Shown here in pieces: positions 1 to 64,000 of a stretch of DNA of 64,000 nt; the stretch's first letter is position 1, and each line of letters starts with the position of its first letter. The stretch lies in NCBI RefSeq assembly GCF_000012985.1, contig NC_007645.1, positions 2,572,501 to 2,636,500 on the forward strand, written 5' to 3'. Both the position numbers and the translations under genes were made by a program. This DNA comes from Hahella chejuensis KCTC 2396. Lineage in GTDB: Bacteria > Pseudomonadota > Gammaproteobacteria > Pseudomonadales > Oleiphilaceae. The notes below the pieces were generated by a model, which was given only the letters and a program-made list of their open reading frames with translations, made no database searches and was not told where the DNA came from.

Positions 1-1
1 G

Positions 2-787
2 GAATCTTTAATGACGGCGACGATTGTTGATGATCTGACCGATACGCAAAGCGACAAAAACCGTGAGTGCAAGGGGCAGGGCATCGCCAACATCGGCGCG
101 GGTCTGTTTGGCGGTATGGCGGGCTGCGCCATGATCGGCCAGTCGGTGATCAACGTGAAGTCCGGCGGTCGCGGCAGGCTATCCACTTTCGCGGCGGGCT
201 TGTTGTTGCTGGTGATGATCGCCTTCCTGGGGCCTTGGTTGTCGCGCATCCCCATGGCGGCGTTGGTGGCGGTCATGATCATGGTGTCCATTGGTACTTT
301 CAGCTGGGATTCCATCATTAATCTGAAGAAGCATCCGCTCTCCACTAATATCGTGATGATCTCCACCGTTGCGGTGGTCATTGCGACGCATAACCTCGCG
401 TATGGCGTTTTTGTCGGCGTGTTGTTGGCCGCTTTGTTCTTCGCCAATAAAGTCAGCCATTTCATGTATGTAGAATCCGCCTTGAGTGAAGACGGCGCTC
501 AGCGCACCTACCGGGTGGTGGGGCAGGTGTTTTTTAACTCTTCCGATAAGTTCGTTGCTAACTTTGATTTCAAGGAAGCGGTGGACAAAGTGGTGATCGA
601 CCTGCATCGCGCGCACTTCTGGGATATCTCTGCGGTTTCGGCGCTGGACAAGGTGGTGATAAAGTTCCGCAGGGAAGGGGCGGATGTCGAGTTGATCGGC
701 CTGAACGAGGCCAGCGAGACAATTGTTGACCGCTTTGGCGTGCACGACAAACCCGAAGAGATCGAGAAAATCATGGGAGGTCATTAA
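2..787 (+). CDS. SulP family anion transporter, C-terminal part with STAS domain (5' end outside window)
   Basis: The reading frame is open from base 2, so the start lies upstream of the window. The visible part begins in the conserved SulP stretch read as ESLMTATIVDDLT...NREC.GQGIAN. It continues through the last hydrophobic segments (about 50-75, 80-100 and 110-140 of the visible protein) and ends in a cytoplasmic STAS domain with the DISAVSAL phosphosite-like loop. SulP proteins move sulfate, bicarbonate or related anions across the inner membrane; the substrate cannot be told from this fragment. Its stop codon overlaps the start of the universal stress protein by one base (TAATG), so the two are probably translationally coupled. 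Confidence 0.9.
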   Translation, partial: ESLMTATIVDDLTDTQSDKNRECKGQGIANIGAGLFGGMAGCAMIGQSVINVKSGGRGRLSTFAAGLLLLVMIAFLGPWLSRIPMAALVAVMIMVSIGTFSWDSIINLKKHPLSTNIVMISTVAVVIATHNLAYGVFVGVLLAALFFANKVSHFMYVESALSEDGAQRTYRVVGQVFFNSSDKFVANFDFKEAVDKVVIDLHRAHFWDISAVSALDKVVIKFRREGADVELIGLNEASETIVDRFGVHDKPEEIEKIMGGH

Positions 788-1650
788 TGGAGAACAATAA
801 TAAGACGGTGCTGGCCTGTATCGACGGTTCGAATTTCAGCCGCGCAGTCTGCGATTACGCCGCCTGGATTGCGCAACGTGTCGGCGCGCCCCTCAAACTG
901 CTGCACAACATTGAACACCGGGAAGCGCCCGCCGTGTCGGATCTGACCGGCAGCATCGGTTTGGGCAGCAGAGAGAAGTTGCTGGCGGAACTGACCGACC
1001 TGGAGCAGCGCCGCAGCAAAATCCTGCTGCAGGAAGGCAAATTGATGCTGGAGGCGGCGAAAGAAAGAGTGATCGCCGCCGGCGTAAGCAACCCGGTCGT
1101 CAACCAGCGCCATGGTGGTCTCACGGAGGCCTTGATCGAGCTGGAGGACGATATCCGGGTGCTGGTGATGGGCATTCGCGGCGAAGAGCATGAGAACCAG
1201 GCGGGACGCGTCGGCGCGCACCTGGAAACCATCATTCGCTCTCTGCATCGTCCTGTGTTGGTGGTGAATGGCGAATTCAGCGCGCCTCAGCGCATCATGC
1301 TGGCCTATGACGGCAGCGAGGCCGCCGGTAAAGCGTTGAATATGGTGGCGGAAAGCCCGCTATACAGAGACCTGCGTTGCCATGTCGTGCACGTCAGCCG
1401 CGACGGCAAAGCCAATGAGCAAGTGCTGGAGCAGGCGGTGCAACGTTTGCGGAACGCTGGCGTTGATGTTGTCGCGGCCAAACTGACCGGCGCGGTGGAG
1501 CAGGAACTATGTGATTACCAGCGTCAGCATGATATCGATCTGACTGTCATGGGCGCATACAGCCACACCCGTCTGCGTGAGTTGCTGCTCGGCAGCTTCA
1601 CTGCAAAAATGCTGACAATGACGCAAAAGCCGTTGTTATTGCTGCGCTAG
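787..1650 (+). CDS. Universal stress protein, tandem UspA domains
   Basis: A 287-residue protein built from two UspA domains (about 1-150 and 160-287). Each opens with a beta strand of the type VLACIDGSNFS / IMLAYDGSEAA. The second domain ends with MGAYSHTRLRELLLGSF, a variant of the UspA ATP-binding loop in which the second glycine is replaced by serine, so nucleotide binding there is uncertain. Coupling to the SulP gene (TAATG overlap) suggests it regulates or senses with that transporter. SulP-Usp pairs are recurrent in bacteria. The exact ligand and target are unknown. Confidence 0.88.
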   Translation: MENNNKTVLACIDGSNFSRAVCDYAAWIAQRVGAPLKLLHNIEHREAPAVSDLTGSIGLGSREKLLAELTDLEQRRSKILLQEGKLMLEAAKERVIAAGVSNPVVNQRHGGLTEALIELEDDIRVLVMGIRGEEHENQAGRVGAHLETIIRSLHRPVLVVNGEFSAPQRIMLAYDGSEAAGKALNMVAESPLYRDLRCHVVHVSRDGKANEQVLEQAVQRLRNAGVDVVAAKLTGAVEQELCDYQRQHDIDLTVMGAYSHTRLRELLLGSFTAKMLTMTQKPLLLLR

Positions 1651-1705
1651 GGATGCTTCAAAAAAGCAGGGATGTTTTAAACAGGGTTACTTAAAAAAAG
1701 GGAAA

Positions 1706-1728
1706 GCGTCCGCCTGTGCGGCGGACGC
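1706..1728. terminator. Bidirectional rho-independent terminator
   Basis: Perfect 9-bp stem GCGTCCGCC / GGCGGACGC with a TGTGC loop between two convergent genes. A run of seven T on the minus strand (bases 1693-1699 are A) makes it strongest for the DAHP synthase transcript. Confidence 0.8.
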
Positions 1729-1747
1729 GAACTTTCTGACCCGCCGC

Positions 1748-2818
1748 CTAGATACGCTTTGGTAAAACGTCTTTCAGCTTGTCGTGCATGTCGCGCAGGG
1801 CTTTTTCTGTGGTGGCCCAGTCGATACAGGCGTCGGTGATGGAGACGCCATATTGCAGATCCGCCAGATTGGCGGGGATTGGCTGATTGCCGAAGTTGAT
1901 ATTGCTCTCCACCATCACGCCCACGATGGACTTGTTGCCTTCCATGATCTGATGAGTGATGTCCTGCATGACCAGCGGCTGCAGAGACGCATCCTTGCTG
2001 GAGTTGGCGTGGCTGCAATCCACCATAATGGCTTCACGCAGTTTGGCCTTCTGCAGTTCCTTCTCACACAGCGCGACGCTGACCGAGTCGTAGTTCGGCT
2101 TGCCGCCGCCGCCACGTAATACGACATGACCGTAAGCGTTGCCTTTGGTGCGGATGATCGCGACCTGACCTTCCCGGTTGATGCCCAGGAAGGAATGCGG
2201 GTGCGATACGGAACTCATGGCGTTGACTGCGACAGTGAGGCTGCCGTCGGTGCCGTTTTTAAAGCCGATGGGCATGGACAGACCGCTGCTCATTTCTCGG
2301 TGAGTCTGGGACTCGGTGGTTCTGGCGCCGATGGCGGACCAGGAGATGGTGTCCTGCAGATATTGCGGAGAAATCGGGTCCAACGCTTCCGTTGCGGTGG
2401 GCAGGCCCATTTCCGCCAATTCCACCAGCAATTGCCGGCCGATATGCAGGCCTTTTTCGATTTCGAAGGAGTCATCGATGTTGGGATCGTTGATCAACCC
2501 TTTCCAACCGATAGTGGTGCGCGGTTTTTCGAAATACACGCGCATGACCAGATAGAGAGTGTCCTTTAATTCTTCCGATAACGTTTTAAGTTTCTGCGCG
2601 TACTCTTTTGCGGCGGCCACGTCGTGAATCGAGCAGGGCCCGACCACTACAAACAGGCGGTGATCCTTGCGATCAAGAATATTGCGGATGGTTTCACGAC
2701 CCTCAATAACGGTTTGACCCGCTTGTTCGGATAGAGGGATGTCGCTCTTAAGCTGGTCAGGAGTAATGAGAATCTCCTGACTGTTTACATTTACGTTTTC
2801 AATCTGATTTAAGGACAT
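1748..2818 (-). CDS. aroG: 3-deoxy-7-phosphoheptulonate (DAHP) synthase, class I
   Basis: A 356-residue class I DAHP synthase of the AroF/AroG/AroH type. It condenses phosphoenolpyruvate with erythrose 4-phosphate in the first step of the shikimate pathway. Diagnostic stretches are VVVGPCSIHD, MRVYFEKPRTTIGWKG, GARTTESQTHRE, FKNGTDG, VDCSHANSSK and GVMVESN, which hold the metal and PEP ligands. Length is normal for the family. I cannot tell the feedback specificity (Phe, Tyr or Trp) from sequence by eye, so the symbol is by family only. No leader peptide or TyrR site was recognised upstream. It stands alone, ending in a shared terminator. Confidence 0.93.
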   Translation of the reverse strand: MSLNQIENVNVNSQEILITPDQLKSDIPLSEQAGQTVIEGRETIRNILDRKDHRLFVVVGPCSIHDVAAAKEYAQKLKTLSEELKDTLYLVMRVYFEKPRTTIGWKGLINDPNIDDSFEIEKGLHIGRQLLVELAEMGLPTATEALDPISPQYLQDTISWSAIGARTTESQTHREMSSGLSMPIGFKNGTDGSLTVAVNAMSSVSHPHSFLGINREGQVAIIRTKGNAYGHVVLRGGGGKPNYDSVSVALCEKELQKAKLREAIMVDCSHANSSKDASLQPLVMQDITHQIMEGNKSIVGVMVESNINFGNQPIPANLADLQYGVSITDACIDWATTEKALRDMHDKLKDVLPKRI

Positions 2819-3063
2819 GCTTGATCCCTACTTGATTTCCCGTGTCAGCACTCCAGGCGTCAGGCGAACTTCGCTTATGGGAAAAGAGTTCGTCAGGTCC
2901 CCGATGGCGCTGGTTTGATTTGATCCCGCCGGCGAACCCCGCGGCGCAGCCGGGCTCAGGCAGGACAAGAAGGATAGCAAGCTTGCCGGCGTTAGCCTAT
3001 AGATTAATCGAGGAAATTCAGCGCACAGTGGGAGTTTGCGGGCGGTTTAACGGCAATAGGAAC

Positions 3064-3109
3064 CCGGAGACGGAATTTTCCGTCTCCGGTAGGGTCGGCG
3101 TTAGCCGAC
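3064..3109. terminator. Two adjacent strong hairpins, probable terminator of the small minus-strand ORF
   Basis: Bases 3064-3089 form a near-perfect palindrome (CCGGAGACGGAA, TT, TTCCGTCTCCGG), and 3094-3109 form GTCGGC-GTTA-GCCGAC. They lie directly after the TAG of the small ORF at 3109-3111. There is no U-tract, so termination is inferred. Confidence 0.45.
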
Positions 3110-3267
3110 TATAGGCAACACTGGGGCAGATAGGGAAATTCGTCCAATGGACGTCTGTCCCTGCGCCGGTCAGTGCTGCGACGCTCAAGGTTCTTGATCC
3201 TGGGCGCGTTCGATCCCGGTTGGTTGCGACGCTCTCTGTGGCGGCGATCTTCGCAAAGGTTATACAT
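3109..3267 (-). CDS. Small Arg-rich hypothetical protein (52 aa)
   Basis: A 52-codon ORF opens with ATG at 3267 behind a textbook ribosome-binding site (GGAGGACTC-ATG) and closes with TAG just before strong hairpins. The peptide begins MYNLCEDRRHRERRN and contains ERRSTDRRRDRRPLDEFPYL. It is very basic, with repeated D/E-R-R units, one early Cys and a Cys-Cys near the C-terminus. I do not recognise a named family. The good RBS, the plausible composition and the otherwise empty intergenic space argue that it is real. It could be a small nucleic-acid-binding or metal-binding peptide, but nothing shows this. Confidence 0.5.
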   Translation of the reverse strand: MYNLCEDRRHRERRNQPGSNAPRIKNLERRSTDRRRDRRPLDEFPYLPQCCL

Positions 3268-3572
3268 TGAGTCCTCCTTGTTATTCACTGCTGTTCGGTC
3301 ATGCGGGACTCTGGTTTAAAGCATAACAGTATTACGTTTGTGAGGTCATATTGATTGGTCATAAGAGCGGTCTGCACAGAATCGGCGGTTATAGGCGATC
3401 AGCATGAAATATCTGTCAGACGCGACCCGTCCGCGACAAATCCGACTATACTTTTAAAGTCGTCCGGACATTTTTAACCTCGCGTTTTCATTCCCCTCTA
3501 ACACCGGACCGCTTCGGCCCGGATCTCGCTGTTGCGGCTGTCTTGAGAAGATGGGTTGCGTGCAAAAGGTAC
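3268..3572. other. Intergenic region between divergent small ORF and DUF1631 gene
   Basis: About 300 bases without a supported gene. They should carry the promoters for the small minus-strand ORF and for the DUF1631-PilZ pair. I see AT-rich patches near 3325-3360 and 3445-3480 but no operator or riboswitch that I can defend. Confidence 0.4.
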
Positions 3573-5378
3573 ATGATGGAGCAAGCTGAAGTTACAGTAG
3601 AAGCCCTTTCCGCGGCCCTGGTCAGGCTGGAGCTTCCAGAGACAAAAGAGATATTTTCTTTGCTTGGCGACACTGCCGCGGCGCCTCAAATGGATAGAGA
3701 GCGTCATGAGGTGGCGGACAAGTTGGCCAGCGTCAGCCGGGAGAAGCAGGAAAATCTTAAGGGAGTGGTGCTGGCGCTCAGTAAAGAGCTTGGCGGATTG
3801 GACAGAACGCTGGTCAACTGCCTTACTTTCATCGACCGCGCGGTGGAGCGCTGGGAAAACGCGAGCCCTCTGGACCCGTTCGTAAAGAAGAGTCTGCTGC
3901 GGCGCAAGTATATATTCGCCGCCTTGCTGCTCGATCAACCGGAATTCGTGATTAACGAAGAGCACCCAGTGGCGCGCTTGCTGGCGTTGGTGGAAAAGCT
4001 GTTCATGGGCTGGGAGGAAGGCGGAGGGCAGCCGCCGCCCTTTGTGATGAAGTCTCTGTCCGCACTGACGCATTTGCTGGATGACGACAACTGCCTCAGC
4101 TCCGACGAGCAGCGTCGCGCCTACGACGCCCTGATGACGGAGTGGCGGCGGGAAAGTCAGCGTCGTCATCAATTGGAAAAGCGCCTGATTGAAACTGAAT
4201 TGGGGCTCGATAATGCCTGGTATATCCACCAGAAGGCCGCGATAGCGGTGAACCAGGCGGCGGCGGGAGTGGAGCTGCCGGAAGTGGTGGTCCAGTTCAT
4301 GAAAGGGCCCTGGCTCGACTCCATACGGCTGGTGCTGTTGCAGGAAGGCGAGAGCAGCAAGCATTATTCGATTATGCGTAAGCTGTGCGATCGCATCGTG
4401 TTCACGTTTCGTGGCGACCACACACCCGCCAGCAGGCAGAAGTTATACACCTTCGCGGGATTGATTGTGGAAGAGCTGGAGAAGCATCTGGTCAGCCTGA
4501 ATCATAATCCCAATGACGTCGAACAAACCCTGGCCTGGCTGGAGGATATCCTGATGAGCATCGTCAAAGGTCAGGATGTGGAGCGGGTTATGTTCACGCC
4601 GGCCCCGACGGAACTGGATGAGGCGAGAGATCAGTTGCAAGTTGACGAACTGGCGCTCACGGAGTTGCGCGGCGGATGGTTTCAGCGGTTCGACAAAGTG
4701 TGCAAGTTTCTGGCGTATCTGCCAGGACAGAAAGCGGTGGTATGGGGCGACTATAACGGCAGAAAAACGTCGTTGGAGCCCATTGAGGACTTGATCAAAG
4801 ACAAGGAAAAAGGCCGCTTGCAGGCGTTCGACGGCTCAACGCGCATCCAGCAAGTGTTCTACGAGCTGGCCAGGGAGTATATTGTCTGGGACCGCGCTCA
4901 ACGTCTGCGTCAGCAAAGTTTGCTGGCGAAAGAAAAAGCGCTGCGTAAGGCGGCGCAGGAAAAAGCGGAAGCGGAGGCCAGGGCGATTATCGCCGCTCGG
5001 GAAGAAGCAACCAGAAAGCTGGAGCAGGAACGCCTTGAGGCGGAGCAGGAATTGCGCCAGCGGGAGTTGGAAGAGCAGGAAAGGGAAGCTCTGGAGAGAC
5101 GTCAGCAGGCGCGTAGCGCGATTGACGGCCTCAAAGTAGGTGGCTGGGTGCAGTTGCAGAAGGGAGGCGAACCTGTGCGCTGCAAGCTGGGCGTACGACT
5201 AAACGCCACGGACAAGCTGATATTTGTAGATGATTTCGGGATGAAAATAACAGAAATGAAACGCGACGAAGTAGTGGATCAGATTCTCGACGGTCTTTTT
5301 GAGGTGTTGGGAGCTGGCGTGGAAATGGAAGAAAGGTTGTCCCGCGCCTTGGGCAGAATAGGTATTGCGAAGAGGTGA
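3573..5378 (+). CDS. DUF1631 family protein
   Basis: About 600 residues resembling the DUF1631 family of gammaproteobacteria (sometimes mislabelled thymidine phosphorylase). It is mostly alpha-helical and soluble, with a long charged coiled coil near residues 450-530 rich in EEAxRKLEQERLEAEQE-type repeats. The C-terminus (about 530-600, GGWVQLQKGGEPVRCKLG...) resembles a small beta-barrel. I place the start at ATG 3573 (or the adjacent ATG 3576) after AAAAGG; the in-frame TTG at 3543 is less likely. The following PilZ gene starts four bases after the stop, so the two form an operon, which suggests a role linked to c-di-GMP. No enzyme motif is visible. Confidence 0.8.
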   Translation: MMEQAEVTVEALSAALVRLELPETKEIFSLLGDTAAAPQMDRERHEVADKLASVSREKQENLKGVVLALSKELGGLDRTLVNCLTFIDRAVERWENASPLDPFVKKSLLRRKYIFAALLLDQPEFVINEEHPVARLLALVEKLFMGWEEGGGQPPPFVMKSLSALTHLLDDDNCLSSDEQRRAYDALMTEWRRESQRRHQLEKRLIETELGLDNAWYIHQKAAIAVNQAAAGVELPEVVVQFMKGPWLDSIRLVLLQEGESSKHYSIMRKLCDRIVFTFRGDHTPASRQKLYTFAGLIVEELEKHLVSLNHNPNDVEQTLAWLEDILMSIVKGQDVERVMFTPAPTELDEARDQLQVDELALTELRGGWFQRFDKVCKFLAYLPGQKAVVWGDYNGRKTSLEPIEDLIKDKEKGRLQAFDGSTRIQQVFYELAREYIVWDRAQRLRQQSLLAKEKALRKAAQEKAEAEARAIIAAREEATRKLEQERLEAEQELRQRELEEQEREALERRQQARSAIDGLKVGGWVQLQKGGEPVRCKLGVRLNATDKLIFVDDFGMKITEMKRDEVVDQILDGLFEVLGAGVEMEERLSRALGRIGIAKR

Positions 5379-5381
5379 CGT

Positions 5382-5801
5382 ATGTCGGTGAAAGAAAACC
5401 CCCTGGACGATAACCAGCGCACGGAGCCGCGTCTGCCGCACAATGAGGTGATTTATGTGGAGATCATGACGCCCGGCGCGGTGGAAAGCGATGATCTCAA
5501 CCCGGCGGTGCGGGCGACTGAGACGGTGGATATCTCCGCCAACGGGCTGCAAGTGCGCATTCCAGAAGCGCTGCGAGTCGGCGCCATATTGCAGATATGC
5601 ATCCTGCGTGAGAAAACCGGCGACAAGTTCCACCTTACCGCTGAAGTGAAGTGGCGAAAACGTCTGCCGGGAACGTATGGATATATGACGGGGCTGGCGC
5701 TGTTTGAGTCTGAAGAGACTTCCATTGCGGAGTGGAAAATGGCGGTGTCAGCCATGTTTTCCGATGAGGACGCCGACCACGCGGATCACGTCACCCACTG
5801 A
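5382..5801 (+). CDS. PilZ domain c-di-GMP-binding protein
   Basis: A 139-residue single-domain PilZ protein. Both ligand motifs are intact: RxxxR (RTEPR, about residue 14) and DxSxxG (DISANG, about residue 50). A late GLALF strand matches the end of the barrel. PilZ proteins bind cyclic di-GMP and transmit it to a partner. Here the partner is probably the DUF1631 protein encoded immediately upstream, whose TGA lies inside this gene's ribosome-binding region (GAGGTGACGT-ATG), implying coupled synthesis. The downstream process (motility, adhesion, exopolysaccharide) cannot be read from the sequence. Confidence 0.88.
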   Translation: MSVKENPLDDNQRTEPRLPHNEVIYVEIMTPGAVESDDLNPAVRATETVDISANGLQVRIPEALRVGAILQICILREKTGDKFHLTAEVKWRKRLPGTYGYMTGLALFESEETSIAEWKMAVSAMFSDEDADHADHVTH

Positions 5802-5873
5802 GGATTCGTAATCCCCGGGGTGACGGAAATGATTATGGCGTCGTCGCTCGGAAAGGGCGGTGCGCAGAAGGCG

Positions 5874-6944
5874 TCAAATGCCCTCCATCGGCTCGAAGCC
5901 GCCGTCGCCCTGCAGAATGGATTCCAGCTCCTCAATGGATGGTTCGCTGCGGGTCGGCGCCTGCTGTAGGTCCGACAGAAACACGATAGCGTCCTGCACC
6001 GTTTGGTAGGCGATTTCTTCCATAGGTACGTGCCCTACGTCTGGATAGCTGATGAACTTGATGTTTCTGACATCCCCGCGCCAGCGCTCCGCCAGTTTTA
6101 TGGGAACCCATCGATCCGCTTCTCCCCACATCAATAACGTCGGCGAGCGAATGTCCGCGAAGGGAAGGTTGCGTTGCTCCGCCGCAGCCTCTTTCATAAT
6201 GCGCATGGTGCGCACGTAAATCTTTCTGGCGCCGGGGCGTTGCGACATATGTACGTAGCGATAAAGGTTGTCCTGACTGATTCGCTTGGGATCGCCATAA
6301 ACCTGCTCCACATTGCGGGTCACCAAAAACGGCGGCTGCACGTAATTGGCCAGCGTTCCCACCACCGGCATGGTGGCCAGGTCGAATACCTTGGGAGTGT
6401 GTTCCTGCGGGTAGCCTACCGGGTCAACCAGAATGAGCTTTTCCACCTGTTCGGGATGCTCCGCCGCATAGCGTGCGGAGAGATATCCGCCGAAGGAGTT
6501 GCCCGCCAGACTGAATCGGGTCAGCTCCAGACGTCTGATGAATTTGCTAAAACGGGTGTAAACGTAGTCTTCATCGAAGTCGTCGGCGTCCTCCGGTCCT
6601 CCGGTCAGGCCGTAGCCGGGAAGATCCAGTGCGATGACTCGGTAATTCTTGCGTAATTCCTCGATCCAGCCTTCCCACGTATGTAGAGAAGACATGATGC
6701 CATGCAGTAACACGATGGTCGGCCCTTCGCCAACGTCGCGATAGTGGATTTGCAGGTCGTCTACTTCCATGAAGCGGGAGTCTTTATCCGCATATTGCTT
6801 TTTCAACTCTTTCAGGGGGATGTCCGCGACGCCTAAAGCGTTGGCGAGCGTAGGGCTGGCTTTGAGTGAAGGTTTGAGGCCGGCGCAACCACTGAGCCCG
6901 ACGACGAATAGAAGGCAGAACGACAGTAAGAGCTTCCTGTTCAT
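5874..6944 (-). CDS. Lipoprotein alpha/beta hydrolase
   Basis: A 356-residue alpha/beta-hydrolase with a lipoprotein signal (hydrophobic segment, then LSGC at about 17-20), so it is probably anchored in the envelope. The fold is clear: oxyanion stretch VLLHGIMSS, nucleophile elbow GNSFGG, acid in MWGEADRWVP, and catalytic His in DVGHVPMEE. Substrate is unknown; esterase or lipase-like activity is the family norm. A C-terminal extension of about 40 residues (QQAPTRSEPSIEELESILQGDGGFEP) is acidic and likely disordered. It lies alone between a PilZ gene and fabI. Confidence 0.85.
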   Translation of the reverse strand: MNRKLLLSFCLLFVVGLSGCAGLKPSLKASPTLANALGVADIPLKELKKQYADKDSRFMEVDDLQIHYRDVGEGPTIVLLHGIMSSLHTWEGWIEELRKNYRVIALDLPGYGLTGGPEDADDFDEDYVYTRFSKFIRRLELTRFSLAGNSFGGYLSARYAAEHPEQVEKLILVDPVGYPQEHTPKVFDLATMPVVGTLANYVQPPFLVTRNVEQVYGDPKRISQDNLYRYVHMSQRPGARKIYVRTMRIMKEAAAEQRNLPFADIRSPTLLMWGEADRWVPIKLAERWRGDVRNIKFISYPDVGHVPMEEIAYQTVQDAIVFLSDLQQAPTRSEPSIEELESILQGDGGFEPMEGI

Positions 6945-7119
6945 ATGCGGCTGAAATACTCCAGGTGAGGATTTTATTCTTATAAGGCTTGTTGTGGCGG
7001 GAGATTTAGGTCCCGAGATAACAAAAGGTTACATTACCCCTAAAGGGGGACTCATACAGTGACGTGGTGCTAAAAACCAATACGCGTCAAGTGGATGAAA
7101 CGAGGGGACGTCAACGGAA

Positions 7120-7151
7120 AGAGCAAGAGTGGAATAGAGCAAGAGTGGAAT
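7120..7151. repeat. 16-bp tandem duplication
   Basis: AGAGCAAGAGTGGAAT occurs twice head to tail (7120-7135 and 7136-7151) directly upstream of the fabI terminator hairpin. Probably a replication-slippage duplication. Confidence 0.8.
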
Positions 7152-7158
7152 AGAGAAA

Positions 7159-7180
7159 GGAGCCGGCGTGATCCGGCTCC
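7159..7180 (-). terminator. Terminator of fabI
   Basis: GGAGCCGG-CGTGAT-CCGGCTCC hairpin, 8-bp stem. On the minus strand it is followed by TTTCTC, a weak U-tract. It lies about 25 bases after the fabI stop. Confidence 0.65.
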
Positions 7181-7206
7181 GCAGAACAATGGTCAGCCGG
7201 GGTGAC

Positions 7207-7989
7207 TTATTCGCCGCCTCTGGCGGTGATGTTGAAGCCGCCGTCCACGTACATGATTTCACCGGTAACGCCGCTGGCCAGGTCGGAGCACAGGAACAGC
7301 GCAGCGTTGCCCACTTCTTCGATGGTTACATTGCGACGCAGCGGCGTCTGCTTCTCGTTTTCCTGCAGCATCTTACGGAAATCCTTGATGCCGGATGCGG
7401 CCAGAGTGCGGATTGGACCTGCGGAAATCGCGTTGACGCGAGTGCCTTCCGGCCCCAGGCTACACGCCATATAACGGGTGTTGGCTTCCAGGCTGGCTTT
7501 GGCCAGACCCATCACGTTGTAGTTGGGGATAACACGCTCTGCGCCCAGATAGGTCAAAGTCAGCAGGCTGCCGTTGCGGCCTTTCATCATTTCGCGAGCG
7601 CCTTTCGCCAATGCGACGAAGCTGTAGGAGCTGATGTCGTGAGCGATGCGGAAGCCTTCGCGAGTGGTGGCGTCCACATAGTTGCCGTCAAGCTCATGGC
7701 CTGGCGCGTAACCGACGGAGTGCACCAGAATGTCGACGCCGTCCCAGTGTTGGCCCAGATCTTTGAACAGTTGTTCGATTTCTGCGTCGCTGCTTACGTC
7801 GCAGGGAAATGTCAGCTTGGAGTCGTATTCGGCGGCGAAACCTTCCACTCGGCCCTTGAGCTTATCGTTTTGATAGGTCAGGGCGATTTCCGCGCCTTCC
7901 CGATGGAAAGCGTCAGCGATACCTTTGGCGATGGATAATTTACTTGCAACACCGACGATCAGTGCTTTTTTTCCGCTTAGTAATCCCAT
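7207..7989 (-). CDS. fabI: Enoyl-[acyl-carrier-protein] reductase, FabI type
   Basis: A 260-residue enoyl-ACP reductase catalysing the last step of each fatty-acid elongation cycle. It starts [25 protein letters not shown], the FabI-specific variant of the Rossmann nucleotide loop. The active-site pair YNVMGLAK (Tyr-x6-Lys) is present near residue 157, with the first conserved Tyr region at [10 protein letters not shown]. Length matches E. coli FabI (262), the NADH-dependent, triclosan-sensitive class. It is a single-gene unit with its own terminator. Confidence 0.95.
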
Positions 7990-8246
7990 TTTTCTATCCT
8001 GTAGTTATCTTCAGAGAGACCTTCAAGCTGTTTATGAATAAACGGCCGATGATTGTATTTACTTAAGCTAACATCCAAAACTTATTGTCGGCTGAAACAT
8101 TAAATATTTTCTTACTAATCACGGCGACGCTTCTATGAGTCTTTAGTATGACAGAAAAAGGCGCGCCGTGGCCCGCCCTGCAACGCTCCGCGAGGATTTA
8201 CCGGTGCGCTTGAAGGCGTGTTGGTATGAGATGTGACCGCTTTGTA

Positions 8247-9836
8247 TTAATAAAAAGCAGTTTCCAGCAATTTGCGTGTATACGGCTGCGTCGGATTGGC
8301 GTAAATAGCGTCGCAGTCGCCGGCTTCAACCAGCTCTCCGCCCTGCATGACCACAATGCGGTGACACAGCGCTTTCACCACGCGCAGGTCATGGCTGATG
8401 AATAAGTAACTGAGATGATGCTCTTTCTGCAGGCGCTGTAACAATTCAATGACCTGCTGCTGGATGGTGCGGTCCAGAGAAGAGGTGGGCTCGTCGAGAA
8501 TCAGCAGTTTCGGTTTCAGCACCAGCGCACGGGCGATGGCGATGCGTTGCCGCTGTCCGCCGGAAAATTCATTGGGATAGCGATAACGCCATTCCGGATC
8601 AAGCTCCACTTCCCGCATCGCTTCAATCACGCTTTGCTCGCGGCTGGCGGCGTCGCCGATTTTATGGATTTCCAATCCCTCGCTGATAATCTCCTCGATA
8701 GTCAACCTAGGGCTGAGAGAGCCGAAAGGGTCCTGGAAAATAACCTGGATCTCCCGACGAAGCGGCTTCAGGGATTTGCTGTCCAGCAGGTCTATACGCT
8801 GACCGTTGTAATTGATGACGCCTTCGCTTTTCTCCAGACGCAAGATGCTGCGTCCCAGCGTCGACTTGCCCGAGCCGCTTTCGCCTACCAGTCCGACAGA
8901 CTCGCCGGGTAGTATATTCAGGCTGATATTGTTCACGGCTTTGATGTGGTCCACTGTACGCTGGAAGACGCCTTTTTTAATCGGGAACCAGCATTTCAGT
9001 TCTTTGACTTCCAGGATGGGCGTTTTATCCGTTGCGATTTGGGGGGGCGTTCCATGAGGCTCCGCCTCAATCAGTTTTTTCGTATAAGGATGAGAAGGGC
9101 GGGTGAATAGCGCTTGTGTTTCTCCCTGCTCGACAACTTCGCCTTTTTCCATGACGACGACATAGTCAGAAAGCTTCCTTACAATGTGCAGGTCGTGAGT
9201 AATAAATAAGACGGACATATTCATCTCCGTCTGCAGCTCACGGATCAGATCCAGAATCTGCGCCTGTATGGTAACGTCCAGCGCCGTAGTCGGCTCATCG
9301 GCGATTAGTAATTTGGGCTTGTTGACCAGCGCCATGGCGATCATTACGCGTTGTCTTTCACCGCCTGAGAGCTGATGCGGGTATGCATTGAGCTTCTGCT
9401 CAGGATTGCGAATACCGACCTTATTGAGCCAGTCGAGCGCCAGTTCCATACACTGCTTTTTGGTCAATCCTTGGTGTCTTTCGATGGTTTCCGAAATCTG
9501 TCGATGAATCTTATGCAGTGGGTTAAGTGAGGTCAGCGGCTCTTGAAAGATCACGCTTATCTCATGGCCGCGCACTTGTCGCATCCGGGATTCCGGCGCA
9601 CTGATCAAGTCTTCTCCTTGCCAGAAAATCTTGCCGCTTTTGAACTTGAGAGGAGGGGAGTTCAGCAATTTGAGTATCGACAGCGAGCTGACGGATTTTC
9701 CTGAGCCGCTTTCCCCTACTAGCGCCACAGTCTGTCCTGCCTTGATATCAAAGCTAACGTCATGGACCACCTGACTTTCCTTGCCCCCTTGGACAAAACT
9801 GAGAGTCAGGTCTTGCATGCTTAAAATTGTATCCAT
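8247..9836 (-). CDS. yejF: Peptide/microcin C-type ABC importer, tandem ATP-binding protein
   Basis: Two complete ABC ATPase domains in one 529-residue chain. Domain 1 has Walker [12 protein letters not shown], signature LSGGERQRV and Walker B LLIADEPT; domain 2 has [20 protein letters not shown] and [10 protein letters not shown]. This fused layout is typical of YejF/DppDF-type peptide importers. I choose ATG 9836 ([10 protein letters not shown]) over the longer frame reaching 9896, which would overlap yejE by 47 bases. It is the last gene of yejABEF and energises uptake through YejB/YejE. Confidence 0.93.
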
Positions 9837-9849
9837 GTGTCTCTCTAGA

Positions 9850-10881
9850 TTAGTAGCTGGTGCGTGGATCAAGGGCATCTCTAACCCCCTCGCCAATAAA
9901 TACCAATAAGCCCATTAGTAGTGCGAGGACGATGAATGCAGTGATGCCCAGCCAGGGCGCTTGCAAATTTGCTTTGCCTTGCGCTAATAACTCGCCCAGA
10001 GAGGGAGAGCCGGCGGGAAGGCCAAAACCAAGAAAGTCCAAGGTTGTGAGGGTTTCTACGGAACCCGATAATATGAATGGCATAAAAGTCAGCGTAGCGA
10101 CCATTGCGTTAGGTAAGATATGTTTGAACATAATTCTCCTGTCACCCATACCCATTGCTCTGGCTGCAGTAACATACTCAAAGTTTCTACCACGTAAAAA
10201 CTCTGCTCTTACCGCTCCAACGAAGCCCATCCACGTAAAGAGAAGAATAAAACCGAGCAATACCCAGAAGGTAGGTTCTATTATGCTGGCCAGAATAATT
10301 AATAAAAACAGCGTTGGCATGCTTGCCCATATTTCAATAAAGCGCTGGAAAAACAAGTCTACCTTACCACCGTAATATCCTTGCATTGCTCCAGCGACAA
10401 CTCCAATGATGGCGGAGATGATGGTTAAGCTAAAACCAAATAATACAGATATTCTGAATCCGTAAATTACCCGAGCCAGTACATCTCGTCCCTGGTCATC
10501 CGTTCCAAGCCAGTTTTTAGTGCTGGGAGGGCTTGGAGCTGGAGAGTCCAAGTCATAGATGATGGTCTTGTAGTTATAAGGAACCAGCGGCCAGATCATC
10601 CATCCCTTAGCGTTAATTAACTTTGCGACATAAGGGTCTTTATAGTCCGCTTCGAATTCGAACTCTCCATCGAACTCTGTTTCCAGATAGGTGTTCCAGA
10701 TGGGGAGGTAATAACTGTCGTCGTATTTTACGAGAATGGGTTTATCATTGGCGACAAGTTCTGCAAATAGACAGAATATGAATATAAATAAAAACAACCA
10801 AAGTGAATAAAAGCCCATTCGATGAGACTTAAACGTTTGCCAGCGTCGCGCACTTTTATTACTGAGTTTTATTGATACCAT
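9850..10881 (-). CDS. yejE: Peptide/microcin C-type ABC importer, permease YejE
   Basis: A 343-residue inner-membrane permease of the OppC class. It has an N-terminal transmembrane segment (about 22-42), a long periplasmic insert, then five segments, with the ATPase-coupling EAA loop (about GAVRAEFLRGRNFEYVTAARAMGMGDRRIM). The extended insert with WPLVPYNYKTIIYD and the motif GTDDQGRDVLARV is typical of YejE. It is three bases downstream of yejB and 13 bases upstream of yejF. Confidence 0.93.
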   Translation of the reverse strand: MVSIKLSNKSARRWQTFKSHRMGFYSLWLFLFIFIFCLFAELVANDKPILVKYDDSYYLPIWNTYLETEFDGEFEFEADYKDPYVAKLINAKGWMIWPLVPYNYKTIIYDLDSPAPSPPSTKNWLGTDDQGRDVLARVIYGFRISVLFGFSLTIISAIIGVVAGAMQGYYGGKVDLFFQRFIEIWASMPTLFLLIILASIIEPTFWVLLGFILLFTWMGFVGAVRAEFLRGRNFEYVTAARAMGMGDRRIMFKHILPNAMVATLTFMPFILSGSVETLTTLDFLGFGLPAGSPSLGELLAQGKANLQAPWLGITAFIVLALLMGLLVFIGEGVRDALDPRTSY

Positions 10882-10884
10882 GGA

Positions 10885-11970
10885 CTAGCCCCTTTTCTCG
10901 AAGTCAATTCTGGGGTCTACCCAGGTATAAGTGAGGTCGGATATCAGTGATATCAGTAGTCCCAGTAAAGTAAAAATATAGAGGGTGCTGAATACAATGG
11001 GGTAGTCGCGTTGAGTGATTGCTTCAAAGCCTAAAAGGCCGATGCCTTCGAGCGAAAAGATTACTTCAATTATGATTGAACCTGTAAAGAAAATCCTGAT
11101 AAATGCGCCGGGAAAACCAGAGATAATGATTAACATGGCGTTGCGGAATATGTGTTTATAAAGCACTTCTCGCTGAGTAAGTCCCTTTGCCTTGGCAGTC
11201 ATGACATACTGTTTGTTGATCTCATCCAAAAACGAATTCTTGGTTAGAAGGGTCAGTGTGGCGAAGCCGCTGATAACCATCGCCAAGACCGGAAGAGTTA
11301 TATGCCAGAAGTAATCCAGGATCTTATCTGGCCAAGATAAACTGTCCCAGTTTTCTGAAACCAGTCCACGTAATGGAAACCAATCAAAGTAGGTGCCGCC
11401 AGCAAATAGAATGACTAATAAGATAGCAAATAGGAATCCTGGAATTGCATAGGCGATAGACAGTACGCTGCTGGTCCATCTATCGAATGGATGCCCATTT
11501 TTTAGGGCTTTGGATATGCCGAGCGGAATGGAAATCATGTAAATAAGTAGGGTTGTCCAAAGTCCCAGTGATATGGTGACTGGCATTCGTTCTAATATAA
11601 GGTCAACAACACTGCCGCTTTTAAATAGACTATCGCCAAAGTCGAACATGATGTAGCTTTTTAACATGTCCCAGTAGCGTTCGTGGATTGGTTTATCAAA
11701 TCCGAAACGTTTCTCTATCTCTGCTATGATCTCAGGGTCTAAGCCCCGTGCCCCGCGGTATTGAGAGCCTTCACTAGTGGCTGAACCTACATCTTGTTGG
11801 TTGGCTCCAGATATTTTATCCAGTCTGCTTCCATCAAGTGACATGGCTTGGGCCATGGCTTGATCCACAGGGCCTCCTGGCGCTACCTGGATGATGAAAA
11901 AGTTGATAGTGATGATCGCCCAAAGAGTAGGGATCATCAGAAGGAGTCGTCTTATTATGTAAGCGGCCAT
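10885..11970 (-). CDS. yejB: Peptide/microcin C-type ABC importer, permease YejB
   Basis: A 361-residue OppB-class permease. It starts with the hallmark [17 protein letters not shown] and [11 protein letters not shown] hydrophilic insert (about 40-85) precedes the remaining transmembrane segments, and the EAA loop lies near [19 protein letters not shown]. It pairs with YejE as the channel. It starts three bases after yejA ends, so the genes are cotranscribed. Confidence 0.93.
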
Positions 11971-11973
11971 AGA

Positions 11974-13776
11974 TTAACGCTCAAGTTGCGCAGCTTTGTC
12001 TTTGTCAAACCACCAGGTGTCCTGCCCTAAATCGTACTTTGGGCGAGTCTCAGGGCGACTGAATTTGTCCCAATAGGCGATGCGGAAGGCGCTTAGATGC
12101 CATTGCGGAATCATCAGGTATTTCCAGAGCAGCACGCGATCCAGCGCATGTCCGTAAACCATCAGTTTGTCCGGGTCTTCCTGGCTTTTTTCTATTCCTT
12201 CAACGATCGCGTCTACTGCCGGATCTCTGAGATTGGCGGAATTCCAGGTGGAATCGACAAAGCTGGAGTGGAACAGGATCTTGAGGTCGCTGGAAGGATA
12301 GGAGAGGGCGGGATAGCGGAACGACACCATGTCAAAGTCATGGGTGCGCACGCGGTTGATGTACTGGCTTGGGTCCACTTGGCGCAGATTCATGATGATG
12401 CCGATCTTTTCCAGGTTTCTCCTCAGCGGCGCTGCTGAACGCTCAGTCGTGGGGCTGTAGCTGAGTAGTTCAAATTCCATCTGCTGGCCGGTTTTAGCGT
12501 TGACGGTTTTCCCATCTCTCAGCTCCCAGCCCGCTTCCTTCAATAATTTGAGGGCGATGCGGATATTGTCCCGAATGTAACCGTCGCCTTTGGTGACGGG
12601 CAGTTCGAAAGGCTTCTCGAATACCTCTGGCGGTAGCTGGTCTTTTAGCGGATTTAAGATCTCCAGTTCCGCCTCGCTGGGAAGTCCCGAGGCAGTGTAT
12701 GGCGTATTGGTGAAATAACTGGCTGTGCGAACGTACTGGCCATAAAAAAGCGCTTTGTTCATCCACTCGAAATCAAGCAGGTAGCTCAGTGCTTTACGGA
12801 CGCGGCGGTCTTTGAAGATGGGGCGTTCCGTGTTGTAGACGAAGCCGGTGGTGCTCTGAGGAATACTGTGCGCGAGCTCTTCTTTCTTCACGAGCTTGTT
12901 CCTGATCGCAGGAAAATTGTAGGCCGTCGCCCAGTTTTTGGCTTCGCCTTCCTGCCAGAAATCAAACTCGCCGGACTTGAACGCCTCGAATGCGACCGTG
13001 GCGTCCCGATAATAATCGTAACGGGTGTAAGTGATGTTGTTGCGGCCCTTGTTGACGGGCAGGTCTTTACCCCAGTAATCATCCAGCGCTTTCACCACCA
13101 CATATTGGCCGTAACTGTAATCGCTGATGGTTATGCCGCTGCTGCCCAGGGGAACGTCTTTGATGGGGTCGCCGAAATTGCGAGAGGCCCAGTAATGCTC
13201 CGGCAGGATTTTGAGACCGAATAAGGAGAACATCTGCTCCCTGTTCGCATCCTGCATGGAGAATTTGACCTGATGTTCGTCCAGGACGTCGATTGAGGTG
13301 ATAAACGAGTAATATTTTTTGAACTGAGGCACGCCTTCATTGGCGAATTTTTCAAATGAAAATTTGACGTCTTGGGCGGTGATCGGCTTGTGGTCTTGAA
13401 AGGTGGCTTTGGGATTGATATGGAAAATGATCCAGGAATAATCAGACGCGAATTCAATCTTCTCTGCGATTAATGGATAGTAAACTTCGATTTCGTCCTG
13501 AGAAGCGATCAGCAGGCTGTCGTATAACTCATCCGCGCCAGCTCCGGAAGTCCCCCTTTGCGCATAGCGGTTAAAGTTGTCATAGGTGCCGATTGAATGG
13601 AGCCTGATCGTTCCCCCTTTGGGCGCGTCTGGATTGACGTAGTCAAAGTGAGTAAAATCGTCCAGATACTTGGGTTCGCCCCTGAGGGCGATGCCTTTTG
13701 CTGTGATGACCTTCGGCTCTCCATAACATACCAAGCTAACGGCGCATAAGAGCAGCAGAACGAAGGATCGAATCAT
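11974..13776 (-). CDS. yejA: Extracellular solute-binding protein of the Yej importer
   Basis: A 600-residue periplasmic binding protein (SBP family 5) with a Sec signal peptide at residues 1-20 (SFVLLLLCAVSLVCYGE). It matches the YejA group through KGIALRGEPKYLDDFTHFDYVNPDAPKGG and a C-terminal W-rich end (DTWWFDKDKA). In enterics this system imports oligopeptides and microcin C. As first gene of yejABEF it is transcribed from the region upstream of 13776, shared divergently with the HDOD gene. Confidence 0.93.
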   Translation of the reverse strand: MIRSFVLLLLCAVSLVCYGEPKVITAKGIALRGEPKYLDDFTHFDYVNPDAPKGGTIRLHSIGTYDNFNRYAQRGTSGAGADELYDSLLIASQDEIEVYYPLIAEKIEFASDYSWIIFHINPKATFQDHKPITAQDVKFSFEKFANEGVPQFKKYYSFITSIDVLDEHQVKFSMQDANREQMFSLFGLKILPEHYWASRNFGDPIKDVPLGSSGITISDYSYGQYVVVKALDDYWGKDLPVNKGRNNITYTRYDYYRDATVAFEAFKSGEFDFWQEGEAKNWATAYNFPAIRNKLVKKEELAHSIPQSTTGFVYNTERPIFKDRRVRKALSYLLDFEWMNKALFYGQYVRTASYFTNTPYTASGLPSEAELEILNPLKDQLPPEVFEKPFELPVTKGDGYIRDNIRIALKLLKEAGWELRDGKTVNAKTGQQMEFELLSYSPTTERSAAPLRRNLEKIGIIMNLRQVDPSQYINRVRTHDFDMVSFRYPALSYPSSDLKILFHSSFVDSTWNSANLRDPAVDAIVEGIEKSQEDPDKLMVYGHALDRVLLWKYLMIPQWHLSAFRIAYWDKFSRPETRPKYDLGQDTWWFDKDKAAQLER

Positions 13777-14157
13777 TTCATAGCCTTGTTAAAGGTTAAT
13801 TTATTGAAAACAAGCAGTTATTGATATTAGCAGTTTAATGCGGGCGTACAAGATGATTGACGGGCCGCCGCTGTAAACTGTGATCCACGCGTCCTTGCCG
13901 ACAAAATCCCTGCGCCCGATGGGTGGGCGTTCCTGGTTGCATGTTGCTTTGTCCTGCGCGAGGCTTCAAGCGCTTTATATTACGATCCGTTTAGGCTGCG
14001 CCGCTCCCTGGTCACTGTCCCGCGGGTTGTTGAGAGTAGCGTGAGCCCGCATGAACGGCTGATTTCCCGTAAAGCGACTACACTTATTCAACGCATGACT
14101 TTTACGCATCCTGCGGCGACTTCTACTATTTAATTAAGAGAACCCAATAGAGCGATC
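13777..14157. other. Divergent intergenic region yejA / HDOD gene
   Basis: About 380 bases with no supported ORF. It must hold the two divergent promoters. I could not identify a convincing operator, hairpin or RNA. Confidence 0.4.
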
Positions 14158-15600
14158 ATGGTTTTGGCAAAGACAAAGGCGCCTTTTGGCCTGGACGAAT
14201 GGCTTGAAGAGTTGGCGCACATGGACGCTGTGGTGATGGGGGCGATTATCAGACAACTGAACCAGTTGACGGCCTCTGAAGAATCCTCCGTGGCGCAACT
14301 CTCGGATGTGGTGCTGAAGACCCCGGCGCTGACCTCGAAAATCATCAAGCTGGCGAACAGTGCAGTGTATAACCCCAGCAGGGCTCCTATTCCCACTGTC
14401 AGCCGGGCGATCATGCATATCGGCTTCAACGCCGTGAGGGCGATTTGCGTCTCCTCTATTTTGATGGAGGCGCTGTTGAAGCAGCATCCGCGCGATAGTC
14501 TGGTTATGCAGATGGCGCGCTCTTTTCACGCGGCAGTACAAGCGCGCAACTTGTGTGAGAAGGCAAGGGCTGATGTGAAAGAGGAAGTGTTTGTCGCAAC
14601 GCTGTTGCTGCACCTGGGGGAAATGCTGATCTGGGGCTATCCTCACCCTGCCGTTGATAAGGCCTATCGCATGTTTCAACAGGGCGTCTCCACGCTGGAA
14701 TTGGAGAAAGTGCTGGGTGTTACCTTTGATCGGTTGACGCGGGAATTGGCCGACGAGTGGGGATTGGGCGATACGCTCAGCGAAGCTTTGTCTCCCCCGG
14801 ACGAACCCAGCAAAAAAGCCCAGGCGGTGTGTTTGGGTGAGGATATCTCTATTGCCGTCGAGAAGGGTTGGGATTCGCCGGAAATGCAGGCGGTGCTGAA
14901 ACGTGTGTCGGTGTTCAGCAACACGCCTGTCAGTACGGTCAAGGCCAAGCTGCAAGCCAGTATGGATGAAGCGTCCGAGTTATCCAGGGAGTACTCAGAT
15001 CCGCAGATCTCCAGAATCCTGGAGCAGACCAATCGTGAGGCGAAGTCTGCGGAATTGGCTGCGGATGACCCCCTGTTGCAGCCGGATCCACAGTTTCAGC
15101 TGGAAACGCTGCAGCGCATCATGCAAATGATGGCGGGCAAAATCGATACCGGAGTCTTGTTCCAAACGGTGCTGGAAGGTTTGCATCGAGGCGTCGGTCT
15201 GGAAAGAGTCGTGCTGGCGATTTTCAATCAACCCCGGACTCAGGTCGGCGCCAAATTTCTGTTGGGACAGAAAATGATTAACTGGCGTGAGCGGTTCAGA
15301 TTCGCCTACGACAAGTCGCAGGATAATTTTTTCCACGCCGTGATGAGCTCGCATCAATCCGCCTGGATTGGCAGCGGCAGCTATGCTTCTCTGAGTAAGC
15401 TGCGCACTCGCAACTTTATCGACCTCGTAGGGATGGGGGATTTCTTTATCGGGCCGATTATCGCCAACGGTAGGGAGGTCGGTTTTCTCTATGCGGATCT
15501 AAGAGTCAGCGGGCGGCCAATGAGCGAAACATACTACACAGGGTTCAAGCATTTTGTGCAGCAAACCTGTCTTTGCCTGTCTCTGCTGGCGAAGAAATAA
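14158..15600 (+). CDS. HDOD domain signalling protein with C-terminal GAF-like region
   Basis: A 480-residue cytoplasmic protein. Residues about 15-215 form an HDOD domain: VLKTPALTSKIIKLANSAVY, ISRAI-like VSRAIMHIGFNAVRAI and the helical tail. HDOD is related to HD phosphohydrolases but lacks their metal ligands. Residues about 310-475 look like a GAF-type sensory domain (VLFQTVLEGLHRGVGLERVVLAI). Such proteins are regulatory scaffolds in gammaproteobacterial stress or c-di-GMP networks; the ligand is unknown. ATG 14158 is directly preceded by purine-rich AGAGCGATC. A shared hairpin lies 70 bases downstream. Confidence 0.85.
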   Translation: MVLAKTKAPFGLDEWLEELAHMDAVVMGAIIRQLNQLTASEESSVAQLSDVVLKTPALTSKIIKLANSAVYNPSRAPIPTVSRAIMHIGFNAVRAICVSSILMEALLKQHPRDSLVMQMARSFHAAVQARNLCEKARADVKEEVFVATLLLHLGEMLIWGYPHPAVDKAYRMFQQGVSTLELEKVLGVTFDRLTRELADEWGLGDTLSEALSPPDEPSKKAQAVCLGEDISIAVEKGWDSPEMQAVLKRVSVFSNTPVSTVKAKLQASMDEASELSREYSDPQISRILEQTNREAKSAELAADDPLLQPDPQFQLETLQRIMQMMAGKIDTGVLFQTVLEGLHRGVGLERVVLAIFNQPRTQVGAKFLLGQKMINWRERFRFAYDKSQDNFFHAVMSSHQSAWIGSGSYASLSKLRTRNFIDLVGMGDFFIGPIIANGREVGFLYADLRVSGRPMSETYYTGFKHFVQQTCLCLSLLAKK

Positions 15601-15670
15601 GATCGCTAGCTGGCGGATATTGATTCAAAAACTTCTCTTGTGCCCCTCAATAAATGTGTCCCTCAATAAA

Positions 15671-15694
15671 AAAGCCAGCGTTGTCGCTGGCTTT
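15671..15694 (-). terminator. Terminator of mltD (also between convergent HDOD gene)
   Basis: Perfect 10-bp stem AAAGCCAGCG-TTGT-CGCTGGCTTT. On the minus strand it runs into TTTTTTATT, a canonical U-tract, after the mltD stop. Confidence 0.85.
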
Positions 15695-15740
15695 CGGTCG
15701 CTTTGCTTGCGTGACTATTTTGTCAGTACGCAGGTAAGCG

Positions 15741-17486
15741 TCAGTTGATTTGCGTGACGTCCACGTAAATGCTCAGGCGTTGGCCTGGGCGCAGAACGCT
15801 TCCTTTGTTGATGGAATTCCAGCGCAAGAGATCATTGACGCTTACGTTGAAGCGACTGGCGATGCGATACAAAGAATCGCCGCTACGGATTTTGTAGCCG
15901 ATCTTGCGAATCACCTGACGGTTCTTGATGGAAGGCGATGAGGCTTTAGCGGTTTGCTGCACGCCGGACTTGGTCCATATAACCAATGTTTTGCCGGGAG
16001 AGAGCACATCGCCGGGCGCCATACCGTTCCAGCGCGCCAGTTTGCGAACATTGACTTTGTAATCCTGGGCGATATCCCACAACGTATCGCCGGCTTTCAC
16101 CACATGCTCCACTTTCGCCGTGCCGCTGCCGCCAACCTGCTTCGACTGCTTGGCTTCCAGGCGATTGTCTGCGCTCAGGCTATAGAAATCTTCGCCTTCA
16201 TAAGAGCTGGGAATCAGGAGCTGCTGGCCAACCCTGATCAGCGCGCCTTTCAGCCGGTTAACTTCCTGCACCACCTCTGGCGTGGTTTTGTGCTGTTTGG
16301 CGATGGTGATCAGCGTATCGCCTTGTCTGACTTTGTAGCGGGTCCAATTCACCAACTGCTTTTTCGGCGTGCTGGCGTAGGCTTCCTTAAAGACTTTCAA
16401 CTGCGGCAAAGGCAACACCAGACGATGAGGGCCCAGCGGCGCGGTCGCCCATTGATTGTATCCGGGGTTGAGTACATAAAGGTCGTCAACGTCGATTTGC
16501 GCCAGCTTGGCGGCTTGGGCGAGATCGATTTGGGAATCCAGCTCCACAACGCCGAAGTAGGGCTCATCTGCGATATCCACCAGAGTCACGCCGTTAGTGT
16601 CTGGGTCCGCCACCACTTTGGCGATGGCCAGCAGACGGGGCACGTACATGCTGGTTTCACGGGGCAGGCTTAATGACCAGTAATCAGTCGGCAGGCCTTT
16701 CGCCTTGTTCTTCTTGATTGCACGCATGACGGTGCCGGCGCCTGAGTTATAAGCCGCCAGCGCCAACAGCCAGTCGCCATCAAACATATCAGAGAGCTTC
16801 TGCAAGTAGGTCAGCGCGGCGTCGGTGGAGGCGACAATATCGCGACGACCGTCGTACCACCAGTTTTGTTGCAGACCGAAATGCTTGCCGGTGCTGGGAA
16901 TGAACTGCCAGATGCCGGACGCGCGGCCGTGAGAATAGGCGAAGGGGTCGAAAGCGCTTTCCACTACTGGCAATAACGCCAGTTCGAGGGGCATCTTACG
17001 CTTTTCCGCCTCGTTCACAATGTGGTGCAGATACAAGGCGCTGCGACCGAAAGTGCGGTCAAGATAGGATTGATGACTGGCGTACCATTTCTGTTCAGAG
17101 TCGATACGGGGGTTGGTCTGATTAACGAGATCCAGTGCGAAGCCGGCTCTAATCCGATTCCAGATATTAACTGGCGTTTCATCTACGCCAGCCTCTATGT
17201 CCCCGTCTTCGCCACGGGCGCCTTGGGCGGCCCAGGTCAGTTGTTCTTCTGGGGATAGATCATTCAGATCTAGATATTCGTAATCTGATTGCAGAGAAGG
17301 ATTCCAAGGGTCCTGCCTGCCTCCCGCCGGCCCTTCGCCGTTTTTACGGGGAGAAGCGTTCGCTTGCTGTGCGGCGCTTTCGTCAGCCAGAGGCTCTCCG
17401 CCTTCCTTTGATAGTCCTTTTAATTGCGCACAGGAGGCGCAGACTAGTAATGACAACGTGATCGCGAGGCGCGAGATCCAAACCAT
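15741..17486 (-). CDS. mltD: Membrane-bound lytic murein transglycosylase D with LysM repeats
   Basis: A 581-residue envelope enzyme that cleaves the MurNAc-GlcNAc bond to give 1,6-anhydro products. A short signal ends in a Cys (VCASCAQL, Cys19), so it is probably a lipoprotein, although Cys at -3 is unusual. The SLT domain has the catalytic Glu in LPVVESAFDPFAYSHG and the GIWQFIPSTG motif, near residues 160-310. Three LysM peptidoglycan-binding repeats follow (about 385-430, 465-510, 535-578; each with YKVRQGDTL- or YKIRSGDSL-like starts). E. coli MltD has fewer repeats. It lies next to gloB, an order I recall from other gammaproteobacteria. Confidence 0.93.
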   Translation of the reverse strand: MVWISRLAITLSLLVCASCAQLKGLSKEGGEPLADESAAQQANASPRKNGEGPAGGRQDPWNPSLQSDYEYLDLNDLSPEEQLTWAAQGARGEDGDIEAGVDETPVNIWNRIRAGFALDLVNQTNPRIDSEQKWYASHQSYLDRTFGRSALYLHHIVNEAEKRKMPLELALLPVVESAFDPFAYSHGRASGIWQFIPSTGKHFGLQQNWWYDGRRDIVASTDAALTYLQKLSDMFDGDWLLALAAYNSGAGTVMRAIKKNKAKGLPTDYWSLSLPRETSMYVPRLLAIAKVVADPDTNGVTLVDIADEPYFGVVELDSQIDLAQAAKLAQIDVDDLYVLNPGYNQWATAPLGPHRLVLPLPQLKVFKEAYASTPKKQLVNWTRYKVRQGDTLITIAKQHKTTPEVVQEVNRLKGALIRVGQQLLIPSSYEGEDFYSLSADNRLEAKQSKQVGGSGTAKVEHVVKAGDTLWDIAQDYKVNVRKLARWNGMAPGDVLSPGKTLVIWTKSGVQQTAKASSPSIKNRQVIRKIGYKIRSGDSLYRIASRFNVSVNDLLRWNSINKGSVLRPGQRLSIYVDVTQIN

Positions 17487-17570
17487 AACTTCACAACTTT
17501 TCTTTTGAGCCTGAAAAATGCCAGGGTCGGATTTTAGGTATACATTTTATAGACAGCAAGTTAAAAAAAT

Positions 17571-18344
17571 TTAGAACCGATCCTTCCAGGCGCGAATCGC
17601 CGCAAAAGTATCGGTTGCAGTGGCGCAGGGAGAACCGGAAACTTCCTGCGCCATCCGGCGCACTACGGGGTGTTCCGCCATTAAGAACGGATTGTAGGCG
17701 ATCTCTTCGCCCAGCACGGCAGGTAATGTTGGGACGCCCCGGGCCCGCAAAGACTCGCATTGCAGTTTTCTTTTGTTTACCTCGTCCGATTCCGGCATTA
17801 CGGCCTGAGCGAAACGGAGGTTAGATAACGTATATTCATGCGCGCAATATATATAAGTATCCCCTGGCAGACGTTTCAGTTTGTCCAGAGACTGACGCAT
17901 CATCGCCGGATCGCCTTCGAACAAACGTCCGCAGCCGGCGGAAAACAGGGTGTCGCCGCAAAATAGACGCGGCGCGCCGGCGATGTCGCCGAAGTAGGAG
18001 ATATGGTCCAAGGTATGTCCGGGGGTTTCAAGCACTTCCAGGGAAAAGTCGCCCAGATCCACACGGTCGCCTTCTTGTAAAGGAACGGTGATGGCCTTGA
18101 TGGCGGAGCGCATGAAACCGTAAACCGGAACAGGATGATTGGCCAGTAGTTCATTCACGCCGCCGGTGTGGTCGTGATGATGGTGCGTAATCAGAATCCC
18201 CCTCAGGGTGAGGTGGTTTTCCGCCAAGTGGCGCAGAACGGGCTGCGCATCGCCGGGGTCCACCACCCAGGCGTCGCCCTGGTCGCTTTGGATCGACCAG
18301 ATGTAGTTATCGTTGAAGGCGGGAATGGGGAGTATCTCGGTCAT
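17571..18344 (-). CDS. gloB: Hydroxyacylglutathione hydrolase (glyoxalase II)
   Basis: A 257-residue metallo-beta-lactamase-fold enzyme that hydrolyses S-D-lactoylglutathione in methylglyoxal detoxification. The zinc motif THHHHDHTGG is at about residues 52-61, with further ligands in ETPGHTLDHISY and CGDTLFSAGCGR and the late CAHEYTLSNLRFA. Length and C-terminal helical domain match GloB. It is divergent from the methyltransferase gene across about 190 bases. Confidence 0.95.
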   Translation of the reverse strand: MTEILPIPAFNDNYIWSIQSDQGDAWVVDPGDAQPVLRHLAENHLTLRGILITHHHHDHTGGVNELLANHPVPVYGFMRSAIKAITVPLQEGDRVDLGDFSLEVLETPGHTLDHISYFGDIAGAPRLFCGDTLFSAGCGRLFEGDPAMMRQSLDKLKRLPGDTYIYCAHEYTLSNLRFAQAVMPESDEVNKRKLQCESLRARGVPTLPAVLGEEIAYNPFLMAEHPVVRRMAQEVSGSPCATATDTFAAIRAWKDRF

Positions 18345-18537
18345 TCTGAATTACTGATTGTTATGCGTTGATGAAATATTAGAAAACTTGCCGTCAGGCG
18401 CTTATGATATTTCGAACTGCCCTTATCATTAACCCGATGGCTTGTGACCATGTTAATAGCATAGCTGCTCGCTGTCTGTTGTTAAGTGGTTTTCAAACGA
18501 AAGTAAGTTTTCTCAGAGAGCTGACCAAGGGGGATGC

Positions 18538-19317
18538 GTGCGAGGACTGAAAGTTAAAAGCGACATGGAAGCGGAGCGCCTGCAGAAGGAGCTTGAAATC
18601 TGGTTTCAGTCGCCTTTGGGGCAAACGATGCTCGCCAATCAGCGGCAGACTGTGGAGCAGAGTATTGGCCGCTTCTTCGGATATCACCAGCTGGAGCTGC
18701 TGGTCAGTCATGAGTTGCCGGTCGGGCAGTCCAGTCTGCTCGGTCACCGCATTATCTCTGTGCCCCGCTGGGAGAAAGAGCTTCCTGAAGGCTCCCTGGT
18801 TTGTCACTCCCACGAACTGCCGTTGGAGAGTGACAGTATTGATCTGGTGATTCTGCATCACACCCTTGACGTAGCGGCGCGTCCCCACCAGTCATTGCGT
18901 GAAGCGGCCCGGGTGCTGCGCTCGGGCGGCCATATGGTGATCATTGGTTTTAATCCTCTCAGCGCCTGGGGATTGCGCAGGGCCATATTCAGGAGCCCGA
19001 AAGCGCCCTGGTCTGGACGTTTCCTGACGTCCTCGCGTCTGGAGGACTGGTTGAGCCTGCTGGACTTCCGCCTCAAAGACGTGCGCTATCGTTTCTACGC
19101 TCCACCGGTCACCAATCAGCAATGGTTGAGTCGCCTGGCGTTTCTTGATAAGTTCGGCGCACGTTTCCGGCTGCCCCTGGGAGCTTATTACACCATCGTC
19201 GCTCAAAAGCGGGTGGGATGCATGATACCGCTGCGACCGCAATGGCGCAGCTCGCGTGTCGCGGGGGCGGCTGTGGTCCACCAATTTACGCCCTACAGGC
19301 CGTACAAAAAGAAATGA
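18538..19317 (+). CDS. Class I SAM-dependent methyltransferase
   Basis: A 259-residue methyltransferase-like protein. The SAM-binding core is atypical at motif I, but [40 protein letters not shown] and the C-terminal strands fit a methyltransferase_11-type fold. The start is GTG 18538 behind AAGGGGGATGC; ATG 18565 is an alternative. It overlaps rnhA (ATGA), and a methyltransferase-rnhA-dnaQ order flanked by gloB is common in gammaproteobacteria. Its substrate is unknown. Confidence 0.85.
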
Positions 19318-19760
19318 AGACAGTTGAAATTTATACCGACGGCGCCTGCAAGAAGAATCCCGGGCCCGGCGGGTGGGGAGCAATCCTGATATATGGAAAG
19401 AATGAAAAGGAGATATACGGGGGAGAGCTCGACACCACGAACAATCGTATGGAGCTGATGGCGGCGATCGAAGCGTTGCGGGCGCTGAAGCAAGGCTGCA
19501 AAGTCGAGCTCTATACGGATTCCCAGTACGTACGTAAAGGCATCACCGAATGGATGCAGAACTGGATCAAGAAGGGCTGGCGCACCAGCGGCGGCGATCC
19601 GGTCAAGAACGTTGATTTGTGGCAGGCGTTGGATAAAGAGCGCAACAAACACGATATCAGTTGGCGCTGGGTCAAAGGGCACAGCGGCCATCCATTAAAC
19701 GAGCGCGCGGACGAGCTGGCCAATCTCGGCGTTAAAGAAGCGTTAGGCGAGACAGGCTGA
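19314..19760 (+). CDS. rnhA: Ribonuclease HI
   Basis: A 148-residue RNase HI that cuts the RNA strand of RNA:DNA hybrids. The four acidic residues are visible: Asp in [14 protein letters not shown], Glu in [10 protein letters not shown], Asp in LYTDSQYV, and Asp in the C-terminal NERADELA preceded by GHSGHP. I start at ATG 19314, which overlaps the upstream TGA by four bases (ATGA), rather than the longer frame from 19218. dnaQ follows ten bases later. Confidence 0.96.
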
Positions 19761-19770
19761 GAAACTTTAT

Positions 19771-20493
19771 ATGCGTCAAATAGTGCTGGATACCGAAACC
19801 ACAGGTCTGGAAACCTCCCAAGGTCACCGGATTATTGAAATCGGCTGCGTTGAGGTGATCGATCGTTCTCTGACCGGCAATCACTATCACGTTTACATCA
19901 ATCCCGAGCGGGAAGTGGACGCCGGAGCCTTTGAGGTTCACGGCATTTCCAATGAGTTCCTGGCGGATAAGCCTAAATTCAAACAGGTTGCTCAGGATTT
20001 CCTGGACTTCATCAGCGGAGCGGAACTGGTTATTCATAACGCGGCGTTTGACGTGGGCTTTATCGACTACGAATTCTCTTTGCTGGGAGCGCCTTTCGGT
20101 AAAGTCAGTGATTATTGCTCCGTCGTCGATACATTGATGATGGCGCGCAAGAAGCATCCAGGCCAGAAAAACAACCTGGATGCGCTTTGTAAACGATACG
20201 GCATCGATAACAGTCACCGTGACCTCCACGGGGCCTTGCTCGACTCGGAAATTCTGGCGGATGTTTATCTCGCCATGACTGGTGGGCAGACCAGCTTATC
20301 CCTGCATTCTGAAGACGGCGGAACGGAAGAAGAAGCCTCTGAAGTGCGCAGAATTAATACGCAAAGGCCTTCGTTAAGAGTTATTCGGGCATCTGAAGCG
20401 GAATTGGCGGAACACGCCCGTCAACTGGACGCTGTAGAGAAAGCCGCAGGCTTTAGTCTTTGGCGCAAGAAACAAGAAGAAGGGTTGAACTGA
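19771..20493 (+). CDS. dnaQ: DNA polymerase III epsilon subunit (proofreading 3'-5' exonuclease)
   Basis: A 240-residue DnaQ. ExoI LDTETTGL, ExoII NAAFDVGF and ExoIII HRDLHGALLDSEILADVY carry the DEDDh catalytic residues within residues 5-175. The C-terminal tail (about 185-240) ends in AAGFSLWRKKQ, resembling the part of epsilon that binds the polymerase alpha subunit. The rnhA-dnaQ neighbourhood is classical, but here the two genes are co-directional rather than divergent as in E. coli. Confidence 0.95.
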   Translation: MRQIVLDTETTGLETSQGHRIIEIGCVEVIDRSLTGNHYHVYINPEREVDAGAFEVHGISNEFLADKPKFKQVAQDFLDFISGAELVIHNAAFDVGFIDYEFSLLGAPFGKVSDYCSVVDTLMMARKKHPGQKNNLDALCKRYGIDNSHRDLHGALLDSEILADVYLAMTGGQTSLSLHSEDGGTEEEASEVRRINTQRPSLRVIRASEAELAEHARQLDAVEKAAGFSLWRKKQEEGLN

Positions 20494-20536
20494 GTGAGGC
20501 GGAAATAGTCTGACAATCGGTTTGTTCTGCGCAATG

Positions 20537-20564
20537 AAAAAGCCGCTCTGCTAAGCGGCTTTTT
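20537..20564 (+). terminator. Terminator between dnaQ and nhaB
   Basis: AAAAAGCCGCT-CTGCTA-AGCGGCTTTTT hairpin with flanking A5 and T5 runs, so it can work in both directions. Confidence 0.88.
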
Positions 20565-20597
20565 CATGCTGGGGTTTTGGGAGTCGGCGGCTCCGCG

Positions 20598-22097
20598 TTA
20601 AATAGTGATGACAATCATCACGTAGCCGAGCCCGCCCATGACGAGGGTGTAGGGCAGCGCCATCCATACCATCTTGCCGTAGGACAATCTGATCAGCGGG
20701 GCGATAGCGGAGGTCAGCAAGAACAGGAAGGCGGCCTGACCGTTTGGCGTGGCGACGCTGGGCAGGTTGGTGCCGGTATTGATCGCCACCGCCAGCGCTT
20801 CATAGTGAGCTCTATCAATCAAACCATCATTGAATGCGGTGCGCACTTCGTCAATATAAACCGTCGCGACGAAGACGTTATCGCTGATCATTGACAACAC
20901 GCCGTTGGCGATAAAAAACATGCCGGGCTGAACGCTCTTCTCCAGGCCCAGCACGTAGTTGATGATGCCAGTGAACAGGTGCTGCTCATGGATCACGCCG
21001 ACTACGGCGAAGAACACCACTAACAAGGAGGTGAAGGGGAGCGCTTCTTCAAAAGCTTTGCCTATCTGGTGCTCTTCAATAACGCCGCAGAACGCCGTCG
21101 CCAGGATGATCACCGTTAAACCGATCAGGCCCACTTCGGCCAGATGAAGCGCCAGCGCCACGACCAGGATAAGTGCGACGATAGCCTGCGTAATCAGTTT
21201 GGATTCATGCTGCAGGGTCATCTTTTTCTTTTCCGCTTCGTTGAAGTCTTCCAGAATTTTCCGGACGGAAGCGGGAATATCGTCGCCGTAGCCGAACCAG
21301 CGGGTTTTCTCCAGAATGACGCAGGTGATTAATCCTGCTATCAGTACGGGGATGGAGATCGGCGCCATGCGTACGAAGAACTCAATAAAATCCCAGCCCA
21401 GGCGTTGAGCGATCAGCAGATTCTGAGGTTCGCCCACCTGGGTGCAGACGCCGCCCAGCGCTGTACCCACCGCCGCATGCATCAACAGGCTGCGCAGGAA
21501 GCTGCGAAACTGCTCAAGATCAGCGCGGTGGTCATGATGAACGGATTCATCGTCGCCATGGTCGTGATCATGATGGAAGTGTTTGCCGGATGCGACTTTG
21601 TGGTAAACCGAGTAAAAGCCGACTGCGACACTGATGATGACCGCGGTGACGGTCAAGGCGTCGAGGAAAGCGGACAGCACCGCCGCCACCAGGCTGAACA
21701 GCAGCGACAGAATGGCTTTGGAGCGGATGCTGAGCAGTATTTTGGTGAATAGGTGGAGCAGCAGCTCCTTCATGAAGTATATGCCCGCCACCATGAATAC
21801 CAGCAGCAGGATGACCTCCAAATTGCCGGACACTTCTTCATATACTGTGTGCGGCGACACCATGCCGATCAGCACGGCTTCAATGGCGAGCAGGCCGCCG
21901 GGCTGGAGCGGATAACACTTCAGCGCCATGGCCAGGGTGAAGATGAACTCCAGAATCAACACCCACCCTGCGATGTAGGGGCTGATTAGAAAGATAACGG
22001 GGTTAATAAGCAGAAAGAGGCAAATGGCCTTCTTATACCAGCTCGGGGCGTTTCCCAGAAAGTTACTGTAAAACGCCTGCGGCAAAGTGGTCACCAT
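20598..22097 (-). CDS. nhaB: Na+/H+ antiporter NhaB
   Basis: A 499-residue inner-membrane antiporter of the NhaB family, exporting Na+ in exchange for H+. The N-terminus (about 1-60), the [19 protein letters not shown] segment and [33 protein letters not shown] near the C-terminus are characteristic. About ten hydrophobic segments are visible. A loop at about residues 173-195 is strikingly His/Asp-rich ([17 protein letters not shown]), probably cytoplasmic or periplasmic metal or pH sensing by analogy only. It is convergent with dnaQ. Confidence 0.94.
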
Positions 22098-22461
22098 ACA
22101 CGGCTCCTGTTAGCGAATTCGGTCGCTTAAACGACTGGTTAAAAAATTGTAAGGGTCGACCATTCTAATGAAAAACGGCAATAAATCCATGTAATTGAGT
22201 TTGTATGGCCGCTTCAGAGAGAGCGTTCAGTTGTGACTCCCATAATAGCCAACTATTCTTGAATTCGCCTTTTGTACGCTCTCTCATTAGGCCTAATGCC
22301 TGTGCGGCTTTCGCGATTCCGCAAGCGGATAACAAATGAAACAGTTAGTTTCTTGTTTAACTTGAATTTTGTGTTATAAGTTAGTAATAACTCGGCGATT
22401 TTCCACTTTTTGGCAATAAACTCCCCAGTTGCTGATGAACTGAGGGTTAAGGACATCGTAT
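22098..22461. other. Divergent intergenic region nhaB / ChpA-N-like gene
   Basis: About 360 bases, AT-rich around 22330-22400. The downstream gene is preceded by TAAGGACATCGTAT-ATG, a fair ribosome-binding site. No structured RNA or operator was recognised. Confidence 0.4.
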
Positions 22462-24159
22462 ATGGTTGACGCGACGCTAGCCGCGAAAAAGTCTAGTTCC
22501 TTCGATCTGGTCGAAAGGGAAATCAATAATACGATTGAGCAAGCGGAGCTTAGTCTCGAACGTTTTCAGGAAAACCGCGAAAGCGGCGAAGATCTACAGA
22601 ATTGCATTGATTATCTGAATCAACTGCGCGGTATTTTTGTATTGATTGAACTGCAGGGCGGCACCGTTCTGTGTCAGGAGTCCGTGGCGATCGCCAATGA
22701 AGTTCCCGTTGGGGCGGCGGAAGACAAAAACGGATTGCTGTCGTCACTGAGTCAGGCTTTATTCGTACTGCGCCGTTATACCGAATACTACCAGCGCCGC
22801 CGTGAAGACCATCCCGAATTGCTGTTGGAGATCATCAATCTCCTGCGTCTGTCCCGTCGCGCCAAACCGCTGCCGGACAGCTATTTCTTTGATGTCGAGT
22901 TCCAGCGTTCTCCGCCCAGGCCTGTGCGCGACGCCAGCGTCACCACGGATGTGTTCGAGCATCGCAGCCGCCGTCTCCGTCACATGTATCAGGTCGGCCT
23001 GCTGAACCTGCTGCGCAGCAAGGAAACCGATATTGGCTATCGCCTGATGAGTCGCGCTGCGGATGGCATGAGTAAAATATGCTCAGGCTCCTCTATCTCT
23101 GAATTATGGTCATTGACTGCATATACCGTGGAGCTGATGCACTCTCAGGCCATGGAGCTGACGCCGACCCGTCAGCGTCTGTTGATGAAAATCGAAAAGT
23201 ACGCGCGGGAAATCGTCAAGCTTGGCAAAGTGGCGACCGCCAAGGCCATTTCCGAGACGGTGGCGAAAGACTTGCTGTATCTGATCGCTATCAGCGGCGA
23301 TAAAGGCGAGAAGACCCGGGAACTATTGGCCGGTTATAGTCTCGCGCCTGCGGATTTTGATCAGGCCAAGATCATTGCGCACCGCAGTCTGTTGATGGGG
23401 CCGGGTAGCGACGTTTTGGCGTCGCTGTCAAAAGCGCTGCATGAAGAGATCAGCCAGATCAAAGACAAACTGGATATTATCGAGCGCGGCATTGACGGCC
23501 AGGAAGACGGCTTGTCGCAGATCGCCGAAGGTCTGGGCAAGCTGGCGGACACGCTGACCATGCTGGACCTTATCAATCTCAGTGCGGTGGCCAGAGGCGT
23601 CCATCAGACCATTGCCTCATGGGCGATGGATAAGAAGCACCCCAGTAACACCGACCTGATGCAGGTCGCGGACTCCGTATTGAGTATTGAGCAAGCGATA
23701 CTGCAACTGGAGGAAGATGGTCTCACCATCGAAACGGATAAGGTTGTCGGCGCTGATGCTGAGGAAATGATCAGTCCTTATCTGATGGAAGCTCATATCG
23801 TGGTTATCGGCGAGTCCCAGGCGGGGTTATCCCTCGCCAAGCGGGCGATTACTGCTTATCTGGAGTCGGGCGGCGACAAACTGCATTTAGCTAACGTGCT
23901 GCCTACCCTGGAAGGCGTCCTCGGGGCGCTGGTGATGATCGAGCAATCCCGTGCGGCGAAGGCGTTGCACGCTACGGCGCGTTGCATTGAGGAAAAGCTC
24001 ATCAAAAACGAAAACAAGCCTGGCGACCATATTCTGGAAACGCTCGCCGATGCGCTGACTTCCCTTGAATACTATGTGGACAGTGTTGGTCGCTCCGGCG
24101 CCGGCAACCCTGATTTGCTGAAGCTCGCAGAAGAAAGCGTCCACTCTCTGGGGTATTAA
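22462..24159 (+). CDS. Stand-alone protein resembling the N-terminal region of chemosensory kinase ChpA/PilL
   Basis: A 565-residue, all-helical, acidic cytoplasmic protein. Its start (LVEREINNTIEQAELSLERF...LQNCIDYLNQLRGIFVLIELQGGTVL) is like the Hpt-like N-terminal modules of ChpA, the CheA homologue of type IV pilus chemotaxis systems. No HATPase, CheW or receiver domain follows, and a His in a canonical Hpt motif is not evident. A second similar helical unit appears around 430-560 (YLMEAHIVVIGESQAGLSLAKRAITAYLESGGDKLHLANVL). It may be a scaffold or phosphorelay sink. No chemotaxis genes lie nearby. Function not established. Confidence 0.7.
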   Translation: MVDATLAAKKSSSFDLVEREINNTIEQAELSLERFQENRESGEDLQNCIDYLNQLRGIFVLIELQGGTVLCQESVAIANEVPVGAAEDKNGLLSSLSQALFVLRRYTEYYQRRREDHPELLLEIINLLRLSRRAKPLPDSYFFDVEFQRSPPRPVRDASVTTDVFEHRSRRLRHMYQVGLLNLLRSKETDIGYRLMSRAADGMSKICSGSSISELWSLTAYTVELMHSQAMELTPTRQRLLMKIEKYAREIVKLGKVATAKAISETVAKDLLYLIAISGDKGEKTRELLAGYSLAPADFDQAKIIAHRSLLMGPGSDVLASLSKALHEEISQIKDKLDIIERGIDGQEDGLSQIAEGLGKLADTLTMLDLINLSAVARGVHQTIASWAMDKKHPSNTDLMQVADSVLSIEQAILQLEEDGLTIETDKVVGADAEEMISPYLMEAHIVVIGESQAGLSLAKRAITAYLESGGDKLHLANVLPTLEGVLGALVMIEQSRAAKALHATARCIEEKLIKNENKPGDHILETLADALTSLEYYVDSVGRSGAGNPDLLKLAEESVHSLGY

Positions 24160-24469
24160 TCCCTAATTCACTTCTTTTTGAGCCTGACGATCAGTCAGGC
24201 TCAGGCTATTGCCACTCACCGGCTAGCACAGGCCTAGTCGCTTTGTCGGGTCAGGCATGTTAGTTGGCGCGTCCGGCTCCCTCTCGAACTCCTTTATCAC
24301 TGTTATTCCTGAGAAAATATGAAAACCTGTGGGGACTGTCCTAGAATTCAAAGGGCGATTAACGCAGGATGCTTACCTTATTTTTGAGTAACAGAAGCGA
24401 GTGATCTAACAGTGTCTGGTGAAGAAAAGCGGTTTCACAGCCGCCGCCGTGTGCGGACAGGGGAGGGGT
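24160..24469. other. Intergenic region with GAGCCTGAC hairpin
   Basis: A 9-bp stem hairpin at 24180-24202 (GAGCCTGAC-GATCA-GTCAGGCTC) follows the ChpA-N-like gene by 20 bases. It lacks a U-tract but may help end that transcript. The rest of the 310 bases shows no gene; a start at GTG 24419 for the next ORF is possible but disfavoured. Confidence 0.45.
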
Positions 24470-25120
24470 ATGTTGTATTCCGGCATTAGCATCGCGTTGG
24501 TCGCGATTGCGATACTGACTGTTTTTATTTGCTTGCGCCTTCTGTTCCGGAAGTCCTGGTTTTTGGTTTGGTTGAAAGGCACGATGACTTTCGTCGCGCT
24601 CTTGTTTGCAGTGTTTCTCTGTTTTCTGGCTTTGGATATGTACCGTTACAAGGCCTATCAACAGGAGACCACCATCGCTACGCTCAGCATGCAGAAACTG
24701 GGAGACCAGTTATACCGCGTTAAAGTCGCCGCCCCCCCAGATGGCGAGTACAGTTTTGACGTATCCGGAGATCTCTGGCAATTGGACGCCAGATTGGTTT
24801 CCTGGTCGGGCCCTTTCAGTGCGCTCGGCATGCAGCCGGGTTATCGTCTGGAGCGCATCAGTGGGCGTTACTACTCACTGGAGCAGGAAAACGACGGCGC
24901 CCGCACGGTGTTCGCCATTGCCCCTTCCGATATCGGTTTTGATTTCTGGGCCTGGTTGAACAGTCACGAAGGGGTGCCTTGGGTAGACGCCAAGTATGGC
25001 AGCGCCACCTATTTGCCTATGCGCGATGGCGCCATCTTTACGGTCTCGATAGGGAATGACGGCTTGATTGCCCGGCCGGTCAATACGCCGGCGGTCGAAG
25101 CGGTGGAGATGTGGCAGTAG
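24470..25120 (+). CDS. Conserved membrane-anchored hypothetical protein
   Basis: A 216-residue protein with two N-terminal transmembrane segments (about 4-26 and 34-54) and a soluble C-terminal domain of beta character. That domain contains W-rich stretches (GDLWQLDARLVSW, FDFWAWLNSHEGVPWVDAKYGSATYLP). Similar proteins in pseudomonads are often labelled multidrug transporter without basis; there is no transporter architecture here. ATG 24470 follows GGGGAGGGGT and fits the M-L-Y start I recall for relatives; the longer GTG start would put a non-hydrophobic leader before the membrane segment. Confidence 0.65.
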   Translation: MLYSGISIALVAIAILTVFICLRLLFRKSWFLVWLKGTMTFVALLFAVFLCFLALDMYRYKAYQQETTIATLSMQKLGDQLYRVKVAAPPDGEYSFDVSGDLWQLDARLVSWSGPFSALGMQPGYRLERISGRYYSLEQENDGARTVFAIAPSDIGFDFWAWLNSHEGVPWVDAKYGSATYLPMRDGAIFTVSIGNDGLIARPVNTPAVEAVEMWQ

Positions 25121-25181
25121 TGGGGCTGCGCATCCTAATGTGGAACTGAAATATCTCAGAGGCAAAGATAAAGAAATAAAA

Positions 25182-25202
25182 AAGGCGCCGTTGAGGCGCC
25201 TT
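25182..25202 (-). terminator. Terminator of SCP2 gene
   Basis: AAGGCGCC-GTTGA-GGCGCCTT hairpin; on the minus strand it runs into TTTTATTTC. It sits 17 bases after the SCP2 stop and also faces the end of the convergent gene. Confidence 0.85.
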
Positions 25203-25218
25203 CAGAAAATCTTATCAC

Positions 25219-25533
25219 TTAGCCGATGTTGAACAGTTGGCCCAGCTTCATCGCCAGCATCATATCGCCTTCAGCACGCAGATCGCCCGCCATGAAGGCT
25301 TGCATGCCGTCAGTTTCGCCACTGACGATGCCTTTCAGCGTATCGGAATTCATAATCAGAGTAACGGAAGGATCGTCGTGGTCACCCTGAATCAGCTCGC
25401 AGCCGCCGTTTTTAACTACCAGGTGATAGTTGTCGGCGTCTTCAATAGAGAACTGAAAAACAAGATCAAGGTCGGAAGCGGCGTCGGCGTTAAAGTTGTC
25501 TTTCAGTTGTTGAAAAATTTGTGCTACAGGCAT
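25219..25533 (-). CDS. SCP2 sterol-binding domain protein
   Basis: A 104-residue single-domain protein of the SCP2 family, small soluble carriers with a hydrophobic pocket for acyl or sterol-like lipids. Typical features are LVFQFSIEDADNYHLVVKNG, a Val/Thr-Leu-Ile strand (PSVTLIMNSDTLKGIVSG) and the hydrophobic C-terminal helix (GDMMLAMKLGQLF). ATG 25533 is chosen because AAGGAAAGCACC precedes it; the frame extends ten residues further without a good RBS. It stands alone; role probably lipid metabolism, not proven. Confidence 0.85.
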   Translation of the reverse strand: MPVAQIFQQLKDNFNADAASDLDLVFQFSIEDADNYHLVVKNGGCELIQGDHDDPSVTLIMNSDTLKGIVSGETDGMQAFMAGDLRAEGDMMLAMKLGQLFNIG

Positions 25534-25866
25534 GGTGCTTTCCTTTATAAGAGTAATACACAATTATATTGTGGAGACTTTGGCGCATATGTTTTAGCTT
25601 AGAATTCAAAGAGTAGCAACTCCCTGAAGGCAAAACGTAAAGTCTTTCGTAAACAGCAGATATACACCGCTAATGCCTGAATGTAGGGGCTTTGCAGTTG
25701 TCTGTCAATAAAAAATCGAACGCTTGTTTGAATTGGCGGTGCAATTCATTTTTCTTCGTGGGTTGCAATTTACATAGACGCCCTTAATTTAACCGGATTG
25801 TATCTATCAGTAGAGATTGATAGCTATCACACGCTTTGAATAAATATCCATTTTAGGAGTACGACT
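25534..25866. other. Divergent intergenic region SCP2 / sohB
   Basis: About 330 AT-rich bases with no supported gene. Promoters for both flanking genes must lie here. The sohB ribosome-binding site is AGGAGTACGAC before a TTG start. Confidence 0.45.
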
Positions 25867-26904
25867 TTGGACTTTTTAACCGATTACGGCGCTTTTCTGG
25901 CCAAAACTGTGACCCTCGTGGCGGCGATACTGTTTGTCGTGGGGACTATCATTGCACTGAGCCAGCGAGGCAAGAAGCATGCGGACGGTGAGATCGAAGT
26001 CGTACATCTCAATGAGCGTCTCAAGAGGATGCGCGAAGCGCTGGAGCACAGCGTTTTCAGTAAAGAATGGTTGAAGAACGCCGCCAAGGAAAAGAAAAAG
26101 AGCGACAAAAAGAATAAGAAGGAAGCTCATAAAGAGATGTTGCAGGAACAGGATAAGAGCAGAGTGTATGTGTTGGATTTTGACGGCGATATCAAAGCCT
26201 CTGAAGTATCCGCGTTGCGCGAAGCTATTACCGCTGTGCTCAGTCTGGCGAAGCCGGAAGATGAAGTCGTCGTGCGTCTTGAGAGCCCTGGGGGAATGGT
26301 GCACGGCTATGGTCTGGCGGCGTCGCAGTTGGAGCGCATCCGTCAGCGCGGCGTCAATCTAACGGTCTGCGTCGATAAAGTCGCCGCCAGTGGCGGTTAT
26401 CTTATGGCTTGTCTGGCTAATAAAATCATTGCAGCGCCATTTTCCATCATTGGCTCCATCGGCGTGGTGGCGCAGCTGCCTAACTTTAACCGCCTGTTGA
26501 AAAAGCATGATATTGATTATGAAGTACTGACAGCTGGGGAGTATAAGCGTACGCTGACCGTATTCGGTGAAAACACTGAAAAAGGGCGGGAAAAGTTCAT
26601 GCAGGACCTTGAGGAAACGCATGTTCTGTTCAAAGAGTTTGTCGCCACGCACCGGCCGCAGGTGGATATCGACGAGGTGGCGAAAGGCGAAGTATGGTAT
26701 GGCGCTCGCGCCAAGGATATCAATCTGGTGGACGCTATCCAGACCAGTGATGATTACCTGGCTGAGCGTTGTAACGAGTGTGAGGTGTACCAGGTGCGAT
26801 ATATCGAGAAAAAGTCCCTGGCGGAAAAAGTGGGGCTATCGATGGCGGCGTCACTGGAAAGCCTCGGCCTCAAGCTCGCCAAGTCATTTAACTTTAAAAG
26901 CTAA
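25867..26904 (+). CDS. sohB: Inner-membrane serine protease SohB
   Basis: A 345-residue S49-family protease of the SohB group. One N-terminal membrane segment (about 8-30) is followed by a Lys-rich linker (about 65-95). The protease domain has the Ser nucleophile in KVAASGGYLMAC and the general-base Lys in GEYKRTLTVFGE. Start is TTG 25867 after AGGAG, which gives LDFLTDYGAFLAKTVT, matching E. coli SohB's N-terminus. Role: degradation of membrane or periplasmic peptides. Confidence 0.93.
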   Translation: MDFLTDYGAFLAKTVTLVAAILFVVGTIIALSQRGKKHADGEIEVVHLNERLKRMREALEHSVFSKEWLKNAAKEKKKSDKKNKKEAHKEMLQEQDKSRVYVLDFDGDIKASEVSALREAITAVLSLAKPEDEVVVRLESPGGMVHGYGLAASQLERIRQRGVNLTVCVDKVAASGGYLMACLANKIIAAPFSIIGSIGVVAQLPNFNRLLKKHDIDYEVLTAGEYKRTLTVFGENTEKGREKFMQDLEETHVLFKEFVATHRPQVDIDEVAKGEVWYGARAKDINLVDAIQTSDDYLAERCNECEVYQVRYIEKKSLAEKVGLSMAASLESLGLKLAKSFNFKS

Positions 26905-27013
26905 AGACGCGAGCGGGGCGGGAATGCCGGCATGGGAACCGGGTTGTAGCGGGCGTCGCCTGTTGGGTTCATTCGGCAATGGAAAGAGATAACTGAGTGA
27001 CGGAGTCTGCTCT

Positions 27014-28015
27014 ATGAGCGATAGTAAATTTCGGGCGCTACGCGTGTTGGAAAAAGGGGGATATTTTCACACTGAGATTCAAGAGCAATCTCTGGATGAT
27101 TTGCCCGATAACGATGTATTGGTGAAAGTGAAGTATTCGTCCTTGAACTTCAAGGACGCGCTATCTGCTCACGGCCATAAAGGCGTAACCCGTCAGTTCC
27201 CGCACACCCCGGGCATTGATGCTGCAGGGGTGGTGGTGGAAAGCCGCTCTCCTGAATTGAAACCGGGACAGGAAGTCATTGTGACTGGTTATGATCTGGG
27301 TATGAACACGCCGGGCGGGTTTGGCGAATACATTCGCGTGCCCGTGGAATGGTGTGTGGTTAAGCCTCCTAATCACGACTTGCATTACTTTATGACGCTG
27401 GGAACCGCTGGACTGACCGCCGGCCTTTCCGTCGATCGCTTAAGCCAGACTGTGGCTGCGGACGATGGTGAGGTGTTGGTGACTGGCTCCACTGGGGGCG
27501 TCGGGTGTCTGGCGGTAGCTCTGTTGGCCAGATTGGGTTACGACACTGTGGCGTTGACCAGCAAGGTCGATCACAGTGACCTATTGGCTAAGTTGGGCGC
27601 TCGCAGAGTTTTGGACCGCTCCCATCTGGAAGAAATGCCGGAGAAGGCGTTGATGAAAGAAACCTGGGCGGGAGTCGTGGATACCGTTGGAGGCGCGCTA
27701 TTTTCCAAAATTCTTAAAACGGTGAAACACAGTGGCGCTGCAACCACTTGCGGTATGGTGGCCGGGACTGAGCTCACCACTTCTATTTTTCCTTTCATTT
27801 TACGTGGCGTCACGCTTTACGGCATTGATTCCGTGGAAATATCCAGAGAGAGAAAGCGTCATATCTGGGAAAAGCTGGATAGCGACTGGGCGCTGCCGGA
27901 CCTGAAGTTTCTGGCGCAGGATGTGGTGCTGGAAGAATTGCCCGGCGTCATCGAGAAGATCTATTGCGGCAAGATGCTGGGGCGCGCGGTGCTCCGGCAC
28001 ATCGACCAGGAGTAA
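27014..28015 (+). CDS. acuI: NADPH-dependent quinone oxidoreductase / acryloyl-CoA reductase family
   Basis: A 333-residue medium-chain dehydrogenase/reductase of the YhdH/AcuI group. Signature regions are VKVKYSSLNFKDALSA, TPGIDAAGVV, GTAGLTAGLSVDRL and the nucleotide loop TGSTGGVGCLAVALL. The E. coli and Rhodobacter homologues reduce acryloyl-CoA, detoxifying acrylate (for example from DMSP), which fits a marine organism. It has no zinc ligands. The gene ends at a terminator shared with the antiporter. Confidence 0.88.
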   Translation: MSDSKFRALRVLEKGGYFHTEIQEQSLDDLPDNDVLVKVKYSSLNFKDALSAHGHKGVTRQFPHTPGIDAAGVVVESRSPELKPGQEVIVTGYDLGMNTPGGFGEYIRVPVEWCVVKPPNHDLHYFMTLGTAGLTAGLSVDRLSQTVAADDGEVLVTGSTGGVGCLAVALLARLGYDTVALTSKVDHSDLLAKLGARRVLDRSHLEEMPEKALMKETWAGVVDTVGGALFSKILKTVKHSGAATTCGMVAGTELTTSIFPFILRGVTLYGIDSVEISRERKRHIWEKLDSDWALPDLKFLAQDVVLEELPGVIEKIYCGKMLGRAVLRHIDQE

Positions 28016-28034
28016 TCAACCAAGACCAATTGCC

Positions 28035-28057
28035 TGCGGCGGGTTAATCCCGCCGCA
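28035..28057. terminator. Convergent terminator acuI / cation antiporter
   Basis: TGCGGCGGG-TTAAT-CCCGCCGCA, a perfect 9-bp stem. The stop codon of the minus-strand antiporter (28044-28046) lies in the loop. Confidence 0.75.
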
Positions 28058-29204
28058 ATTTGTCAGAAATGGCGATCGGGCTGGGAAAGTTCAGCACGAC
28101 AATATAAGACGACAACATGAACATGATAATCGCCGTCGCCTGAATCAACACTGACGCAGATTCTCCAATCATGGCCTTGCTGGCCGCCAAAAAGGCGATC
28201 AACAACGAAAACTCACTGATTTGCCCCAATCTGAAGCCAATTTCCCAGGATGTTTTTTTGTCCTCTTTCATGGTGCGCAGCAAGCCATAGAAAGTGGCTG
28301 GCTTGGCCGCCAGCAATACCAGTGACAACAGTATCGCGGGGATAGCGATATTCGGCAACAGTCCAAGGTTGAGACTGGCGCCAAGGGAGAAGAAAAACAG
28401 CACCAGAAAGAAGTCTCGCAGGGGTTTCAGGCTCTCGGCGATATACTGGGCGATGGGGCTGGTGGCGATCGTGACGCCGGCGATGAAGGCGCCGATTTCC
28501 AGAGAGAGGCCCATGGCTTTCGCCAGCTCCGCTACGCCGAGGCACCAGCCGATGGCCAGCAGAAATACATATTCGTGAAAGCGGTCGAACTTGGAGAACA
28601 GCTTCAACAATACATACTTGACCGCCAGAAATGTAACGCCGATCAGAATCGGTAGGGCCAGGAAGGTCTTGCCGAGATTCATGACGGAAATGCCCTCGTC
28701 GCCGGCGGCCAGTATCAATAGGGCCACAATGGCGATTAAATCCTGAACCAGCAGCAGACCGACCACCATCTCGCCGACATGGCGATGGTGCAGAACCGTA
28801 GTCGGTAATAACTTGATGCCGATAATCGTACTGGAGAAAGTGGCCGCTATCGCGACAATCATCGCCTCGTAAGAAGTGAAGCCAAATACGATGGCGATCA
28901 CATAGCCGATAGCGGCGAACACCAAAGAGCTCAGCAGAGCGACCAGCGTCGCCTTGCGTAGTACATGTAGCAGCGCTTTCGGCTGCATGTCCAAGCCAAG
29001 CAGGAATAGCAGAAATATGATGCCGATTTCGGAAATGTCCGCGAGTAGCCCAAAGTTGTTAATCAGGCTCAGTCCGTAAGGGCCCACCAAAGCGCCAAGA
29101 ACGATATAAGCGAGGATGAGAGGTTGTCGCGTGAACAAGGCGACGGAAGCCAAAACTGCGGCGCCGGAAAAGATCAGAAAGAATGAGTAGACGATATTAA
29201 TTTC
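28044..29204 (-). CDS. CPA2-family monovalent cation:proton antiporter
   Basis: A 386-residue membrane protein of the KefB/CPA2 family with about twelve hydrophobic segments. Recognisable stretches are IVLGALVGPYGLSLINNFGLLADISEIGIIFLLFLLGLDMQP and GAFIAGVTIATSPIAQYIAESLKPLRDFFLVLFFFSLGASL. It lacks the C-terminal TrkA-N (RCK) domain found in KefB/KefC, so it is a stand-alone transport module. Start ATG 29204 (MEINIVYSFF) is preferred over the longer frame from 29270. Substrate is K+ or Na+; not resolvable here. Confidence 0.88.
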   Translation of the reverse strand, partial: EINIVYSFFLIFSGAAVLASVALFTRQPLILAYIVLGALVGPYGLSLINNFGLLADISEIGIIFLLFLLGLDMQPKALLHVLRKATLVALLSSLVFAAIGYVIAIVFGFTSYEAMIVAIAATFSSTIIGIKLLPTTVLHHRHVGEMVVGLLLVQDLIAIVALLILAAGDEGISVMNLGKTFLALPILIGVTFLAVKYVLLKLFSKFDRFHEYVFLLAIGWCLGVAELAKAMGLSLEIGAFIAGVTIATSPIAQYIAESLKPLRDFFLVLFFFSLGASLNLGLLPNIAIPAILLSLVLLAAKPATFYGLLRTMKEDKKTSWEIGFRLGQISEFSLLIAFLAASKAMIGESASVLIQATAIIMFMLSSYIVVLNFPSPIAISDKLRRD

Positions 29205-29315
29205 CATGGATGCTCCGCTATCGGCTTCTACCAAAGAGTATCGGCAGTCTCCGCCTCTGTCAAAGTACAACCTGTTGTTCTAAGAAGGAAAAGACTCATC
29301 CATCCAGGCGCAAAA

Positions 29316-29337
29316 AAGGGTGGACGACGCCACCCTT
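29316..29337 (-). terminator. Terminator of the cysI-DUF934 operon
   Basis: AAGGGTGG-ACGACG-CCACCCTT hairpin with a T6 run after it on the minus strand, 20 bases beyond the DUF934 stop. Confidence 0.85.
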
Positions 29338-29357
29338 AAGCATTGCCTGCACTGGTG

Positions 29358-29864
29358 TTAGTGCATTCTGCGACGAAACAGCGGGTCCGGTTGGTCCACT
29401 GACGCCTGATAGGTCACGGTAAAGTCCGCCAGGCCCGCCAGGGCTTTTTCCGCGTCGCGATCCGCTCTCACCGCAAAGGCGTCAAAGCCGCAGCGCTTCA
29501 TGTAGAAAAGCTGATCCATTAGCACGTCGCCAATTGCGCGCAGTTCGCCAGTGTAGTGAAGCTGCTCGCGCAGGATGCGTGCGATGGAGTAGCCGCGACC
29601 ATCGGCGAACTTTGGAAAGTTCACAGCGATGACGTTGAAATGCTCCAGGTCTGCGCTGATTGCATCAGGTTCTTCATCGCTATCCAGCCAGAGACCGGTT
29701 TGTGCCGGCTCTCTCGTCTGTAACTGCTCTTTCTGCGCCAGCCAGGTGCTCAGAGGAATGATCACTTTGCCGGTTGGAACGATTTGCTCCGCAGGCGCAT
29801 CAGCTTTGTCCAGAACAGCCCAATCGTCAGCGATAACCGCCGCGTTCTTAATTAGGTTTGGCAT
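29358..29864 (-). CDS. DUF934 protein, sulfite reductase partner
   Basis: A 168-residue DUF934 protein. The FADGRGYSIARILREQLHYTGELRAIGDVLMDQLFYMKRCGFDAF core is diagnostic. It starts at ATG 29864 (MPNLIKNAAV), inside the last codons of cysI, overlapping by 17 bases. The family almost always follows the ferredoxin-type sulfite reductase gene, where it is thought to assist siroheme sulfite reduction in cysteine biosynthesis; the exact role is not known. The longer frame up to 30128 is an antisense-free shadow of cysI. Confidence 0.9.
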   Translation of the reverse strand: MPNLIKNAAVIADDWAVLDKADAPAEQIVPTGKVIIPLSTWLAQKEQLQTREPAQTGLWLDSDEEPDAISADLEHFNVIAVNFPKFADGRGYSIARILREQLHYTGELRAIGDVLMDQLFYMKRCGFDAFAVRADRDAEKALAGLADFTVTYQASVDQPDPLFRRRMH

Positions 29865-31509
29865 AAACGCGCTCCTTGAACGGGGTGATGCCAATGCGGC
29901 GGAAGGTGTCGATAAACAGTTCGTCGTCATTGCGGCTGGAGACATATACATCAAGAATTTTCTCGATGACGTCCGCCATCTGTTCGCGAGCGAACGACGG
30001 CCCCAGGATTTGTCCCAGAGACGCATCTTGTCCAGAGGCGCCGCCCAAGGATACCTGATACCACTCCTCGCCTTTCTTATCCACGCCCAGGACGCCGATG
30101 GCGCCGACATGGTGGTGGCCGCAAGCATTCATGCAGCCGGAGATGTTCAGGTCGATATCGCCGAGATCGTAAAGGTAATCCAGGTTGTCGAAACGCTCCT
30201 GAATCGCCTCCGCCACCGGTATGGACTTGGCGTTCGCGAGAGAGCAGTAATCGCCCCCAGGGCAGCAGATAATATCAGTCAGCGTACCCAGGTTAGGGGT
30301 GGCGAAACCAAGTGATTTAATGGCTTCCCACAGCTCGAACAGTTTGCTCTGTTCAACGTCGGCCAGCACCACGTTTTGCTCATGGGTGATGCGCATTTCG
30401 CCGAAGCTGTATTGGTCCGCCAGTTCCGCCAGACGGTCCATCTGCTTGTCCGTAATGTTGCCGGGAGGAACTCCCAGCTTTTTCAAGGTCAGAGTGACAA
30501 TGGCGTAGCCGGGTTTCCTATGCTGGGCGACATTACGGTGATGCCAGTTGCTGAAAAATTTGTTTTCCGCCAGACGCTCGGTCAACGCAACAGGCTGCTC
30601 TTCCAGAGCAAGATAGGCCGGTTCTGTGAAGAATGACTTAATGCGTTCAATTTCCGCCAGCGTCAGCTTGGTGGGGCTGTCTTTTAAGCGTTCCCATTCC
30701 GCTTCGACTTTTTCAGCGAAGACTTCCGGAGACATGGCCTTGACCAGAATTTTGATGCGCGCCTTGTATTTGTTGTCGCGACGGCCGTAACGGTTATATA
30801 CCCGCAGGATGGCTTCCAGGTAAGTCAGCAGGTCCAGCTCCGGCAGATACTCACGAATAACGGAGCCGATCATGGGGGTCCGGCCCAGTCCGCCGCCCGC
30901 CAATACCTTGTAGCCAATTTCCCCGGCGGCGTTTTTGACGATCTGAATGCCGATATCGTGAACCTGGATAGCTGCGCGATCGCTGTCTGGACATGCGTTG
31001 ACGGCGATTTTGAATTTACGCGGAAGGAATGCGAATTCCGGGTGGAAGGTGGACCATTGACGAATGATCTCGCAATAGGGGCGAGGGTCTACAATCTCTT
31101 CCGGCGTTACGCCTGCGAATTGGTCGGTGGTAGTGTTGCGAATACAGTTGCCGCTGGTTTGCACCGCGTGCATCTCCACATCCGCCAGTTCGGCGAGAAT
31201 CTTAGGAGAGTCTTCGACAGACGGCCAGTTCAACTGCAGGTTCTGCCGGGTAGTGAAGTGGGCGTAGCCTTTATCGTACTTGCGCGTCACTTCGCTCAAT
31301 TTACGCAATTGAGTGGAAGACAACATGCCATATGGAATACAGATGCGCAGCATCGGCGCCAGCCGCTGCACATATAACCCGTTTTGCAGACGCAGGGGCA
31401 GGAACTCCTCGTTGCTGAGCTCACCGGCGAAAAAACGGTCCGTTTGCCCTTGGAACTGCTTGACTCGTTCCTTGATGATCTGGCGATCGTAATCGTCGTA
31501 TCTATACAT
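29848..31509 (-). CDS. cysI: Nitrite/sulfite reductase, hemoprotein subunit
   Basis: A 553-residue siroheme-[4Fe-4S] reductase that makes sulfide from sulfite. Visible ligands and motifs: siroheme-binding HFTTRQNLQLNW and GNCIRNTTTDQ, and the two cluster pairs CCPGGDYCSLA and SGCMNACGHHH. Start ATG 31509 (MYRYDDYD) fits the family and follows CAGGTAGTGTCA; a GTG two codons upstream is less likely. Together with the overlapping DUF934 gene it forms the assimilatory sulfite reductase unit of pseudomonad type, not the CysJI flavoprotein type. Confidence 0.93.
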   Translation of the reverse strand: MYRYDDYDRQIIKERVKQFQGQTDRFFAGELSNEEFLPLRLQNGLYVQRLAPMLRICIPYGMLSSTQLRKLSEVTRKYDKGYAHFTTRQNLQLNWPSVEDSPKILAELADVEMHAVQTSGNCIRNTTTDQFAGVTPEEIVDPRPYCEIIRQWSTFHPEFAFLPRKFKIAVNACPDSDRAAIQVHDIGIQIVKNAAGEIGYKVLAGGGLGRTPMIGSVIREYLPELDLLTYLEAILRVYNRYGRRDNKYKARIKILVKAMSPEVFAEKVEAEWERLKDSPTKLTLAEIERIKSFFTEPAYLALEEQPVALTERLAENKFFSNWHHRNVAQHRKPGYAIVTLTLKKLGVPPGNITDKQMDRLAELADQYSFGEMRITHEQNVVLADVEQSKLFELWEAIKSLGFATPNLGTLTDIICCPGGDYCSLANAKSIPVAEAIQERFDNLDYLYDLGDIDLNISGCMNACGHHHVGAIGVLGVDKKGEEWYQVSLGGASGQDASLGQILGPSFAREQMADVIEKILDVYVSSRNDDELFIDTFRRIGITPFKERVYAKPN

Positions 31510-31858
31510 TGACACTACCTGACAGTTTCAATTACCCATTGAATGGGCGCCAATTTAGCAGGATATACTTATAATTAAAATGATTGATTATCTATATGGT
31601 AATTCGTTTTCATTATATGAATATGGCGGGGCGCTTCTAACTGCCGGACGCCTTTATATTAATCAGGCAGACAAATAGTTTCCTTCTATTTGTCTGAAAC
31701 GGCAGGGCCTGGCTCTGTCTCCCGCGGCTAGCCGCCGCGCAGGCGTCAGGATTATGGGCGTTGCTCTGGATAAGCGCTTGCACTTAATAAAAATGTGGTT
31801 TAAAACAAACCAGTACATACCTTATGTGCAATCCGGACATCAAAAAAGGAGCTGGACT
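31510..31858. other. Intergenic region upstream of cysI with AT-rich tract and dispersed repeat
   Basis: About 350 bases. An AT-rich tract (31560-31625) is the likely divergent promoter region for cysI and would be the place for a CysB site, but no site was confirmed. The remainder contains one copy of the dispersed hairpin repeat (31657-31746). Confidence 0.5.
31657..31746 (-). repeat. Dispersed hairpin repeat, copy 1
   Basis: On the minus strand this reads GCGGCTAGCCGC-type palindrome, an imperfect CAGRGCC hairpin, then CAGACAAATAG-AAGGAAA-CTATTTGTCTG and GCCTGATTAATA. The last hairpin is at 31668-31696. The same order and sequence occur at 61198-61293. Confidence 0.85.
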
Positions 31859-31981
31859 GTGTCAGAAAACAATAATCATAACGCGACTTCAAATCCCGAC
31901 AGCAAAGTGGACGCCATCGCCGCAGTGGTGCTGATACTCAGCATTGCTTCCATGATGGTGATCTGGGTGGCGGGGCACTGA
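31859..31981 (+). CDS. Small single-pass membrane protein (40 aa)
   Basis: A 40-codon ORF starting at GTG 31859, preceded by AAAGGAGCTGGACT, a strong ribosome-binding site. The peptide has a polar N-terminus (SENNNHNATSNPDSKVDA) and one hydrophobic helix at about 18-38 (IAAVVLILSIASMMVIWVAG). I recall similar tiny proteins in related gammaproteobacteria but cannot name a family. A 75-residue version from 31754 runs through sequence with no RBS and is disfavoured. Confidence 0.6.
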   Translation: MSENNNHNATSNPDSKVDAIAAVVLILSIASMMVIWVAGH

Positions 31982-32057
31982 CTGCTGCGGAATTTCATCC
32001 CGGGCGGATTATCGAGCCGTTTTTCCTGTTTCCCTGATGTGAGATGAACCAATGAAG

Positions 32058-32091
32058 CAAAGTGGGGACATCTGTTCTCATCCTCACTTTG
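32058..32091. terminator. Possible terminator between small membrane protein and DUF2970 gene
   Basis: CAAAGTGGGGA / TCCTCACTTTG stem (11 pairs, one G-T) around a 12-base loop between convergent genes. No clear U-tract. Confidence 0.4.
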
Positions 32092-32143
32092 TCTGGCGGG
32101 TCTGCTGATGCTTTAACTCAAAGCGCAGATGAGCTTAATGGAC

Positions 32144-32371
32144 TTATGTGACATTGCTCAGCACCAGCTTAACGATAAGCGCCAACGTCAACACGAACAA
32201 CACTCCAAAAACAATCCCGCCTATGATGTAGGCCTTGGGGTCCGCCTGTTTAAAGTCTCTCTCCCTGGTCTTGCTGCTCTGAACGCCGAAGGCCGCTCCC
32301 AAAACACTTACGACTAGCTGCCAAAGAGAGGGTTTTTGCTCTTTTTCCTTGTGCTCGGATACATTGCTCAT
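32144..32371 (-). CDS. DUF2970 family small membrane protein
   Basis: A 75-residue protein with the DUF2970 core PSLWQLVVSVLGAAFGVQSSKTRERDF and one C-terminal membrane helix (about 50-72, YIIGGIVFGVLFVLTLALIVKLVL). ATG 32371 follows GGAGAGCATC; the four-residue longer form is less likely. Its job is unknown. It lies upstream of metH in the same direction, but over 200 bases of non-coding DNA with a repeat copy separate it from the cysI region rather than linking it to metH. Confidence 0.75.
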   Translation of the reverse strand: MSNVSEHKEKEQKPSLWQLVVSVLGAAFGVQSSKTRERDFKQADPKAYIIGGIVFGVLFVLTLALIVKLVLSNVT

Positions 32372-32467
32372 GATGCTCTCCATACTCGCTCGTATTATTA
32401 TTTTGACGTCCGCGTTCAGGTTGGCCTGATTTTCCGACGGGCGCTCCTTCTTATACTAGTCCTCCAT

Positions 32468-32522
32468 GCAAATAGACTCCTTCTATTAGTTTATTGTGGC
32501 TTGTCGCCACGCAGGCGCGTCA
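32468..32522 (-). repeat. Dispersed hairpin repeat, copy 3 (degenerate, shorter)
   Basis: AAATAG-ACTCCTT-CTATT corresponds to the AAGGA-loop hairpin of copies 1 and 2, and GTGGC-TTGTC-GCCAC followed by GCAGGCG corresponds to their GGCTAGCCGC...GCAGGCG end. The middle hairpin is missing. Same orientation as copy 1. Confidence 0.6.
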
Positions 32523-32589
32523 ATCCACTTGGTTATTAGCATATTAATAACAAAACCAGGGATACGAAAAGCCGGACTTTATATGCGCT

Positions 32590-32611
32590 GACGCCCCAGG
32601 AATGGGGCGTC
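32590..32611 (-). terminator. Probable metH terminator
   Basis: GACGCCCC-AGGAAT-GGGGCGTC, an 8-bp stem 17 bases after the metH stop, without a U-tract. Confidence 0.5.
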
Positions 32612-32627
32612 ATATTCCGTCTGGCGA

Positions 32628-35600
32628 TCAGCGTGCGCTGGAGGGATCGTAACCCAGGTTAGGCGACAACCAGCGCTCCGCCTCCTGTAAGGTCATGCCT
32701 TTTCTGGCGGCGTAATCCTCCACCTGATCCCGTTGAATTTTGCCTACGGCGAAATAACGGGCTTCCGGGTGAGAGAAGTACCAACCGCTGACGGACGCCG
32801 CGGGATACATGGCGTAGTGCTCAGTGAGTTTGACGCCGGTATGCAGCTCCGCCTCAAGCACGCTGAACAGCTTGGCCTTTTCTGTATGATCCGGGCAGGC
32901 AGGGTAGCCTGGGGCGGGACGAATGCCGGCGTACTTCTCTTTGATGAGCGCTTCGTTATCCAGTTGCTCGCTGGACGCATACCCCCAGAACTCTTTGCGC
33001 ACGCGTTCATGCATGCGTTCGGCGAAGGCTTCCGCCAGACGGTCCGCAAGGGCTTTAACCATGATGCTGGAGTAGTCGTCGTGTTGGCTTTCGTATTGTT
33101 TCGCCAGTTCTTCCGCGCCGATGCCGGCTGTCACCACAAAGGCTCCGATATAATCGTCTTTACCGGATTCGACAGGGGCGACGAAATCCGCCAGGGAATA
33201 GTTGGGGCGATTTTGTTCCCGCTGGGTTTGCTGCCTTAAATGGCTAAGCGTCGTCAGGGGCGCTGATTTGCTTTCATCCGTATAAAGAACCGTGTCTTCG
33301 TCGCTGATGCGATTGGACGGCCAGATACCTACTACTGCGCGCGCCTTCAACAGGTTGTTGTCGATAATGTGAGACAGCATTTTCTGGGCGTCCTGGAACA
33401 GTTGCCGAGCGGCCTCGCCGACTTTTTCGTCTTCCAGAATGCGCGGATATTTACCCGCCAGGTCCCAGGATATAAAGAAGGGGGTCCAGTCGACGTAATC
33501 GACCAGCTCCTGCAGCGGATAGTCGTCAAATACTTTCACGCCGGTGAACGTGGGCGCAGGCGGCGTGTAATCGCTCCAGTCGCCCTGGAAGCGGTTATCC
33601 CGCGCTGCAACCAGCGGAATCGGCTTGGCGGAAGGCTCACGGTTTTTTCTTCTTTCCCTGACGTCTTCATATTCGGTGCGAATATTCTGCACATAGTCCG
33701 CCTTTTGCGTGTCGCTCATCAGTCGCGTGGCGACGCTGACGCTGCGTGAGGCGTCAGTAACGTAAACCGTCACATCGTTCTTGTACTCGGGCTCAATTTT
33801 GACGGCGGTGTGCGCCTTGGAAGTAGTGGCGCCGCCGATCAGCAGAGGAATCTTGAAGTTAAGGCGCTGCATTTCGCGGGCGACATGCACCATCTCATCC
33901 AATGATGGCGTGATCAGGCCGCTGAGGCCTATGATGTCGACATTTTCCTCTTTGGCGACCTGCAGGATTTTTTCGCAGGGAACCATGACGCCCAGGTCAA
34001 TAACTTCATAGTTGTTACACTGCAGAACGACGCCGACGATATTCTTGCCGATATCATGCACATCGCCTTTGACCGTGGCCATCAGGATGCGGCCTTTGGC
34101 TTTCTCTTTGGCGTCCTTTTCCTGCTCAATGTATGGAATCAAATGCGCCACCGCCTGTTTCATGACGCGTGCGCTTTTCACCACCTGCGGCAGGAACATT
34201 TTACCGGAACCGAACAGGTCGCCGACGACGTTCATGCCGTCCATCAGGGGGCCTTCGATTACTTCGATGGGGCGCGCAGCCGCCAGCCGCGCTTCCTCTG
34301 TGTCTTCAGTAATGTAAGCGTTTATGCCTTTCACCAGCGCGTGTTCCAGACGTTTGGTGACAGGCCAGGAGCGCCACTCCTGACTCTCTTCCTGTTTCTT
34401 CTCGCCAGTGCTGCGGTAGCGCTCAGCGGCTTCCAGCAATCGTTCGGTGGCGTCGGGGTGTTTGTTCAGAACGACGTCTTCCACCAATTCCTTAAGCTCA
34501 GCGGGAATCTCATCGTAAATAACCAGCTGTGCGGGGTTGACGATGCCCATGTTCATGCCGGCGTTGATGGCGTGGAACAGGAAGACGGAGTGAATCGCCT
34601 CGCGTACGGTGTCATTACCACGGAAAGAGAAGGAGACGTTACTGACGCCGCCGGACACGTTGGCGTAAGGCAGGTTTTGGCGAATCCAGCGGGTGGCCTG
34701 GATGAAGTCCACCGCGTAATTGTTGTGTTCTTCGATACCGGTGGCGATGGCGAAGATATTCGGGTCGAAAATGATGTCTTGAGGTGGGTAACCCAGGCCG
34801 ACCAGAATGTCGTAGCTGCGCTTACAGATTTCTGTTTTGCGCTCATAGGTGTCGGCTTGGCCGGCTTCGTCAAACGCCATGACCACGACCGCTGCGCCGT
34901 AGCGCATGCAGGATTTCGCTTTGGCGATAAAGTCCGCTTCGCCTTCTTTTAAGCTGATGGAGTTAACCACGGCTTTGCCCTGAATGCAGCGCAGGCCTGC
35001 TTCAATCACTTCCCACTTTGAAGAGTCCACCATGATGGGGACTTTGGAAATATCCGGCTCGGAGGCGATGAGGTTCAGGAATAGTTTCATCGCATCTGCG
35101 GATTCCAGCATGCCTTCATCCATATTGATGTCGATGACCTGGGCGCCGTTTTCCACTTGATCGCGGGCCACATCAAGCGCTTCTTCGTAGCACTCCTCTT
35201 TAATCAGGCGCAGAAAGCGGCGGGAGCCGGTAACGTTGGTGCGTTCGCCTACGTTGACGAAACGGATTTCATCCGTGAGCGTAAAAGGCTCCAGTCCTGA
35301 CAGGCGCAAGCGCGGAGTGATGTCGGGAATGGCGCGTGGCGCGTGTTTCTCGACGGCCTTTTTGATGGCGGCGATATGATCCGGCGTGGTGCCGCAGCAG
35401 CCGCCGATAATGTTCACAAAACCATCTTGGGCGAAGCCTTCCACAATCGCCGCCATCTCTTCCGGTGTTTGATCGTATTCGCCAAATTCGTTAGGCAGGC
35501 CGGCGTTGGGGTGGGCGCTGATATAAGTTGTGGCGCGGTTTGACAGTTCTTCCACGTAAGGACGCAGTGCGTCCGCGCCTAGCGCGCAGTTCAGGCCGAT

Positions 35601-36335
35601 GCTGATCGGTCTTGAATGCGCCACGGAATTCCAGAACGCCTCTGCGGTCTGACCGGACAGCGTGCGTCCGGAAGCGTCCGTGATGGTGCCGGAAATCATG
35701 ATCGGCAGCTCGACGCCGTGGTCGTCAAAATATTGCTGTACCGCGTAAATACAGGCCTTGGCGTTGAGCGTATCAAATATAGTCTCGATCAGGATAATGT
35801 CGCTGCCGCCGTCGACCAGGCCTTTGGTGGCTTCGTAATAGTTGTCCACCAGTGTCTGGAAATCCACATTACGATAACCGGGGTTGTTGACGTCCGGAGA
35901 GATGGAGGCCGTGCGGGACGTAGGACCTAACACGCCCGCGACGAAACGGGGAATGTCGGGCGTCTCTGCGGTTTTCTCGTCCGCCGCCGCGCGGGCGACC
36001 TGGGCGCTGGCGACATTCAGCTCGTAGACGATGTCTTCCAGACCGTACTCAGCCTGAGACACCCAGGTGGCGTTGAAGCTGTTGGTTTCAATAATGTCGG
36101 CGCCTGCGTCCAGATAGGCTTTGTGGATCGCCTGGATTATGTGCGGCTGGGTCAGGCAAAGCAGGTCATTATTGCCTTTGATATCGCGGTGGAAGTCTTT
36201 GAAGCGCTCGCCTCGATAATCGGCTTCCTCCAGTTTGTAGCGCTGAATCATGGTTCCCATGGCGCCATCCAGTATCAATATCCGTTTTTTCAGGGAGTCA
36301 TTAAGGGCTTCTACTCGTTGGATCCGCGTCAGCAT
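32628..36335 (-). CDS. metH: Cobalamin-dependent methionine synthase
   Basis: A 1235-residue B12-dependent methionine synthase, transferring methyl from 5-methyl-THF to homocysteine. Modules in order: homocysteine domain (about 15-340; zinc Cys in GLNCALGAD and [10 protein letters not shown]), pterin domain (about 355-610; [24 protein letters not shown]), B12 cap and binding domain (about 650-890; [10 protein letters not shown] with the lower-ligand His) and AdoMet reactivation domain (about 915-1225; [12 protein letters not shown]). Full length for the family. I saw no cobalamin riboswitch in the 230 bases upstream. Monocistronic. Confidence 0.97.
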
Positions 36336-36569
36336 GTGAAAAACCTAGCCGTAGTCATTATGATTCTAAAGGGGGAAAATATTAGCAGATTAAGCCATAA
36401 GATGCCCTATTTGCCTAGGGCCAAGAAGCCTTTTGCAATGAAGTGAGGGCGATGTGGGGGTGGTGAAAATGCCCGCTTCGGCTAAATCCTACTAATTTGC
36501 TAAGGCTTTAACCAACGAGTCTTTTGCTCTACAATTCACAGCATCAATCACCTTTGGGGCTATATAGGA

Positions 36570-37148
36570 ATGGTAACAGTCACAGAATCGGCTCGCGACT
36601 ACCTCGCGCAATTACTGGAAAAGCAAAAAACCGAGGGCATGGGCGTGCGCATGTTCGTGACGCAGCCGGGCACCAAATATGCGGAAACCTGCCTGGCGTA
36701 CTGTAAGCCGGAAGAGATCATAAAGGATGATGAAAAAGTCGAGTTTGACGCCTTTACTCTGTATTTGGATAAAAACAGTCTGCCATACCTTGAAGAAGCC
36801 TTAGTCGATTTCAACACCGAACGCATGGGCGGTCAGCTTACTATCAAAGCGCCCAACGCTAAAATGCCCAAGGTGGACGAAAGCTCTCCGCTGCCTGATC
36901 GTATCAATTACATCCTGTATACCGAAATTAACCCCGGATTAGCCTCTCATGGCGGCGAAGTGTCTCTGGTTGAAGTGGTTGACGATGTCGCCGTGCTTAA
37001 GTTCGGCGGCGGTTGTCAGGGATGTTCGGCGGTGGACTTCACCCTCAAGCAAGGCGTCGAGAAAACGCTGTTGTCGAAAATTCCAGAGCTGAAGGGCGTT
37101 CGCGACGCCACTGATCATACGGTTACAGACAACGCTTATTACTCTTAA
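36570..37148 (+). CDS. nfuA: Fe-S biogenesis protein NfuA
   Basis: A 192-residue NfuA: an A-type-like N-terminal domain (about 1-95, without its Cys ligands) and a C-terminal NFU domain with the cluster-binding pair in [20 protein letters not shown] (about 148-151). It carries [4Fe-4S] clusters to target proteins, especially under oxidative stress or iron limitation. The ATG at 36570 is preceded by TATAGGA. Confidence 0.95.
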
Positions 37149-37186
37149 GCGTATGGGCCAGGACAGGCCATAGAGAATAGACGAGA

Positions 37187-37212
37187 AAAGGGCGAAACAA
37201 TGTTCGCCCTTT
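37187..37212. terminator. Convergent terminator nfuA / ybiB-like gene
   Basis: AAAGGGCGAA-ACAATG-TTCGCCCTTT, a perfect 10-bp stem with short A and T flanks, between convergent genes. Confidence 0.85.
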
Positions 37213-37226
37213 CTATATTTGTTTCG

Positions 37227-38234
37227 TTAGAATCTTTGTTTATCCCGCTTGCGCCACCATTCGGCGGCGATCTCCAGCGCTTCCTGCTGGGACTGACTAT
37301 TCCCAATATATTTCAGCGCCAAGGCAAGCGTGCTGATCACTGCGGCTTCCGCATACTCATCTTCATCAACTCCACGCCACACATTAAGCATGTGCTCAAT
37401 GGAGAGCGCTTCTGCTTTAAGATGGCGTTGCGCAAATAATGGCGGCCAGGTTTCCTCAAAGGTTTCGCCCTGGCGGCTGATATGGGCGATGCACTGAGCG
37501 TCCGGATTACGTTCGACTTCGCCGCCTTCGCCCTTGATAACGACGGCCGTGGGGTATTGCAGCAGATTGGCGCTGAGCTGATGAATGGGGTTGTAAGGAG
37601 GGTGGAAGATGCCCTGCATAACCAGCGATGCATGAAGTGGATTAAGCAGGCGCGCCATGGAATGCACAGGGGAGCGCAGGCCTAAAATTGAGCGCATCTG
37701 AATGATGTCGTGCAAACGCGGTGAAAAGCTTTGCAGTGGCATATACACGAAATAGTCTTTTTCAATAGCGCTTGCCGCCTCGCTCCAGTTTGCGGCTACA
37801 GGCAGTCCCAGGGTTTCCACTAGGGAGCGTGTATAAAGGCGACCCTGCGTGTGCCCCTCTGAACCATGCATAAAAATGCGGTAGCCGTTCTGACTGAGTA
37901 GCAGGGCGGAAAATAGAAACCAGGGTTGGTGGCGCTTTTTGCCTGCGTAGGAACTCCAGTCAATGTCTACTTTCAGCTTGGGAGCGTTGAATCTGGCTTG
38001 CGCCGCTTCCACAAACCCCGCCAGCTCCTCCGGCGTTTCCTCTTTTACCCGCAGCAGCATGAGAAAAGCGCCCAGCTGCAGGTCCAGTGTCTCGCCGTCC
38101 AGTATCATTCCCATGGCGGCGCGGGCTTCTTCGCGGGTTAATGAGCGAGAACCCTTTTTGCCTTTACCTAATGCTCTGATAAAAGGAGCGAAAGCATGTT
38201 CGTTGCTTTCTTTGGGAAACTTTTCATTCAGCAT
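37227..38234 (-). CDS. TrpD2/YbiB-like glycosyl transferase-family nucleic-acid-binding protein
   Basis: A 335-residue homologue of anthranilate phosphoribosyltransferase (glycosyl transferase family 3). The N-terminal helical part (LTREEARAAMGMILDGETLDLQLGAFLMLLRVKEETPEELAGF) and later GEGGEVERNPD resemble E. coli YbiB (TrpD2), which binds nucleic acid rather than making tryptophan. The phosphoribosyl-pyrophosphate GTGGD-type loop of TrpD is not evident (instead FLMHGSEGHTQGR). It follows tusE by 13 bases, so it probably shares its transcript. Confidence 0.82.
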   Translation of the reverse strand: MLNEKFPKESNEHAFAPFIRALGKGKKGSRSLTREEARAAMGMILDGETLDLQLGAFLMLLRVKEETPEELAGFVEAAQARFNAPKLKVDIDWSSYAGKKRHQPWFLFSALLLSQNGYRIFMHGSEGHTQGRLYTRSLVETLGLPVAANWSEAASAIEKDYFVYMPLQSFSPRLHDIIQMRSILGLRSPVHSMARLLNPLHASLVMQGIFHPPYNPIHQLSANLLQYPTAVVIKGEGGEVERNPDAQCIAHISRQGETFEETWPPLFAQRHLKAEALSIEHMLNVWRGVDEDEYAEAAVISTLALALKYIGNSQSQQEALEIAAEWWRKRDKQRF

Positions 38235-38247
38235 GGAATTTCCTTGT

Positions 38248-38568
38248 TTACAGGCAGTTGTTAGGCTTGGGGAGCCCTGCGATTTTGCATGCGATCTTGG
38301 CGGGGCCGCCAGGAAACAGTTTCATCAGATAAATGCTATTGCCTTTATCCTGGCCCAATTTGGCCCCAGTAGTTTTCACCAGAACGCGATTGACCGGGGA
38401 CAGGCCGAATTCATCATAAAAATCCCGCACCACATCTATGATTTCCCAATGCTCGGGAGTCAGAGCGATATTCTCGTGTGCGGCGATTTCTTCCGCGATA
38501 GTGGGGCTCCAGTCGTTCAAGTTGACCAGGAAACCGTCTTTATCCAGGGGGAGGTCCTGTAACGTCAT
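38248..38568 (-). CDS. tusE: Sulfur relay protein TusE (DsrC family)
   Basis: A 106-residue DsrC/TusE protein. It passes persulfide sulfur from the TusBCD complex to MnmA for 2-thiouridine synthesis on tRNA. The conserved C-terminus (FPGGPAKIACKIAGLPKPNNCL) has both Cys, including the penultimate sulfur-carrying one. It is downstream of tusB, with 34 bases between them. Confidence 0.94.
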   Translation of the reverse strand: MTLQDLPLDKDGFLVNLNDWSPTIAEEIAAHENIALTPEHWEIIDVVRDFYDEFGLSPVNRVLVKTTGAKLGQDKGNSIYLMKLFPGGPAKIACKIAGLPKPNNCL

Positions 38569-38602
38569 AGGGTAGCTTCCGCTTTTGTCCTGAGGTATGG
38601 CT

Positions 38603-38899
38603 TTAGAACCAGGAGACGCTGCGAGGGTGGCGCTCGGTCAGCTCGACGAACTGCGCGTAGTCCGCTATTGCAATGGCGTCCGCCGCGACAATGCCCCGCG
38701 CCGTCAAGTCTTCCTTTAGCGCATACACTTTGACGCCTGCATTAAGCAGCCCCTGTAACAGCGCGTTCTCTTTATGTTCCTTGGCCCATATTACGCCGTC
38801 CTCAATCAAAAGCAGACTGTCATCGGGTCCTGCCAAATCGGCGCAGGTCTTAAGCAGTTCGCGATTGCGAATGCCTTTATTGAATATATGTAACACCAT
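38603..38899 (-). CDS. tusB: Sulfurtransferase complex subunit TusB (DsrH family)
   Basis: A 98-residue DsrH-like subunit of the TusBCD heterohexamer. It begins MVLHIFNKGIRN and has LLLIEDGVIWA, the position where functional DsrH proteins carry Cys; TusB subunits are structural. The ATG at 38899 lacks an obvious Shine-Dalgarno and instead follows TCACAAATCACAAATCACA. Confidence 0.88.
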   Translation of the reverse strand: MVLHIFNKGIRNRELLKTCADLAGPDDSLLLIEDGVIWAKEHKENALLQGLLNAGVKVYALKEDLTARGIVAADAIAIADYAQFVELTERHPRSVSWF

Positions 38900-38955
38900 G
38901 GCGTGTGATTTGTGATTTGTGATTATTGATGTAATGGTTGATTAAAGAAGACGAC

Positions 38956-39327
38956 TCAAAAGCTGAAAATATGATCCGCCGCCGCCATTTTTTCTTTAAT
39001 GGCGCTGAGCTGCAGAACTTCAACGGGCATGCTCAGTTCATCCGCGCTGAGGGCGAACTTTTCCAACGCCTCGGCGGAGACAAAGACTTTTTCTACGCCA
39101 TAAATAGGCAAGGCTTTGAAGCCTTTCGTATGATTTTTCATCGCGATGGGGGTTGGATCGATGTTTTTCGATAATTGGAAAACGCCTTGTTCCAGAAAGA
39201 CCACTTCCACCTCCTGATCGAAAACCGCCGCCGCCAGCACGGCGTCCAGTCCTTCCGCCCCGTACGCGTCGCCGAATGGAGGACGGGTGATCAGATATAA
39301 CAAACGTTTTTTTGCTATCTCGCTCAC
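38956..39327 (-). CDS. tusC: Sulfurtransferase complex subunit TusC (DsrF family)
   Basis: A 123-residue DsrF-like subunit: KRLLYLITRPPFGDAYGAEGLDAVLAAAVFDQEVEVVFLEQGVFQL is diagnostic. The start is GTG 39327 (VSEIAKKR), immediately after the tusD TAA with GGAG upstream inside tusD; the longer frame up to 39570 is out of frame with tusD and spurious. It works with TusB and TusD. Confidence 0.9.
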   Translation of the reverse strand: MSEIAKKRLLYLITRPPFGDAYGAEGLDAVLAAAVFDQEVEVVFLEQGVFQLSKNIDPTPIAMKNHTKGFKALPIYGVEKVFVSAEALEKFALSADELSMPVEVLQLSAIKEKMAAADHIFSF

Positions 39328-39328
39328 G

Positions 39329-39724
39329 TTAGCCGGCTCCAAATGTGATGACGCGATCGGAATACAAGGCTGCATCCACGAGTTGTCCCAGTCCTGACAG
39401 CTCAAATTCGCTCTGTAGTGAATCGCCGCTGCGTTGATAGCGCTCGGCTTCTGAGGGCGTGATGACGCCGCGTTTGACGCTGGCGCCAATGCAGGCGACC
39501 AGGTCGAGGTTATGCTCGCGTTTGAGGGTCGCCCACTCAGCGGGAAGATAGGCGTCGTCCTGTGGCGCAATGCTGAGGGAAGACGCGTTCAGCACGCCAT
39601 CATGGTAAAAGAAAATGCGGTATATGCTATGACCCCGCGCCAGAACCGCTTTGGCGAACTGGCAGGCGGAGTAGGGCGCCTGTGACGAAAAGGGGGCGCC
39701 GTAAACGACAATGGTGTATTTCAT
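39329..39724 (-). CDS. tusD: Sulfurtransferase complex subunit TusD (DsrE family)
   Basis: A 131-residue DsrE/TusD. It accepts sulfur from TusA on a conserved Cys; VACIGASVKRGV near residue 78 carries that Cys. The C-terminus YSDRVITFGAG is typical. It opens the operon tusD-tusC-tusB-tusE-ybiB-like. Confidence 0.93.
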   Translation of the reverse strand: MKYTIVVYGAPFSSQAPYSACQFAKAVLARGHSIYRIFFYHDGVLNASSLSIAPQDDAYLPAEWATLKREHNLDLVACIGASVKRGVITPSEAERYQRSGDSLQSEFELSGLGQLVDAALYSDRVITFGAG

Positions 39725-39735
39725 GACAAATAAAA

Positions 39736-39756
39736 AAGCCCGGTTAGACCGGGCTT
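39736..39756 (-). terminator. Terminator of yccA, upstream of tusD
   Basis: AAGCCCGGT-TAG-ACCGGGCTT with A6 before it on the plus strand, hence a U6 tract on the minus strand. It separates yccA from the tus operon. Confidence 0.85.
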
Positions 39757-39775
39757 ATGTTAAACCTATTTAGGA

Positions 39776-40471
39776 TCAATCGTCACCGCCGAACGCCAGG
39801 ATCAGGTTCAGCAGGCTGATGAACAGGTTGTAGATGGACGCGTACAGAGAGACCGCCGCCAGGATGTAGTTGGTTTCGCCGCCATGAACGATAGCGCTGG
39901 TCTGATACAGAATCCCTGCGGACGCGAACAATACGATAGCGCCTGAGATCGCCAGAGAGAACGCACTGCTCTGGATGAAGAAGCTCATGATGATGCAGCC
40001 TACGATGACCCAGAAGCCTGCAACCAGGAAGCCAGCCAGGAAGCTGAAGTCTTTCTTGCTAATCAGGGCGTAAGCGGACAGACCGAAGAATACGAATGCG
40101 GTCAGACCCAGTGCGCTGGTTACCGCCTGTGCGGCTCCGCCTGCGATCAGCTGGCCAACGATAGGGCCGATTGTCAGGCCAAGCAGACCAGTAAACGTGA
40201 ATGCTAACACCAAGCCCCAAACGCTGTTGGCGACTTTATGAATCAAGAAGCTGATCGCCAGTGCGCCGAAGAAAGCGCCGTAATGCATAATAGGGTTGAA
40301 CTGCATGCTTGATGACAAGAATGCTGTGAAAGCGGAAAACGCCAGGGTCATGCCCAGCAGCCAGTAAGTGTTTTTCAAAACGTTGGCGGCGGTGGAAGAA
40401 TCGACAGCTACGCCGTAGCCTTGCCTAAAGTCGGCGACGGCTGATTGATTGTTATAGTTTCTGTTATCCAT
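39776..40471 (-). CDS. yccA: Bax inhibitor-1 / YccA family membrane protein
   Basis: A 231-residue protein with seven hydrophobic segments, of the BI-1/YccA (LFG) family. The C-terminal ASIYNLFISLLNLILAFGGDD is characteristic, and HGGETNYILAA precedes it. E. coli YccA is a substrate and modulator of the FtsH protease. The arrangement tRNA-Ser(UGA)-yccA-tus is also seen in E. coli and pseudomonads, which supports the call. Confidence 0.92.
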   Translation of the reverse strand: MDNRNYNNQSAVADFRQGYGVAVDSSTAANVLKNTYWLLGMTLAFSAFTAFLSSSMQFNPIMHYGAFFGALAISFLIHKVANSVWGLVLAFTFTGLLGLTIGPIVGQLIAGGAAQAVTSALGLTAFVFFGLSAYALISKKDFSFLAGFLVAGFWVIVGCIIMSFFIQSSAFSLAISGAIVLFASAGILYQTSAIVHGGETNYILAAVSLYASIYNLFISLLNLILAFGGDD

Positions 40472-40742
40472 GAACGTCTCCAGTTAAAAAAGCTAGTTGG
40501 TTTCTATATTAGTGATGGTAAGGGAAATTTCAATCTTTGCTGAGATTAAAAAAGATAAAATATTCGTTACAGAAAACCTTGCGCACCGGGCCCTTCAGTT
40601 AAACATGCAGCTTAGAGGTTGATACGTAAGAATATGTCGGTTGGCTTAACGCTAAATTGGGGTGTTTAGTCTGTTTAAGACTTGGCGATGAGAAACGTAA
40701 TAAGGGAATGCTTGATCTATGCCCGCGGATGCGGAAAAGAAG

Positions 40743-40833
40743 TGGCGGTGAGCCAGGGATTCGAACCCCGGGTAGGCTATTAACCTACGGCGGTTTTCAA
40801 GACCGCTGCTTTCAACCACTCAGCCAGCTCACC
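40743..40833 (-). tRNA. tRNA-Ser(UGA)
   Basis: 91-nt tRNA with a long variable arm. Acceptor GGTGAGC/GCTCACC, anticodon loop CTTGAAA (anticodon TGA), T-loop GGTTCGAATCC and an encoded 3' CCA. It lies next to yccA as E. coli serT does. Confidence 0.95.
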
Positions 40834-40938
40834 GTTAAGAGTGCCTGTGTGACACGAGTCGTGCATAATACTCAAAAATTTTGGGGTGTCAACAGGTTTG
40901 CAGTTCGGGCACTAACAAATTATGTCAGCGCCCAACAT

Positions 40939-42786
40939 TTAAGCATAATAAAGCCCAAACTGTCCCCTCAAAAAGGCGTGAAGCTCATTTCTTTCACCAA
41001 TGAACTCTATACCTACCAGCTGTTTCTTCCACAGCTTGCGACGACTCCATTTTACGACTCCAGTTACTGGGCCGAAGAAACGAGTGGCGATTTCAACTCT
41101 AGTATTTTTATCTAAGCGCCTCCCACATTTGAGCATGATGCCATCCTTGGAAATGTTTTCCGCACCAGCCAGTATTTCGTTATCTCCCGACTTTAAGGAT
41201 ATGATTTGATTGAACCGTGCGCGGGGGTTTTTGCGCATTGCGGAGACTTGTTGGCGACGCATGGTGTCTTGAATTGCATAACTTACGATGCCACCAAGGA
41301 AAAAGCCTTTAAAGAGACCAATTAACCCCAATTTGGCGAGCAAGTAGTCTCGGTCGGTTATTAGCGTATTGATGCCCGCATGACTCAACTGAAAATCGAT
41401 GAGTGGGCTATTCGGAGTGCCTGATGTATAGGCAAGATAAATGGCGATCTGGCAGGGAGCTAATAAGGCTCCCATCCCAAGAGCGTGTAGCCATGCAGAG
41501 CGTTTGACGTCGTCGGCATGTTGGTTGTTGGCATTTAAAGCGAGAATAACGCATAAGGACAGCACGGAAAAAGATAGGGCTAAGATGCCTCTGGCGTATT
41601 GGGCTCCGTTTCGATTGAGGTCGCTGGCGATATGAAAATAGAGAAAAGCGCTTATAGTAGCAGCCAGTATGGTGATTACATAAAGGCTCAAGCTTGGCTC
41701 AGCTTGCTTGGTCATTGTGCGCTCGCAGAATATTGCGATAAAGAGGGCGAAACAGAAACAGATGAAACTGCCGCTTGCCCACCTTAGATATCTGTCCCAG
41801 GTCAGCAGCCCTAGAACCTCTTGCAGCGCGAGCACAGAGATGCAGGATACCACTAATATTCCCAGTAGTGACAAAGCGATGGCTTCGGCAATTTTGATGT
41901 CGGTGGAGTCCCGGTAGCCAATATTGAACCCCAGGTTTTTAAATGCGTTGTATTGTGCTTGTTTGCTGGGGTAATGCTTAATCAAGCGTTTGCATAGGCA
42001 CTCAATGAAATAGATAGATAACCGGTTTAGTTCTTCTTTATGATGTTGGGCATCTGTCTCGCCAGGCTCCAGAAATGGGATAATGGTGCTGAGTTCATGT
42101 AGGCGGGCCTCTTTGCCAGCCAAGTCGTCATGAAAGTATCCAGGACACTCATCTTTTACTATCATCAGAAGACAAAAGCATTCGATAAATCGCCAAGTTA
42201 TCGCCCCTTGAATCTGGCTATGCTGACGGTGGTGGAGTATGTTCATCCAGAAGGTGGACTGCAATTCTTTTTTAGCGTTTCTAGCCGCTTCCAGTTGTAG
42301 CTCTTTGGCGACCCTCTCCAAATATCTTTTCGGTGGACGAAACCCGTTGTCCCGGTTAGTAATAGTGCGGGTAGCCTCTTGGACCGCTTTGGGAATGCGG
42401 GCCCACTCATGAAGTCTCTCGCGCCAGGCGTCTTCTACGGCCGCTACCTTTTTATTGCCAAGCAGTGTAATTAGCATAAAGGAATAAACTGTAATGCTAT
42501 TTTCTCCAAGAACCTTTACCAGTGCATTTCCCCAGTCGGGTTCATGGACGTTGGAGGGGAAGATGCTGAGAAACTCTGGAAATTGATACAGCGTGGCGAG
42601 TAAGGTGATAAAAGTTAGAAGGTAAACGGAGCAGTAAAAGTAGTATCTGAATTTATCAATGTAATCCTCTGGCTTGCCCGAGAACAGGTTCAACTTGGCA
42701 TAAGACCACGAATTGAAACGTGGGCCGATGAATAGAGTAAGAATTATTGCGCTGAAAAGAATATCCAAAACGACTTTTTTATCCAT
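40939..42786 (-). CDS. Multi-pass membrane protein with C-terminal PilZ domain
   Basis: A 615-residue protein. About eight hydrophobic segments fall in two blocks (around 5-110 and 290-505), split by a soluble helical stretch (about 115-285) rich in Arg and Glu. The C-terminus (about 515-610) is a PilZ domain with intact RxxxR (RKNPR), NxSxxG (NISKDG) and GIEF, so it should bind c-di-GMP on the cytoplasmic face. I do not recognise the membrane part as a known transporter or synthase. It may be a c-di-GMP-controlled export or sensor protein. It stands alone between tRNA-Ser and trpS. Confidence 0.75.
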   Translation of the reverse strand: MDKKVVLDILFSAIILTLFIGPRFNSWSYAKLNLFSGKPEDYIDKFRYYFYCSVYLLTFITLLATLYQFPEFLSIFPSNVHEPDWGNALVKVLGENSITVYSFMLITLLGNKKVAAVEDAWRERLHEWARIPKAVQEATRTITNRDNGFRPPKRYLERVAKELQLEAARNAKKELQSTFWMNILHHRQHSQIQGAITWRFIECFCLLMIVKDECPGYFHDDLAGKEARLHELSTIIPFLEPGETDAQHHKEELNRLSIYFIECLCKRLIKHYPSKQAQYNAFKNLGFNIGYRDSTDIKIAEAIALSLLGILVVSCISVLALQEVLGLLTWDRYLRWASGSFICFCFALFIAIFCERTMTKQAEPSLSLYVITILAATISAFLYFHIASDLNRNGAQYARGILALSFSVLSLCVILALNANNQHADDVKRSAWLHALGMGALLAPCQIAIYLAYTSGTPNSPLIDFQLSHAGINTLITDRDYLLAKLGLIGLFKGFFLGGIVSYAIQDTMRRQQVSAMRKNPRARFNQIISLKSGDNEILAGAENISKDGIMLKCGRRLDKNTRVEIATRFFGPVTGVVKWSRRKLWKKQLVGIEFIGERNELHAFLRGQFGLYYA

Positions 42787-43061
42787 GGTGTAGTCCCCTT
42801 GTGGTAGTACGTAGTCGTAAATGGTTCTTCAAGGGCGGTGGAAGACATCATGCTACTGCTATGCGGCGGGGGGTGGTATCTCGCAAACTGGTTAAACGAA
42901 AGATTAGACTTTGTTGGTTATAGTGGGAGTAGTGATGCTTATGGAGAGGGACTGCCGTCCGAGCGGTGTTTTTTATTGATATTACACCCCGCATACTGTC
43001 TTCAAGTCCGTAATCTGATATCTTTCCAGCCCTTGTTTTATTCCGCGAAAGTACAGAGTCC
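42787..43061. other. Divergent intergenic region PilZ membrane protein / trpS
   Basis: About 275 bases without a supported gene. No trp-like leader, T-box or terminator was seen. Confidence 0.4.
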
Positions 43062-44072
43062 ATGAGCAAGCAGATTGTATTAACGGGTATCACCACTACC
43101 GGCATTCCTCACCTGGGTAACTATGCGGGCGCGATTCGTCCTGCTATTGAAGCCAGTAAGCAGGACGGGGTGCAGTCTTATTTCTTCCTGGCGGATTACC
43201 ACGCCTTGATCAAGTGCCACGAGCCTGAGCGCGTCAGGGAATCCACCAAAGCCATCGCGGCGACTTGGCTTGCTTGCGGTCTGGACCCGGAAAAAGTGAC
43301 GTTCTACCGTCAATCCGACATTCCGGAAATTCTTGAGTTGAACTGGTTGCTGACCAGCGTCACGGCGAAAGGCCTGATGAACCGCGCTCATGCCTATAAA
43401 GCCGCGGTGCAGGAAAATATCGAGAAAGGCGACGCTGATCCTGACAAGGGCGTGACCATGGGGCTGTTCAGCTACCCGGTGCTGATGTCTGCGGACATTC
43501 TGATGTTCAACGCGCACAAGGTGCCGGTCGGTAAGGATCAGGTGCAGCACTTGGAAATGTGTCGTGACATCGCGGCGCGCTTCAATCATATCTTCGGCGA
43601 GACATTCGTGTTGCCGGAAGTGGTGGTCAGTGAGGAGTCTATGGTGTTGCCTGGCCTGGACGGGCGCAAGATGAGCAAAAGCTACAACAACACCATTCCT
43701 TTGTTCGAGCCGGAAAAGAAATTCAGAAAGCTGATCAACAAAATCGTCACCAACTCGTTGGAGCCAGGTGAACCGAAAGAGACCGACGGCTGCAGCCTGT
43801 TTGCGATCTACTCCGCGTTCGCCAAACCGGAAGAAGTGGCGAATATGCGCAAGCAATATGCAGAAGGCATAGGTTGGGGCGAAACCAAGAAGCAGTTGTT
43901 CGAATACTTGAACGAGATCCTGGCCGATAAGCGTGAACGCTATAACGAACTGATGCAGGACCCCGCCTACATTGAAGCTACGCTGCAGCAAGGCGCGGAA
44001 AAGGCCAGAGAAAAGGCGGCGGTATTGCTGGCCAAGGCCAAGCAGGCGGTAGGCATCGGACCTATTCGATAG
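43062..44072 (+). CDS. trpS: Tryptophanyl-tRNA synthetase
   Basis: A 336-residue class Ic synthetase. The HIGH-equivalent is [14 protein letters not shown] and the KMSKS loop is [30 protein letters not shown] is the Trp/ATP pocket. Length is normal. The following oxidoreductase gene lies about 35 bases downstream and may be cotranscribed. Confidence 0.95.
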
Positions 44073-44106
44073 TTGTTTGACTCGACAGGCGGACGGAGAC
44101 GGGAGT

Positions 44107-45096
44107 ATGCGGACCTTTAGTTGGGGCGTTATAGCGCCGGGACGCATCGCTCAGCGCTTCGCCGCTTGCTTTGCCGCTATTGACGACGCCAGAGTGCTGG
44201 CGGTCGCCAGTTCAAATCGGGAGCGCGGCGACGCCTTCGCCCAGCGCTTTGGCTGCGAGCGGGTTTACGGGGACTACCGTGAACTGGCCCAAGACCCGGA
44301 TATCGACGCCATCTATATCGCCAATCCCCATCGTTATCATTTAGAAACCGCGCTACTGTGCATAGACGCCGGTAAGCCGGTTCTGTGTGAAAAGCCGTTG
44401 ACGGTCAGCGCCGGGCAGGCGCAGAGATTGATGGACGCGGCTTCCAACCGCAATGTGTTTCTGATGGAAGCTTTGTGGACGCGCTTCATCCCTGTTTGGC
44501 GTCAGGTTAAGCAGTGGGTGGACGCTGGCGCGATTGGCGATGTGGTTTTGATGGACTCCCGCTTTGGATATAAAGCAGAGCGAGTGAAAGGCGATCGCGT
44601 ATTCGAACGGGATCTCGCCGGCGGGGCCTTGCTCGATATCGGTATTTACAACCTCTCTATGTCCCAGTTTGTCATGGGGCGCGATCCGGTTTCCTTTGTA
44701 TGCGATGGCGTGGTGGGCGAAACCGGCGTGGACGAGCGGGTTTCCGCCATTCTCAATTACGGCGGTCCGGCCAGTCAGTTCACCTGTAACCTGCTGTCCA
44801 ACACGGACAATGGTTTTCGGATATACGGTTCCAAAGGGCGCATCGAAATTCCCGCCGATTTTTGGGAAGCCTCCACCGCAACCTTGATCACTCATGACGG
44901 CGCTTGCGAAACCTTCGATGGACCGCTGTTGGCGAACGGGTTTGAGTATCAGGTCATGCACGCGATGGCGCGTATTCGCGCCGGCGAATTGCAGAGCGAC
45001 GTGATCCCATGGCGCGACACACTGGCCACCCAAACTCTGATGGACGCCATCCTGGCTCGCTTGGGCGTGATCTATCCCTTTCTCGCTCAGCAATAA
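44107..45096 (+). CDS. Gfo/Idh/MocA family oxidoreductase
   Basis: A 329-residue NAD(P)-dependent oxidoreductase. Rossmann start WGVIAPGRIAQRFAACFA, the substrate-binding EKPLTVSAGQAQ motif with conserved Lys, and LDIGIYNLSMSQFVMG of the C-terminal domain. Substrates in this family are sugars or inositols (trans-1,2-dihydrobenzene-1,2-diol dehydrogenase-like proteins look similar). Start ATG 44107 behind GGAGACGGGAGT; the earlier ATG 44077 adds ten unlikely residues. Confidence 0.85.
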   Translation: MRTFSWGVIAPGRIAQRFAACFAAIDDARVLAVASSNRERGDAFAQRFGCERVYGDYRELAQDPDIDAIYIANPHRYHLETALLCIDAGKPVLCEKPLTVSAGQAQRLMDAASNRNVFLMEALWTRFIPVWRQVKQWVDAGAIGDVVLMDSRFGYKAERVKGDRVFERDLAGGALLDIGIYNLSMSQFVMGRDPVSFVCDGVVGETGVDERVSAILNYGGPASQFTCNLLSNTDNGFRIYGSKGRIEIPADFWEASTATLITHDGACETFDGPLLANGFEYQVMHAMARIRAGELQSDVIPWRDTLATQTLMDAILARLGVIYPFLAQQ

Positions 45097-45284
45097 GCGT
45101 CAGCGACTAAACTTCCTGCAACTCATATCTTAATTGCCAGCTGGGTTATTTCAGCGCTTTTCGACGGCTGGATTATTGGCGGGCGGAATGATAAAAAGTC
45201 AATTTTCAACAACTTAAATACATTGCGACAGTACTGCGCGATGCTTGGAGTTGTTGGCATTTATGAATGCTAAGGAATTATTGC

Positions 45285-46850
45285 GTGCTGAAGGATATTA
45301 ACGCTCATTTCAAACCGAAAGACTTTTGGCTGGCGACGTTGATCATGCTGGGCGCCATGCTTGCGTCATTGGTGATCACTCAGGTGTTGGCGCACCCCAA
45401 TGTATTATTGGTGCTGTTTCTTGGCGTGCTCGCTGCAGGCGTCAAAACCAGCGTCTGGCCAGCCCTATGGAGCGCGCTGCTGGGCTTTTTCGCCTATAAC
45501 TATTTTTTCACGCATCCCCATTACACGCTGAAGGTCACTCATTCCGAGGACCTGCTGACGATTATTTTCTTCCTGTTGGTGTCCACCATTAGCGGCAACC
45601 TCGCCGTGAGGTTGAAAGAGCAGGTCCTGGCGATTCGGGAGAGCAAGCGCGAAGTGGAGGATCTCCTGTCTCTGAGCAGTAAACTGAGTCTGGCGCCAGA
45701 TCGCAGATCCATCATGGAGGTGGCGCTCAAGGAGATGGCGAAGCTGGTGAGCGCTCCAGTGTTGGCGTTTGAAAAAGGTCTGGTGGAACAGGGAAGCGCT
45801 CTGGATGCGAGGGGCGAGCCATTCGCTTTACCAGCGTCGGAGCTGGCGCTGGCCAGACGCATTTGGGAACAGTCGGCGTCGGATTCCTCCAGCGCACGGA
45901 CTTCCCCTGAACAACCTTCCCAGTACAAGTGGCTGCCGGTGTGCTCGGAAATGGGCGTGCTGTGCCTGTTGGGCGTTCCAGATGGCGCATACAAAGCCCT
46001 GGATTGGGAACTCCACAATCGTATCAGCAATCTGACCCAGCAACTGAAACTGTCTCTGCTCAGGACCAAACTCAATGAGGAGTTGGAGGAGGTGCGTTTT
46101 CAGGCTGAAACCGAGCGCCTGCGCGCGGCGCTGCTTTCCTCTGTTTCCCATGATTTGAAAACCCCCTTGGCGGCCATGATCGGCTCCGCCGGCAGCCTGC
46201 TGCAATACCACGACCGCCTGTCTGATGAAGATCGTAAGGAGCTGATGGAGACAACATTGCAGGAAGCGGAGCGCCTGGATCGCTACATCCAGAATCTGCT
46301 GGATATGACCCGGCTGGGTTATGGCGCGTTGAAACTGCACCGGGACTGGACTTCACTGCACGATATCGTCGGCGCCGCGGTGAAGCGACTGGTGAACGAG
46401 CTCAAGCCGCTCAAGGTCAATATTGAGTTGGCTCCGGACATTCCTCTGCTTTATGTACACGCCGCCCTGCTGGAGCAGGCGTTGATCAATATCCTGGAGA
46501 ACGCCGCCAAGTTTTCGCCGGAAGGCGGTCGAATAGACATCCTGGCCAGCGTGGAAAGTACGAGCCTGATCATTGATGTGATTGATCAAGGGCCGGGGAT
46601 TCCGCCGGAAGAGCGGGAACAGGTGTTCAATATGTTTTATTCCGTCACCAAAGGCGATCGCAAGCCCAGCACGGGGCTGGGACTCGCCATTTGTCACGGC
46701 ATGATCGGCGCCCATGGCGGTTCGGTGGAGGCGTTGGACGGCAAAGACGGGCGTGGCGCGGATATTCGCATCATCTTGCCGGTTGATCCGCAACCGGAGT
46801 CCGATCCAGACGGAGCCTTGGATGGCGATCCGGCGGAGGGCGCAGAGTAA
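45285..46850 (+). CDS. KdpD-like sensor histidine kinase lacking the N-terminal KdpD domain
   Basis: About 521 residues. Residues 10-100 hold four closely spaced membrane segments of the DUF4118/KdpD type (FFAYNYFFTHPHYTLKV). A GAF-like linker follows (about 130-255), then HisKA with SSVSHDLKTPLAAMIGS and HATPase with NILENAAKFSPEGG, DQGPGIPP and GLGLAICHGMIGAHGG. Classical KdpD has another 400 residues (KdpD and Usp domains) that are absent. I prefer GTG 45285 after TAAGGA over ATG 45267. No cognate response regulator is adjacent; trkH is convergent next door, hinting at K+ sensing. Confidence 0.85.
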   Translation: MLKDINAHFKPKDFWLATLIMLGAMLASLVITQVLAHPNVLLVLFLGVLAAGVKTSVWPALWSALLGFFAYNYFFTHPHYTLKVTHSEDLLTIIFFLLVSTISGNLAVRLKEQVLAIRESKREVEDLLSLSSKLSLAPDRRSIMEVALKEMAKLVSAPVLAFEKGLVEQGSALDARGEPFALPASELALARRIWEQSASDSSSARTSPEQPSQYKWLPVCSEMGVLCLLGVPDGAYKALDWELHNRISNLTQQLKLSLLRTKLNEELEEVRFQAETERLRAALLSSVSHDLKTPLAAMIGSAGSLLQYHDRLSDEDRKELMETTLQEAERLDRYIQNLLDMTRLGYGALKLHRDWTSLHDIVGAAVKRLVNELKPLKVNIELAPDIPLLYVHAALLEQALINILENAAKFSPEGGRIDILASVESTSLIIDVIDQGPGIPPEEREQVFNMFYSVTKGDRKPSTGLGLAICHGMIGAHGGSVEALDGKDGRGADIRIILPVDPQPESDPDGALDGDPAEGAE

Positions 46851-46869
46851 GCTGTTTAGTCGCTCCCGG

Positions 46870-48324
46870 CTACCTGCGCCAGAAGTGCGGCAGAAAGATG
46901 GCCAGTAGCGTGAAGTATTCGAGGCGTCCCAGGATCATGGCGAAGGACAGCACCCAGGCGCCTGTGTCGCTGACGGGAGCGAAGTTGCTGCCTAACTCCG
47001 CAAACGCAGGTCCCAGCACGTTGAGGCATGCGGCCACGGCGGTGAAAGAAGACCAGAACTCCAATCCCGTCGCCATGAGCGCTAAAGTCAGTATCAGGGT
47101 GCTGCCCGCGGCGAAGCTCATGAAGGCGGCTGTCGCGCTGGTGACGTCGGCGCCGACGGAGCGCCCCTGATACTTCATGACGAATACGCCGCGGGGATGC
47201 ACGATCCGCTTGAGTTCAAGGTTGATGGACTTGATGGAAATAATGTTGCGAATGATCTTGTTGCCCCCGGCGGTGGAGCCTGCGCAGCCTCCCAGATAGC
47301 CGGCGAAGACCAGCAGCATGGCGGCGACCTCCGGCCAGTCAGTGAAGCCGGCGGCGCCGAAACCCGTGCTGGTGATGAATGAGATCAGGTGGAAAGCGGA
47401 GTCGCTGAGCGCAGTGAGAGGGTCGTGATACTGCTGCGCTTTCAGCAACATGATGCACAGAAGCAAAGACAGGCCCGCCACAATCAGCAGGAAGGTGCGG
47501 GTTTCTTCGTCCTTGAGGTACACAAAGGGATTGCGGGCGCGAAATACCTTGAAATGCAAGCCGAAGCTGATAGCGCCCAGCAGCATGAACACATCGGAAA
47601 CCGCCAGAATCAGATGGCTTTGGAAGTAGCCCATACTGGCGTCATGGGTGGAGAATCCGCCGGTGGAGACGGTGGTGAAGCTGTGTGCGACCGCATCGTA
47701 AAAACTCATGCCGGCGACGAAATAGGAGAGGGCGCACAGCAGGGTGATGGCGATATATACAATCCAAAGATAGTGCGCCGTATTGGCGACGCGAGGCGAC
47801 AGCTTATCGTCTTTGACCGGTCCCGGCGTTTCCGCCTTCAACAGTTTCATGCCGCCCACGTTCAGCATGGGCAATACCGCCACCACAAATATCACCACTC
47901 CCAGGCCTCCCAGCCATTGCAGGAACTGTCGATATAACAGGAAGGTCTTGGGGAGGCTGTCCAGTCCGCTCAGAACCGTGGCGCCGGTGGTGGTGAGGGC
48001 GCTGATGGATTCAAAAACGCCATCCGTGAAACTGACGCCTGTGATGAGAATAATGGGGATCGCTCCCAGTACGCCGCTGCACATCCAGGTCAGACTGGCG
48101 AACAGCAATGAATCGCGATAGCCGATTTTGGTGAGATCGGATTTGCGGTAGCGGGACCAGAATAAATAGGACGCCGCCAGCATCGTCACCCCAGGGGCCA
48201 TAAACGCCTGTTGCACGTTGTCGCGGAACAGCGCTACGGACAGTGCGCCAAAAATTAATTGCACCCCTCCCATTAAGGCGACCGGGAAGGTTAGGAGGTA
48301 GAGGGTGGCTCGTCTGTTGATCAC
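46870..48324 (-). CDS. trkH: Potassium uptake protein TrkH
   Basis: A 484-residue K+ channel subunit of the Trk system. Selectivity-filter regions are STTGATVLSG, TVSTGGFSTHD, ITSTGFGAAGFTDWP and a fourth near NVLGPAFAELGSNF; TAGGNKIIRN is also typical. It needs TrkA, not encoded here. The C-terminus ends LAIFLPHFWRR as in TrkH. Convergent with the KdpD-like kinase gene, 19 bases apart. Confidence 0.93.
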   Translation of the reverse strand: MINRRATLYLLTFPVALMGGVQLIFGALSVALFRDNVQQAFMAPGVTMLAASYLFWSRYRKSDLTKIGYRDSLLFASLTWMCSGVLGAIPIILITGVSFTDGVFESISALTTTGATVLSGLDSLPKTFLLYRQFLQWLGGLGVVIFVVAVLPMLNVGGMKLLKAETPGPVKDDKLSPRVANTAHYLWIVYIAITLLCALSYFVAGMSFYDAVAHSFTTVSTGGFSTHDASMGYFQSHLILAVSDVFMLLGAISFGLHFKVFRARNPFVYLKDEETRTFLLIVAGLSLLLCIMLLKAQQYHDPLTALSDSAFHLISFITSTGFGAAGFTDWPEVAAMLLVFAGYLGGCAGSTAGGNKIIRNIISIKSINLELKRIVHPRGVFVMKYQGRSVGADVTSATAAFMSFAAGSTLILTLALMATGLEFWSSFTAVAACLNVLGPAFAELGSNFAPVSDTGAWVLSFAMILGRLEYFTLLAIFLPHFWRR

Positions 48325-48561
48325 GCTGTGGCGGAAACTGTCTGAAATAGCTTGAAAACCAAGTATTAAAGTTTATCAAGGCGCGGATTGTCAGGCCGTA
48401 AAAATTCCGTAAAAAAAGCCTGTTAGGGCCTATGTGGGCGGGCCGCTGATAGAAATTGTCACTAGAACATTAAATAATCGACGAAGACGGTCAGGTGAAA
48501 GCGTTCTCCTGAAGTGGGCGGTAGGCGGACGATGTGGCGACAAGGAAACAAGAGGGAGTTT

Positions 48562-49212
48562 ATGTCTATGAATCAGTGTTATCTAAAATCGGGAGTGCGT
48601 CTGCTAGGTGCGGTGGCGTTGTGTTTATCCAGTACGTCTATGGCGCAGGAGGGAGCGATTGATCCAGCGCTCGCTGTGGCCACCCTGGGCGGCAAGGCGT
48701 TGCGGGGTGAATATGGCTTTGTCGGTCAGTTCTCGTGTGTGCAGACGCCATTGCAGCCTCCGCCTGCGACAGGGTTTGATCCGGAGCCTCCTCACAGCCT
48801 GCTGGTGGAAGGCGAGGCGGTTTCTGTAGCGGGCTATGGCGTGATGACGTTTTCTCCAACTGGGACAGTGGACTTAAGCGTCACTGGCTCGCTGATCGGT
48901 CTGGATCAAACCGCAACGGGAGATGCGCCTGTGACGGCCCGCATTGCTGGGAACTGTCCTGGAGGGCGTTATCAGGTGTTGGACAACCACCGCCTGTTCC
49001 TGGAATTTCCCAACTGTCAGGAGAGTGTCCCTGGCTTTAGCGCCAGCGGCGGGCCGTTGCGATTCGAAGGGTTAATGGCGCGGGACCGGCGTTGGATCAA
49101 ACTGGCGATGGTGGATGGCGGCGTGCAAACCTACGACATTGCCATTCCCGGGTATCCTGAACTACAGAACCAACGCGCCTGCATACAAACCTTTGTTATG
49201 GACAGGATGTAA
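48562..49212 (+). CDS. Secreted hypothetical protein
   Basis: A 216-residue protein with a Sec signal peptide (about 1-28, VALCLSSTSMAQ, cut after AMA-like site) and a mature domain of beta character. It contains GEYGFVGQFSCVQTPLQPPP and VTGSLIGLDQTATGDAPVTARIAGNCPGGRYQV and four Cys that could form disulfides. I do not recognise a family. ATG 48562 follows GAGGGAGTTT. It is transcribed alone, ending at a hairpin near 49322. Probably periplasmic or exported. Confidence 0.6.
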   Translation: MSMNQCYLKSGVRLLGAVALCLSSTSMAQEGAIDPALAVATLGGKALRGEYGFVGQFSCVQTPLQPPPATGFDPEPPHSLLVEGEAVSVAGYGVMTFSPTGTVDLSVTGSLIGLDQTATGDAPVTARIAGNCPGGRYQVLDNHRLFLEFPNCQESVPGFSASGGPLRFEGLMARDRRWIKLAMVDGGVQTYDIAIPGYPELQNQRACIQTFVMDRM

Positions 49213-49321
49213 TTTTGTCGATGGTTCTCTTCACAAGCTGAGGCGTTCGGGATCGTTGCCGAGAGGTGGGGATTCCGCATTCTTTTTACATTTTTTATTT
49301 TTATTTCAATAATTTGAGCTA

Positions 49322-49346
49322 AACTCAGCCACTAAGGTTGAGTTTT
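49322..49346 (+). terminator. Terminator after secreted hypothetical gene
   Basis: AACTCAGCC-ACTAA-GGTTGAGTT (one G-T pair) followed by TTTTG. The 110 bases before it are AT-rich and without a gene. Confidence 0.6.
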
Positions 49347-49462
49347 GCTGCGTATTTCCGAAACGCTGCGGCCGATTCTGAAAATCAGGTATGGCGACTC
49401 GGCCGCTGGATTTGATTCACCGCACAGACAGCGAATAACAAACAACAATATAGCCATCGTTT

Positions 49463-49999
49463 ATGCTTTCGGGTTTAGGGAAACATTTTTGCAGGCTGTT
49501 TCTAATCCTGGCCGCTGTCCTGGGGACGTGGGAGCAGGCGTACGCCCGTTCCGAATACGAAATCAAAGCCGCGTACCTTTACAACTTCATTAAGTTCGTC
49601 ACCTGGACTGACGCGGAGGCGACGGCTTCCGCCATCGATATCTGCGTCTATGGAGAGGACCCTTTCAAGGAAATCCTCCATCCGCTTAAGTCTCTGACCG
49701 CTCACGGAAAACCCATCAATCTGTTGTATCCCGACAAGGCGGCGGACGCCGCTGTCTGCGAAGTGCTGTTCATCAGTCGGGAAGAGAAGCGGCAGCTATC
49801 GACGATTCTCTCCCAGGTGGGGCGGAATGTTTTAACCGTAAGCGATATGAAGGATTTCGCCAGCTCCGACGGCATGATCGGGTTTGTGACCGTCGGCAAT
49901 GTGATCCGGTTTGAAATAAATTTATCCAGCGCCCGCGAGGCCGGTCTCGACATCAGCTCCAAGCTGCTCGAACTGGCTCTGGACGTGATCAAGAAGTAG
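49463..49999 (+). CDS. YfiR family periplasmic protein (DUF4154)
   Basis: A 178-residue DUF4154/YfiR protein with a signal peptide (about 10-29). The family core is complete: YEIKAAYLYNFIKFVTWT, ICVYGEDPF, CEVLFISREEKRQL, VLTVSDMKDFASSDGMIGFVTVGNVIRFEIN. In Pseudomonas YfiR is a periplasmic inhibitor of the CHASE8-GGDEF cyclase YfiN. Here the next gene, in the same direction, encodes a kinase with a YfiN-like sensor region. The pair probably forms a periplasmic switch. Confidence 0.9.
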   Translation: MLSGLGKHFCRLFLILAAVLGTWEQAYARSEYEIKAAYLYNFIKFVTWTDAEATASAIDICVYGEDPFKEILHPLKSLTAHGKPINLLYPDKAADAAVCEVLFISREEKRQLSTILSQVGRNVLTVSDMKDFASSDGMIGFVTVGNVIRFEINLSSAREAGLDISSKLLELALDVIKK

Positions 50000-50003
50000 G
50001 TAG

Positions 50004-51482
50004 GTGCAGCAGAACATGAAATGGTCTCAGATGCCGATAAAGCACAAGCTGATCATGATGACGTTGTTCACCAGCGTGATCGGCATTGTGGTGGTCAGCC
50101 TGAGTTTCATCTGGTACGAAAACCTGACTTACAAAGACCAGCTGAAACAGGAAATGAACGTCATTGGCAAAATCCTGGCGGACCGCAGCAACGCCGCTCT
50201 GGTGTTCAGCGACACGGCGCAATTGCAGGATAACGTCAACAGCCTGAAGTTGCGTCAGTCTATCGAACTGTCCTGTATCTATGACGCCATGGGGGCGCCG
50301 CTGAGCAGTTTCTCCCGGCGGCAGGACTTGCAATGTCCCCTGGCGCCCGCCGCCCATGAAGGGGAGTTCACCAGCAGCTATTTTCATCTGACCCAGGCCA
50401 TCGAGCTGGATGGCGAAAGCATCGGCAAACTGTATATCCGCTCTTCTTTGCAGGAGTTAGTGGGGCATTTACAAAACTATATCGCTACCGCCGCGATTGT
50501 GTCCGCACTGGTGGTGATGGCGTTGTTGCTGGTGTCCAGCATGCTGCAGCGCATCATCTCCACGCCGCTGGTGCATTTGACGGAAACCGCCACCCGCATC
50601 GCCAGAGTGAAGGATTACAGTCTGCGGGCGGAACAGGAAAGTGAGGACGAAATCGGACAGTTGGTGGTGGCTTTTAACTCCATGCTGGACACCATTGAAG
50701 AGCAGAACGCGCAGATTCTGCATAATTACGAGAACCTGGAGAAAATCGTGGCGCAGAGAACGGCGGAGCTGCGTTCCGCTAACAAAGAGCTGGAGGCGTT
50801 CAGCTACTCGGTCTCCCACGATTTGCGTCAGCCCCTGCGCGCCATCGACGGTTTCAGCGACGCGCTGCTGGAGGACTGTTCGGATCAGCTTGACGAAGTC
50901 GCCATGGATTACCTCAACCGTGTGCGCGCCGCCAGTCAGCGCATGGGGCGTCTGATCGACAGCATGCTTACTTTGTCCCGGGTGACCCGTTATAAGGTGG
51001 AGAGCAAAGAGGTGAATCTGAGCAACCTGGCGGCGACTATCTTTGAAGCCTTGCAGGCGGATCAACCCGAACGGCATGTAGAAGCGGTCATTCAACCGGG
51101 CTTAATGACTCAGGGGGATGAGAATCTGCTTGGCGTGGCGCTTTCCAATCTGATTGGCAACGCCTGGAAATATTCCTCGAAACTTTCCCACGCGAGAATT
51201 GAATTCGGAGCCATTGACAAAGACGGCGAGCGGATATTTTATGTCAAAGACAATGGCGCGGGGTTTGATATGAAGTATGCGGACAAGCTGTTCGTGGCGT
51301 TTAACCGGTTGCACTCCCCAGCGGAGTTTGAGGGCAGCGGCATCGGGCTGGCGACGGTGTCCCGTGTGATAAGCCGTCATGGCGGTCGGATATGGGCGGA
51401 ATCTCAACCCGGAGAAGGCAGCGTCTTCTACTTCACATTGAATGATGCGGCGGTGGATGCGCACGAGACTGGGGCGCGCTGA
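50004..51482 (+). CDS. Sensor histidine kinase with CHASE8-like periplasmic domain, HAMP, HisKA, HATPase
   Basis: A 492-residue inner-membrane kinase. Two membrane segments (about 14-36 and 157-178) flank a periplasmic domain whose ADRSNAALVFSDTAQLQDNV and IELSCIYDAMGAPL resemble the CHASE8 domain of YfiN. HAMP follows (about 180-235), then HisKA (SYSVSHDLRQPLRAIDGFS) and a phytochrome-type HATPase (NLIGNAWKYSSK, DNGAGFDMKYADKLFVAF, GSGIGLATVSRVI). Start GTG 50004 or ATG 50016. It overlaps the YfiR operon and is followed by two response-regulator genes. Confidence 0.88.
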   Translation: MQQNMKWSQMPIKHKLIMMTLFTSVIGIVVVSLSFIWYENLTYKDQLKQEMNVIGKILADRSNAALVFSDTAQLQDNVNSLKLRQSIELSCIYDAMGAPLSSFSRRQDLQCPLAPAAHEGEFTSSYFHLTQAIELDGESIGKLYIRSSLQELVGHLQNYIATAAIVSALVVMALLLVSSMLQRIISTPLVHLTETATRIARVKDYSLRAEQESEDEIGQLVVAFNSMLDTIEEQNAQILHNYENLEKIVAQRTAELRSANKELEAFSYSVSHDLRQPLRAIDGFSDALLEDCSDQLDEVAMDYLNRVRAASQRMGRLIDSMLTLSRVTRYKVESKEVNLSNLAATIFEALQADQPERHVEAVIQPGLMTQGDENLLGVALSNLIGNAWKYSSKLSHARIEFGAIDKDGERIFYVKDNGAGFDMKYADKLFVAFNRLHSPAEFEGSGIGLATVSRVISRHGGRIWAESQPGEGSVFYFTLNDAAVDAHETGAR

Positions 51483-51555
51483 ATTGTCAGCGTGTAAATT
51501 TGTATAAACTAAAATAATAGGCCTAGACTTGGTTAGTGGACTGAGAGAATCGCTG

Positions 51556-52002
51556 ATGCAACAGTGCATGATATTACTGGTTGAGGATAACCCTGATGAT
51601 GAGGCGTTGGCGTTAAGAGCATTAAAGAAAGCTAACCCGAAAACACAGGTGGTGGTGGCGCGGGATGGCCAGCAGGCCCTGGATTTTGTGTTTGGTGAAG
51701 GAGACTATCAGGGACGCAACGTCGCTGAGCAGCCTGTAGTGATTTTTCTCGACATGAAGTTACCCAAGCTGAATGGATTGGATGTGCTGAGAAATATTCG
51801 GAACGACCAAAGGACCTGTTTGTTGCCAGTCGTGATTCTGACCTCGTCGGATGAGTCCAGCGACATCAAGGAAGCCTATCGCCTGGGCGCGAACAGCTAT
51901 ATCAACAAGCCCGTTAACTTTACCGAGTTTTCCCGTCAGATGAACCTGATGGGAGAATACTGGTTGGACATCAATCGGCCTCCGTTATGCAAGCTTCAGT
52001 GA
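51556..52002 (+). CDS. Single-domain response regulator (Rcp1-like)
   Basis: A 148-residue receiver of the Rcp1 type. Phospho-acceptor Asp is in FLDMKLPKLNGLDVLRNIR, with acidic pocket VEDNPDDEAL and Lys in INKPVNFTEF. There is no output domain. Such regulators are typical partners of phytochrome-type kinases, like the one 70 bases upstream. I start at ATG 51556 rather than the extended frame. Confidence 0.9.
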   Translation: MQQCMILLVEDNPDDEALALRALKKANPKTQVVVARDGQQALDFVFGEGDYQGRNVAEQPVVIFLDMKLPKLNGLDVLRNIRNDQRTCLLPVVILTSSDESSDIKEAYRLGANSYINKPVNFTEFSRQMNLMGEYWLDINRPPLCKLQ

Positions 52003-52013
52003 CCGGAGCGACT

Positions 52014-53693
52014 ATGCGACAGGGTTTGCGTCTTCTGGTGGTGGATGATTCGGAAGACGACGCCATCCTGTTGATCAGGGAGTTGCGCAAAGGCGGCATG
52101 CTGCCCAACTATACCCGCGTGGACAATGAGCATGACATGCGCAAGATGCTCAGCGCTCAGCAGTGGGACATCATCATCACCGATCACAATATGCCCGGAT
52201 TCTCCTCCGAAGAAGCCCTGGCGGTCGTGCGCGAGGCGGAGCTGGACGTGCCTGTGATCATCGTTTCCGGCACCATTGGCGAAGATGTCGCCGTGCGGGC
52301 GATGAAAGCCGGGGCCCATGACTACATCATGAAGGACAACCTGGCGCGCCTGCTGCCGGCTATCCAACGGGAGCTGAAAGAGGCCACGGTTCGCGACGCC
52401 CGCAAACGCGCGGAACGTACGCTGCATCATATGGCTTACCACGACAGCCTGACTGATCTGGTGAACCGTCGTGAATTCGAACGCCGTCTGAAAAGCGCGC
52501 TCAACAGCAGCAAAGAGCGCGGCCTGACTCACATGCTGCTGTACCTGGATCTGGATCAGTTCAAGATCATCAACGACACCTGTGGACACGTCGCCGGGGA
52601 CGAACTGCTCAAGCAATTGGCCATACTGCTGTCCAAACATATTCGCGAAAGCGATACGCTGGCCCGTTTGGGCGGCGATGAATTCGGAATACTTTTGGAG
52701 AGTTGTGCGGAGCGCCGCGCCATTCAACTGGCGCAAGAGCTGAACAGTGAAGTGCGGAACTTTCGCTTCGTCTGGCAGCAGAAGCCGTTCACCATCAGTT
52801 TGAGTATCGGCATTGTCGCCGTCACCAGCGAATACGGTTCCGGCGCGGAGATTCTCAGTCACGCCGACATCGCGTGTTACGCCGCCAAGGACAAGGGGCG
52901 CAATACGATTCAGGTATATCAAAGCGATGACGTGGAAATGATGCGTCGTCGCACGGAAATGCAGTGGATCAGCCGTATCCGTATCGCGCTGGAGGAAAAT
53001 CGTTTTTTCCTGTATCAACAGCCCATGGAGCGCATTGGCCCGGATCGTGGCGCGGGCTTGCATACCGAGTTTCTATTACGTTTGCGGGAAGGCGACGAGG
53101 TCATTCCGCCGGGCGCTTTTATTCCCGCCGCTGAACGTTACAGCCTGATGCCGCTGATTGACCGCAGGGTTATCGAGTTAGTGTTCCAGTACCTCGCCGA
53201 AAGCGGCAAAGGGATGGCGGACAAAGGCGCCTATTTCATCAATCTGTCAGGCGCCTCGTTAAGCGATGACAAGGTGTTCGAAGATATTCGTAAAAATCTC
53301 AGAAAATACAAAATCCGCCCGGAGCGAATCTGCTTTGAGATAACGGAGACCGCCGCCATCGCCCACTTAGCGGAAACCGTGGAGTTTATCCGTGAGATCA
53401 GGGAAGAGGGCTTCAAGTTCGCGTTGGATGACTTCGGCTGCGGCATGAGTTCCTTCTCCTATTTAAAAACCATTCCGGTGGATTATCTGAAAATTGACGG
53501 CAGCTTTGTGCGCAACATGCTGTCCGATCCGATTGACGTGGGGATCGTCGAAGCCTGCAACCGTATTGGACATGCGGCGGGACTGACGACCATCGCCGAG
53601 TTTGTGGAAAACGAGCAGATTAAGGAAAAATTGATCGAAATAGGCGTGGACTATGCGCAAGGTTTCGCTGTCAGTAAACCCAAGCCGTTGTAA
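52014..53693 (+). CDS. Response regulator with GGDEF and EAL domains
   Basis: A 559-residue REC-GGDEF-EAL protein controlling c-di-GMP. Receiver at about 5-125 (VVDDSEDDAILL, ITDHNMPGFSSEEAL). GGDEF at about 145-305 with an intact RLGGDEFG signature. EAL at about 315-555: the eponymous motif reads TEFLLR (E-F-L instead of E-A-L), while LDDFGCGMSSFSYLK, DYLKIDGSFV and AQGFAVSKP are present, so phosphodiesterase activity is plausible. Start ATG 52014 follows CGGAGCGACT. Confidence 0.9.
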   Translation: MRQGLRLLVVDDSEDDAILLIRELRKGGMLPNYTRVDNEHDMRKMLSAQQWDIIITDHNMPGFSSEEALAVVREAELDVPVIIVSGTIGEDVAVRAMKAGAHDYIMKDNLARLLPAIQRELKEATVRDARKRAERTLHHMAYHDSLTDLVNRREFERRLKSALNSSKERGLTHMLLYLDLDQFKIINDTCGHVAGDELLKQLAILLSKHIRESDTLARLGGDEFGILLESCAERRAIQLAQELNSEVRNFRFVWQQKPFTISLSIGIVAVTSEYGSGAEILSHADIACYAAKDKGRNTIQVYQSDDVEMMRRRTEMQWISRIRIALEENRFFLYQQPMERIGPDRGAGLHTEFLLRLREGDEVIPPGAFIPAAERYSLMPLIDRRVIELVFQYLAESGKGMADKGAYFINLSGASLSDDKVFEDIRKNLRKYKIRPERICFEITETAAIAHLAETVEFIREIREEGFKFALDDFGCGMSSFSYLKTIPVDYLKIDGSFVRNMLSDPIDVGIVEACNRIGHAAGLTTIAEFVENEQIKEKLIEIGVDYAQGFAVSKPKPL

Positions 53694-53829
53694 TTAATAA
53701 AATTTTCTCCGCCATCTTTTCGCACAGATTAAATCCTGCTGCTATGCTTAGCTAAGACGCGCCCGGCTGGCTGTAGCTTATGGTCGAGGCGTTATTCCGT
53801 CCGCAGCAATCAAACGCGATACGACTCAT

Positions 53830-55911
53830 ATGATTACAACAACTAGAAGGTTTTGCGCGTTAAGTCTGGCTCTCGCCGCCTCGGCAGGGTACGCCACAGA
53901 CGATAATCTCTTTGAAGACAGCCTCTGGGCGCTATCCCCCGAAGAACTGGGACAAATCCGCGTCACCAGCATCGCCTCGGGCACCATCACCCCTTTGGAC
54001 AAGGCCGCCGCCGTCACCACGGTCATCACCGCGGAAGACATCGCGGCTATGGGGGCGACGGATATCGATGAAGTGTTGGAGACGGTGCCGGGTTTGCATG
54101 TCGGTAGGTCTTTTCAAGCCTATTTTCCGCTTTATACATTTCGAGGCATATCCGGGTCGGATTACAACCCTCAGGCGCTATTGTTGATTAACGGCTCCCC
54201 GCTCACCACCCTGGCTTTCGGAAATCGCTACACCATATGGGGCGGAATGCCGGTCAAGTCCATCAGTCGCATTGAAGTAATCAGAGGTCCGGGCTCCGCT
54301 TTATACGGCGCCGACGCCTTTGCGGGAGTCATTAACGTCATTACAAAAACCGCCAGCGAAATGGAAGGAACACTGACGGGAACGCGCGTAGGCAGTTTTG
54401 ATACTTATTCCGCATGGATGCTGCATGGGGATCGCATTGGCGATCTTGAGCTGGGCGTCACCTTTGAGTATATGGATACAAGGGGGCAGAAAGAGGAAGT
54501 AAAAGAAGACTTTATGGCATTGCTGGCGCCTGATGACTCTCTGGCTCCGGGGGAAGTCAATCTGGGACGCCGCCAGGCGGAACTCCACATGGATATGGCA
54601 TACAAGGAGGTAACGGTCAGAGTAGGTTACCAGGGGCGTTACGGCGTTGAAACGGGCGCAGGCGTCGCGCAGGCGCTGGACCCTGAAGGCGAATACGCCA
54701 GCGATCGCCTGACCTTGGAGTTTCTGCATACCAATCAGGACTGGTTTGAAAACTGGGAAATCTCCACTCAGCTGACCTATTTCTTCGGCAGACAGAAGCC
54801 CACCGAAACCTCTGTAATTTTCCCTTCCACTTTCGGCGGGGCCTTCCCGGACAGGGTATTGGCCGAGCCAGGCTATAAAGAAGAGCACGCAAGAATTCAG
54901 TTGTCCTCTATTTTCAGAGGCTGGAAAGATCATCGTATCCGCATGGGCATAGGCTATTTCTGGGGCGATCTCTACGAAACGACGGAAAAGAAAAACTTTC
55001 TTTTCGGTTCTCGAGGGATAGAACCAAATCCAGGTGGATTTGAAGACTTTTCGGACAGTAATAACGTGTGGCTTCCCGAGAAAGATCGGACCAGCTATTT
55101 CATATTTCTGCAGGACGAATGGCAGTTCACTCAGAATTGGCAACTGACGTCTGGCGTCAGATATGACCACTATTCCGATTTTGGCGATACCGTCAACCCA
55201 AGGATAGCCTTGGTCTGGGCGTCTACGGATACCCTTACCACCAAGCTGCTTTATGGGCGCGCTTTCCGCGCGCCGTCCTTCGTAGAGCTGTATGCAATCT
55301 CTAATCCTGTCACTTTGGGCAATCCTGATTTAGATCCTGAAACCATAGATAGTTATGAGTTTGCCGTCAGCTATCAACCTACCGCAAAACTGCAATACAG
55401 TGGAAACTTGTTTTACTACAAGATTGAAGACTTCATTAACTTCGAAGGTGGAAAATTAGCTAATTCCAATAGCCGTAAAGGGCGAGGCTGGGAGTTTGAA
55501 GTCAGTTACGCTGTTTCCGACGAGCTGAAAATGACGGCGAACTACGCCTACCAGCGCGCTACAGATGAAGAAACAGGCAAAGACGTGGGGGATGCGCCGA
55601 ACTACCAGGCCTATGGGCGTATTGATTACAAGATTGTCCCCAACACGAGCGTATCCACCCAGATTAACTGGATTGGCGAACAGAAGAGGGCGGATGGAGA
55701 CGGTAGAGATCCTGTCTCTGATTACGCCACGGTGGACTTCACTGTGAGACGCAAGACATTGGAGGATCGGCTGGAGATGGCGCTTTCCATCCGCAATGTG
55801 TTTGATCGGGAAGCCTACGCGCCCAGCACCTCCCGGCCAATGGTGGCGATTCCAGGAGACCTGCCCCTGGAGGGGCGCAGCCTGTATGGAGAGGTCTCCT
55901 ATCGATTTTAG
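53830..55911 (+). CDS. TonB-dependent outer-membrane receptor
   Basis: A 693-residue TonB-dependent receptor with a signal peptide (about 1-22), a plug (about 45-165: VTTVITAEDIAAMGATDIDEVLETVPGLHV, RIEVIRGPGSALYGADAFAGVINVITK) and a beta-barrel ending in EVSYRF. Ligand is unknown; the plug is of the siderophore/vitamin class. It is downstream of YfiR, kinase and regulator genes on the same strand, about 135 bases apart. TonB receptors next to YfiR-family proteins are recurrent and may feed ligand status to the signalling system. Confidence 0.92.
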   Translation: MITTTRRFCALSLALAASAGYATDDNLFEDSLWALSPEELGQIRVTSIASGTITPLDKAAAVTTVITAEDIAAMGATDIDEVLETVPGLHVGRSFQAYFPLYTFRGISGSDYNPQALLLINGSPLTTLAFGNRYTIWGGMPVKSISRIEVIRGPGSALYGADAFAGVINVITKTASEMEGTLTGTRVGSFDTYSAWMLHGDRIGDLELGVTFEYMDTRGQKEEVKEDFMALLAPDDSLAPGEVNLGRRQAELHMDMAYKEVTVRVGYQGRYGVETGAGVAQALDPEGEYASDRLTLEFLHTNQDWFENWEISTQLTYFFGRQKPTETSVIFPSTFGGAFPDRVLAEPGYKEEHARIQLSSIFRGWKDHRIRMGIGYFWGDLYETTEKKNFLFGSRGIEPNPGGFEDFSDSNNVWLPEKDRTSYFIFLQDEWQFTQNWQLTSGVRYDHYSDFGDTVNPRIALVWASTDTLTTKLLYGRAFRAPSFVELYAISNPVTLGNPDLDPETIDSYEFAVSYQPTAKLQYSGNLFYYKIEDFINFEGGKLANSNSRKGRGWEFEVSYAVSDELKMTANYAYQRATDEETGKDVGDAPNYQAYGRIDYKIVPNTSVSTQINWIGEQKRADGDGRDPVSDYATVDFTVRRKTLEDRLEMALSIRNVFDREAYAPSTSRPMVAIPGDLPLEGRSLYGEVSYRF

Positions 55912-55922
55912 GAAAGAAAGGA

Positions 55923-56678
55923 TTATTGGGCGGTATAGCCGCCATCAATAGAAATTGTCTGTCCGTTTAAATAAGACGCGGAATCCGACAGCATCCAACA
56001 TACCGCTTCTGCGACTTCCTGTTGCGTACCCAGACGTCCCTGCGGGTGCAGAGATTGAGCGAAAGCCATGACCTCGGGATTGCTCAAAGCCTGCTCGTTG
56101 CCGGGAGTGGGAATCCAGCCGGGACATATCGCATTGATGCGAATATTGCGCGCGGCGTATTCTAGAGACGCGGCTTTTGTAAGACCAATGATGGCGTGCT
56201 TGGAGGCGACATACGCCGCCAATCCCATGCCCGTGCCTACCAGGCCATAAATGGACGACATATTTACAATCGCCCCGGACTTATTGCTTAACAGGGCCGG
56301 GATCTGGTGTTTCATGCACAACCAGGCGCCTTTGGTATTGATGCTGAAGACTCTGTCCCATTCCTGTTCGGACAACTCTGTCAACGGTCCGACGGGTTCC
56401 GCCGCTCCCGCATTGTTAAAAGCGCCGTCCAACTTACCGAACGTCTCAATAATTTGAGCGAGCGCGTTTTTGATATCGCTTTCCGAAGAAACGTCCGCGG
56501 GGATGCTGATGGCCTGTCCCCCGGCTTCAGTGATATGTCGCACCGTGTCTTCGGACTCTCTCGATCTGCGTGCGATAACCGCTACTTTGGCGCCGTAGTT
56601 CGCCAGCTTGATTGCCGTTGTCCTTCCGATACCGGAACTGGCGCCCGTGACCATCACCACTTTTCCATCCAGCTTCAT
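55923..56678 (-). CDS. Short-chain dehydrogenase/reductase
   Basis: A 251-residue SDR. NAD(P) loop TGASSGIG (about 12-19), NNAG (about 90), catalytic Ser region MSSIYG, YVASK (Tyr-x3-Lys, about 157-161) and a C-terminal DGGYTAQ. Classical SDR; substrate unknown. It lies 56 bases downstream of the citrate-synthase-like/ThDP operon, in the same direction, so it may belong to the same pathway. Confidence 0.9.
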   Translation of the reverse strand: MKLDGKVVMVTGASSGIGRTTAIKLANYGAKVAVIARRSRESEDTVRHITEAGGQAISIPADVSSESDIKNALAQIIETFGKLDGAFNNAGAAEPVGPLTELSEQEWDRVFSINTKGAWLCMKHQIPALLSNKSGAIVNMSSIYGLVGTGMGLAAYVASKHAIIGLTKAASLEYAARNIRINAICPGWIPTPGNEQALSNPEVMAFAQSLHPQGRLGTQQEVAEAVCWMLSDSASYLNGQTISIDGGYTAQ

Positions 56679-56734
56679 GGAGTAACCCTCTTAAATGTAT
56701 AAATGAGTCTATTTGCGTCTAATGGAGGTTGGCC

Positions 56735-57526
56735 TCACCAACTACGCCTCTCCGGCCCGGAATACTGAATGGACTCACAGCGCATGGGGAAAACGCTGCC
56801 CTCGGGCTTGGCCGCGCCGTCGAGATAGCAGGGGACCATGCCGGCGATAAAGCAGGGCGTCAGATAAAGCTGGTACTCCTCCGGCGACATGCCGAAATCC
56901 GCGCCGATGGCTGCAGCCAGGGCGGCGACGTTGATCGTCAGGCGCTTGTTCTTTTTGAGATAATGGTAGATCTCCAGCGCCAGAGTGAAGTGAGGGCCAT
57001 CAGCGAAGCCCAGGTCACGGGCCTTTTTGACCAGATGCAATACGCGTTCATCCAGACGCGCCAAGGGGCGGCCGTAGCCGTAGATGACGCGGTATTTTTT
57101 CAACGCAGCGTTGATCAGGCCCGATAGTTCCTCGCCGGCGTCCAGGGCTTTGCGGGTGCGCTGCAGAAAGTCGATGGCGCGGCGGTCCGGTCTTCTGCCG
57201 TAAATGGACGCTTCGGAAATGGACAGTCCGCTCATCAAAGATAGCGACGGCGTGCTGCGCACGTTGCCAGCCAGTTCTGCGACATGGTTGGGCCAGATGC
57301 TCGGGTCCGGGTAGCTGGTGCATACCCAGATGTAATTCAGCATGCGCATCTGTTCCGGTGTGTAGAATTTGCCGGTGATGGAGTAGAGATAAAGTGAAAA
57401 CCAGTCGCGCTCACTTAACTCCTGATGCAGGTCTTTACCGCGAAACACCACTCGTTCGCACAAAAACGCTTTGCCCATCGCGGTTTCGTGGGCGGTTTCC
57501 TGTTGGCGCAGATGTTTGTTGCTCAT
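56735..57526 (-). CDS. Citrate-synthase-fold protein B with altered active site
   Basis: A 263-residue protein with the C-terminal half of a citrate synthase / citryl-CoA lyase fold. By-eye alignment points are YGYGRPLARLDERV (normally GFGHRVY-like, with catalytic His), LTINVAALAAAIGADFGMSPEEYQLYLTPCFIAGM (normally NVDF-like, with catalytic Asp) and SISEASIYGRRPDRRAIDF (normally LHGGA-like). All three catalytic positions seem changed: Tyr, Arg and Ala. It overlaps the next gene by four bases (ATGA). It may be an obligate heteromer with protein A; citrate formation is unlikely. Confidence 0.7.
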   Translation of the reverse strand: MSNKHLRQQETAHETAMGKAFLCERVVFRGKDLHQELSERDWFSLYLYSITGKFYTPEQMRMLNYIWVCTSYPDPSIWPNHVAELAGNVRSTPSLSLMSGLSISEASIYGRRPDRRAIDFLQRTRKALDAGEELSGLINAALKKYRVIYGYGRPLARLDERVLHLVKKARDLGFADGPHFTLALEIYHYLKKNKRLTINVAALAAAIGADFGMSPEEYQLYLTPCFIAGMVPCYLDGAAKPEGSVFPMRCESIQYSGPERRSW

Positions 57527-58353
57527 AGCCCAAGCTCCTCTGCATTGGGTAGTTCGAAGGGGCCGGGGTCATCCGTCAACTGGATGTGCTCTCCGTAGAA
57601 GGGGAACATTTTCCAACCCAGATCTCGTTGCTCAATGGCGTGTGCGGCGGCGCCGGGTAAACGCAGCATCAAGTACAACATGACCGCGGCGTGCTCGTTC
57701 ATAGCCAGATCGTGCAATGCTGCGGCGGCCACACCGGACAGTGACAGCGGCGCGTCTGCGGCGGCTTCCAGTTCCTGGCGATGTTGCGCAAGCCAGCGTA
57801 CGGTAATAGCGCAAGGAATTTCCGCCAGCGCTTCCAGCACCTGACGCACTGGCTTTGGACAGCTCTCGCCGTTGGGATCGAAACCGGGGGCGTGCTCCAT
57901 GGGCCGCCATATATCCTCCCGTGTATCGCTGACCGGGGAGGGGAGGCGGGCTCGCCATTGCGCCATATCGGTTCCGCATTCCCGCCAAAGCTGCATCAAA
58001 ATGTAGACTTCATGTCCGCCGCCATACTGGCCCGCACCGACGGCCAGGGACGCCATCAGCGAAGCGGCGTGCGGACAGCCGCCAACGCCGCCGTTCATCG
58101 CCGCGCGCACGCTGGCCTCGCGGGGACCTGGGTTGGCGAGGGCGATCGCCAGTTTTTCCAGTAATCGCGCCTGATCCGTGTTGGGTTTTTCGCCTCTGAA
58201 CAACAGATACAGGTATTCGAACCAGCTCGCCCTGGTCAGGATGTCGCCGTAGACATCGTAGCCGTAGCAAAGGGCGGAGTGCGCGGCGAAAGGGTTGTCG
58301 GCTTCTGGTTCTTCAGACCAGACTTTCGTCTGGTATCCGTACTTGCTGCTCAT
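57523..58353 (-). CDS. Citrate-synthase-fold protein A with altered active site
   Basis: A 276-residue citrate-synthase-like protein. CYGYDVYGDILTRASWFEYLYLLFRGEKP matches the conserved helix and CoA-side loop. CPHAASLMASLAVGAGQYGGGHEV stands where LHGGA-type sequence is expected, so His becomes Tyr. The regions for the other catalytic His and Asp read PGFDPNGESCPKP and LSLSGVAAAAL, again altered. Start ATG 58353 follows GGAGGCAATC and overlaps the ThDP gene by 41 bases. The tandem pair with protein B looks like a split or duplicated, non-canonical citrate synthase family. Confidence 0.7.
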   Translation of the reverse strand: MSSKYGYQTKVWSEEPEADNPFAAHSALCYGYDVYGDILTRASWFEYLYLLFRGEKPNTDQARLLEKLAIALANPGPREASVRAAMNGGVGGCPHAASLMASLAVGAGQYGGGHEVYILMQLWRECGTDMAQWRARLPSPVSDTREDIWRPMEHAPGFDPNGESCPKPVRQVLEALAEIPCAITVRWLAQHRQELEAAADAPLSLSGVAAAALHDLAMNEHAAVMLYLMLRLPGAAAHAIEQRDLGWKMFPFYGEHIQLTDDPGPFELPNAEELGL

Positions 58354-60067
58354 GATTGCCTCCTGTCAGAACTTTGGTGCGTTGGCGCATGGGGGGAACT
58401 TGCTCGCTGTCGACGACCACATCCAGAACGAATGGGCCGGGTTTGGAGAAAAGGCTGTCGACGCCGATGTCATCCAGCTCTTTGAGCCGGGTGATGCGTT
58501 GCGAGGGTAAGCCCGCCGCTTTGGCCATGGCGGCGAAATCCACCTGCGGCAGTCGATTGGCGATATCCTCCGCCCGGCCCAGACGTTGGCCGTGTTTGAT
58601 CATACCCAGGTGGCTGTCGTTCAGAACGATGAACAGAATGTTCAAATCCAGCTCCCGCGCGACAGTGATCTCCTGACCGCTCATCAGCATGCTGCCGTCG
58701 CCGGTGAAACAAATGACAGGCGTATCCGGTCTGGCGAGCGCCATGCCGACCGCGGCTCCGATAGCCCAGCCCATGGTCGCGAATCCCATGCCTATGTGGA
58801 ACAGTTTAGTCGAATCTGACAAGGGCGGATTGGTGCGCCAGTAATGCACGCCCCACAGGAAACTATTGCCGGTATCCATCAATACGGGTGTGTTGCGAGG
58901 GCAAGCCTGGCTTAGCGCCCAATACAGCGCCTGCGGTTTGACAGGCGCTTCCACGTCAAGGCAGGCTTCTTTGTCTGCGTATTTGACGTGTTTGGGGAAG
59001 CCGTCAGCGCCGGGCAAGTACTTCTGTTTACGCGGCGCTGCATGTTTCAGGTATTTTGCGAAGGGCTCCAGCAGTAAACGTGGCGAGCCCAGTATCGACA
59101 GCCTCGACATGACCGAACGACTGAGATGGTCGGGGTTGCCGGACAAGTGGATCAAGCGATTGGAGAAGATCGCGTTGGGGTCCCAGCCGCCGGTCGTGAC
59201 TTCATCCAGCGCGGAGCCAATGACGATGACGCGCTCCGCATTGTCGGGATGCAAGGCGTCGCGAGCGCTCTCATGCCCGCCAAGACCGAAAACGCCTCTA
59301 TATAAAGGATGATATTCCGACACCAGTCCTTTGCCCATGGGCGTAGTGACGATCAACCAGTTGCGGGATTCCGCCAGGGCGAGCAGGGGCTCCATGGCGC
59401 CTGCGCAGCCTTCTCCTATTACCAGAGTGGCCTTCTGCACATAGGCGAGTTCTTTCAGTAATCGATGCACGGACTCGGCGCTGGGCACGACTTCATGGTT
59501 TATAAACGCACGCATGTTTAAGTTGCCCGCCGGATCGGGAGATTTCGCGCGCATAATGTCCAGAGGAACGCTCAAATGCACCGGGCCTGGCTGGTTACTG
59601 AGCGCGTAGCCAATGGCCATCAACAGCTTGTGCTCCAACTGGGCGGGATGCGACACCAGGGTGTTGAAACGGGTGCAGCTATCAAAGATGCTGACGGTGT
59701 TGATGCCTGTGCAGGAGCCTTCCTGAAAAGCGCCTAAACCGAAACGCTCGATAGACGGCTGCGCGGTTATCACCAGCATGGGGATGCCGTCGGCATAGGC
59801 GTTGGCCACGCCGGTCAGCAGGTTGGTGGCGCCAGGGCCTGAAGTGGAAATGCACACCCCAAGTTTGCCTGTCGCTCTTGCATACCCGTCCGCCATGAAG
59901 GCCGCTCCGGATTCGTGTCTCGCCAACACCGCCTTTGGTCCGCCCCGGCGCTCGCTGCGGGCGAGGGCGTTATAAAGTGGTTCAATACTGCCTCCTGGCA
60001 CACCGAATACGTACTTCACTCCCAATCGTTCCAGATAGTGGAGTATCAAATCACCATTCTCGATCAT
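58313..60067 (-). CDS. Thiamine-diphosphate-dependent enzyme, acetolactate-synthase-like
   Basis: A 584-residue ThDP enzyme. N-terminal Pyr domain with VFGVPGGSIEPLYNAL and catalytic Glu in ARHESGAAFMADGYARATG; central domain; C-terminal PP domain with GDGSMLMSGQEI...FIVLND, the metal/ThDP motif. ALS, benzaldehyde lyase or decarboxylase activity cannot be distinguished by eye. Start ATG 60067 (MIENGDLILHY) after AAAAGGTATCAAAGC; the longer frame from 60166 is unlikely. It leads a coupled operon with the two citrate-synthase-like proteins. Confidence 0.85.
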   Translation of the reverse strand: MIENGDLILHYLERLGVKYVFGVPGGSIEPLYNALARSERRGGPKAVLARHESGAAFMADGYARATGKLGVCISTSGPGATNLLTGVANAYADGIPMLVITAQPSIERFGLGAFQEGSCTGINTVSIFDSCTRFNTLVSHPAQLEHKLLMAIGYALSNQPGPVHLSVPLDIMRAKSPDPAGNLNMRAFINHEVVPSAESVHRLLKELAYVQKATLVIGEGCAGAMEPLLALAESRNWLIVTTPMGKGLVSEYHPLYRGVFGLGGHESARDALHPDNAERVIVIGSALDEVTTGGWDPNAIFSNRLIHLSGNPDHLSRSVMSRLSILGSPRLLLEPFAKYLKHAAPRKQKYLPGADGFPKHVKYADKEACLDVEAPVKPQALYWALSQACPRNTPVLMDTGNSFLWGVHYWRTNPPLSDSTKLFHIGMGFATMGWAIGAAVGMALARPDTPVICFTGDGSMLMSGQEITVARELDLNILFIVLNDSHLGMIKHGQRLGRAEDIANRLPQVDFAAMAKAAGLPSQRITRLKELDDIGVDSLFSKPGPFVLDVVVDSEQVPPMRQRTKVLTGGNHEQQVRIPDESLV

Positions 60068-60601
60068 GCTTTGATACCTTTTCGGACATGTATAAATTTT
60101 GAGCGCGAATTCTTGGGTAAGATGACCGGAAAAGATAGGGTCTAAATGTAAAGCATTGAAAAACAAGAAGAATACGGACTAGTCTCATCGGACGATTGTT
60201 GCTTTTTTGGAGAAAAATGGCCCCATATAGATAAAATGTAATTACTTTTCGGTCTGGGCCATAGGAAACATGGAGCAACACTGACGTTAAGATGAGGGCA
60301 AGCGCTGGGGGAACGCCCTCACACGGAGGGCGACTCCCAGCTACGCCTTATCGCTAACCTACCAGGGGTTTTATGTGAACCAGAAGTGGCGCTTGGGTAT
60401 GACATGAACAAAAATCGCCAGCGGCCGTGAGAAGATCTCAAGCTTTGGGACAACAAATGATGGATTTTTTAGAGGCAGGCTGGTGTCGACACCTAGCCAA
60501 CGCTTTGAGGGTGGAAAAAATTGCGTTGATACTTTGCCGAATTTTGGTTGAGCGAAATAAATTTCGAAACGCTGTAACAGGCTGATTTATAAGGATAAAT
60601 T
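60068..60601. other. Intergenic region upstream of ThDP gene with structured hairpin
   Basis: About 530 bases without a supported gene. Bases 60305-60340 fold as CTGGG...CGCCCTC-ACACG-GAGGGCG...CCCAG, a nested GC-rich hairpin. A 12-bp perfect palindrome GGTGTCGACACC lies near 60482-60493. The promoter of the ThDP operon is presumably near 60100-60250. Functions not known. Confidence 0.45.
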
Positions 60602-60689
60602 TGGTGCCCGGGGCCGGGGTCGAACCGGCACGGTATCAAATACCGAGGGATTTTAAGTCCCTTGCGTCTACCAATTTCGCCACCCGGGC
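60602..60689 (-). tRNA. tRNA-Leu(UAA)
   Basis: 88-nt tRNA with a long variable arm. Acceptor GCCCGGG/CCCGGGC, anticodon loop CTTAAAA (TAA), T-loop GGTTCGACC, and encoded CCA. Third in the Gly-Cys-Leu cluster, as in E. coli glyW-cysT-leuZ. Confidence 0.95.
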
Positions 60690-60715
60690 GAGGGAGGCAT
60701 TTGCCGGAGAAAACA

Positions 60716-60789
60716 TGGAGGCGCGGGTCGGAATCGAACCGGCGTACACGGAGTTGCAGTCCGCTGCATGACCACTCTGCCACCGCGCC
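60716..60789 (-). tRNA. tRNA-Cys(GCA)
   Basis: 74-nt tRNA. Acceptor GGCGCGG/CCGCGCC, anticodon loop CTGCAAC (GCA), U73 discriminator characteristic of tRNA-Cys, encoded CCA. Confidence 0.96.
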
Positions 60790-60816
60790 TATAATCAAGA
60801 CTTCTAGAGCTAAAAA

Positions 60817-60833
60817 CCCCGAGCTTGTCGGGG
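60817..60833 (-). terminator. Hairpin between tRNA-Gly and tRNA-Cys, terminator-like
   Basis: CCCCGA-GCTTG-TCGGGG flanked by AAA and TTT, followed on the minus strand by TTTTTA. It lies inside the presumed tRNA operon. Confidence 0.6.
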
Positions 60834-60845
60834 TTTCGGAAATCT

Positions 60846-60921
<76 letters not shown>

Positions 60922-61197
60922 ATATCACTCTTGAGCAGTGAGCTTTTCGCGCCTCTCTGCTGGAGTGGCGCTTAGTTTACGTTTTTAGCCGAACCTGTCA
61001 AGCCTGAACCTGCAATGTATTTAAAGAAAAATAAGAAAAAATGAATTTATGGATATTTCCCGTCCAGATAGTCCATTTTTTGGGCCAGCTCACAGTATCC
61101 CAAACCCCATCGGACACTTTTCTAAGAACGTGTTCACGATCTTCTGAGTAACAAGACCAAGAACGCCAAATGGACGAACTGCAGACTGGTGTTAGGC

Positions 61198-61293
61198 CAG
61201 CGCGGCGGCTAGCCGCGGGAGACAGGGCCTGACATGTGCAGGCCCTGTCGGCGCAGACAAATAGAAGGAAGCTATTTGTCTGCCTGATTAATA
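61198..61293 (+). repeat. Dispersed hairpin repeat, copy 2 (best preserved)
   Basis: Three structures in a row: GCGGCTAGCCGC (61205-61216), a perfect 11-bp stem GACAGGGCCTG-ACATGTG-CAGGCCCTGTC (61221-61249), and a perfect 11-bp stem CAGACAAATAG-AAGGAAG-CTATTTGTCTG (61254-61282). GCCTGATTAATA follows. The reverse complement occurs at 31657-31746. Confidence 0.88.
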
Positions 61294-61393
61294 ATAACCC
61301 TGATGAATGGTGCAAAGTTGTCTCGTGCTTTGGTCATCGTTTCCCCCGGTTGGCCGGAGAGCTCGGACAGTTGGAACGAGCGGTCTTGGATTC

Positions 61394-61420
61394 AACCAAT
61401 AAGTGCAGCACTTATTGGTT
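61394..61420. repeat. Perfect 12-bp inverted repeat at the IS junction
   Basis: AACCAATAAGTG-CAG-CACTTATTGGTT. It ends on the first base of the TAA target duplication. No U-tract, so it is not clearly a terminator. Confidence 0.75.
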
Positions 61421-61422
61421 AA

Positions 61423-62387
61423 GTAACTATCTCATAACCCCCACTTGAATTTTTTAACCTTTGCCGGTTCACTGAGGCGCCACTTCTCTGATAAGGAAAC
61501 GTCATGTCACAAAAGGACTCAAGCGCCCCGTCCAGTAAATCGAAACCCTGGACACTCTATGGGAAGTACCGGACGAGCTATGGCTACGAATCGAACCCAT
61601 TTTAAAAGAAGACTGGCAACCCAGCGCCAAGGGTGGCCGCCCCATCGGCAACTGGAGGGGCTATTTGAACGGGATTATTTTTCGGATGCGTTCAGGCTGT
61701 CAGTGGAACCAGTTGCCCCGCCGATTTGGGGATGACGCCACGGTCCATCGCTGGTTTCAGCGCTGGAGTAAAAACGGCGTGATGGAGAAGATCTGGGCGA
61801 GTCTATTGCGAGACTGCCAGGAACTGGAAGGGGTGGACTGGGAATGGCAAAGTGCGGACGGCTGGCTGGGGAAAGCCCGCTTTGGGGGGGGAGAATGTGG
61901 GGCCGAACCCGACAGACCGAGGCAAGAAGGGAACCAAGAAAAGCCTGCTGGTGGAAGCCGAGGGAGGCCCCTTGGGACTCGTCATCGCCGGAGCCAATGT
62001 CAACGACCATAAGCTGCTGGAAGCGACGCTGGAGTCGATTGTGGTAGAGCGTCCGGCTCCAACGGTGGAGGCGCGGCAGCATTTATGCCTGGATAAGGGG
62101 TATGACAATGTGGCGAGCGAAGACGTGGCAGCCCGGCATGACTACATACCGCATATCTGCCGAATTGGCGAGGAGGCGCAGCCAGCGGACCGTCATCCAA
62201 GTGGAAAGCCCCGGCGTTGGGTAGTGGAGCGCACGTTTGGTTGGCTGTCTAAGTGCCGTGCGTTACTGATTCGCTATGACAAAAAGGACAGCAACTATCT
62301 GGGATTGCTGCAATTGGCATGTGGTCTGTTATGGTTTCGGCGGATGTGGCGGCTACAGGGGCGTCAATGAGGTTATGAGATAGTTAC
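61423..62387 (+). mobile_element. IS5-family insertion sequence with TAA target duplication
   Basis: A 965-bp element bounded by perfect 17-bp inverted repeats, GTAACTATCTCATAACC at 61423-61439 and its complement at 62371-62387. Direct repeats TAA flank it at 61420-61422 and 62388-62390. IS5-family groups that duplicate TNA are known, which supports the assignment made from the transposase. The ends look intact, so it could move if transposase were supplied. Confidence 0.9.
61504..62370 (+). pseudogene. IS5-family DDE transposase, two frameshifts
   Basis: Starts ATG 61504 (MSQKDSSAPSSKSK) after AAGGAAACGTC. The protein reads correctly only if the ribosome changes frame twice. Near 61562 (TATGGGAAG) one G seems missing, since the -1 frame gives GEVPDELWLRIEPILKEDW. 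At 61889-61896 a run of eight G appears to have one G too many; seven restores GGENVGPNPTDRGKKGTKKSLL. Downstream, ANVNDHKLLEATL, LDKGYDN and ERTFGWLSKCRALLIRYDKK are intact up to the stop at 62370. Both indels are in G-runs and cancel in frame, so this is most likely an inactive or error-affected copy; programmed frameshifting is less likely. Confidence 0.82.
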
Positions 62388-62450
62388 TAAGTCTGGCGTT
62401 GCCTGGGTCGATGCAGCCCTATTGCATCTAAGGCGCCACTAACAGAAATG

Positions 62451-62470
62451 CACTCACTTTAAAATGAGTG
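62451..62470 (-). terminator. Possible terminator of the 87-aa gene
   Basis: CACTCA-CTTTAAAA-TGAGTG directly next to the stop at 62472. Short stem, no strong U-tract. Confidence 0.4.
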
Positions 62471-62471
62471 G

Positions 62472-62735
62472 CTAAATTAGCTTCGTTAGCAGGTTGGCGA
62501 CAATCTCTGCATAACCTGCAACATTTCTAATTTTATCTGCTTTCTCCTGATTGGATGCTGAGGTATCGTTCACAATTTGAATTAACTCTGCAAACCGCTT
62601 ATGTTCAATACCGTCGGGGATAATTTCAGCTATTTCCTCATTAGTAAGTCTTACGACTTTGGATGCTTTGTTGCAAAAATCAGACAATGATTCCTGCGAT
62701 GCGGTTTCTATTATATCATTTAATGATTTTTTCAT
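62472..62735 (-). CDS. Small helical hypothetical protein (87 aa)
   Basis: An 87-residue, probably all-helical acidic protein (KKSLNDIIETASQESLSDFC..., TNEEIAEIIPDGIEHKRFAELIQIVNDT). It has one Cys and no signal or membrane segment. I do not recognise it. ATG 62735 is preferred over TTG 62750. It is last of three co-oriented AT-rich genes, and the upstream 100 bases contain nine TTGTGG repeats. It could be an immunity, antitoxin or accessory protein of the cassette; nothing proves this. Confidence 0.55.
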   Translation of the reverse strand: MKKSLNDIIETASQESLSDFCNKASKVVRLTNEEIAEIIPDGIEHKRFAELIQIVNDTSASNQEKADKIRNVAGYAEIVANLLTKLI

Positions 62736-62754
62736 GATGATTGTATCCAATTTG

Positions 62755-62808
62755 TTGTGGTTGTGGTTGTGGTTGTGGTTGTGGTTGTGGTTGTGGTTGT
62801 GGTTGTGG
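62755..62808. repeat. (TTGTGG)9 hexanucleotide repeat
   Basis: Nine perfect TTGTGG units in tandem (62755-62808), with partial units on both sides (TG before, TT after). It lies between the lipoprotein stop and the start of the 87-aa gene, so on the minus strand it is an upstream CCACAA tract. Confidence 0.95.
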
Positions 62809-62833
62809 TTTGTGCTATTTCTATGAAGTGATA

Positions 62834-63349
62834 TTACTCCTGTGTAATGTTGATCGGGGAGAGGGGGGAAGTTAGGTTTTTAAGTATGTTTAGGCTGTTG
62901 TATTCGATTTTTGCTTGTGAAGATAGAATCTTGGTAATAGCAGTGCTGGCTTCGGAAATTAACTTGAAGTGTTCATCTAACGATTTTTTTGATGCCTCTC
63001 TTTGGTTGACTATCTCGGATTTTTTTATATTGCTCGAATCATGTATTGATTTTATGCCATCGTAGAATGATTCTAATTCTTGATGGCCGAAGCTTTGCAA
63101 TGGATTGGTTTCTAGTTCTGAAGATACTAATGCTATATAACTTCTTATGGAGGAGTTTTCTATTTCCTCTATTTTTTCTATCTTTGAGTTGAAGAATGAA
63201 TCTGTTAAAGATTTATTTATGTCGTGTATTACTCCAACTTCTTTTAATATTTCTTGATTTAGCGTTATGGCCTCTTCTGGTATGCTTGAACAACTTAAAG
63301 GGGTTAACGAAAATGCGCTAATCAGAAGTGCTATTTGTGCTTTTCTCAT
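62834..63349 (-). CDS. Putative lipoprotein, helical
   Basis: A 171-residue protein with a lipoprotein signal (about 1-19, ending TPLSCSS; Ser at +2 would favour the outer membrane). The mature part is helical and polar, rich in Ser, Lys and Glu, with no recognised domain. ATG 63349 follows CAAGGTTAAACAT, which overlaps the 3' end of the regulator gene; the 24-residue longer frame lacks an RBS. Second gene of the AT-rich cassette. Confidence 0.65.
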   Translation of the reverse strand: MRKAQIALLISAFSLTPLSCSSIPEEAITLNQEILKEVGVIHDINKSLTDSFFNSKIEKIEEIENSSIRSYIALVSSELETNPLQSFGHQELESFYDGIKSIHDSSNIKKSEIVNQREASKKSLDEHFKLISEASTAITKILSSQAKIEYNSLNILKNLTSPLSPINITQE

Positions 63350-63353
63350 ATGT

Positions 63354-63638
63354 TTAACCTTGTGGTATTGAGGAGGGTATAATATGGTCTGAATAAATTT
63401 TTGATATGTCTGAACTAACAATTATTACTTTCATTCCATGTCCTTTAGCTATTTTGCACACCAAGTCAATTGATGGCGCCATCCTTCCGTTTTCAATTCT
63501 TTGAATTGTCGAAGTGCTAACCCCTATTTCTAGAGCTAGTTTCTCTTGAGATATATTATTTATGTATCTAATTCTTCTGCAGCTATGGCCAAATTCTTCT
63601 GAGCTGCATACCTCTATAAAGTTAATGACGTTGTCCAT
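63354..63638 (-). CDS. XRE-family transcriptional regulator
   Basis: A 94-residue HTH protein. The helix-turn-helix is at about residues 26-60: NISQEKLALEIGVSTSTIQRIENGRMAPSIDLVCKIAKG, a classic Cro/C1-type arrangement. It is first in the cassette and stops four bases before the lipoprotein start, so it probably regulates the cassette itself. No operator was confirmed upstream. Confidence 0.85.
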   Translation of the reverse strand: MDNVINFIEVCSSEEFGHSCRRIRYINNISQEKLALEIGVSTSTIQRIENGRMAPSIDLVCKIAKGHGMKVIIVSSDISKIYSDHIIPSSIPQG

Positions 63639-63927
63639 CGCTCAATCTCTTTCCCTATGTGACTAAGCTGGATCTTATATGTCGGATAAAATACTTTGAA
63701 AAGCAGATACGCTATTGACTTTGCGTTGAGGTTTTGCTTTTGGTCTGTTGCTCACATTTGAATTCGGAAATTGAATTATGAGCATGACTAAGATTTTTAA
63801 GGCGGATATGCTGTGGTTGGAAAAAAAATCCTGATTATTATTGGAATCGTTAGCACGGATACTGGCTAACAAAAACTCCTCAATATATTTGATGAGGATT
63901 ATTTAACTAATTTAAATGGTGAATAAT
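63639..63927. other. AT-rich region between regulator and the gene at the window end
   Basis: About 290 AT-rich bases. A weak TCCTCA / TGAGGA hairpin lies near 63876-63899, followed by TTATTT. The promoter of the XRE cassette is probably just upstream of 63638. I found no convincing gene. Confidence 0.4.
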
Positions 63928-64000
63928 ATGCCTGATTTAGATCTTGGCCTTGCGACAGACTGGGATGAAGGAGATACTCATGGACGAGTCAGACTGCGTC
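63928..64000 (+). CDS. Start of an unidentified gene (cut by window end)
   Basis: ATG 63928 with GGTGAATAAT upstream opens a frame with no stop for 24 codons to the window edge (MPDLDLGLATDWDEGDTHGR...). The acidic start shows no family. Too short to be sure that it is coding. Confidence 0.4.
   Translation, partial: MPDLDLGLATDWDEGDTHGRVRLR

Follow-up and report, generated by a model that had tools for sequence, protein, structure and literature searches.

What could a ThDP enzyme make together with two citrate-synthase-type proteins that lack the catalytic residues of citrate synthase? This question is raised by a gene trio of Hahella chejuensis KCTC 2396, located in the 64,000-nucleotide stretch of DNA analysed here (the window). 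The trio described in the initial annotation was borne out: all three genes lie on the minus strand, the gene of the ThDP enzyme overlaps that of the first citrate-synthase-type protein (A) by 41 bp (58313-58353), and the latter overlaps that of the second (B) by 4 bp (57523-57526), as had been stated. On the plus strand, genes encoding a TonB-dependent receptor (TBDR), a YfiR-like protein, a histidine kinase, a receiver protein and a GGDEF-EAL protein (49463-55911) face the trio. The features are as follows.

58313..60067, minus strand: ThDP enzyme, 584 aa, acetolactate synthase / CybE-BbmA type (Pfam TPP_enzyme N, M and C)
57523..58353, minus strand: A, citrate-synthase-type, 276 aa, triad lost, likely partner subunit (profiles, alignment)
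56735..57526, minus strand: B, citrate-synthase-type, 263 aa, with a conserved set in place of the triad (profiles, alignment)
55923..56678, minus strand: SDR-family reductase, 251 aa, accessory
54102..56734, no strand: exchanged block (most of the TBDR gene and the SDR gene), window against genome G001 (DNA comparison)
53830..55911, plus strand: TBDR, 693 aa (Pfam Plug and barrel)
51987..53693, plus strand: receiver-GGDEF-EAL protein, c-di-GMP metabolism, 568 aa (domain search)
51529..52002, plus strand: single-domain response regulator, 157 aa (domain search)
50004..51482, plus strand: CHASE8-HAMP histidine kinase, 492 aa (domain search)
49463..49999, plus strand: YfiR/HmsC-like protein (DUF4154), 178 aa (domain search)

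At gathering thresholds, tRNAs were the only RNA families found in the window, and promoter and terminator scans of 53600-60650 gave no excess over shuffles. The 7.2-Mb genome encodes 12 TBDRs and 2 YfiRs, and both YfiR genes sit about 5 kb or less from a TBDR gene.

Judged by sequence, A and B are distant citrate-synthase-type proteins. B reaches 29.5 bits against Pfam Citrate_synt (cut-off 27) and A 18.9 bits, below that cut-off, while the two match each other with an hhalign probability of 98.9%. Both share sequence homology and the short form of 260-280 aa with citryl-CoA lyase and citrate synthase (PF00285, PRK06224; Aquifex CCL, 6hxp). An identity as citryl-CoA lyase (PRK06224) was rejected, since the best NCBIfam scores were 43.5 bits for B (cut-off 193) and 47.8 bits for A (cut-off 245). 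These values are far below the curated cut-offs. An intact citrate synthase is also encoded in the same genome. AlphaFold models from four-sequence alignments (window and Hahella sp. HN01 locus L027) had a mean pLDDT of 48.0 for B and 33.3 for A, too low for the models to be used.

Citrate synthase requires His274, His320 and Asp375 (pig citrate synthase numbering). The catalytic columns were assigned from an alignment of profiles with canonical citryl-CoA lyases. In this alignment the window's A has Tyr110, Pro160 and Ser206 at the three places, B has Arg153 and Ala201 at those of His320 and Asp375, and neither protein retains any of the three catalytic residues, as the initial annotation had read by eye. 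Its replacement of the Asp in NVDF by Ser in A and Ala in B also stands. For the His in GFGHRVY, the Arg proposed in B is correct, but the Asp proposed in A is not, because Pro160 aligns there and Asp159 lies one column off. The Tyr seen in both proteins at the His of LHGGA holds for the window, but as a conserved trait it is kept only in B. That Tyr109 of B occupies the place of His274 is less sure: phmmer alignments with the citrate synthases 5csc and 8gr8 are ungapped and put Tyr109-Gly110 at His-Gly, whereas hhalign alignments are gapped and shift Tyr109 by one column against L093 and by four against L064 and L066. In the window's B, residues 100-120 contain no His, whatever the register.

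Among the homologues, the Tyr109 column of B contains 63 Tyr, 2 Phe and no His (65 sequences), and the His320 and Asp375 columns contain neither residue in any of 66 sequences. In A (63 sequences), the His274 column is mixed (20 Leu, 15 His, 12 Tyr, 5 Ala, 4 Asn and others), the His320 column has a single His and the Asp375 column has no Asp. These counts indicate that triad loss is family-wide in B and nearly so in A for two of the three places. Unlike citryl-CoA lyase and citrate synthase, every B has lost His320 and Asp375, as has A apart from one His, and His274 is missing from B and from 48 of the 63 A proteins. B bears a conserved set of its own, W78, N80, Y109, R153, P154, R161, N199 and C233, with Arg153 and Arg161 present in 66/66; Arg161 aligns with the Arg of the DPR motif, which is a substrate-binding residue. 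The catalytic columns of A are not conserved, and A is likely a partner subunit. By eye, the weak B matches L091 and L092 lack equivalents of His274 and Asp375 and keep His320, and L093 looks canonical.

The first three among 157 solved relatives of the ThDP enzyme were two BbmA structures (including 8x3x) and CsmA (8x3z). The catalytic Glu52 is kept in 56/56 ThDP enzymes of the loci and the GDG of the GDG...ND motif in 54/56. The anabolic acetolactate synthase was rejected as an identity (335 bits against the TIGR00118 cut-off of 538), and the protein also fell under the cut-offs of the other acetolactate synthase equivalogs listed. In PMC12395478, BbmA and CsmA are reported as CybE homologues, and the CybE-type products are alpha-hydroxy-beta-keto acids. 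According to PMC12395478 and PMC8777810, a CybE-type enzyme joins two 2-oxo acids into such an acid, which a partner then processes; for CybE this partner is CybF, described in PMC8777810 as a 3-oxoacyl-ACP synthase that uses acyl-CoA. The window's genes resemble CybE/CybF (cyanobacterin, furanolide) in that a ThDP enzyme of this type has a dedicated partner gene. In contrast to that system, two citrate-synthase-type proteins without the triad take the partner's place, and the genes are linked to a TBDR and to signalling by c-di-GMP; no CybF-type KAS partner lies beside the ThDP enzyme in the window, the neighbouring frames being A, B and the SDR. By analogy with CybE/CybF, it is plausible that A-B acts on a ThDP-derived intermediate.

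The search for the trio in other genomes showed that it recurs, inside a larger neighbourhood of TBDR and signalling genes. Forty newly fetched loci were annotated using models derived from another 26 (66 in total), and 12 of the genomes supplied 20 control regions. In the sequence surrounding B, a TBDR was found in 33/40 new loci (0/20 controls), a periplasmic binding protein (PBP) or YfiR in 28/40 (0/20) and a sensor or output protein in 34/40 (7/20); the ThDP enzyme was present in 31/40. Among the 26 new loci of at least 17 kb, the counts were 23 for TBDR, 22 for the ThDP enzyme, 21 for PBP or YfiR and 23 for sensor or output. Proteins of c-di-GMP metabolism occurred in 37 of the 66 stretches against 2 of the 20 controls. 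Loose labels let a B frame count as A (64/66); by a stricter assignment A is present in 63/66 loci, 37/40 of the new ones. In one genus the order TBDR-A-B-ThDP-PBP-histidine kinase lies on a single strand with the longest frames touching or overlapping (L082, L085, L088, L090; the L082 and L088 PBPs and the L082 kinase were identified by Pfam). B and a ThDP match at E<=1e-95, a threshold picked to split the clade from ordinary acetolactate synthases, have the same distribution among 58 relatives, both being present in the same 18. In G047 the two lie on separate contigs of a broken assembly.

The linkage has exceptions. A TBDR was not found in 13/66 loci (L053, L061, L083, L084, L086, L089, L115, L121, L123, L125, L140, L144 and L147), the ThDP enzyme was not found in 10/66 and, under the stricter rule, A not in 3/66. 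Several loci with missing partners are truncated by contig ends, but L086, L089, L125, L140 and L147 are long; in L125 no partner of the trio was recognised, and L147 contains only B. The weak matches L091-L093, the canonical lyase G050/L064 and the fragments in G498 were left out of the counts, as was the near-duplicate G004 (L027), used only in the near-relative DNA and protein comparison. Around the 66 loci, 397 unlabelled frames of at least 120 aa gave no family in more than 6 loci; of six unlabelled families found in 5 or 6 loci, three were chemotaxis proteins (MCP, CheR, CheW). An ABC ATPase with a TOBE domain occurred in 5/66 loci, and no exporter gene in more than a few of the 66. Of the 369 genomes sampled from the class, 43 (own genome included) encode a B-type protein, in 30 of 272 genera; plasmid records gave no B match at 1e-10. 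The TBDR, the PBP or YfiR protein, the sensor kinase and the c-di-GMP enzymes are therefore recurring partners that the initial annotation had missed, and they shift the likely role of the locus from metabolism to the making and sensing of a small molecule.

The SDR had been proposed as the reductase of the pathway, a core role that was not supported. By eye, 10/66 loci have an SDR no more than 2.8 kb from the trio, and an unrelated SDR takes its place in the near relative G001; a fixed pathway step was thus rejected. The DNA of the window and G001 is 92% identical up to 54101 and 91% identical again from 56735, where B ends, and 54102-56734 is unmatched except for one 122-base piece at 77%. 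The TBDRs are 60% and the SDRs 28% identical, against 97.6% for both the ThDP enzyme and the histidine kinase. The TBDR part in the block corresponds to the residues after about 90. Most of the TBDR gene and the SDR gene have thus been exchanged as one block between near-identical relatives. Against G002, low identity covers contiguous genes (SDR 28%, B 28%, A 34%, TBDR 39%), and the ThDP enzyme is 75% identical. The clean exchange was seen in one pair of near-identical loci and the deeper one in one further pair. A rule that SDR type equals receptor type was rejected, since in L050, which carries SDR2, the TBDR shares 70% identity with that of the window and 58% with the L048 receptor.

Protein distances were compared over 40 loci with all four proteins, one being kept per pair with ThDP enzymes more than 90% identical; shared ancestry alone yields correlations of this kind. 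A and B distances correlated at 0.914. This co-divergence, together with the failure of either protein to pass as citrate synthase or citryl-CoA lyase, lends partial support to the proposal of a heteromeric, non-citrate enzyme. TBDR distances correlated with those of A/B at 0.73-0.75 (partial correlation with the ThDP effect removed 0.74, reached by 0/2000 permutations). They also track the ThDP enzyme (0.63; partial 0.61, 0/2000), so the distance analysis does not single out A/B. The correlation between A/B and ThDP distances was 0.32-0.35.

Gene linkage, the replaced catalytic residues, A-B co-divergence and the joint exchange of receptor and SDR are observed. Taken together, they suggest, with a probability of roughly 55%, that the locus is a putative circuit in which a small ligand derived from an acyloin is produced by the ThDP enzyme and A-B, is recognised by the neighbouring TBDR and sets c-di-GMP. 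We infer every chemical step, the secretion and the match between TBDR ligand and trio product. As in its closest solved relatives, the ThDP enzyme would join two 2-oxo acids into an alpha-hydroxy-beta-keto acid. A and B would form a heteromer, B bearing the remodelled active site and A being a non-catalytic or composite-site partner, and would turn the labile acid into a small, stable product, perhaps using an acyl-CoA; an SDR may tailor this product in some species. The product would be exported and recognised by the TBDR next door. The TBDR and YfiR (elsewhere a periplasmic ABC_sub_bind protein) would then relay the state to the histidine kinase, receiver and GGDEF-EAL proteins, placing c-di-GMP under the control of the ligand. 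The TBDR and sensors would also suit the uptake and sensing of a nutrient or metal complex from outside the cell. Among the matches listed in the PMC literature, neither the trio nor the circuit was described.

LuxPQ-type autoinducer circuits use a periplasmic binding protein and a hybrid kinase, and in some genomes synthase genes, periplasmic binding protein and hybrid histidine kinase are likewise adjacent here. Unlike in LuxPQ, the unit includes an outer-membrane TBDR, c-di-GMP enzymes are a frequent output and the synthase chemistry is unrelated. FpvA provides a precedent for TBDR-based self-recognition of pyoverdine types and for TBDR signalling. As with FpvA and pyoverdine, the receptor gene is exchanged along with a tailoring gene; in contrast, the window's unit has a kinase and a GGDEF-EAL protein instead of an NRPS, a sigma/anti-sigma pair and an importer, for which domain searches of the unit gave no match. 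A tentative extension, to which we give less than even odds, is a widespread communication system, with an acyloin-type pheromone from the ThDP enzyme and the triad-less heteromer, a TBDR of exchangeable specificity, a c-di-GMP readout and perhaps chemotaxis in some genera. Receptor and tailoring genes would then swap as a cassette, like pherotypes.

Metal chelates are the usual cargo of TBDRs, and the trio might instead make a small alpha-hydroxy-carboxylate chelator whose metal complex the TBDR imports, the kinase reporting metal supply. Consistent with this, the genome encodes a ThDP paralogue of 47% identity next to a siderophore-type TBDR and Fhu-like uptake genes (labels judged from sequences), and block exchange of receptor and tailoring genes also occurs among siderophore types. 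However, no inner-membrane importer recurs, the only transporter-like families of unlabelled neighbours in at least 5/66 loci being the TOBE ABC ATPase and an ABC-F-like protein. No noteworthy Fur-like site was found upstream of the TBDR (best match 9/19) or ThDP (11/19) genes with a Fur-box consensus, on which the upstream region of the siderophore-type TBDR scores 13/19. The frequency of c-di-GMP proteins also speaks against a metallophore, which we consider unlikely.

The triad loss in the window's A and B, the unconserved catalytic columns of A and the tight gene coupling would also suit a non-enzymatic, ligand-binding or scaffold pair controlling the ThDP enzyme, like AHAS small subunits. 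The near-invariant polar set of B (W78, N80, Y109, R153, R161 and C233) suggests catalysis or very specific binding instead, and the poor tracking of ThDP distances by A/B would be odd for a dedicated regulatory subunit; such a role is improbable. A catabolic module, in which the TBDR imports a compound that the ThDP enzyme and a citrate-synthase-type lyase cleave while the kinase senses it, is very doubtful: both enzyme types can also work in the cleaving direction and a PBP with a TBDR suits nutrient sensing, but no other catabolic family recurs around the trio, B lacks His320 and Asp375 (0/66) and a His at the Tyr109 column (0/65), the ThDP enzyme is closest to synthases, and the real lyase locus L064 differs in its CoA-transferase and TctA neighbours and its triad, intact by eye.

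With B-type proteins in 43/369 genomes of the class, the proposed make-and-sense circuit would be a common system. Its TBDR-kinase input is directly testable, since the gene set for the candidate ligand adjoins the receptor gene. If true, the circuit would represent a further route to signal-like molecules, a citrate-synthase framework put to new use without its triad, and a case of a TBDR sensing a self-made ligand to set c-di-GMP.

The genome of Hahella chejuensis KCTC 2396 (G000) is a single contig of 7,215,267 bases, with the window at C1:2572501-2636500. The three genes described in the initial annotation, encoding a ThDP enzyme (58313-60067) and the citrate-synthase-type proteins A (57523-58353, 276 aa) and B (56735-57526, 263 aa), agree with the window gene coordinates, as do their minus strand and their 41-bp and 4-bp overlaps. 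Pfam finds all three TPP domains in the ThDP enzyme, whose top solved relatives are BbmA (8x3x, 8xod) and CsmA (8x3z), with acetolactate synthases ranking lower. In an excerpt of PMC12395478, CsmA is termed a CybE homologue, together with one printed as BpmA; CybE couples two 2-oxo acids, and the products of the CybE type are alpha-hydroxy-beta-keto acids. A ThDP paralogue (47% identical) without adjoining A or B match lies elsewhere in the genome (L065:8698-10536, C1:1408697-1410535). It is convergent with a siderophore-type TonB-dependent receptor (TBDR) gene, which is adjoined by Fhu-like uptake genes (labels by eye) and has a Fur-like site (13/19) upstream. Upstream of the trio's ThDP gene are three tRNA genes (Leu, Cys and Gly; 60602-60921), followed by two overlapping frames (61665-62370), the second a DDE transposase according to Pfam.

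Only B clears the Pfam cut-off for citrate synthase, with A below it, and both fall far short of the curated lyase cut-offs. Their profiles align with each other over 254 columns (98.9% probability). When aligned to canonical short lyases (citryl-CoA lyases), A bears Tyr110, Pro160 and Ser206 at the places of the catalytic His274, His320 and Asp375 (pig numbering), while B bears Arg153 and Ala201 at those of His320 and Asp375. Tyr109 of B occupies the His274 place in phmmer alignments with full-length citrate synthases, which are ungapped as far as Tyr109; hhalign offsets it from His274 by one or four columns. Across the family, B retains W78 and N80 (65/65 residues), Y109 (63 Tyr, 2 Phe), R153 and R161 (66/66 each) and P154 (65/66), and N199 and C233 are near-invariant (65/65). 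In A, the His274 column is variable (20 Leu, 15 His, 12 Tyr, 5 Ala and others among 63 sequences), and G76, R78, G108, G157, G234 and H238 are retained in 62 or 63 of 63. From this pattern, we read B as the putative active enzyme, with new chemistry, and A as its partner. Over 40 loci, the A and B distance matrices correlate at 0.914, and their correlations with ThDP are 0.32 (A) and 0.35 (B). Another citryl-CoA-lyase-like family (L091:8954-9760 and L092:9153-9953) retains His320 and lacks the His274 and Asp375 equivalents, as judged by eye.

Of 58 relatives, 18 carry B, and the identical 18 have a close ThDP homologue (E<=1e-95). A had matches in 19, the additional genome (G050) carrying a canonical lyase. 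In the phylum sample (E<=1e-10), B occurred in 13 of 398 genomes, namely the own genome, nine strong and three weak matches; in the class sample (E<=1e-20), it occurred in 43 of 369.

In the window, the minus-strand trio is faced by the following plus-strand genes:

49463-49999, plus strand, YfiR-like DUF4154 protein
50004-51482, plus strand, CHASE8-HAMP kinase
51529-52002, plus strand, receiver
51987-53693, plus strand, receiver-GGDEF-EAL protein
53830-55911, plus strand, TonB-dependent receptor

The linkage was analysed in 66 loci (the window, 16 from relatives, 9 from the phylum sample and 40 newer ones), using component models trained on the first 26 and then applied to all. Among the 40 loci outside the model-building set, A was found by a strict rule in 37, ThDP in 31, TBDR in 33, a periplasmic binding protein (PBP) or YfiR in 28, and a sensor or output protein in 34. 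For the 26 of these with at least 17 kb, the counts were 22 for ThDP, 23 for TBDR, 21 for PBP/YfiR and 23 for sensor/output. Twenty control regions were taken 300 kb off, on long contigs from 12 genomes of the set (five of which also contributed to model building); none had a TBDR or PBP/YfiR, six had a kinase and two had GGDEF/EAL. Four loci of a single genus (L082, L085, L088 and L090) show the one-strand order TBDR-A-B-ThDP-PBP-hybrid kinase, along which the longest frames touch or overlap.

In three loci of one genus, no TBDR was detected in the stretches around B, which is adjoined by a Ser/Thr-kinase-AAA-GAF-histidine-kinase protein of 1727-1771 aa (L083:2654-7969, L086:9392-14575 and L089:10325-15517); L083 and L086 also have a LuxR-type response regulator. 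The kinase-AAA part is present in L084, from another family. No TBDR was found in L140 and L144, which contain kinases and receivers. L125 carries the trio with no recognised partner, and in L147 B stands alone. L138 (G679) has one A-B pair amid two ThDP and two TBDR genes, possibly reflecting a duplication or the making of two products. The 397 unlabelled frames include no family that occurs in more than 6 of the 66 loci. Six recur in 5 or 6 loci: the chemotaxis proteins MCP, CheR and CheW, then DUF1249, an ABC ATPase with a TOBE domain and a double ABC-ATPase. The first three cluster in largely identical loci (L118, L120, L121 and L127-L129), and their recurrence may be shared synteny. A second MCP family is common to L113, L114 and L116. 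A sulfotransferase, carbamoyltransferase or methyltransferase lies near single trio loci (L059:10597-11895, L061:1918-3681 and L083:901-1818), as variable tailoring would give.

The comparison of close loci points to block exchange. The DNA of the window and of G001 (locus L048) is 92% identical from 49007 to 54101 and 91% identical from 56735 to 60207; the interval from 54101 to 56735 has a single match of 122 bases (77%). The TBDR belongs to this unmatched block from about residue 90 onwards, and the other edge of the block coincides with the end of B. In G001 the block contains a TBDR 60% identical to that of the window, which has no better match elsewhere in that genome, and an unrelated SDR. 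For G002 (L049), identity to the window is 28, 28, 34 and 39% across the contiguous SDR, B, A and TBDR, and its ThDP enzyme (75%), kinase (59%) and GGDEF-EAL protein (67%) are near genus level. The corresponding values for G003 and G006 are 80 and 75% for B, 68 and 67% for A, 70 and 51% for TBDR, 74 and 75% for ThDP, 62 and 62% for the kinase, and 74 and 74% for GGDEF-EAL. The G001 and G002 comparisons thus suggest that the receptor changes jointly with product-forming or tailoring genes, while ThDP and the relay stay. The SDR type does not predict the TBDR type, which argues against a simple code.

In the most likely mechanism, each chemical step of which we infer, the ThDP enzyme would form an alpha-hydroxy-beta-keto acid, A-B would convert it to a stable product, and the TBDR would recognise this product and signal via YfiR/PBP and the kinase to c-di-GMP. 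In an excerpt of PMC8777810, CybF, described as a 3-oxoacyl-ACP synthase, converts the CybE product and an acyl-CoA to a butenolide; such processing of a ThDP product by a partner offers an analogy for the step proposed for A-B. An AMP-binding ligase, found after B in one trio locus (L084), would fit acyl-CoA use. The retained Arg161 of B could hold a carboxylate. Since the Asp375 equivalent is absent, acyl-CoA enolisation by the usual route is unlikely. No report on the trio or the circuit was found in the PMC library searched. The separate parts are of known kinds; what is new, to the extent searched, is their combination together with the triad-less A-B pair.
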